Origin: a virus
Direction: 5' to 3' (one strand)
DNA length: 22,251 nt
Virus record (IMG/VR): IMGVR_UViG_3300034073_002803
Location: 1 to 22,251 of that record
Positions 1 through 22,251 of this stretch are shown here, one piece after another. How positions within the stretch are numbered: the stretch's first letter is position 1; the number at the start of each line of letters is the position of its first letter. The position numbers and the translations under genes were made by a program. Under the pieces are notes generated by a model that saw only the letters and a program-made list of their open reading frames with translations, had not been told where the DNA came from and ran no database searches.

Positions 1-323
1 CTGGCTTGTAATAATACAAGCAGGTCTTCGCGGGTTTGAATGTCCATTGGAGCTTTGGGCGCGTCAAGCGTGCGCGACCTCAGCAAGCTCTTGTCATAGA
101 GTTCCAGACTTAATGCGATAATGTCCGTCACATCGGAACGAATCGCGGCCACCGCGTCCTGTGATGTGCCGACGACGTTGACACCTTTTTTGATAATTTG
201 TGCCATTTCAATGGAGTTTTTCACCCGTGACACTTCAGCCATGACGTGCTGAACTGTTTGGGCTATCGAATAGAAGTCCTTGACGTCAAGCTTTCTTGCT
301 GTATGTTCGTCTTTTTTACTCAT
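1..323 (-). CDS. Uncharacterised phage protein, C-terminus cut by the window edge
   Basis: The frame opens with ATG at 323 (MSKKDEHTARKLD...) and stays open to base 1, giving at least 107 residues with no stop. The visible part is charged and mostly helical, with no signal peptide or membrane segment. Its start overlaps the stop of the upstream gene by 8 nt, so it is probably translationally coupled as the next gene of the capsid operon. It lies where Mu-like phages carry connector, tail-terminator or tail-sheath genes, but I recognise no domain and assign no function. Confidence 0.7.
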   Translation of the reverse strand, partial: MSKKDEHTARKLDVKDFYSIAQTVQHVMAEVSRVKNSIEMAQIIKKGVNVVGTSQDAVAAIRSDVTDIIALSLELYDKSLLRSRTLDAPKAPMDIQTREDLLVLLQA

Positions 324-780
324 AACATTCTATCCATCGGTAGAGAAGAGGGATGCGTCCCTCCCATCTATCAACGTAATTTCTCCCGCTAAACGCTGGA
401 AATACAATCGTTCCGACGTTGGCGTCTAAAAGAGTTAATCCCATCTTGTTCCGATGTAGCAGAGTGCTTATCTCATAGCAGAGTGATTTCAAATCTTTTG
501 ACGGGGTGTCCGGCCCGTGATTAGCTTTTGAAAAGTCCTCTGTGTACGCATGGATAATTGCCTCAAACGTAATAAAAGAGCTATGCCCCGCCATATCCCT
601 ATCCTGCCGGGTGACGGCTCCGCTGGCAATCGCGATCCCAGGCATAGGAAGCGATGGTGCAATGTCTCCGTTTTCGGAAATCGTGACGGCATGCGCACAC
701 ACTCCATACCCTTTTAAGGCTGTTGAGCCTTGCAAAACATCTTGAATCCCATCCAATATTGAGACAATCACGTTACTCAT
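316..780 (-). CDS. Putative tail-terminator-like virion protein
   Basis: A 154-aa protein (MSNVIVSILDGIQDV...). It directly follows the gp36-like gene and is coupled to it by an ATGA overlap. In Mu-type gene order the next gene after gp36 is the tail-completion protein gp37, and the length fits. Features consistent with that group are an amphipathic N-terminal helix and a predicted mixed alpha/beta body ending in a tryptophan-rich strand region (RWEGRIPLLYRWIE). The assignment rests on position and general look, not on a recognised motif. Alternatives are another head-tail joining protein or a minor tail protein. Confidence 0.5.
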   Translation of the reverse strand: MSNVIVSILDGIQDVLQGSTALKGYGVCAHAVTISENGDIAPSLPMPGIAIASGAVTRQDRDMAGHSSFITFEAIIHAYTEDFSKANHGPDTPSKDLKSLCYEISTLLHRNKMGLTLLDANVGTIVFPAFSGRNYVDRWEGRIPLLYRWIECYE

Positions 781-1256
781 ACTTGCAACACATACGAGTT
801 AAATGCACTATTTTTGCGTGAAAATACCGGCGTCCAGTTCCGAGTCGTTGAAACGGCGTTGCCTGACGTGACGGCGTTGCCTGGGTTTGGCAACTCCTCC
901 CCATCTGAAACAAGGGGAATATCACCTGCTGCGATTTGTTCCAATTTTCGCATAGCTTCCTTGTATGCGAAAATATACATCTCTCCGGCTTGTTGATTGG
1001 TCGATGCCAACCAAAAGATCGCCAACGAGTCTTCAATATCCTTGAGGATGTCAGGAATAGCATCACCCACAAATGGCAAGTAGTCGCCGTAGCGCGTCTG
1101 TAAATGGCTGTTGATGCAATTATAGCCGTAAACGCGGGCGGCGTCAAGCTTCTCTGGGTCGACCACGCCTTCACAGGTGGCTGCCCAGGACAGGATAACT
1201 CGCTCTCCTGTCCTGAGAATCAGTCTGGCGTCTGTTGTATATGTCACAGTTGCCAT
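777..1256 (-). CDS. Head-tail connector, Mu gp36-like (DUF1320-like)
   Basis: A 159-aa protein (MATVTYTTDARLILRTGER...). It has the pattern of gp36/DUF1320 adaptor proteins: an N-terminal segment, a Tyr/Cys helix with 'INSHLQTRYGDYLPF', a 'IPDILKDIEDSLAIFWLA' helix and a final helix with 'EAMRKLEQIAAGDIPL'. Such proteins join the portal/head to the tail inside the virion. The ATG at 1256 follows AAGGGG by 6 nt. It lies downstream of the capsid gene and its stop overlaps the next start (ATGA). Family membership is from memory of the pattern; the role follows from gene order. Confidence 0.6.
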   Translation of the reverse strand: MATVTYTTDARLILRTGERVILSWAATCEGVVDPEKLDAARVYGYNCINSHLQTRYGDYLPFVGDAIPDILKDIEDSLAIFWLASTNQQAGEMYIFAYKEAMRKLEQIAAGDIPLVSDGEELPNPGNAVTSGNAVSTTRNWTPVFSRKNSAFNSYVLQV

Positions 1257-1265
1257 GATTTCCCC

Positions 1266-1916
1266 TTAGAAGCAGGCTGCGCCGTCTGCCACTTTCAAGT
1301 CATCACCAGCCTGATCACAAAAACAGACAATATTGGCGGTGTCATTATAGAAGATTGTCCCCTCTGGAAATGTGCCGCACGGATCGGACGTCTCAAATTC
1401 TAATTTGAGCGCGGCGCTAACTTCGACAACAGGAGATGTTAAGAGGATAGTGCCATCAGTGCTGTTGTCAATCGTTTCGCCATTGACTAATGTCACAACG
1501 CCTGTGCTTTCAATTGCAAACTTTTCAGCGGCGGCGGCTCCGGCGGCCATGAGTTTGACTGAAAAAGAGGCATCTTCTGACGTTGCGGTCGCGTCGTCAA
1601 TCACGGCGTCTAATTGCATGACGGTCTCATTGTTTGCCGCGCTGGTTTCCTGGACAAATGACGCTCCGACTCCGATCCCCGTCGCAGGGGTTCCGCTGGT
1701 TTGGTGCGTCAACGTAGCGGGACGGCTCACGGTATTCGTCAATGCCGTGTTGGTGGTACTGTCAGTCGATGACAACGTCACGGAAAAATTTCCGTTGCTG
1801 TCGAGAGCGCCTGACAAAATCTGCTCAACTGTTCCTACTCTGGTTTCTGCCGCAACAATTGTTAATGTGAACATCAACACAAGCAGGCTTGCAAGAATAT
1901 ATATGCGTTTTTTCAT
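1266..1916 (-). CDS. Exported protein with signal peptide in the capsid operon
   Basis: A 216-aa protein. Residues 1-24 form a classic signal peptide: MKKR, a hydrophobic core (ILASLLVLMFTLTIV), then a likely cleavage after Ala in 'VAA-ET'. The mature part is Ser/Thr/Ala-rich and beta-prone, with no further membrane segment. The C-terminus carries a Cys cluster (one Cys near 'SDPCGTF', then CFC, then a final ACF) after a 'GTIFYNDTANIV' stretch, a tail seen on surface and fibre-like proteins. SD AAGGGA precedes ATG 1916. It sits between the major capsid and connector genes, an odd place for an exported protein. It could be a virion decoration or a host-surface protein; function unknown. Confidence 0.7.
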   Translation of the reverse strand: MKKRIYILASLLVLMFTLTIVAAETRVGTVEQILSGALDSNGNFSVTLSSTDSTTNTALTNTVSRPATLTHQTSGTPATGIGVGASFVQETSAANNETVMQLDAVIDDATATSEDASFSVKLMAAGAAAAEKFAIESTGVVTLVNGETIDNSTDGTILLTSPVVEVSAALKLEFETSDPCGTFPEGTIFYNDTANIVCFCDQAGDDLKVADGAACF

Positions 1917-1932
1917 GTTGTATCCCTTACAG

Positions 1933-1955
1933 AAAAGGGGCGGGAGTCCCGCCCC
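1933..1955 (-). terminator. Hairpin terminator after the major capsid gene
   Basis: GGGGCGG (1937-1943) pairs with CCGCCCC (1949-1955) around a 5-nt loop; on the minus strand a short TTTT tract (1936-1933) follows. It starts 6 nt past the capsid stop and ends 17 nt before the next start. The U-tract is short, so partial termination is likely, which would keep capsid mRNA more abundant than downstream genes. Confidence 0.6.
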
Positions 1956-1960
1956 GTGTG

Positions 1961-2935
1961 TTATGAAATGGCGTCCTCAATCATGTAGGCCGCGCTGCTG
2001 TCAATAATGGCTTCGTCAACGGACTGGTCAACTTCAACCCATACGCCGCCGCCACCTCTGGCCTCATCGCGATACACGCGAACGCGAATGCCATCTTGAC
2101 CGCCTTCGGGGGTGAACCTGAACGTTTTAAAGGCGCTATTGTCCATCGTGGACGGGCTGGGGTTGATGTAAGCAACCACACAGTGTTTTGTCCAGATATA
2201 GCCTTTGGTGAATGTGGTTTTCGTCTTCGGGGTGCTGTCGTACATTGCCTCGCAGACATAGACGTTATTTACCCGGAAGATTTGCGCCAACAGTTGCGGC
2301 GTCACCATCGCTGGCGATCCAGGATAGGCTCCCCCGGTGATGCGCTCCAAAATCTGAGGATGTGACGTCAGTTGAATAAACACGTCCAACCCCATAAAGA
2401 CGGTGTTCGGCTTTTTGTGACATGCCTGATATGCCGTCCATATAATATCAATGGGGATGCTGTCAACGCTACTATGGTTATCCCATTGTGTCGCGGCGAC
2501 AAGTTGCGTTTTGTTCGCAGCGGGATAATTCGCCGACGTGAACGCTAACGTCTCGCAACGGCTCTCTCGCGCCAACATGAGTTTTGACATCAAGACGGTT
2601 GTCGTCTCTTCTTCCATGTCAAGGCTTCCCTGCCCGTTCGCTTGGTTTTGTTGATTGCGCATTTCGTTATCAGAGATAAAGAATTTCTGCGCTTTATCGG
2701 CGCAGTTGTACTCTGATAGGCTGATCGCGTAGTTTGCGCTCTTGGCTTCATCAGACGGCCCGCGCTCAACGTCTGGAATTGAAAGCTCGTTTTTCTTTGC
2801 GAAGACGCGATATTGTCCGCTCTGCGTGGATACCGGCACAAACGGAAAGAGGATGTCTTGCATGTAATCGTTTCCGTCGTTCCGCGTCCTGATTGCAAGG
2901 TCTGTCAATAACGGCTTTACATATTCTCTACTCAT
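1961..2935 (-). CDS. Major capsid protein (HK97-fold type)
   Basis: A 324-aa protein (MSREYVKPLLTDLAIRTR...). The N-terminal third has the usual capsid-family pattern: 'ILFPFVPVSTQSGQYRVF', then 'LSEYNCADKAQKFFISDNEMRNQ', then a helix with 'ARESRCETLAF'. The C-terminal half has P-domain-like strands and a Gly-rich turn near 280-296 ('YRDEARGGGGVWVEVDQ'). The SD is AAGGAG with ATG at 2935. Its place after a protease/scaffold and a decoration-like gene is the classic head-gene order. No separate pro-peptide is obvious, which fits a scaffold supplied by the protease gene. Exact family is not established. Confidence 0.85.
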   Translation of the reverse strand: MSREYVKPLLTDLAIRTRNDGNDYMQDILFPFVPVSTQSGQYRVFAKKNELSIPDVERGPSDEAKSANYAISLSEYNCADKAQKFFISDNEMRNQQNQANGQGSLDMEEETTTVLMSKLMLARESRCETLAFTSANYPAANKTQLVAATQWDNHSSVDSIPIDIIWTAYQACHKKPNTVFMGLDVFIQLTSHPQILERITGGAYPGSPAMVTPQLLAQIFRVNNVYVCEAMYDSTPKTKTTFTKGYIWTKHCVVAYINPSPSTMDNSAFKTFRFTPEGGQDGIRVRVYRDEARGGGGVWVEVDQSVDEAIIDSSAAYMIEDAIS

Positions 2936-2947
2936 CGGTTTTTCTCC

Positions 2948-3334
2948 TTACGGTTTCACGTATCCGACCATCTTGGCTTCGATACATTCGGCTGCGCCGG
3001 TTGCGGTTTCGAGTGCAATGCCACACACCCAGTCAGTGGATACGGCTTTTTGTGCGCGTCCTAATGTCGCCGCGACGGTCAATTCGTCGCCGGGAATGAC
3101 GGCTTCTGTCACAATGACTGGCATAATATTGCCAAGACCGAACGCCGTGAACGTGGTGGTGTCGTCAGCAGATTCATACGCAACGCCATGCACATATACG
3201 CCCTTCGCGGCGGGAATCTTTGCTTGCCCATCGCTTGACCCTAATCCAACCAGGGCATATTCTGTGATCGCGCCTTCTGCGGTTTTTGTAATGCCTGACC
3301 CAGGCACAAATTTTGCTTGCGCTTCTGTTGCCAT
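2948..3334 (-). CDS. Capsid decoration protein, DUF2190-like
   Basis: A 128-aa, Ala/Gly/Val-rich, all-beta-looking protein (MATEAQAKFVPGSGITK...). The 'AEGAITEYALVGLGSSDGQAKIPAAKG' type N-terminus and the 'VIPGDELTVAATLGRAQKA' turn match the small DUF2190/head-decoration group, which stabilises the mature shell as surface trimers or pentamers. It lies between protease/scaffold and major capsid genes, as expected. GGAGGA precedes ATG 3334, using bases that also encode the end of the upstream gene (stop 3339). Confidence 0.7.
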   Translation of the reverse strand: MATEAQAKFVPGSGITKTAEGAITEYALVGLGSSDGQAKIPAAKGVYVHGVAYESADDTTTFTAFGLGNIMPVIVTEAVIPGDELTVAATLGRAQKAVSTDWVCGIALETATGAAECIEAKMVGYVKP

Positions 3335-3338
3335 GTGT

Positions 3339-4136
3339 TTAGTCCTCCTCTCGGAACAGTTCAGGGCGTTCGCCCTTGACCGCTAACCGAGCTTGCAAGT
3401 ATGGAATGTTGTCTGTTTTTATACGTTCCTCAATAAGGTGTCGCGCTTCAGTAACGTTATCGGCGAAGCGGGCTTTTGGCTCGGCGATTTGACCCATAGG
3501 CACGGCGCCGACGCCCTGCTCGGCGAATCCTTGCAAAAGATGACAGAATTCATCTCGCAGGCTATGCGTCCGACCCTCCGCAAACTGGACTTTCCCGGAG
3601 TGCGACAGCTTCTGTGCAAACTGCTGGATATGTTGGCCTGTCAAAATTTGTGACGCATGATGTTTGACGGCTAACGTCTCGAAAAAATGCGCTAACTTTT
3701 CAGCAGCCTTGTCTTCTCTGGCTTGCTGTAGCTCGTTTCTGAGCGCCGAAATCTCATCGCGCATGGCGATCATGTCTGGCGTGTCGGTGATAGCCGTTTC
3801 CATTGGTGATACGGCATCGGCATCAACTATGGTAGGCGGTTCTGGTAGTTCTGGGGCGTTTTCTGCTGGCGTCTCTTGCGGGCGATCCTGTTGAGGCACT
3901 ACGGAGATGTCAAGAGATGCGGAAGGAGTGTCTGCCTCACGTTCCCAGGGCGTCGGCTCGCCGTCAATGAATCCATACGCAGAGAGCACGCGACCTCGTA
4001 AGTCATCATTAGGCAGGATGTCGCCGGATTCCAATTTGTCGAGAATGACGGCATCAATCCCTGATGCCTCGGAAATCTCGGCAAGCGTTTTTCCGTCCGC
4101 TGCGCGTTTGGCTGACAAGAGTTGAGTGTTTGGCAT
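3339..4136 (-). CDS. Nested internal-start scaffold protein
   Basis: Within the protease/scaffold gene an in-frame ATG at 4136 (MPNTQLLSAKRAADGK...) is preceded 9 nt upstream by AAGAGGAG, a strong SD, whereas the full-length start has none. Translation here gives a 265-aa product lacking the protease domain but keeping the HTH-like segment, acidic Pro-rich linker and coiled coil. Lambda C/Nu3 and Mu I/Z make their scaffolds in this nested way, so this is probably the main scaffold. Seen: start, SD and frame. Inferred: that it is used. Confidence 0.6.
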   Translation of the reverse strand: MPNTQLLSAKRAADGKTLAEISEASGIDAVILDKLESGDILPNDDLRGRVLSAYGFIDGEPTPWEREADTPSASLDISVVPQQDRPQETPAENAPELPEPPTIVDADAVSPMETAITDTPDMIAMRDEISALRNELQQAREDKAAEKLAHFFETLAVKHHASQILTGQHIQQFAQKLSHSGKVQFAEGRTHSLRDEFCHLLQGFAEQGVGAVPMGQIAEPKARFADNVTEARHLIEERIKTDNIPYLQARLAVKGERPELFREED

Positions 4137-4637
4137 TGGTTTGTTCTCCTCTTGGTGTGAAAATGTAATTGTCACAATGTCAGGCGATAGCCTGCCATCG
4201 TGAAATGGATGAAGTAACTCTTTTGGAAACATCCCCTTGACCGCAGGAGGCATCTTTGCGCCTAAAAAGCTAATTCCCGCGATGACGTTTCTCAGAACCC
4301 TCCCCCCTTGCGTAGGATACCGGAAGAAGAGGTCAACCGAGCGGTTAGGATAATGCGCGTCAAGGAGAGGAATCAGGCTGTCAGGGATGTTTTGAACTTC
4401 TGCGAAGACAGATTTGACTCCGTCTTTCGCCTTTTGAAGGAAATATCTTGCGGCCATACCAAAAGAGGCTTCGCGGATAATTTCTGGGGCAACTTCCTCA
4501 TGATTGAGCGAGATCAGCGCCCTGAATTCATGGCGAGCAGCATTCGAATTATTGACCATATCAATGAGATCATGGTCTCCGAAGTGGTAGCCGTTCCAAT
4601 TTCCAGGGCGGAAAATCTCGTAAATACGTGTTGCCAT
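3339..4637 (-). CDS. Head maturation protease/scaffold fusion, Mu gpI-like
   Basis: A 432-aa protein from ATG 4637 (MATRIYEIFRPGNWNG...). Residues 3-140 match the phage I-type protease pattern: 'RIYEIFR.G', 'SLNHEE' near 43-48, 'AHYPNRSVDLFF' near 94-105, and 'VLRNVIAGISFLGAKMPPAVKGM' near 114-136. His and Ser in these motifs are the likely catalytic residues. Residues about 173-223 resemble an XRE helix-turn-helix, followed by a Pro/Glu-rich linker and a helical coil (near 285-330) typical of scaffolds. The frame continues upstream to a TTG at 4673, but that codon is the -35 box of the promoter. ATG 4637 has no SD. Confidence 0.75.
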   Translation of the reverse strand: MATRIYEIFRPGNWNGYHFGDHDLIDMVNNSNAARHEFRALISLNHEEVAPEIIREASFGMAARYFLQKAKDGVKSVFAEVQNIPDSLIPLLDAHYPNRSVDLFFRYPTQGGRVLRNVIAGISFLGAKMPPAVKGMFPKELLHPFHDGRLSPDIVTITFSHQEENKPMPNTQLLSAKRAADGKTLAEISEASGIDAVILDKLESGDILPNDDLRGRVLSAYGFIDGEPTPWEREADTPSASLDISVVPQQDRPQETPAENAPELPEPPTIVDADAVSPMETAITDTPDMIAMRDEISALRNELQQAREDKAAEKLAHFFETLAVKHHASQILTGQHIQQFAQKLSHSGKVQFAEGRTHSLRDEFCHLLQGFAEQGVGAVPMGQIAEPKARFADNVTEARHLIEERIKTDNIPYLQARLAVKGERPELFREED

Positions 4638-4644
4638 ATCTTTC

Positions 4645-4673
4645 ATGTAACACTTTTCACAGCAACCTGTCAA
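4645..4673 (-). promoter_or_regulatory. Promoter of the capsid operon
   Basis: On the minus strand TTGACA (4673-4668) and TTACAT (4650-4645) are separated by exactly 17 nt. The -10 box ends 7 nt before ATG 4637, so transcription would begin at or next to the start codon, giving a leaderless message. It lies just downstream of the terminator at 4714-4752. Confidence 0.65.
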
Positions 4674-4713
4674 GTGTTAATGAGAAGAATGGCAAACGAG
4701 CGCAAATACAAAC

Positions 4714-4752
4714 AAAAAAAGCCACTTCGCTTGGCCGAAGTGGCTTTTTTTG
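4714..4752 (-). terminator. Terminator of the fibre operon (bidirectional form)
   Basis: GCCACTTCG (4721-4729) and CGAAGTGGC (4736-4744) form a perfect 9-bp stem with a 6-nt loop, flanked by A7 (4714-4720) and T8 (4745-4752). On the minus strand it ends the transcript 11 nt after the fibre-gene stop at 4763. The symmetric A and T tracts would let it work in both directions. Confidence 0.9.
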
Positions 4753-4762
4753 TAAAAGAATA

Positions 4763-6073
4763 TTAGCGGATTTCTTTCCATTGGATTGCCGCCCTGACGG
4801 AGCTGTCACTGGTTGACGTCCTAATCGCCGCAATCGTCAAAATGTCTGACGTCCCCGTGCGACGCAAGGAGAGAATAGTCTTGCCGAGCAGTCCTGATAC
4901 TTGTGTCAGGCTATTCCGCCCCGTCGCCAAAAAATCAGAGAAAATCACGGTTCCCCCGCTCACGACAGTGGCGGCGGTATCAACGTCCATTCCACTTGTC
5001 GCGCCAACTGATGCGAAATTCGCGCCAATGAGGGTCGGTCGGTATAAAATGACATACCTGATCGGGTTATCCCCTGTCACGGTAAACCCGTCAGGCACGT
5101 AAAGCCCGCGATTCGTCAGGCTGTTGAATGTGGCGGATGGGCGGATGGACATAATGGGGATAAGCGTCGTGCTGACAGTCTTTGCTCCTGTTCCTGTATC
5201 GGCTGACCGCTGAAGCCCTGGTAACGATCTCAGGTCAAGACCACCCTCACTCTTGACGGTCGCGCAAATCGCCCGCATGGTTGCCGAGGCATTCGCGGCA
5301 AGGCGATAGCGCAGGCCGATGGCATTGGACGTGTCACCGTAGCCCATCTCAGCATACGTGTATGTCGCATCGTTGTAAATCCTCCAAAAGATAGGGAGCG
5401 TCGGCGTCTGCCAATAGCCCGTTGCCCGAATATTGTCATTATAAATCTCATGAAGAGGAACTGGGGAGCCATTTCTCACAAGCGCGAATCTGATGCGCCC
5501 AACTTTCAGGCTTTGAAAGTCAATGCTCAAAATCTGAGAGGTTGACCAATCAACATCAGATACGCTATTTTTGTTCCAGACGCTTTGCGCGTATGTGGTT
5601 TCTGTCGTTGACCCGCTAATGGACGTGCGTAGAAACAAAAACGCGATTCCGGTTCCGATGTCTGCGTTGTCAAGCGTTCCTGTAATGTCAATGAGGGCGC
5701 TGTTCCCTGGAGTGTATGGAATGTCATAACTATAGAGCGCGGCGCTTGTGCCGTTGGTCACTTCGGTCGTTGCTAACACGACATCCCTGGCGTTCGCGTT
5801 GTGTGTGACTGTCGCGTTGCCTGATTTCACTTCGTCGATGATGTCTGGCTGTTTCCCATAGATAAACTCGACATCTAACCGCTGTCCCGTATCAGAGACG
5901 CGCTGACGTCCGAAGGCATCCAGGTTGAGGCTGTCTGGCGTCGTTGACTGGATGCTGTTGGTAGTTGCGTCATAAATGTTATTCAGGATAACATTGTCTG
6001 GATAATTTGACCCAAAAATAACAATGACGGGAATGGTGAGAATACAAAGTGATACAAGTGCAAATTTTTTCAT
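4763..6073 (-). CDS. Fibre-like or surface protein with signal peptide
   Basis: A 436-aa protein. Residues 1-21 form a signal peptide (MKKFALVSLC..IPVIVIFG). Residues about 50-80 hold 'DAFGRQRVSDTGQRLDVEFIYGKQPDIIDE', a motif I know from phage fibre/virion surface proteins that begin a beta-rich module. The rest is a 350-residue beta-sandwich-like body rich in Thr, Ser, Asn and Arg, with a C-terminal strand 'AAIQWKEIR'. AAGGAGG precedes ATG 6073. It follows another fibre-like gene by 10 nt. A leader peptide on such a protein is unusual: it may be exported to the cell surface, or the hydrophobic N-terminus may serve another role. Receptor binding is a guess. Confidence 0.65.
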   Translation of the reverse strand: MKKFALVSLCILTIPVIVIFGSNYPDNVILNNIYDATTNSIQSTTPDSLNLDAFGRQRVSDTGQRLDVEFIYGKQPDIIDEVKSGNATVTHNANARDVVLATTEVTNGTSAALYSYDIPYTPGNSALIDITGTLDNADIGTGIAFLFLRTSISGSTTETTYAQSVWNKNSVSDVDWSTSQILSIDFQSLKVGRIRFALVRNGSPVPLHEIYNDNIRATGYWQTPTLPIFWRIYNDATYTYAEMGYGDTSNAIGLRYRLAANASATMRAICATVKSEGGLDLRSLPGLQRSADTGTGAKTVSTTLIPIMSIRPSATFNSLTNRGLYVPDGFTVTGDNPIRYVILYRPTLIGANFASVGATSGMDVDTAATVVSGGTVIFSDFLATGRNSLTQVSGLLGKTILSLRRTGTSDILTIAAIRTSTSDSSVRAAIQWKEIR

Positions 6074-6083
6074 GGCTGCCTCC

Positions 6084-7163
6084 TTATGGCAATGCGCTAA
6101 AGTCTATCAATGTTGCTGTTTTCGTTGTGCCTAAACTATTCGTGATTTTGATCATAATATCCCCGTCATCTCCGCTTCCCGATCCGTCGCTTTGCCACAT
6201 GATATGACTGTTGTTTGGCGGGGCTGCCGGGTCTGATGAGAGTGCTGTTTTGACGATGGCGTTGATATTGTGAGAGGCGTCAAAATATCCGTTGACGCTA
6301 TTCCATACCAGAATTTGCCCTGATGTCGTCAAGGGGGTTCCATCGACATCGTCAAGCTCTGTGAGCCGAGAGGAGAACGTCGGGCGCGTGACGAGCGTCC
6401 CGTTTTGGTGGGCATGCACAACAACAGCGATGCGAATGCGTCGGTCTGGCGCTTCCGGCTCAACGTTGGTCAGATACCCCGCTGTTGTCGGAGAGATATA
6501 CAAAATATCGCCATCATGCCACGTCTCTCCATACGGGGTTCCGGTCGTGTCAAACCCTCGCGTCTTCCCGAACCATGTGACTTTCCCGCTTTCCCCATTG
6601 TCAAGCCCCTCTGTCAGAATGCCCATCGTATATGAAGGATGCAGTGACCCATCTGCGATAGCGGGCTGTATTAACAGCCTGCCAGAGTTGCCGGTTGTGC
6701 CTGCGAACATAACGGGCGTTCCGTCTTCAATTCGCGTCCCTGTGTGATTCGCGCCCTCGAAAAACATCTCCTGACCGACCTGGAGAATGACATCAGCCGC
6801 CACGCGAAGATTGCATGTCTGCTCTGCATCATTCCACCAAAGCGTTCCAACCGGTTCGTTTCCGCTCTCAACATAGGCAGTGTCAAGGGTTATCGCGCCG
6901 ACCGCATTGACATCATGCCCCTTCATGTCTATGTCTGTGTCAATGGTGTGTGCGGCAACGCTCCATTCACGATTGTCAAGCTGCGCATGGTCACGAGTCA
7001 ACCGACTTGTAACAGTTCCGTCCTGGTTATCGGTGAGACTGCCATCCTCAAACTCTATCGTGTGGATAAGCAGGCTCGGATCACCATCAGCTTCTTTCAC
7101 TCGGATAGGATACCCGGCATTGACGCGGGTTGTGTGTGTGCCATGAACTTGATGCGTTGTCAT
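6084..7163 (-). CDS. Tail-fibre-like virion protein
   Basis: A 359-aa protein without a signal peptide (MTTHQVHGTHTTRVN...). It looks like modular phage fibre proteins: a 'TLWWNDAEQTCNLR' strand pair (near 100-120), 'EDGTPVMFAG' and 'GDILYISPTTAGYLTNVEPEAPDRRIRIAVVVHAH', a block typical of the beta-rich shaft domain in many fibre proteins. Then come 'LTELDDVDGTPLTTSGQILVWNS' and a C-terminal 'GDIMIKITNSLGTTKTATL' strand. It is coupled by an ATGA overlap to the RemA-like gene upstream and followed by the signal-peptide fibre gene. Likely a structural or adhesion component of the virion; the receptor is unknown. Confidence 0.7.
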   Translation of the reverse strand: MTTHQVHGTHTTRVNAGYPIRVKEADGDPSLLIHTIEFEDGSLTDNQDGTVTSRLTRDHAQLDNREWSVAAHTIDTDIDMKGHDVNAVGAITLDTAYVESGNEPVGTLWWNDAEQTCNLRVAADVILQVGQEMFFEGANHTGTRIEDGTPVMFAGTTGNSGRLLIQPAIADGSLHPSYTMGILTEGLDNGESGKVTWFGKTRGFDTTGTPYGETWHDGDILYISPTTAGYLTNVEPEAPDRRIRIAVVVHAHQNGTLVTRPTFSSRLTELDDVDGTPLTTSGQILVWNSVNGYFDASHNINAIVKTALSSDPAAPPNNSHIMWQSDGSGSGDDGDIMIKITNSLGTTKTATLIDFSALP

Positions 7164-7417
7164 TGACGTTCTTCCCTCATTTTTTCAAGGATTAGCAAAG
7201 GAGAATGTGCTGACAAAATACACTTGCCGCCACAAATGAAAATAAGGCTTTGCGTCTTGCTGCCATGCGTCGCGTCAATGATATTGTGGTCAAGATACAT
7301 ATCATTAACGTATCGTTTGATAGGGCGGGCGCTCTCCTGCCCTGCCGCGCAAAATCCAATGACAGCATCCACACGAAAAAAATCATTGGTTCCAAAATCA
7401 ATATATCGTGGACTCAT
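7160..7417 (-). CDS. RemA-like (DUF370) DNA-binding regulator
   Basis: An 85-aa protein from ATG 7417, chosen because GGGGAG lies 7 nt upstream; the frame extends to a TTG at 7432 with no SD. The pattern matches RemA: an N-terminal 'YIDFGTNDFFRVDAVIGFC', then 'ESARPIKRYVNDMYLDHNIIDATHGSKTQSLIF' (residues about 28-60) and 'ILSAHSP' near 67-73. In RemA the Arg of 'PIKR' and the 'IDATYGRRTR' loop contact DNA; here the loop is IDATHGSKTQ, so two basic residues differ. RemA proteins form rings that bind DNA and activate biofilm or matrix genes. As first gene of the fibre operon it might regulate that operon or host surface genes. Confidence 0.75.
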   Translation of the reverse strand: MSPRYIDFGTNDFFRVDAVIGFCAAGQESARPIKRYVNDMYLDHNIIDATHGSKTQSLIFICGGKCILSAHSPLLILEKMREERQ

Positions 7418-7469
7418 AAGGGCACTCCCCAAAAATAGAACGTCACGGATAAATTGTTTCTATGTGAAT

Positions 7470-7498
7470 AGGATAGCAAGAGAATATTATCTTGTCAA
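7470..7498 (-). promoter_or_regulatory. Promoter of the RemA-like/fibre operon
   Basis: Minus-strand TTGACA (7498-7493) and TATCCT (7475-7470) with a 17-nt spacer. Transcription would start near 7463, giving a leader of about 45 nt before ATG 7417. Confidence 0.7.
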
Positions 7499-7603
7499 GA
7501 CTTTTGTGTTTTTTTTCATTTTCGTTTAGAGAAAACGCCTAATATTAAAAGCCGAGAGCGCAATGTAAAAAAAATATGGTGAGATTCACTCAGTCAAGCA
7601 AAC

Positions 7604-7642
7604 AAAAAATCTCCCTACACATCCGAGACATGTGTAGGGAGA
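7604..7642 (-). terminator. Strong terminator downstream of the dUTPase region
   Basis: Perfect 13-bp arms, TCTCCCTACACAT (7610-7622) and its complement (7630-7642), with a 7-nt loop; the minus strand then reads T6 (7609-7604). It lies 239 nt beyond the dUTPase stop, so it also closes any transcript beginning in the intervening gap. Confidence 0.9.
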
Positions 7643-7880
7643 CAGCCGTTGAAAAAAGCTTATGAAGTTGTGTGTGATGTCATGAGGAGTGTCTGCGGGT
7701 TATGGGATTTTGTCAAGATTTTTTTGCATGACGTGGCCGATTTTATGCGAGGCTTTGGCGGTCTGAATCGCTCGCGCTACCTGCTTCTCTCACAAGGCCG
7801 AATCTGTGAGTTGACGAAACTGTTCATGGGGGGACTCTGCCACACACGGCGTTTCGTGTCAAGAAAAAATCTGCTAAAAT
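7643..7880 (-). other. Gap between dUTPase stop and terminator; possible ncRNA
   Basis: No convincing gene on either strand; with the terminator and fibre promoter the gene-free stretch is 7418-7880. On the minus strand two perfect TTGACA boxes occur, one just past the dUTPase stop and one near 7700, but matching -10 boxes (CAGAGT, GACACT) are poor. The GC-rich centre (about 7740-7850) contrasts with the AT-rich flanks. A long dUTPase 3' UTR is the simplest reading; a small RNA ending at the 7604-7642 terminator is possible. Confidence 0.3.
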
Positions 7881-8387
7881 TTACACGCCGGTGCTCCCAA
7901 AACCCCCCGCCCCGCGCTCCGTCTTGCCGACTTCGCCCCACTCGACCTCTATGAGGGGGATAGACGAAAACACGAGTTGCGCGATCCGGTCACCGGGGTA
8001 CACGACAAAGCGGCTGGCGTCGCGTGTCTTGGCTTCCTCCGGCCCATAGCAGATCACGTCAATGAGGTAACGGATTCTATCTATCCACGTGGCCCGGCGG
8101 CCATTCCTGAGCAAGATGAAGATTTCTCCTCGAAAATCGCTGTCTATCGTGCCCGGACTGTTCGCCACGAAAATATTCCTGAGCGCCAGCCCAGAGCGTG
8201 ATCTGACTTGCGCCTCTAATCCGTTCGGCATCTCGCACGATAAACCCGTCGGAATCATGGCGACCCGTCCAGGATTAATGACAACCGGTTCTTCTAACGC
8301 GGCGTATATATCCAGCCCGGCGCTGCCTGTCGTGGCGCGACGTGGCAACATGGCGAGGCTGTTGAGTTTTTTTAAGATGATTTTCAT
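7881..8387 (-). CDS. dut: dUTP diphosphatase (dUTPase), trimeric type
   Basis: A 168-aa enzyme hydrolysing dUTP to dUMP and pyrophosphate, keeping uracil out of DNA and feeding dTMP synthesis. All five motifs are visible: ATTGSAGLDIYA (18-29), RSRSGLA (62-68), GTIDSDFRGEI (79-89, catalytic Asp), PGDRIAQL (131-138) and the C-terminal RGAGGFGSTG (158-167). It is longer than the usual 140-150 aa because of about 24 extra residues (near 98-127) between motifs 3 and 4. A G-rich SD (GGGGGGA) precedes ATG 8387, immediately after the terminator-like hairpin. The distal neighbours belong to the same leftward transcript or need read-through. Confidence 0.97.
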   Translation of the reverse strand: MKIILKKLNSLAMLPRRATTGSAGLDIYAALEEPVVINPGRVAMIPTGLSCEMPNGLEAQVRSRSGLALRNIFVANSPGTIDSDFRGEIFILLRNGRRATWIDRIRYLIDVICYGPEEAKTRDASRFVVYPGDRIAQLVFSSIPLIEVEWGEVGKTERGAGGFGSTGV

Positions 8388-8401
8388 GGCTTCCCCCCGT
8401 C

Positions 8402-8438
8402 AAAAAAATGCCCGCCAACATCCACGATGCAGGCGGGC
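8402..8438 (-). terminator. Terminator or attenuator just upstream of dut
   Basis: GCCCGCC (8410-8416) pairs with GGCGGGC (8432-8438) around 15 nt, followed on the minus strand by T7 (8408-8402). The U-tract ends 14 nt before the dUTPase start codon, so the gene depends on read-through or a weak local promoter. Confidence 0.75.
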
Positions 8439-8468
8439 GATATACAATACATAGCACGTTCTAAAGGG

Positions 8469-8513
8469 TCATCCCTGTGACTTTCGACAGGGATGAGACT
8501 CTCATGGGTGGGG
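8469..8513 (-). promoter_or_regulatory. Leader hairpin upstream of the dut attenuator
   Basis: TCATCCCTGT (8469-8478) and ACAGGGATGA (8487-8496) form a 10-bp stem with an 8-nt loop. An alternative short stem (ATGAGA with TCTCAT, near 8492-8504) would share bases with it. Together with the terminator at 8402-8438 this makes an attenuator-like leader; mutually exclusive folding is inferred. Confidence 0.4.
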
Positions 8514-8520
8514 AAATATG

Positions 8521-9627
8521 TCAAGAAATTTTTACCGCTTCTTTTGCATATTCCAGCGCGTCGGCTGACCGATGCCGCTGCCATGCGCCTTTTGAAAATG
8601 CAAACCTGAACCCATGTTTTTTCAAGTAGGTTATTACTGCGGCAGATGGTTTCCCCGGAAAGAAAATCTGAACTCGGTTGTCTTCGACGGAATCCTTGAT
8701 CGTCACGTCTCCGAAGGTTTCTTCTTTTGTGACGTCTTTCGCCTTTCGCTCCAATTCCGCCAACCGGCCTTTCAGACGTCTGATTTCGGCGTTGTTATTC
8801 GTGAGCTTATACGTTTGGAAGCCTTGTTTCTCGTAAGTGTATCGCGGATGCAACATGGAGTAAATGGCGTCATCTGTGAATCCTTGCGCCTTGAGTTCAT
8901 CCGCTTTCTGTTCATCGGTTTTTTTCTTGCCGCGACAAATGGCGTTCGCCGCTTTCATCCTTTCCTGGACTCTCTCAAGTGTGTCGATTTTCTGACGCAG
9001 TTTGTCCAGCACGTCCTTATCGTCTGACGAAATCACATGCGAATGTTTCGGGTTGAACTGTTTGTCCAGCCTCTCCCGTGATTTCTTTTGCCACTTGACC
9101 CACGTGTCAAGGTGGTTGCCTGCCCACCGTGACAGCTTCTCTGCTCGACGGACGGGGAAATTTGACGGGCCGGAAATCGCGCTGCTCATCAGATTGGCGT
9201 GGCTGTTCAGGTAACACCACATCAGCGAGAGATATTTTTTCCGATAGGTTTCCAGCGCCGCGACTAACGTGGGGCGGTTGTCGTCATTGACCAGTTTGCT
9301 AAAATATTCGTCAAGTTCTTCCATTTCAACACAATATCCCTCAGCGTAGAGATACCCCCGCCGTTCTGGTGTCCAGCTTGTTCCGTTATGGCAGGCATTC
9401 GCCCGCTGAATGTCCACGTCATTGTAATGATAGTTGATAAGGTTCGGCGTCACGGGCAGGAAGTCTTCTTCCCGCCCCTCGTATCTATCGCCCGCGCCGT
9501 TCTTTGCGACGACCTGCCCGTCAAGCATGTCCACGATAACAAGCGTATCTGTCAACGCTTTTGTGCTGTCAAGATACCGGTTCACTGGCTTGATGTTTTT
9601 TCCTCTGACCATTTGGTTGATTTGCAT
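8521..9627 (-). CDS. Large uncharacterised phage protein with C-terminal 'GFR..AWQR' domain
   Basis: A 368-aa protein (MQINQMVRGKNIKPVNRY...). Three parts can be seen: an N-terminal beta-rich segment (1-65); a long helical, charged middle (100-300) with 'YRKKYLSLMWCYLNSHANLMSSA' and a coiled coil near 205-295; and a C-terminal 50-residue module 'RVQIFFPGKP...YLKKHGFRFAFSKGAWQR' (about 318-358). That last module is common in phage and plasmid proteins of unknown role and often sits at the C-terminus of large accessory proteins. SD AGGAGAG precedes ATG 9627. I cannot name a function; an early or host-takeover role is possible from its promoter. Confidence 0.65.
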   Translation of the reverse strand: MQINQMVRGKNIKPVNRYLDSTKALTDTLVIVDMLDGQVVAKNGAGDRYEGREEDFLPVTPNLINYHYNDVDIQRANACHNGTSWTPERRGYLYAEGYCVEMEELDEYFSKLVNDDNRPTLVAALETYRKKYLSLMWCYLNSHANLMSSAISGPSNFPVRRAEKLSRWAGNHLDTWVKWQKKSRERLDKQFNPKHSHVISSDDKDVLDKLRQKIDTLERVQERMKAANAICRGKKKTDEQKADELKAQGFTDDAIYSMLHPRYTYEKQGFQTYKLTNNNAEIRRLKGRLAELERKAKDVTKEETFGDVTIKDSVEDNRVQIFFPGKPSAAVITYLKKHGFRFAFSKGAWQRHRSADALEYAKEAVKIS

Positions 9628-9641
9628 GTTCTTCTCTCCTT

Positions 9642-9845
9642 TTATAATCCTAACTGTTTTCTGGCCCAGGTTGTCGCGCCTTTCAATGTTTTATGCTCTG
9701 CCCGTCGCCGCCCGGCGATAAATTCCCCGCGATCATCAAGATAGATGCACGTTTCAAAGGTTCCGCCTTGAGTCCACTGACTTGTCAACGCGACTAAATT
9801 GCCTTGTCTGGCTACTTCTTTATTGAGGATTCTTATGTCTTTCAT
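9642..9845 (-). CDS. Small uncharacterised protein
   Basis: A 67-aa basic protein (MKDIRILNKEVARQGNLV...). The middle 'TFETCIYLDDRGEFIAGRRRAEHKTLKGATTWARKQL' looks like a short beta-hairpin plus helix. AAGGAGAG lies 6 nt before ATG 9845, inside a leader sequence shared base for base (21 nt) with the gene starting at 19575. It is the first gene after the promoter at 9899-9927 and is followed closely by the 368-aa protein. No recognised domain. Confidence 0.6.
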   Translation of the reverse strand: MKDIRILNKEVARQGNLVALTSQWTQGGTFETCIYLDDRGEFIAGRRRAEHKTLKGATTWARKQLGL

Positions 9846-9898
9846 GTTCTTCTCTCCTTGTTAAAAATTAAGAATTTCTTTTCCCGTTAAGTGAGTAT

Positions 9899-9946
9899 AA
9901 GATAAAATAATGCGCTTCTAAAGTCAAGAAAAAAGTGACTTTAGAA
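9899..9946 (-). promoter_or_regulatory. Promoter with overlapping operator palindrome
   Basis: Minus-strand TTGACT (9927-9922) and TATCTT (9904-9899) with a 17-nt spacer. A perfect inverted repeat, TTCTAAAGTCA (9916-9926) and TGACTTTAGAA (9936-9946) with a 9-nt A-rich spacer, covers the -35 box. This core recurs at two other promoters. The rest of 9846-10020 is AT-rich with no gene. Confidence 0.7.
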
Positions 9947-10020
9947 TGAGAAAAAGAATGAATTTTAGGAAGAATATGGCTTGAATTGACTGATTGACAA
10001 GGAGTTTCCGCCGTAAGGAT

Positions 10021-10773
10021 TTACAGCGAAATAGGATTGGAGAGAAGTTGTTTTTTCTTCCGCACGAGCGTCCTCATATCAATTCCTGTCAGGTGGTTGA
10101 TTTCCTCAACCGTTTTCTCTCGGAATAGCTGACACATGACGCCTGACAATTCTTCTCGCGTCTCGATTTTAAACCCATAGAGCGGCTGTAGGCGCTCGAC
10201 AATCCTGGTAAAAGTACACGCGAACCAGACTGACCGCACGACGGGAATGCCTGCGCCGCGCCATATATACGAGAGTGTCTGATAATTTTCATCCAGCAAG
10301 AGGGCGACCTCATGGACGGTGTAGCCCATCGCATGAAATGTATGGAACGCCCGATGTACATCGGATTCAATCGTCGCGTTCATGTCCGGGCAGTCGTCAG
10401 CGGGGGATGTGAACGCCATTGAGTCAAACGGTTTCATGTGTAGCGCGATGACTTTTGCGCGAAGCCTGCGCATGATGACGTCATGTACACGGGAGCGCAC
10501 GTCTTTTGCGACGGTTTCCAGCGTTCCTGCTCGAAATCTCGCTAATACATCGCGTCGGGAAAGCCGCTGACGTTGCGCAAAATTACAGAGGGATGTATAT
10601 CTATAGCCCCTGACCACAATGTCGCGCCTTTGCATGTACTCTTCAATCTCGTCGGCGCTCATGCCGTCCCGGTAACAATCGAAGACTGTCATGGGGCGGA
10701 AGTGATGATGCAGCGCGAAGGCCGTCATGGACGGGAAGCCGCCAATCGGGACGGATTTATTGAACTTGTGCAT
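10021..10773 (-). CDS. Putative DNA-binding protein with several HTH-like segments
   Basis: A 250-aa protein (MHKFNKSVPIGGFPSMTAF...). Three stretches look like helix-turn-helix units: 'YRDGMSADEIEEYMQRRDIVVRGYRY' (about 34-59), 'FHAMGYTVHEVALLLDENYQTLSYIWRGAGIP' (about 148-179) and 'FREKTVEEINHLTGIDMRTLVRKKKQL' (about 216-243). The chain is basic. ATG 10773 has AGGTGAG upstream and overlaps the stop of the preceding HTH gene by 17 nt, so the two are one operon. It may be a transcriptional regulator or an accessory replication factor; the family is not recognised. Confidence 0.6.
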   Translation of the reverse strand: MHKFNKSVPIGGFPSMTAFALHHHFRPMTVFDCYRDGMSADEIEEYMQRRDIVVRGYRYTSLCNFAQRQRLSRRDVLARFRAGTLETVAKDVRSRVHDVIMRRLRAKVIALHMKPFDSMAFTSPADDCPDMNATIESDVHRAFHTFHAMGYTVHEVALLLDENYQTLSYIWRGAGIPVVRSVWFACTFTRIVERLQPLYGFKIETREELSGVMCQLFREKTVEEINHLTGIDMRTLVRKKKQLLSNPISL

Positions 10774-11023
10774 CGGCTCTCACCTTCAGCATGATTCTCT
10801 CCCGTTTTGACGGCGATAATTCGCCGAACCACTCCAACGCCCGCGCCGCAAGAAGTGGCATCTGGCGTTCTCCGGTGTCCCACCGCCGAACCAGTCCAGG
10901 GCTGACGCAGAGCAGTCGCGCTACATCGACGTATTTCATTTGCTGAGACTGCAAAAACGCTTGTATAGCCTTGACGGTATCGTCAAGACTGAGATATTGT
11001 TTGATTCCTTGTTTCTTTTTCAT
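10757..11023 (-). CDS. HTH regulator, probable repressor
   Basis: An 88-aa protein from ATG 11023 (MKKKQGIKQYLSLDDT...). 'FLQSQQMKYVDVARLLCVSPGLVRRWDTGERQMPLLAARALEW' (residues about 23-65) is a Cro/XRE-like helix-turn-helix with the typical 'W..G.R..P' turn. An in-frame ATG at 11041 would add six residues but lies upstream of the expected transcription start. There is no SD before 11023, and the -10 box ends 7 nt upstream, so the message is probably leaderless. It is downstream of a promoter carrying the AAGTCA/TGACTT operator, so it is the best candidate for the protein binding that operator. That link is inference. Confidence 0.75.
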   Translation of the reverse strand: MKKKQGIKQYLSLDDTVKAIQAFLQSQQMKYVDVARLLCVSPGLVRRWDTGERQMPLLAARALEWFGELSPSKRERIMLKVRADAQVQ

Positions 11024-11030
11024 GTTTCTA

Positions 11031-11098
11031 CTAATACTCATCCCGTTGTGAAAGTCAAGAAAAACGTGACAGAAATTATCTTTTTTTTGACTTTCACA
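11031..11098 (-). promoter_or_regulatory. Promoter and operator of the HTH regulator
   Basis: Minus-strand TTGACT (11058-11053) and TATTAG (11036-11031) with a 16-nt spacer. Perfect 11-bp arms TGTGAAAGTCA (11047-11057) and TGACTTTCACA (11088-11098) bracket the upstream region, with an internal TGAC half-site at 11067-11070. The innermost AAGTCA plus 9 nt plus TGAC matches the operator at 9916-9946. Confidence 0.65.
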
Positions 11099-11146
11099 TG
11101 AATATTGACAAAGTTATCTCTTTCTTTTTCAACACGTTACGTGTTT

Positions 11147-11410
11147 TTATCCCGCTCTATTTGGCAGCGTGTCAATGCCTTTGGACGCATACCATTCTGC
11201 GGAATACACGATCTGTTCCGGCGTAGGCTGCGGTTGTAGCGTTGACGTAAAAACTGGCATGGCCGGACGTCCTGGCTGAATCACACGGTCATAGCAGGCG
11301 CGACAATAGAAGCCGCTGGGTTTGCGCTCGGAATACACTAAGCCGAGCGAGCGCCGCGCAAAGAGTTGCTGACAGCCCTGACATCTGTGCTGAGTTTTGA
11401 AATATCTCAT
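11147..11410 (-). CDS. Zinc-ribbon protein
   Basis: An 87-aa protein (MRYFKTQHRCQGCQQLF...) with two CxxC knuckles, CQGC (10-13) and CRAC (36-39), spaced like a treble-clef/zinc ribbon, followed by a Pro-rich tail. Many phages carry such small zinc proteins beside replication genes, with DNA- or protein-binding roles. GGAGG lies about 12 nt before ATG 11410, a long gap. The gene is downstream of the iteron region and probably on the same transcript as the primase-helicase genes. Confidence 0.6.
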   Translation of the reverse strand: MRYFKTQHRCQGCQQLFARRSLGLVYSERKPSGFYCRACYDRVIQPGRPAMPVFTSTLQPQPTPEQIVYSAEWYASKGIDTLPNRAG

Positions 11411-11737
11411 TATAAAGTTTCGCCTCCGTTGTTTTTGCGTCCAATCTGTTGCAAGGTTGTATGAACAAGGTTGAAATGTTGTAAAGTCATTATTTTATCA
11501 TTATTTATCTCTATGCGCTCTAACAACCTACAACCTTTTTTCTTATGTTACTCCTTATATACCTACTATTACCCATTACTATACCATTTTATATATTTTT
11601 AGTAATATAGGTTGTAAGGTTGCTTAAAGCACCTGATAGCAGTCGACTACAACCTCCTGCAACCTCAGAAATAGCTAAAATGGTTGAATGTGAAAAAAAA
11701 GATTTCGCTAAATATTCTCATTTTATTGTATGTTTTA
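11411..11737. other. Candidate replication origin: GGTTG iterons and AT-rich stretch
   Basis: No gene fits this gap, since stops are frequent in all frames. It holds about ten copies of a GGTTGnn core: AAGGTTGTA (11454-11462), AAGGTTGAA (11468-11476), a TGTTGTA variant (11478-11484), two inverted copies at 11521-11537, two direct copies at 11609-11623, two inverted copies at 11647-11666, and GGTTGAA at 11682-11688. Between the clusters, 11536-11608 is almost pure A/T with short C runs, as a duplex-unwinding element would be. It sits immediately downstream of the primase/helicase genes, a usual place for a plasmid or phage origin. Confidence 0.55.
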
Positions 11738-13219
11738 TCAGAAAATATTTCCATTTTCTCCAGATTGCCTATTTTCGCCTTTTATTTGCACAAAATATCC
11801 TCTTTTACCGCTATCTGACGTGACGCCCTTTTCGTATCCAAGCTCTTTCATGACTGCCGCGACATCCATCATGTCCCCCCTGTCCGTCTTGCCTTTATAA
11901 CCTGCGTCATTCAAAACGCGCAGAATCTCCGTTGACGCCGTGATATAGTCGGAACGCTCAAACAGTTCGTTGATGTAATCTTCCAAAATATTCACGCGCC
12001 GGTAGCGTGGCAAAACGTGGATTTGTAAGTCATGCTTGTCGTCTGCTCCGAGGTCTGCCGTTTCACCTTGCTCAACAAGCATCATGATTTGGCCCCAAAG
12101 TTGATCGCGGTCTATCGCTGTTGCATACTCATGCCTGATGCGCGTAATGGTCACGGGGCGATACCTTCTATTGCCTGTGCTGTCAGAGAGGAACCCGGCT
12201 CCGTCGTCATTAATCGTGCCAATGAACGACGCTGTAACAGGCTTATCAACATCATAATGTCCGTAGGGACGTCGTAATGAAAACACGTCTTGTGTGAGAA
12301 ACGCTTTCAGCGCCTCCATATCAGCGCGTCGTGTCGTGCTGCCGAGTTCAACAACTTCCCAAATCCACCGCTCACAGGCCCGAATCATGTGATCTTTGTT
12401 ATCTGGCAAGATGATTGATGAAACAAACACGTCATCAACCGGGCAGAGCCAGCGGACAAAATAGCCTTTCCCGACCCCTTGCGACCCCATCATGACAAAC
12501 ATCGGATTCTGCTCTCGAAAAAGAATCTTTCGCACCGCGCCAATAAGCCATTTCCTGAGATAGAGTGGAAATAATCCGTCCTCATCCTCAAAAAAAGAGC
12601 AAAGATGCTCAAGTTGAGGGCTTCCGTCATAGTGTTGCTTGACAGTTTCAATATATGTTACAATGGGATTATATGGATTCATCGCCGCTGTTGCCGTCAT
12701 CACGCTTCTAATAGCCTCTTGCGAAGAAATGCCAGCGTTCATCATGTGGTAGTGAATTCCTGCAAAGATGGTATCGTTCAGCATTTCGCCATTGACAAAA
12801 ATCGCATCACGTAACGTGTTGTACGTCAGTTTATACCCACGCAAAAGCCATGCGATTTTATCCGCTTTCCGCTCAGGCGTGTCTTCATTCTTCTTGCCAG
12901 AGTCGAGCGTTTTTTTCATTGTGAGATATAAGTCTTTATCAATCTCACGCGCTATCGAAATAATAGGCACGACGGACGGGGTATTCCCATCGCTTTCGAT
13001 ACTATTCCATGCTTTAAAAATGCCTTGCGCCTCATATCCTGGAGACTTTTTGGCAATCGTGACAAAATCATCAAATGGGATGCCGCTGAACTTAAATATT
13101 TTGACATAGTCAATCCACTCGGCGTCTGATAGCCGTTTTTTAAAGCCACGCATAAAGAGCACGCGCAGCGCAGCCTCGAAAGAAATATCATTTGATCTGC
13201 TCTTTTGTAGGTTCTCCAT
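11738..13219 (-). CDS. VapE-type replicative helicase (P-loop ATPase)
   Basis: A 493-aa protein from ATG 13219 (MENLQKSRSND...), chosen for AAGGAG 9 nt upstream; a TTG 21 nt earlier is in frame. Walker A 'GSQGVGKG' is at about 245-252. Downstream come 'RWIWEVVELGSTTRRADMEALKAFLTQ' (Walker B-like Glu and following helix) and 'RRPYGHYDVDKPVTASFIGTINDDGAGFLSDSTGNRRYRPV' (sensor and Arg-finger region), the block that defines the virulence-associated E (VapE) family. These are SF3-like helicases of phages and satellites that unwind DNA at the origin. It overlaps the RHH gene by 32 nt and follows a primase-polymerase, forming a standard pair. The start of the candidate origin abuts its stop. Confidence 0.9.
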   Translation of the reverse strand: MENLQKSRSNDISFEAALRVLFMRGFKKRLSDAEWIDYVKIFKFSGIPFDDFVTIAKKSPGYEAQGIFKAWNSIESDGNTPSVVPIISIAREIDKDLYLTMKKTLDSGKKNEDTPERKADKIAWLLRGYKLTYNTLRDAIFVNGEMLNDTIFAGIHYHMMNAGISSQEAIRSVMTATAAMNPYNPIVTYIETVKQHYDGSPQLEHLCSFFEDEDGLFPLYLRKWLIGAVRKILFREQNPMFVMMGSQGVGKGYFVRWLCPVDDVFVSSIILPDNKDHMIRACERWIWEVVELGSTTRRADMEALKAFLTQDVFSLRRPYGHYDVDKPVTASFIGTINDDGAGFLSDSTGNRRYRPVTITRIRHEYATAIDRDQLWGQIMMLVEQGETADLGADDKHDLQIHVLPRYRRVNILEDYINELFERSDYITASTEILRVLNDAGYKGKTDRGDMMDVAAVMKELGYEKGVTSDSGKRGYFVQIKGENRQSGENGNIF

Positions 13220-13367
13220 GCGTAGAATCTCCTTGCTCAACTAAATATTGTTCGATACATTCTGCCACGAAAAGATTCAAGGGTTTCTCTGCTTGCGTCG
13301 CCGCGATCTTTGCTTTTTTGTGGATTTCAGGGTACAGATTCACGGGAATATACACTCGTTTTTTCAT
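13188..13367 (-). CDS. Small ribbon-helix-helix DNA-binding protein
   Basis: A 59-aa protein (MKKRVYIPVNLYPEIHKK...). A basic beta strand 'KKRVYIPVNL' is followed by two helices, 'YPEIHKKAKIAATQ' and 'KPLNLFVAECIEQYL', the Arc/CopG fold pattern, then a polar tail. ATG 13367 overlaps the primase TAA by one base (TAATG) and its stop lies 32 nt into the helicase gene, so it is coupled to both. CopG-type proteins often control plasmid copy number by repressing rep genes; this could tune the primase-helicase operon or mark the origin. Function inferred. Confidence 0.75.
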   Translation of the reverse strand: MKKRVYIPVNLYPEIHKKAKIAATQAEKPLNLFVAECIEQYLVEQGDSTHGEPTKEQIK

Positions 13368-14398
13368 TATGTAAGGTCTGCCGGGTGTGGCGGCGACTCA
13401 TGCTGTAGTAATGTTTGGAGGTCAGGACAGAATCGACTGACACACCACTCCAATGCTTGAAATGGTTTCATCTTGGTAAAAAGTGAGATGAGATGAAAGA
13501 TGTCTCCTGACTTATTACATCCCTCATGAAAGCAATAAAAAAAACCATCTTCGATGTGCCATCTGAGACACGTCCCACTCTGAGAGTCATGCTCTGGACA
13601 TTCTCCCACATAATTGACACCATCAACACTGTACGTCCACCCAATTTCGCCAAACACTGCGTCAACGTCTATCCGTGCCTTAACTTTGTCAAAAAGCGTC
13701 TCTTGCGTGTTTATAGTTGGCTGGTTTTTAGGGAGAGCATGGAAAACCGGTTGAGCATACGTCAACTCAAAAAATGTGTCAATGATTTTATTCCACGCAA
13801 TTTTTTCAGGAGCCTTTGACGGTGATCCGTGTATAAATCTATATGTGTTCCCAGAAGGATGTATTGACGGAGGGATGAGCGTTTGACACCGCTCAACACG
13901 CAACTCAAGATGATCAAACCCAACACCCGGCGCAGAAAAGACTCCCGCGCCTTGTCGCTTTGCGGGAAGACCATGCCGCGCCGGAATGGGGTCTGACAAA
14001 ATCCACACGTGAAAACCATGACGGCTTCCACTTTCGACAACCCATTCATATCCCTCGTCAATCCCTAACCCATCCAACAACTCAAAAATCGCTGACGTTG
14101 AAGAGCATTTGTCGAAATCAAAACACGTCCAGCCATTGACACCGCAGACAATTCCGACAGCATCAAACGGGTCATCATGCCGGAATAACGTGTCATAATC
14201 ATCACGGGTCATGACACGCGACTGATATTCTTTCCATGTGATAGGATGTGCGAGGGTTCCTGGCTGCTTTCCGGTAAAACGTTTTTTGCCGGTTGGTAAT
14301 AGAATTTCGCGCCCTATCCCATCGATAGGTATAAGATTCGGAGGCGGCGAAAAACGCAACGATGATAACGCATCATGCAATGAGATAGTATATTTCAT
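13367..14398 (-). CDS. Archaeo-eukaryotic primase (prim-pol) with zinc finger
   Basis: A 343-aa protein from ATG 14398 (MKYTISLHDALSSLRF...). It synthesises primers, and perhaps DNA, at the fork. AEP signatures: 'CFDFDK' (93-97, catalytic DxD), 'SGSRHGFHVW' (123-132), 'HLELR' (163-167) and the 'PPSIHPSGNTYRF' block (176-188). A C-terminal CHC2-like zinc site runs from C267 ('ECPEHD') to 'YCFHEGCNKSGDIFHLI' (288-304). The frame continues upstream to 14626, but those codons span the promoter. There is no SD before ATG 14398. It pairs with the VapE helicase two genes on. Confidence 0.9.
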   Translation of the reverse strand: MKYTISLHDALSSLRFSPPPNLIPIDGIGREILLPTGKKRFTGKQPGTLAHPITWKEYQSRVMTRDDYDTLFRHDDPFDAVGIVCGVNGWTCFDFDKCSSTSAIFELLDGLGIDEGYEWVVESGSRHGFHVWILSDPIPARHGLPAKRQGAGVFSAPGVGFDHLELRVERCQTLIPPSIHPSGNTYRFIHGSPSKAPEKIAWNKIIDTFFELTYAQPVFHALPKNQPTINTQETLFDKVKARIDVDAVFGEIGWTYSVDGVNYVGECPEHDSQSGTCLRWHIEDGFFYCFHEGCNKSGDIFHLISLFTKMKPFQALEWCVSRFCPDLQTLLQHESPPHPADLT

Positions 14399-14405
14399 GC
14401 GTTTT

Positions 14406-14462
14406 AATCTAATTAGATAATTAGATTTGTCAAGAAAAAAAGAAAAATCTCTTGACAAATCT
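14406..14462 (-). promoter_or_regulatory. Primase operon promoter inside a 13-bp inverted repeat
   Basis: Minus-strand TTGACA (14433-14428) and TAGATT (14411-14406), spacer 16 nt; the -10 box ends 7 nt before ATG 14398. AGATTTGTCAAGA (14423-14435) and its exact complement (14450-14462), 14 nt apart, place the -35 box in one arm and a mirror-image TTGACA on the plus strand in the other. Probably an operator for autoregulation. Confidence 0.65.
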
Positions 14463-14529
14463 GCGTAGACATGCGTTACTATTGACAAGGGCGACTCCTT
14501 GCGCCCATGTTCAAGAATTCTTCTTTCCA

Positions 14530-14566
14530 ATTGATGGGGCTGGACGTGTTGACCAGCCCCATCAAT
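14530..14566 (-). terminator. Long perfect hairpin at the end of the recombination operon
   Basis: ATTGATGGGGCTGG (14530-14543) and its exact complement (14553-14566) give a 14-bp stem with a 9-nt loop, starting 1 nt after the small-peptide stop. There is no U-tract on either side, so it may terminate with help from a factor or protect the 3' end of the message rather than act as a classic intrinsic terminator. Confidence 0.45.
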
Positions 14567-14567
14567 C

Positions 14568-14669
14568 TTAATACATCGGCGTGCAGCCCATGCCGAAAAA
14601 CAGCACGCACAAGCAGACAATTCCAATCAATAGCAAAGCCGCAGACACAAGATATTCAGTTGGAATCAT
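14568..14669 (-). CDS. 33-aa single-span membrane peptide
   Basis: The ORF reads MIPTEYLVSAALLLIGIVCL and onward to GMGCTPMY. A hydrophobic span of about 18-20 residues (7-25) has no charges, and a Cys-rich end follows. The SD, AAAGGAGGTGAG 4 nt before ATG, is nearly perfect, much stronger than chance would give. The start lies within the last codons of the MazG-like gene (14-nt overlap), so translation is coupled. It might be a holin/pinholin-like, superinfection or membrane-anchoring peptide; too short for family assignment. Confidence 0.6.
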   Translation of the reverse strand: MIPTEYLVSAALLLIGIVCLCVLFFGMGCTPMY

Positions 14670-15178
14670 GGTTCTCACCTCCTTTGTAAGCGAATAAGCG
14701 CGTCAAGAGTGCGCAAAAGTCCACGATCATGAGATAAATCACGTCAGGTTTTCCACGCTCAAGCCATAACTGGCCCAAATACATCAACAGATCAATCCCT
14801 TCCTGAATCGCGTCAAGATGCGCGTCCAGTCCGTTGTGTGTTTCCAGCATTGTGCCGTATTTCTCGGCTCCGACACTGACGCGCTGATCGAATGCGTCTA
14901 CAATCTCTGACTTGACCAAGCCCTTGACGACAGGCTTCAACTCATCCCAGACGACAGCCCGCCCCTTGCGTGGCAAGGGCTGCCGCGTGCCGTAGACCAT
15001 CGGCGATAATGCCAGAATCGCGGTCGGGTTTCCGTCAAGCGTGACGCGATGCCCGCAAAAATATTCCGCCCGCGTGTCAATCGCCACGTCGCCGACATAG
15101 CCAAGCAGTCGGTCAGCGGCAGTTGTCACGTGGTCTTTCTCGACAATCATCATTTCCTCAACAATTTTGTGTGTCATG
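14656..15178 (-). CDS. MazG-like nucleotide pyrophosphohydrolase domain protein
   Basis: A 173-aa protein from ATG 15178 (MTHKIVEEMM..., SD AGGTG). The first 100 residues are of mixed fold and unrecognised. Residues about 100-150, 'FDQRVSVGAEKYGTMLETHNGLDAHLDAIQEGIDLLMYLGQLW', match the C-terminal all-alpha NTP-PPase (MazG-like/dATP-dGTP diphosphohydrolase) module of phages, including 'EKYGT...NG.DA' and the metal-binding 'EGID' (ExxD). Such enzymes clean nucleotide pools or hydrolyse dNTPs and alarmones. It overlaps the VRR-NUC gene upstream by 21 nt and the small peptide downstream. A GTG start at 15186 is possible but less likely. Confidence 0.7.
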
Positions 15179-15736
15179 CCGTTCACACCTGTCTGTAAAT
15201 AGGTACGTCAGCCAGTGATGCAGCGCGCCGGCATAGCCTTTTGGCATACACGCATAATAGCCGATGCCCTCCAAATATTCAATCATTCTCTTCTGTTCTT
15301 TCCGCTTTTGCGAGTTCCCCGGCTTTTTCAATTCGCAGACGAACCCGTGATAGTCATGACATGGATACAGCACTGTAATGTCCGCGCTCCCGCGCTGGTA
15401 TCCCATACGTTTGTAGTTCTGCATCTGTGTTGAGTACCGTCCTTGCGTGCCGTCCTTGCGCGTGTAGGTGCGCGCCGACTTGTCAAAGAAATCGGCAACC
15501 GACACGATGAGTCCGGGATAGTGTGCCCCGTCCTCATCCACATACTCGCCGAGTTTTTCAGGAAAGATCGCCATGAGGCAGGCAATCAGCGCCTTCTGTG
15601 ATTTCTGCTCAGGCTTCCCGGACACCCCACGCAAAAACAATTCAGGATGCCAGTCCCGAATTTGAAAGCAGCGAGGGAAATCTTGCCTCACCCGTGCCAG
15701 TCCTTCCAATTCCATATCTTCCCATGCCTGCTTCAT
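15158..15736 (-). CDS. VRR-NUC family nuclease (PD-(D/E)XK)
   Basis: A 192-aa protein (MKQAWEDMELEGLARV...). The core 'GSADITVLYPCHDYHGFVCELKKPG' has the catalytic Asp (about 119) and E-x-K (135-137); then comes 'KRKEQKRMIEYLEGIGYYACM' with the conserved Gln (about 148). This is the VRR-NUC arrangement, a structure-specific or Holliday-junction type nuclease found in phage recombination operons. The N-terminal 70 residues are a helical extension. It lies in one operon with the ERF annealer and YqaJ exonuclease, and its ATG overlaps the previous stop (ATGA). It probably resolves or trims recombination intermediates. Confidence 0.85.
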   Translation of the reverse strand: MKQAWEDMELEGLARVRQDFPRCFQIRDWHPELFLRGVSGKPEQKSQKALIACLMAIFPEKLGEYVDEDGAHYPGLIVSVADFFDKSARTYTRKDGTQGRYSTQMQNYKRMGYQRGSADITVLYPCHDYHGFVCELKKPGNSQKRKEQKRMIEYLEGIGYYACMPKGYAGALHHWLTYLFTDRCERHDTQNC

Positions 15737-15927
15737 TTGTTATATGTCCTCCGTATCCGCGCCATCGTGTCAAGAAGAGCATACGCCTCTGCTTTCTCGT
15801 CTGATGTCAGCGTGTTTTTCGCCGACTGTTCGACGAGCTTGCCCCATCGTGACACGAGCGCGGACTGTGGTGGTAACGCAGAGGCAAGCATATTGCCCCT
15901 GGCGATAAGTTTGGGATATAGTGTCAT
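15733..15927 (-). CDS. Small helical protein in the recombination operon
   Basis: A 64-aa protein (MTLYPKLIARGNMLASAL...), largely helical: 'SALVSRWGKLVEQSAKNTLTSDEKAEAYALLDTMARIRRTYNK'. It is joined by ATGA overlaps to the 21-aa peptide upstream and to VRR-NUC downstream, so it is firmly in the operon. GAGGG precedes the ATG. No known family; a small subunit or cofactor of one of the neighbouring nucleases is possible. Confidence 0.6.
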   Translation of the reverse strand: MTLYPKLIARGNMLASALPPQSALVSRWGKLVEQSAKNTLTSDEKAEAYALLDTMARIRRTYNK

Positions 15928-15989
15928 AACACGCCCTCAAGATAGCAGGCAAGCATGAGAGACACCCATATAATGCAGAGAATGATCAT
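15924..15989 (-). CDS. 21-aa membrane peptide
   Basis: ATG 15989 starts MIILCIIWVSLMLACYLEGV and ends at Leu21, an almost wholly hydrophobic peptide. GAGGAG lies 8 nt upstream and overlaps the YqaJ stop codon; its own stop overlaps the next gene's ATG. The tight TAA-ATG-TGA packing suggests a real coupled ORF rather than a chance one, though short length keeps this uncertain. It might insert in the membrane or just act as a translational relay. Confidence 0.45.
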   Translation of the reverse strand: MIILCIIWVSLMLACYLEGVL

Positions 15990-15990
15990 G

Positions 15991-16587
15991 TTATTTTCTC
16001 CTCACGGTAGTTATAATGTCCTGAACCTCTTGCCACGCGGCATTGACAGCGTCAGAAATCTTTTGACACATCTCATGATTCCGCATAAGCCTCACGACGG
16101 CAAGCGGACAGTCCTGAACTCTATCATCAAACGAAATAAAATCATTCCATTCACGCCCCATGACAAACATTTCTGACTGCATCTGTATTTGATACTCATC
16201 AGGGATGGTCAAAGAGACGCAAAACGCGATATGAGTTGATGAGTCAGGGCATTTAATTTGGCCTAACCCATCAGGGGAGATAAGACAGTCAGGTGACGCG
16301 CCAAAAAACGGCATATTGGAATGCGAATAAAATGTAATCCCATCCCCTTCAACCCACTGCTCTGTCTGAAACGCATACTCAGCCCGTGCGGCAGGTTCCT
16401 TGTCAATTCCGCGTTGCATCGCTTTCGAGATATATCCCTCGTCATATATCCCCGTCAAAATCTCTGTCGCTACCTGATATATATATGTTTGTCGAGTTTT
16501 CCCCCGGCCTCCTGTCATGAGTTTTGCGACATTTGACGCGGAAATTTTGCCAAGTTTCGCCTGACGCCATTGTTCATATTTCGTCAT
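15991..16587 (-). CDS. YqaJ-type (lambda-exonuclease-like) 5'-3' exonuclease
   Basis: A 198-aa protein (MTKYEQWRQAKLGKIS...). Visible motifs: 'GKISASNVAKLM' (13-24), 'MQRGIDKEPAARAEY' (57-71, helix facing the active site), 'GASPDCLI' (96-103, catalytic Asp 100), 'GLGQIKCP' (107-114) and 'YQIQMQSEM' (132-140). In lambda Exo and YqaJ the fourth motif is E-I-K; here the Glu is Gln (CAA, about residue 110), while the Lys is kept. It normally resects double-strand ends to expose ssDNA for annealing. It directly follows the ERF gene (ATGA overlap), the classic SynExo pair. The Gln may weaken or change activity. Confidence 0.9.
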   Translation of the reverse strand: MTKYEQWRQAKLGKISASNVAKLMTGGRGKTRQTYIYQVATEILTGIYDEGYISKAMQRGIDKEPAARAEYAFQTEQWVEGDGITFYSHSNMPFFGASPDCLISPDGLGQIKCPDSSTHIAFCVSLTIPDEYQIQMQSEMFVMGREWNDFISFDDRVQDCPLAVVRLMRNHEMCQKISDAVNAAWQEVQDIITTVRRK

Positions 16588-17234
16588 ACAGCGATCCCCC
16601 CTGGATTTTCAAGCTCTTCTTTTTTAATATCCTTCGCGACCTCAACAAGCATCCGTAATTCGTGCGAGAGTGCCTTTTCTTTTGCCATTTTAAAAAAATC
16701 AATATAGACTGTTTTTAACTCATCCATATCGGATGCCCGGTCAATCACTCTCTGCCACTGCGTCAGTATTTCCATTTCTGATTTGAGCAGTGCCGGAGTA
16801 TCAGCACGTTTCCCCCAGTCTACGTTTGCGTCAGAATCTTTATCGCCGACGATGCCCCAAAACGCGCATAAAGCTTGACGACGAATAAAAGACAACCCAC
16901 CCCCGGCAGCTTGAGCGCCTGAAATGACCGCACGCCCGTCACGAGTCGTAATAATCCCCATCATCGGGAACGTCGCCGTTCCTTCGATGAACTGCGCTGA
17001 TGAATGGAGAACCATTGTTTCTAACGAGACAAGATCACCCTCCATCTTTCCAGGGGATTGGATACAACACAGTTCAAATCTGGGCAGAATTGCCTTGAGT
17101 TGATCTACGATTTTATCATGTTCAAGATACCGGTATTTCCCATCAACTTCCCCGCTTTTAAACATGTTTTGCACGGTTGCCCATGCCTTGACATAAGCAG
17201 GCGCGATTTTTGACATATCATCACTTGTTCTCAT
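16584..17234 (-). CDS. ERF-family single-strand annealing protein
   Basis: A 216-aa protein (MRTSDDMSKIAPAYV...). The ERF core is clear: 'MVLHSSAQFIEGTATFPM' (74-91) and 'SGAQAAGGGLSFIRRQALCAFWGIVGDKDSDAN' (105-137), the latter matching 'YARRYALCALLGI...D.DAN' of the family. ERF proteins coat and anneal complementary ssDNA in phage recombination and often assist genome circularisation. Its partner is the YqaJ exonuclease just downstream. GGAAG precedes ATG 17234, which overlaps the previous stop. The C-terminal third is a long charged helix region. Confidence 0.9.
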   Translation of the reverse strand: MRTSDDMSKIAPAYVKAWATVQNMFKSGEVDGKYRYLEHDKIVDQLKAILPRFELCCIQSPGKMEGDLVSLETMVLHSSAQFIEGTATFPMMGIITTRDGRAVISGAQAAGGGLSFIRRQALCAFWGIVGDKDSDANVDWGKRADTPALLKSEMEILTQWQRVIDRASDMDELKTVYIDFFKMAKEKALSHELRMLVEVAKDIKKEELENPGGIAV

Positions 17235-17611
17235 TTACTTCCCCCCGCAAGATAGGCCAAGACCATGTCAAGACTTGCCTGTTCGCAGTCTTCACACATG
17301 TCTTGACTTTCTTCTTTCACGTTCCAACAGCATCCTTCGTTTTCACATGTCAGACCGAGATTCTCAGCAGGGTTGACGTCATACCATGCCGTCCCGCTTC
17401 CGAACCCGCCGGAGATATGTTCTTCCCAGCGGACAAGCGCCTGCGCGCCTGATTCAAAAAAGTCTTCTTCCAAAATTGCGACGAACCCACCGCCATGTAC
17501 ATGTAACCCACGCTTTGCCTCCTGAAATGCCTTTATCGCCTCATGGAGTGTTTTGTATTGTTCATCCTGCGCCGCGTTGCTGCTCTGCGTTTTCCATACA
17601 AGTTTATACAT
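17231..17611 (-). CDS. Uncharacterised protein with Cys cluster, first gene of recombination operon
   Basis: A 126-aa protein (MYKLVWKTQSSNAAQDE...). The N-terminal half is a mixed fold with 'GLHVHGGGFVAILEEDFF'; the C-terminal half holds 'TCENEGCCWN' and 'DMCEDCEQ' (about 88-111), five Cys that could bind a metal ion. AAGGAG sits 8-9 nt before ATG 17611. The leader from the promoter at 17722-17750 is about 100 nt. No family recognised. Confidence 0.6.
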   Translation of the reverse strand: MYKLVWKTQSSNAAQDEQYKTLHEAIKAFQEAKRGLHVHGGGFVAILEEDFFESGAQALVRWEEHISGGFGSGTAWYDVNPAENLGLTCENEGCCWNVKEESQDMCEDCEQASLDMVLAYLAGGSK

Positions 17612-17721
17612 GCCATTTTCTCCTTGTGAATAGTATTGATTTTTATGTTTTTCGTCACACGCGAGAAAGTCAGATGCGACTCATTGGCATTGCGCTGACC
17701 GGCTTTTCGTCATGTAAGAAT

Positions 17722-17802
17722 ACAATAAAACATCCGTATTCAAAAGTCAAGAAAAAAGTGACTTGAAAAATGAAATAATGCAATTCTTTAACAAAGTCAC
17801 TT
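17722..17802 (-). promoter_or_regulatory. Recombination operon promoter with operator half-sites
   Basis: Minus-strand TTGACT (17750-17745) and TATTGT (17727-17722), spacer 17 nt. AAGTCA (17744-17749), 9 nt, TGACTT (17759-17764) repeats the operator core found at 9916-9946, and a further AAGTCA half-site sits at 17794-17799, inside perfect 9-bp arms AAGTGACTT/AAGTCACTT (17756-17764, 17794-17802). Nothing gene-like in the rest of 17612-17808. Confidence 0.7.
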
Positions 17803-17808
17803 ATGGAA

Positions 17809-18033
17809 CTACGTCTTGAATTGGATAATGATGCTGTTTATGGCATACTCAACGCCATAATCCAACTCAACGGATTCCGCGATTTTCACGGCACAGCGTA
17901 CCAGGTACGCATGTGTCGTGTCAGTCTCGCCGATAAGCCTGACGCGAAAGTCTCTGGCAATACTAATTTCTTTAATCTTCACGTGTCGCGCCGCGACATT
18001 AATCACGGCGTTCGCAAACTCATAGAACTGCAT
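17809..18033 (-). CDS. Small uncharacterised protein, last gene of its operon
   Basis: A 74-aa protein from ATG 18033 (MQFYEFANAVINVAARH...), chosen because GGAGG lies upstream and overlaps the previous stop. The longer frame to 18138 is coding sequence of the neighbour in another register. The chain has a short strand 'FRVRLIGETDTTHAYLVRC' and a helix. It lies 2 nt after the 199-aa gene, so it is likely coupled. No function recognised. Confidence 0.55.
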   Translation of the reverse strand: MQFYEFANAVINVAARHVKIKEISIARDFRVRLIGETDTTHAYLVRCAVKIAESVELDYGVEYAINSIIIQFKT

Positions 18034-18035
18034 AC

Positions 18036-18635
18036 CTATTCCTCCCTCATTGCCAGAACGACGCGGACAAACCGCTGGAAATCGCGGCTGCCGCGCAATC
18101 GTTCGACAAGCTCTTGTTTCACGTTTGCCACAAACCACTCCCAGTCATTCCGATTGTCAGACATCCAATCCCGCGATGCCTCCGTCGGCGCTTCTGTCAT
18201 TCGAACCAAAATTGAATCGCTCACGTCGTCATCCGTCTTGACGATTTTTTGGATGCCTGCCAAATTCAGCGAGAGTTTTACAGACGCTGCTCGATCTTTC
18301 ATGGCGTCCGGCCATGAGGCCGTCAGATGCCACGCCGGAAGATCGCAGACGTCCGGCGCGAACAGCGTATCAAACACGGCTGGAATGCCGTGTTCAGCGA
18401 TGTCACACAACATCACGAACATGCTTTCCAGTTCTGCCATGTCCGTTTCTTCTGTTCGACGCGCCAGTTCCTTCATCAGAAGAAACTGAGCGCCAAGCCC
18501 CTTAATCGTGCCATATTCACTCTTTGCGACCACGCTGGGACTTGAGACTCGGAAAAATGCCGCAGCCTGAAATTCTGGGGAGGCGGGATTCAACCGCCTC
18601 CATACGTGCAACGGTGAGAACTTAATCTCTTTCAT
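18036..18635 (-). CDS. Uncharacterised 199-aa protein
   Basis: Starts at ATG 18635 (MKEIKFSPLHVWRRLNPASP...), with AAGGAGG 7 nt upstream and an ATGA overlap with the previous gene; the frame extends further upstream but lacks an SD. The protein is mostly helical, with 'FLLMKELARRTEETDMAELESMFVMLCDIA' and a C-terminal 'WFVANVKQELVERLRGSRDFQRFVRVVL'. It belongs to the four-gene operon led by the gene at 19575. I recognise no domain; a tail-accessory or host-modifying role cannot be distinguished. Confidence 0.6.
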   Translation of the reverse strand: MKEIKFSPLHVWRRLNPASPEFQAAAFFRVSSPSVVAKSEYGTIKGLGAQFLLMKELARRTEETDMAELESMFVMLCDIAEHGIPAVFDTLFAPDVCDLPAWHLTASWPDAMKDRAASVKLSLNLAGIQKIVKTDDDVSDSILVRMTEAPTEASRDWMSDNRNDWEWFVANVKQELVERLRGSRDFQRFVRVVLAMREE

Positions 18636-19072
18636 GATATTCCTCCTTGCGCGATCAGCGCCTTGTATTGGATATGCAGTTGCCCGAACTTCTGAATCGG
18701 CTTTGCGCATTTCGGAGAATACGCAAATTTCGGGATATAAAAAAACCATCGAATTGACAACTCGTCGGCGAATTTTTGCAACTTCTTTTTGAATACCTCT
18801 CGGATGTCTGCCAGCGCCGCATTACTCTCATGCTCAAAAGCACAGGAAACGCACCATCGCGTCGCGATCCGGCTGAAATCATCACCAGGGACGCATTGGA
18901 AATCACGGTCAAAGGATGCCGCGCCTTTGCGAATGACCTTTCCGCAGCATGAACAAATATATTCATCTCGCCCTGATAACACGATATGCAGCCCACACCA
19001 CGCCCCGTCCCGCGTTTCGGAGGCGCTCAACATGAGCGCCCCATTTTTGTGAATTACATTGACTAATTGCAT
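18632..19072 (-). CDS. Zinc-finger-like uncharacterised protein
   Basis: A 146-aa protein (MQLVNVIHKNGALMLS...). Cys pairs at 'CSCC' (about 40-43) and 'WCVSC' (73-77) suggest a zinc-binding domain between, with a further helical C-terminal half. GGAGGTGA precedes ATG 19072, which overlaps the upstream gene's stop region by 10 nt. The Cys spacing fits a ribbon or treble-clef fold but not a family I can name. It may bind nucleic acid. Confidence 0.6.
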   Translation of the reverse strand: MQLVNVIHKNGALMLSASETRDGAWCGLHIVLSGRDEYICSCCGKVIRKGAASFDRDFQCVPGDDFSRIATRWCVSCAFEHESNAALADIREVFKKKLQKFADELSIRWFFYIPKFAYSPKCAKPIQKFGQLHIQYKALIAQGGIS

Positions 19073-19575
19073 GAGATCACCTCCGCGTGTAACAAAATGT
19101 GTGTAAGCGCCTGAGCAAAGCTCACAGCGTGGTTATTCAGCATTTCATAATGCGCCCATGACGCCGCCAGCTTTTTTCTGGCGTCGTCGATTGTTGGGGC
19201 AAACAGCGTATGACGCCGCCCGTCAATCTGTGCCTGCCATTTTTTCGCAACCGGAATAACCTGCGTCGGGCGGCCGATAATAATAGCATACTCACACGGA
19301 GCGCAATTCCGTTGTTCTGTCTGCATTTCCGGCGTGACGCGGCGGATGCGCGCCATGTCAGCTAATCCCGATTCACGTTCCATACGTCCCGCAAATTCAT
19401 CCATAATTTCCGCCACTTCATTTTTTGAGGCGTTGAGGATGTTCATCCGTAGGCACATCCAAGCGCCGTTTTCGGATTCTGTCGATACCCCCATTGACAA
19501 GTCAACATGGGGGTATTCTTCTTGTAATTTCTCAGAAATCTTCTGTGCAATTTGTTCCATCGTGTAAGCGTTCAT
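19063..19575 (-). CDS. Uncharacterised protein, first gene of the far-right leftward operon
   Basis: A 170-aa protein (MNAYTMEQIAQKISEK...). Mixed helix and strand, with a 'RESGLADMARIRRVTP' segment and a C-terminal helix ending 'HAEVISCN'. AAGGAGAG sits 6 nt before ATG 19575 in a leader that is identical over 21 nt to that of the gene at 9845, hinting at common expression. It follows the promoter at 19711-19739 by about 130 nt. No domain recognised. Confidence 0.6.
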   Translation of the reverse strand: MNAYTMEQIAQKISEKLQEEYPHVDLSMGVSTESENGAWMCLRMNILNASKNEVAEIMDEFAGRMERESGLADMARIRRVTPEMQTEQRNCAPCEYAIIIGRPTQVIPVAKKWQAQIDGRRHTLFAPTIDDARKKLAASWAHYEMLNNHAVSFAQALTHILLHAEVISCN

Positions 19576-19633
19576 GTTCTTCTCTCCTTGTTACTAAATT
19601 GTTTTAAAAGTGTACGTCAAGGTCGTCTTCATC

Positions 19634-19657
19634 AATTCTCGCTAAATGGCGAGAATT
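19634..19657 (-). promoter_or_regulatory. Leader hairpin of the 19575 operon
   Basis: AATTCTCGC (19634-19642) and GCGAGAATT (19649-19657), perfect 9-bp arms with a 6-nt loop, lie in the 5' leader between the promoter at 19711-19739 and the start codon. It could be a regulatory hairpin or an operator. Confidence 0.4.
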
Positions 19658-19710
19658 TATTTGCATCAACGTTAAGTTGTTTTTGATTCCGTTTCTTAGC
19701 TTGTGAGTAT

Positions 19711-19739
19711 AAGATAATTCTACCAATGAGATTTGTCAA
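19711..19739 (-). promoter_or_regulatory. Promoter of the 19575 operon
   Basis: Minus-strand TTGACA (19739-19734) and TATCTT (19716-19711) with a 17-nt spacer. The -10 box and flanking bases (15 nt, 19703-19717) are identical to those of the promoter at 9899-9927, while the -35 box is TTGACA rather than TTGACT and lacks the AAGTCA/TGACTT operator. Confidence 0.7.
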
Positions 19740-19977
19740 GGACTATTTTAAGAATATTATAAAATTCTTCAAATAGTTTCAAGATAGAATAAATAACGTC
19801 TTAATTTATAAGCATTTATCGCAAAAAATCGGTTGATATTATGTGCGAATGTTTATAAACGAAAGACAAAAAGTATACTTTTTGTCTTGTATTTTTAGAA
19901 AAAAGTTGTTATTTTTAACCCATGTCGAACAAAAAGTCAACAATTTGTCAACAATTTGTCACGAGAGAGGTGAACAC
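19740..19977 (+). promoter_or_regulatory. Candidate centromere/operator region upstream of the actin gene
   Basis: An AT-rich gap containing a perfect 26-bp palindrome (half AAGACAAAAAGTA, 19863-19888) and tandem 11-bp repeats GTCAACAATTT (19936-19946, 19947-19957) followed by another GTCA; a degenerate copy precedes them at 19924. A possible plus promoter is TTGATA (19833-19838) with TATAAA (19854-19859), spacer only 15 nt. Eleven-bp iterons upstream of parM are the hallmark of parC sites bound by ParR, so this may be the centromere and promoter-operator together. Confidence 0.5.
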
Positions 19978-21075
19978 ATGAAAACAGACAGTCAGAATAT
20001 TTGGGTCAACATAGACCCAGGGACATCAACGATTAAAGTCTCGGCCACGCATAATCCGTCCGACCCGTCAACATATTATCGCTTTTCGTTTCTCAACATG
20101 GGACTGAGATGCGGGCAGGATGCCATGCTCGGCTCAGAAGAGTCGTGTATTCTGTCGCCATTCCAGGGTATTGTCGGCGAGCATGTTGCGCCGCTTGACC
20201 CAGAAAACCAGATCGTCCTTGACAACGATTGGACAGACGAGCGGTTGATGTTGCAACTCTTCTGGGCTATCAACCACGCTTGCGACACGTTCTCGCTCGG
20301 AAACGCTGTCAACGTTCATCTCGCGATTGCGCTCCCGGCAGCCAACATCAGCGCAGGGAAGCAACTCAAGAAATATTTGGAGACGCATGTCTGGCCGGGA
20401 AAGAATGCCAGCGATAAATCAGTCTTGCGTGAGCTAACAATTGACGTTACAGTCCGTGAGCAATCCGCGTATGTGCTCACAAGTCAGATTTATGCAATAC
20501 ATGGCAAGGGGAACCACGTAGTGCTGAGTGACGAACGGGGGCGGCAACTGCTCAAAAATGCGCCGGTCATGGTGTTACAATTCGGGTCAAAAACTATCGA
20601 GATCGCCATTATGACGACGCCGACAGACGTCAAGATGGAGTCAATATTTCTTGGGACGTTTAACCTCGTGGAACGTCTGAAAACTGAGGCGTACCGACTG
20701 ACTGGAAAAAATTTCACACGCGTCGACTTGATCAAGTGGACTATCGACGGAACACTGTCATATACCTCGTATGAGGATGGCCGAGTGACCGTTGATGCCA
20801 GTACAGAAGTCACGGACATTCTGTGCGGGCTGTTGCAAGAGCGGGCATTTACGCAAGGGATGCGACGCCTCATCAACAAGTATCAACCGAAAACCTGTCT
20901 TCTGTCTGGCGGCACAGCATTACGAGTGGGGGAAACATTTCAGTCCATGTATTCACATCTGTTCGAAAATTGTGAACCGGTCACGGATGATAAAGGCAAT
21001 CATGACGTGCTCCTTTCCCTCCTGAGCGGGATGGAAAAAGACATGCTCAAAAAAGCCGGGAGGGTAGCCGAATGA
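19978..21075 (+). CDS. ParM-like actin homologue (segregation filament protein)
   Basis: A 365-aa protein from ATG 19978 (MKTDSQNIWVNIDPGTS...), with GAGAGGTG 5 nt upstream; the frame extends to 19843 without an SD. Actin-fold motifs: phosphate-1 'VNIDPGTSTIKV' (10-21), a phosphate-2-like 'VLQFGSKTIEIAIM' and the adenosine loop 'LLSGGTALRVGE'. Plasmid ParM proteins polymerise with ATP and push DNA copies apart through a ParR/parC complex. The usual phosphate-2 Asp ('DIG') is replaced here by Gln-Phe-Gly. Its stop overlaps the next gene (ATGA). The family is clear; partition is inferred from neighbours. Confidence 0.8.
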   Translation: MKTDSQNIWVNIDPGTSTIKVSATHNPSDPSTYYRFSFLNMGLRCGQDAMLGSEESCILSPFQGIVGEHVAPLDPENQIVLDNDWTDERLMLQLFWAINHACDTFSLGNAVNVHLAIALPAANISAGKQLKKYLETHVWPGKNASDKSVLRELTIDVTVREQSAYVLTSQIYAIHGKGNHVVLSDERGRQLLKNAPVMVLQFGSKTIEIAIMTTPTDVKMESIFLGTFNLVERLKTEAYRLTGKNFTRVDLIKWTIDGTLSYTSYEDGRVTVDASTEVTDILCGLLQERAFTQGMRRLINKYQPKTCLLSGGTALRVGETFQSMYSHLFENCEPVTDDKGNHDVLLSLLSGMEKDMLKKAGRVAE

Positions 21076-21326
21076 AAAATGCGCGGCGTGAAAAATTTCT
21101 TGTCTACGTCCAGCCTGGGCACTTAGAACGATGGGAAGAATTAGTGAAGCGATGCGGGGGGTTTTCCCCCGCCATGAATCATCTGTTGACACTTTACGAG
21201 ATGATCCATTATTCACAAATTCCAGTCTATAAAGTCAACGAGCCGCAAACAGGGCAAACCGAAAGCGGGAATGAGGCGGCTGACATGGCAGTCAAGGTGG
21301 AAGAAACCGTTGAATGGAGGTTTTGA
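21072..21326 (+). CDS. Putative ParR-like adaptor
   Basis: An 84-aa protein (MKNARREKFLVYVQPGHL...). A basic N-terminal strand 'REKFLVYVQP' followed by helices 'HLERWEELVKRCGGFSPAMNHLLTLYEMI' fits a ribbon-helix-helix fold, then a polar acidic tail ends in 'VEETVEWRF'. In parMRC systems the gene after parM encodes ParR, an RHH protein that binds parC repeats and, through its C-terminal tail, the ParM filament end. Size, order and overlap all fit; identity is inferred from context, since no exact motif is seen. Confidence 0.6.
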   Translation: MKNARREKFLVYVQPGHLERWEELVKRCGGFSPAMNHLLTLYEMIHYSQIPVYKVNEPQTGQTESGNEAADMAVKVEETVEWRF

Positions 21327-21327
21327 G

Positions 21328-22251
21328 ATGCAAAAAAATAAAAATATCGTCGTCTATGCGTTTTTAGCGGTCGCGATAACCATGATCGCCGCCTCGCTCT
21401 ATCAAAAAGGTGAAATGTGGGTCAAACGGCAAGCCTTCGGCGATGTCTTTGACGCGCAATTGGTCAGGGTGTCGGAAAAGGAGGCTGAACTCCGTGTCGC
21501 ACAACTCGACATGGAGTTGGAGCGCATTGCATATAAGCGATCTCGGATAGGTGAGACGTCCGCCAAAATCCACAGTATCATTCTTATCCTGATTTGTGGC
21601 GGGTTTTTGGTCACGGGGTTGTATGCGACACCGATTTCGTTAGCTCACCTGCGGGCGAATTCTGTCATTGAACAGCATATCGGGTCATCTGTGTTGCGTA
21701 TCCACTTCCAGACGGTCAAGAGTCCTGACTTTGCGCAGTTCATGGGATTAGTCGCGCATATTGAAGGTGTGAGAGCGCAGAATCCTGAGAAGGCGCTTGA
21801 GATGTCATTGCAACTCACAAAAGCGATTACGGGCAGACTTGCCGCGTTGCCACATCCAGTCCAGTCAAGCTCATCTGCTGCGATGCCACAATTGACGCCC
21901 GTGCCGACGTTCCGCCAACTCTATGATGCCGGAAAAGTCGCGCCTGGTCAACCCCTCTGCATGGGTTTTTGTCAAGGGGAGCCGCAAAATAGAAGCATCA
22001 ATGAAATCAGAAGCATGGCCGTCGCAGGAGCACAGGGCAGCGGAAAAACCCTGTCGATTGCGTACCTGATTACAAGCCTGTTGTCAATCGAAAAAGACTC
22101 GCAAGGTTTTGTGATCGATCCTCATCACAAGCATCATGAAGGGCTATGGTCGTACATCTCTCCATTGGAGCAGACTGGAAGGTTGACGCGGGTAGGAGAA
22201 TTTGAATGCCGGGAGCGGATGGAATGGCTACAAGATCGGCTTGACGCTAGT
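21328..22251 (+). CDS. Membrane-anchored FtsK/HerA-type DNA translocase, truncated at the window edge
   Basis: Open from ATG 21328 (GGAGG upstream) to the right edge, 308 residues seen. Two transmembrane helices (about 7-25 and 82-104) bracket a charged coil (45-78) that would lie outside the cytoplasm. A linker is followed by Walker A 'GAQGSGKT' (244-251) and 'FVIDPHHKHHEGLW' (271-284), the His-rich 'D.H' strand typical of HerA/FtsK/VirD4-type ATPases. These hexamers pump DNA through or along membranes. It lies 1 nt past the ParR-like stop, so all three are one operon. It could be a conjugation coupling-type protein, a segregation pump or a phage DNA-delivery motor; the C-terminal half is missing. 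Confidence 0.75.
   Translation, partial: MQKNKNIVVYAFLAVAITMIAASLYQKGEMWVKRQAFGDVFDAQLVRVSEKEAELRVAQLDMELERIAYKRSRIGETSAKIHSIILILICGGFLVTGLYATPISLAHLRANSVIEQHIGSSVLRIHFQTVKSPDFAQFMGLVAHIEGVRAQNPEKALEMSLQLTKAITGRLAALPHPVQSSSSAAMPQLTPVPTFRQLYDAGKVAPGQPLCMGFCQGEPQNRSINEIRSMAVAGAQGSGKTLSIAYLITSLLSIEKDSQGFVIDPHHKHHEGLWSYISPLEQTGRLTRVGEFECRERMEWLQDRLDAS

Follow-up and report, generated by a model that had tools for sequence, protein, structure and literature searches.

Organization of the Operon and Its Genome

The window, a stretch of 22,251 nucleotides of viral DNA (IMG/VR record IMGVR_UViG_3300034073_002803), ends in three closely linked genes on the + strand, which are predicted to encode a filament protein, a small adaptor, and a membrane ATPase. 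Their features, in window coordinates, are as follows.

19863-19888, either strand: perfect 26-bp palindrome AAGACAAAAAGTATACTTTTTGTCTT, with a terminator-like match in both orientations (shuffled sequence would give 0.2)
19928-19960, + strand: candidate parC/operator of three tandem 11-bp units, AACAAAAAGTC/AACAATTTGTC/AACAATTTGTC, from a repeat scan
19978-21075, + strand: probable actin-like (ParM/StbA-like) filament gene, 365 aa (P0002), from motifs and weak ParM matches
20011-20037, + strand: IDPGTSTIK, phosphate-1-type motif of the filament gene
20572-20598, + strand: VLQFGSKTI, phosphate-2-type motif of the filament gene
20899-20913, + strand: LLSGG, adenosine-type motif of the filament gene
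21072-21326, + strand: RHH-like (ParR-like) adaptor gene, 84 aa with an acidic C-terminal tail, from its sequence pattern
21328-22251, + strand: two-TM P-loop ATPase gene, N-terminal 308 codons; the window end cuts the gene
22027-22050, + strand: Walker A GAQGSGKT of the ATPase, residues 234-241
22114-22131, + strand: IDPHHK of the ATPase, residues 263-268

The stop codon of the filament gene overlaps the start codon of the adaptor gene in an ATGA at 21072-21075, and a single base separates the adaptor stop codon (21324-21326) from the ATPase ATG at 21328. The overlap and 1-nt spacing imply co-translation. All three reading frames are intact and have positive codon-based coding scores. An earlier note on this DNA had described the same three linked ORFs, on the strand opposite all phage genes, and both descriptions hold, the latter over the whole 54-kb genome. 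The note had started the filament gene at GTG 19843; the gene stands but this start does not, as ATG 19978, with the SD-like sequence GAGAGAGG just upstream, is likelier.

A larger IMG/VR contig of 54,492 bp (IMGVR_UViG_3300035670_000271; hereafter G001) contains the window, which differs from it by one mismatch in its last bases. The two ends of the contig share an exact 127-bp repeat, and because of this terminal repeat the contig is taken to be a circular assembly. Crude gene prediction yields about 60 genes, on the minus strand throughout except for the triad and one recombinase-like gene, and the complete ATPase gene is followed by minus-strand phage genes. The content is that of a tailed phage: a major head protein, a head maturation protease, a terminase, and a long tape-measure-like gene. 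Genes for DNA metabolism encode a VapE-like helicase, a PrimPol-type primase, an ERF annealing protein, and a YqaJ exonuclease, and the genome also has a dUTPase-like gene and DNA methyltransferases.

The other + strand gene (G001 36130-36864, outside the window) is tyrosine-recombinase-like: its N-terminal domain is SAM-like (PF13495, E = 1.4e-7), and it matches integron/Xer models weakly. Its catalytic part is unrecognized and looks degenerate, the expected HxLR and second His not being seen, and it is possibly an inactive multimer-resolution recombinase. No plasmid-type replication initiator, repressor, or recombinase with intact catalytic residues was recognized in the genome, and for this reason a plasmid-prophage state is something we infer only. 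Likewise, no relaxase, T4SS, or tra genes were recognized in the circular genome, in a search that left out some small ORFs.

Filament Protein, Adaptor, and Upstream Repeats

The phosphate-1, phosphate-2, and adenosine motifs of the filament protein occur in actin-like order and spacing. None of 200,000 shuffled sequences matched this pattern, a result that overstates the case because the pattern was picked after seeing the sequence. In VLQFGSKTI, a Gln occupies the phosphate-2 position where ParM has Asp; this substitution might slow ATP hydrolysis and stabilize filaments. The filament protein matches no family in Pfam, PHROG, NCBIfam, or PADLOC, nor do the R1-type ParM and cyanobacterial ALP_N profiles match it. 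At E < 10, the PDB yields nothing but two ParM proteins from clostridia (E = 0.034 and 0.056), and the only match at E < 10 in a tblastn search of plasmids is Marinobacter ParM/StbA (E = 0.001, vs. 5,000 shuffles). A ParM match in cyanobacterial genomes (L118) was rejected as an oxidoreductase-like protein. AlphaFold predictions from single sequences were uninformative for both the filament protein and the ATPase (pLDDT 34-35), and no fold search was based on them. The ordered motifs and weak matches indicate that the filament protein is probably actin-like (ParM/StbA-like).

The 84-aa protein has a strand-helix-helix pattern (KFLVYVQPGHLERWEELVKRCGGFSPAMNHLLTLYEMI) and an acidic tail, and from this pattern, by eye, we infer that it is RHH-like. 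Pfam/HMM searches gave no RHH family match. A match to the defense protein MADS1 was rejected because it is weak and covers 18 residues only.

With the filament gene starting at ATG 19978, the intergenic regulatory region spans 402 bp (19576-19977). The last two of its three 11-bp units are identical, and the array ends 17 bp before the filament ATG. Nowhere else in the 54.5-kb genome is there an exact head-to-tail repeat whose period falls within 10-24 bp, and AACAATTTGTC occurs at no other place in G001. We regard this iteron array as a candidate centromere. The palindrome, about 40 bp upstream of the 11-bp units, is a possible operator or hairpin.

The Membrane ATPase

In G001, the complete ATPase has 450 aa (L003:10001-11350, P0001). 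Two TM segments (residues 7-25 and 81-99), Walker A, and IDPHHK are all present, as the earlier note had said, and Walker B is D324-E325. The IDPHHK motif corresponds in position to the DPK/DPH motif that follows strand 2 of FtsK/HerA-type ATPases, and it aligns with DPHKQY or DAHGHK of plasmid ATPases.

Family models that had been proposed for comparison (FtsK, HerA/DUF87, and VirD4/TrwB) do match the ATPase, but weakly, and all scores are below curated cut-offs. The FtsK_SpoIIIE Pfam model scores 17.8-18.7 bits (cut-off 24) and DUF87/HerA scores 21.2-21.7 bits (cut-off 23.2), the latter over the P-loop part only. Matches to the T4CP models TrwB_AAD_bind (E = 0.057) and VirD4-like CD1115 (E = 0.03) are far below curated cut-offs. 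The FtsK/SpoIIIE architecture of a 4-TM N-terminus, linker, and gamma DNA-reading domain is absent, as the protein has two TMs and ends soon after the motor core.

T4CPs have two N-terminal TMs followed by the motor, and in those of the VirD4/TrwB type the stretch from Walker A to Walker B contains an inserted all-alpha domain. In the phage ATPase, Lys240 of Walker A and Asp324 of Walker B are only 84 residues apart, and because this spacing is too short, the all-alpha domain is unlikely to be present. Overall, the protein is best described from its motifs and predicted TMs as an FtsK/HerA-superfamily-like ATPase with coupling-protein-like topology. A conjugation operon was rejected because tra and relaxase genes are unrecognized among the ORFs searched and T4CP features fail; no tra genes follow the ATPase, as they would in the conjugation case raised in the earlier note. 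A defense identity was also rejected because the PADLOC matches to mad8 (E = 2e-4) and HerA (E = 0.012) cover the P-loop region only.

The nearest detectable kin of the ATPase are two-TM ATPases on plasmids of heterocystous Calothrix, Nostoc, and Tolypothrix, such as Calothrix AP018295, Nostoc pn6, pNsp_e, and pNe_1, and Tolypothrix PCC 7910. The blastp identity to this plasmid kin is 27% over 160 residues. A profile of the family finds the phage ATPase at E = 1.8e-6 among 5,003 sequences, with the next best shuffle at 0.42. The plasmid ATPases (475-486 aa) resemble it in their P-loop core and RKA motif and, in most, in two N-terminal TMs, but differ in sequence (about 15-27% identity) and are alignable in the motor core only. 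As the likeness is confined to the motor core, a common function does not follow. Forty-six plasmids carry an ATPase of this family. In the neighborhoods examined, plasmid ATPases have hypothetical plasmid genes and no actin-like neighbors, and ATPase matches in cyanobacterial genomes (L120/L123) are likewise plasmid-type two-TM ATPases without actin-like neighbors.

On several of these plasmids (L107:1902-4630, L110, L111, L112, and L113), the two-TM ATPase belongs to a conserved set with a gene of ∼217 aa and a multi-TM gene of ∼193 aa. In L111, a protelomerase-family gene is located ∼6 kb from this set.

Distribution and Comparison with Known Systems

The earlier note had proposed a survey of whether the three genes stay together elsewhere. 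The triad was found in none of the other viral contigs, phages, plasmids, and sampled genomes searched, but because searches of this kind detect distant proteins poorly, failure to find it is no proof of absence. Single-sequence searches of the viral, genome, phage, and plasmid collections returned the parent contig alone. A terminase-based survey drew on 80 distant phages, and neither protein was found in the 47 whole records that were searched, an empty answer that is weak evidence.

The filament and adaptor genes have closer parallels. Plasmid prophages of Bacillus encode ParM-like and RHH proteins (PMC8026635). Like the plasmid prophages B83, IEBH, and Bp8p-C, among others (PMC6669507, PMC8026635), the phage has a gene for a probable ParM-like motor beside that of a small, putatively DNA-binding adaptor. 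In B83 and IEBH, where the papers describe this adjacency, the adaptor is an RHH protein, as proposed here (PMC6669507, PMC8026635). B83 also has a centromere region, plasmid genes on the strand opposing its structural and lytic genes, and recombinase genes on the strand of the module (PMC6669507); the counterparts here are a candidate centromere, an operon opposite the phage genes, and a recombinase-like gene on the operon strand. A ParM gene and an RHH gene on the strand opposing the phage genes are what the literature describes as typical of plasmid prophages (B83 and IEBH). Relative to the B83/IEBH type, the phage differs in a motor without a recognized family match, a third operon gene encoding the two-TM ATPase, and a recombinase-like gene that looks degenerate.

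Genes for FtsK/SpoIIIE proteins are described as frequent neighbors of plasmid segregation systems (PMC9658697). The Bacillus phages Novomoskovsk and Bolokhovo combine an FtsK-superfamily gene and an RHH gene in a tailed-phage genome (PMC9658697), a combination predicted here as well. In contrast to the phage described here, they have Replic_Relax and TrbC and no motor gene, whereas here no relaxase is recognized and motor, adaptor, and ATPase are in one operon. The AlpAC system of Corynebacterium prophage CGP3 likewise has an actin-like protein, a DNA-binding adaptor, and repeats upstream of the operon (PMC4446434). Its adaptor, AlpA, binds these repeats, and AlpC filaments are thought to move the DNA of the phage to the membrane by pushing it (PMC4446434). 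Conversely, its gene order is different, an ATPase gene is unreported, and CGP3 is an integrated prophage (PMC4446434).

Because the ParM and RHH layout of plasmid prophages and nearby FtsK/SpoIIIE genes are already published, the core of the operon is of a known kind. The variant feature is the two-TM ATPase inside the filament/adaptor operon.

Predicted Function of the Operon

In the circular 54-kb genome of this tailed phage, three coupled genes run opposite to the phage genes, and unique iterons precede them. The earlier reading of the first two genes as a ParM/RHH partition pair is supported by motif order, the iterons, and the published plasmid-prophage layout, with the qualification that the actin-like identity is probable only. 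On balance, we lean toward the triad being a maintenance/partition operon of a plasmid-type prophage, which would help the phage to stay in its host as a plasmid, and in which the ATPase is an accessory membrane DNA translocase, its function being predicted. The RHH-like protein would bind the iterons, which would be both centromere and operator, and once bound would cap or seed actin-like filaments that push sister phage-plasmids apart. The ATPase would be a membrane-anchored translocase of the FtsK/HerA superfamily, with two N-terminal TM helices, a helical loop between them, and a compact cytoplasmic motor. Its substrate would be the same DNA, at the membrane or septum, where it would hold phage-plasmid DNA, clear it, or assist in the handling of multimers. 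Action on phage-plasmid DNA, rather than as a conjugation coupling protein, is its most likely role.

With a partition operon of this type, the range of plasmid-prophage partition modules would widen to include a phage lineage that has no close recognized relatives. The presence of filament, adaptor, and membrane ATPase in one operon makes a link between segregation and membrane translocation testable. The finding also points to an uncharacterized ATPase family common on cyanobacterial plasmids.

The operon could instead position DNA during infection, with the filament moving phage DNA to the membrane, the ATPase providing a docking or translocation site, and neither having a role in plasmid segregation. 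CGP3 AlpC/AlpA is a precedent for filaments that take phage DNA to the membrane (PMC4446434), a membrane ATPase expressed together with the filament would suit a membrane receptor, and the lack of a recognized plasmid replication initiator is consistent with this role. But the motor-adaptor order is that of parMR and not of the CGP3 operon (PMC4446434), and the operon stands apart from the lytic genes and on the other strand, an arrangement shared with plasmid prophages of the B83 type (PMC6669507). We consider infection-stage positioning unlikely.

The earlier note had suggested that the operon could couple genome segregation to membrane anchoring. A bolder possibility is a dedicated phage system in which the filament hands adaptor-bound DNA to the membrane translocase of the same operon, so that segregation is coupled to anchoring or pumping. 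To our knowledge, no such hand-over has been described in phages or plasmids, and we hold the proposal to be improbable.

Similarly improbable in our estimate is that the genes are not one system, and that a degenerate actin-like/RHH relic sits beside a captured ATPase of unrelated function, for example in defense or entry exclusion. The failure to find the triad in any other record, the Gln in place of the phosphate-2 Asp, the weak mad8 and HerA matches, and the degenerate look of the other + strand gene would all fit a relic. Against it are the implied co-translation, the intact frames that score as coding, and the absence of defense partner genes from an operon whose PADLOC matches are confined to the P-loop.

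Finally, we give little credence to the ATPase being a conjugation-type coupling or TraB/TcpA-like transfer ATPase of a mobilizable phage-plasmid with the filament genes as mere neighbors: the T4CP-like topology, the weak CD1115 and TrwB matches, the typing of 26 of the 46 cyanobacterial plasmids with ATPase kin as mobilizable, and the adjacency of FtsK/SpoIIIE and Replic_Relax in Bacillus phages (PMC9658697) are set against a 54-kb genome in which relaxase, T4SS, and tra genes are unrecognized and a Lys240-Asp324 interval too short for the all-alpha domain.

Other Features of the Genome

Two more small RHH-type proteins are encoded on the minus strand of the genome (L006:12261-12452 and window 13188-13367), with weak NikA-like and HicB-like matches. 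Two genes of the structural module (window 1266-1916 and 4763-6073) start with signal-peptide-like sequences, MKKRIYILASLLVLMFTLTIVAAE and MKKFALVSLCILTIPVIVIFGS, which is unusual for phage structural genes. At G001 33386-34960 (L006:13386-14960), the phage encodes a DNA methyltransferase with an attached Mrr-type restriction endonuclease domain (PF01555 and PF04471), and this fusion may be a single-chain restriction-modification protein.
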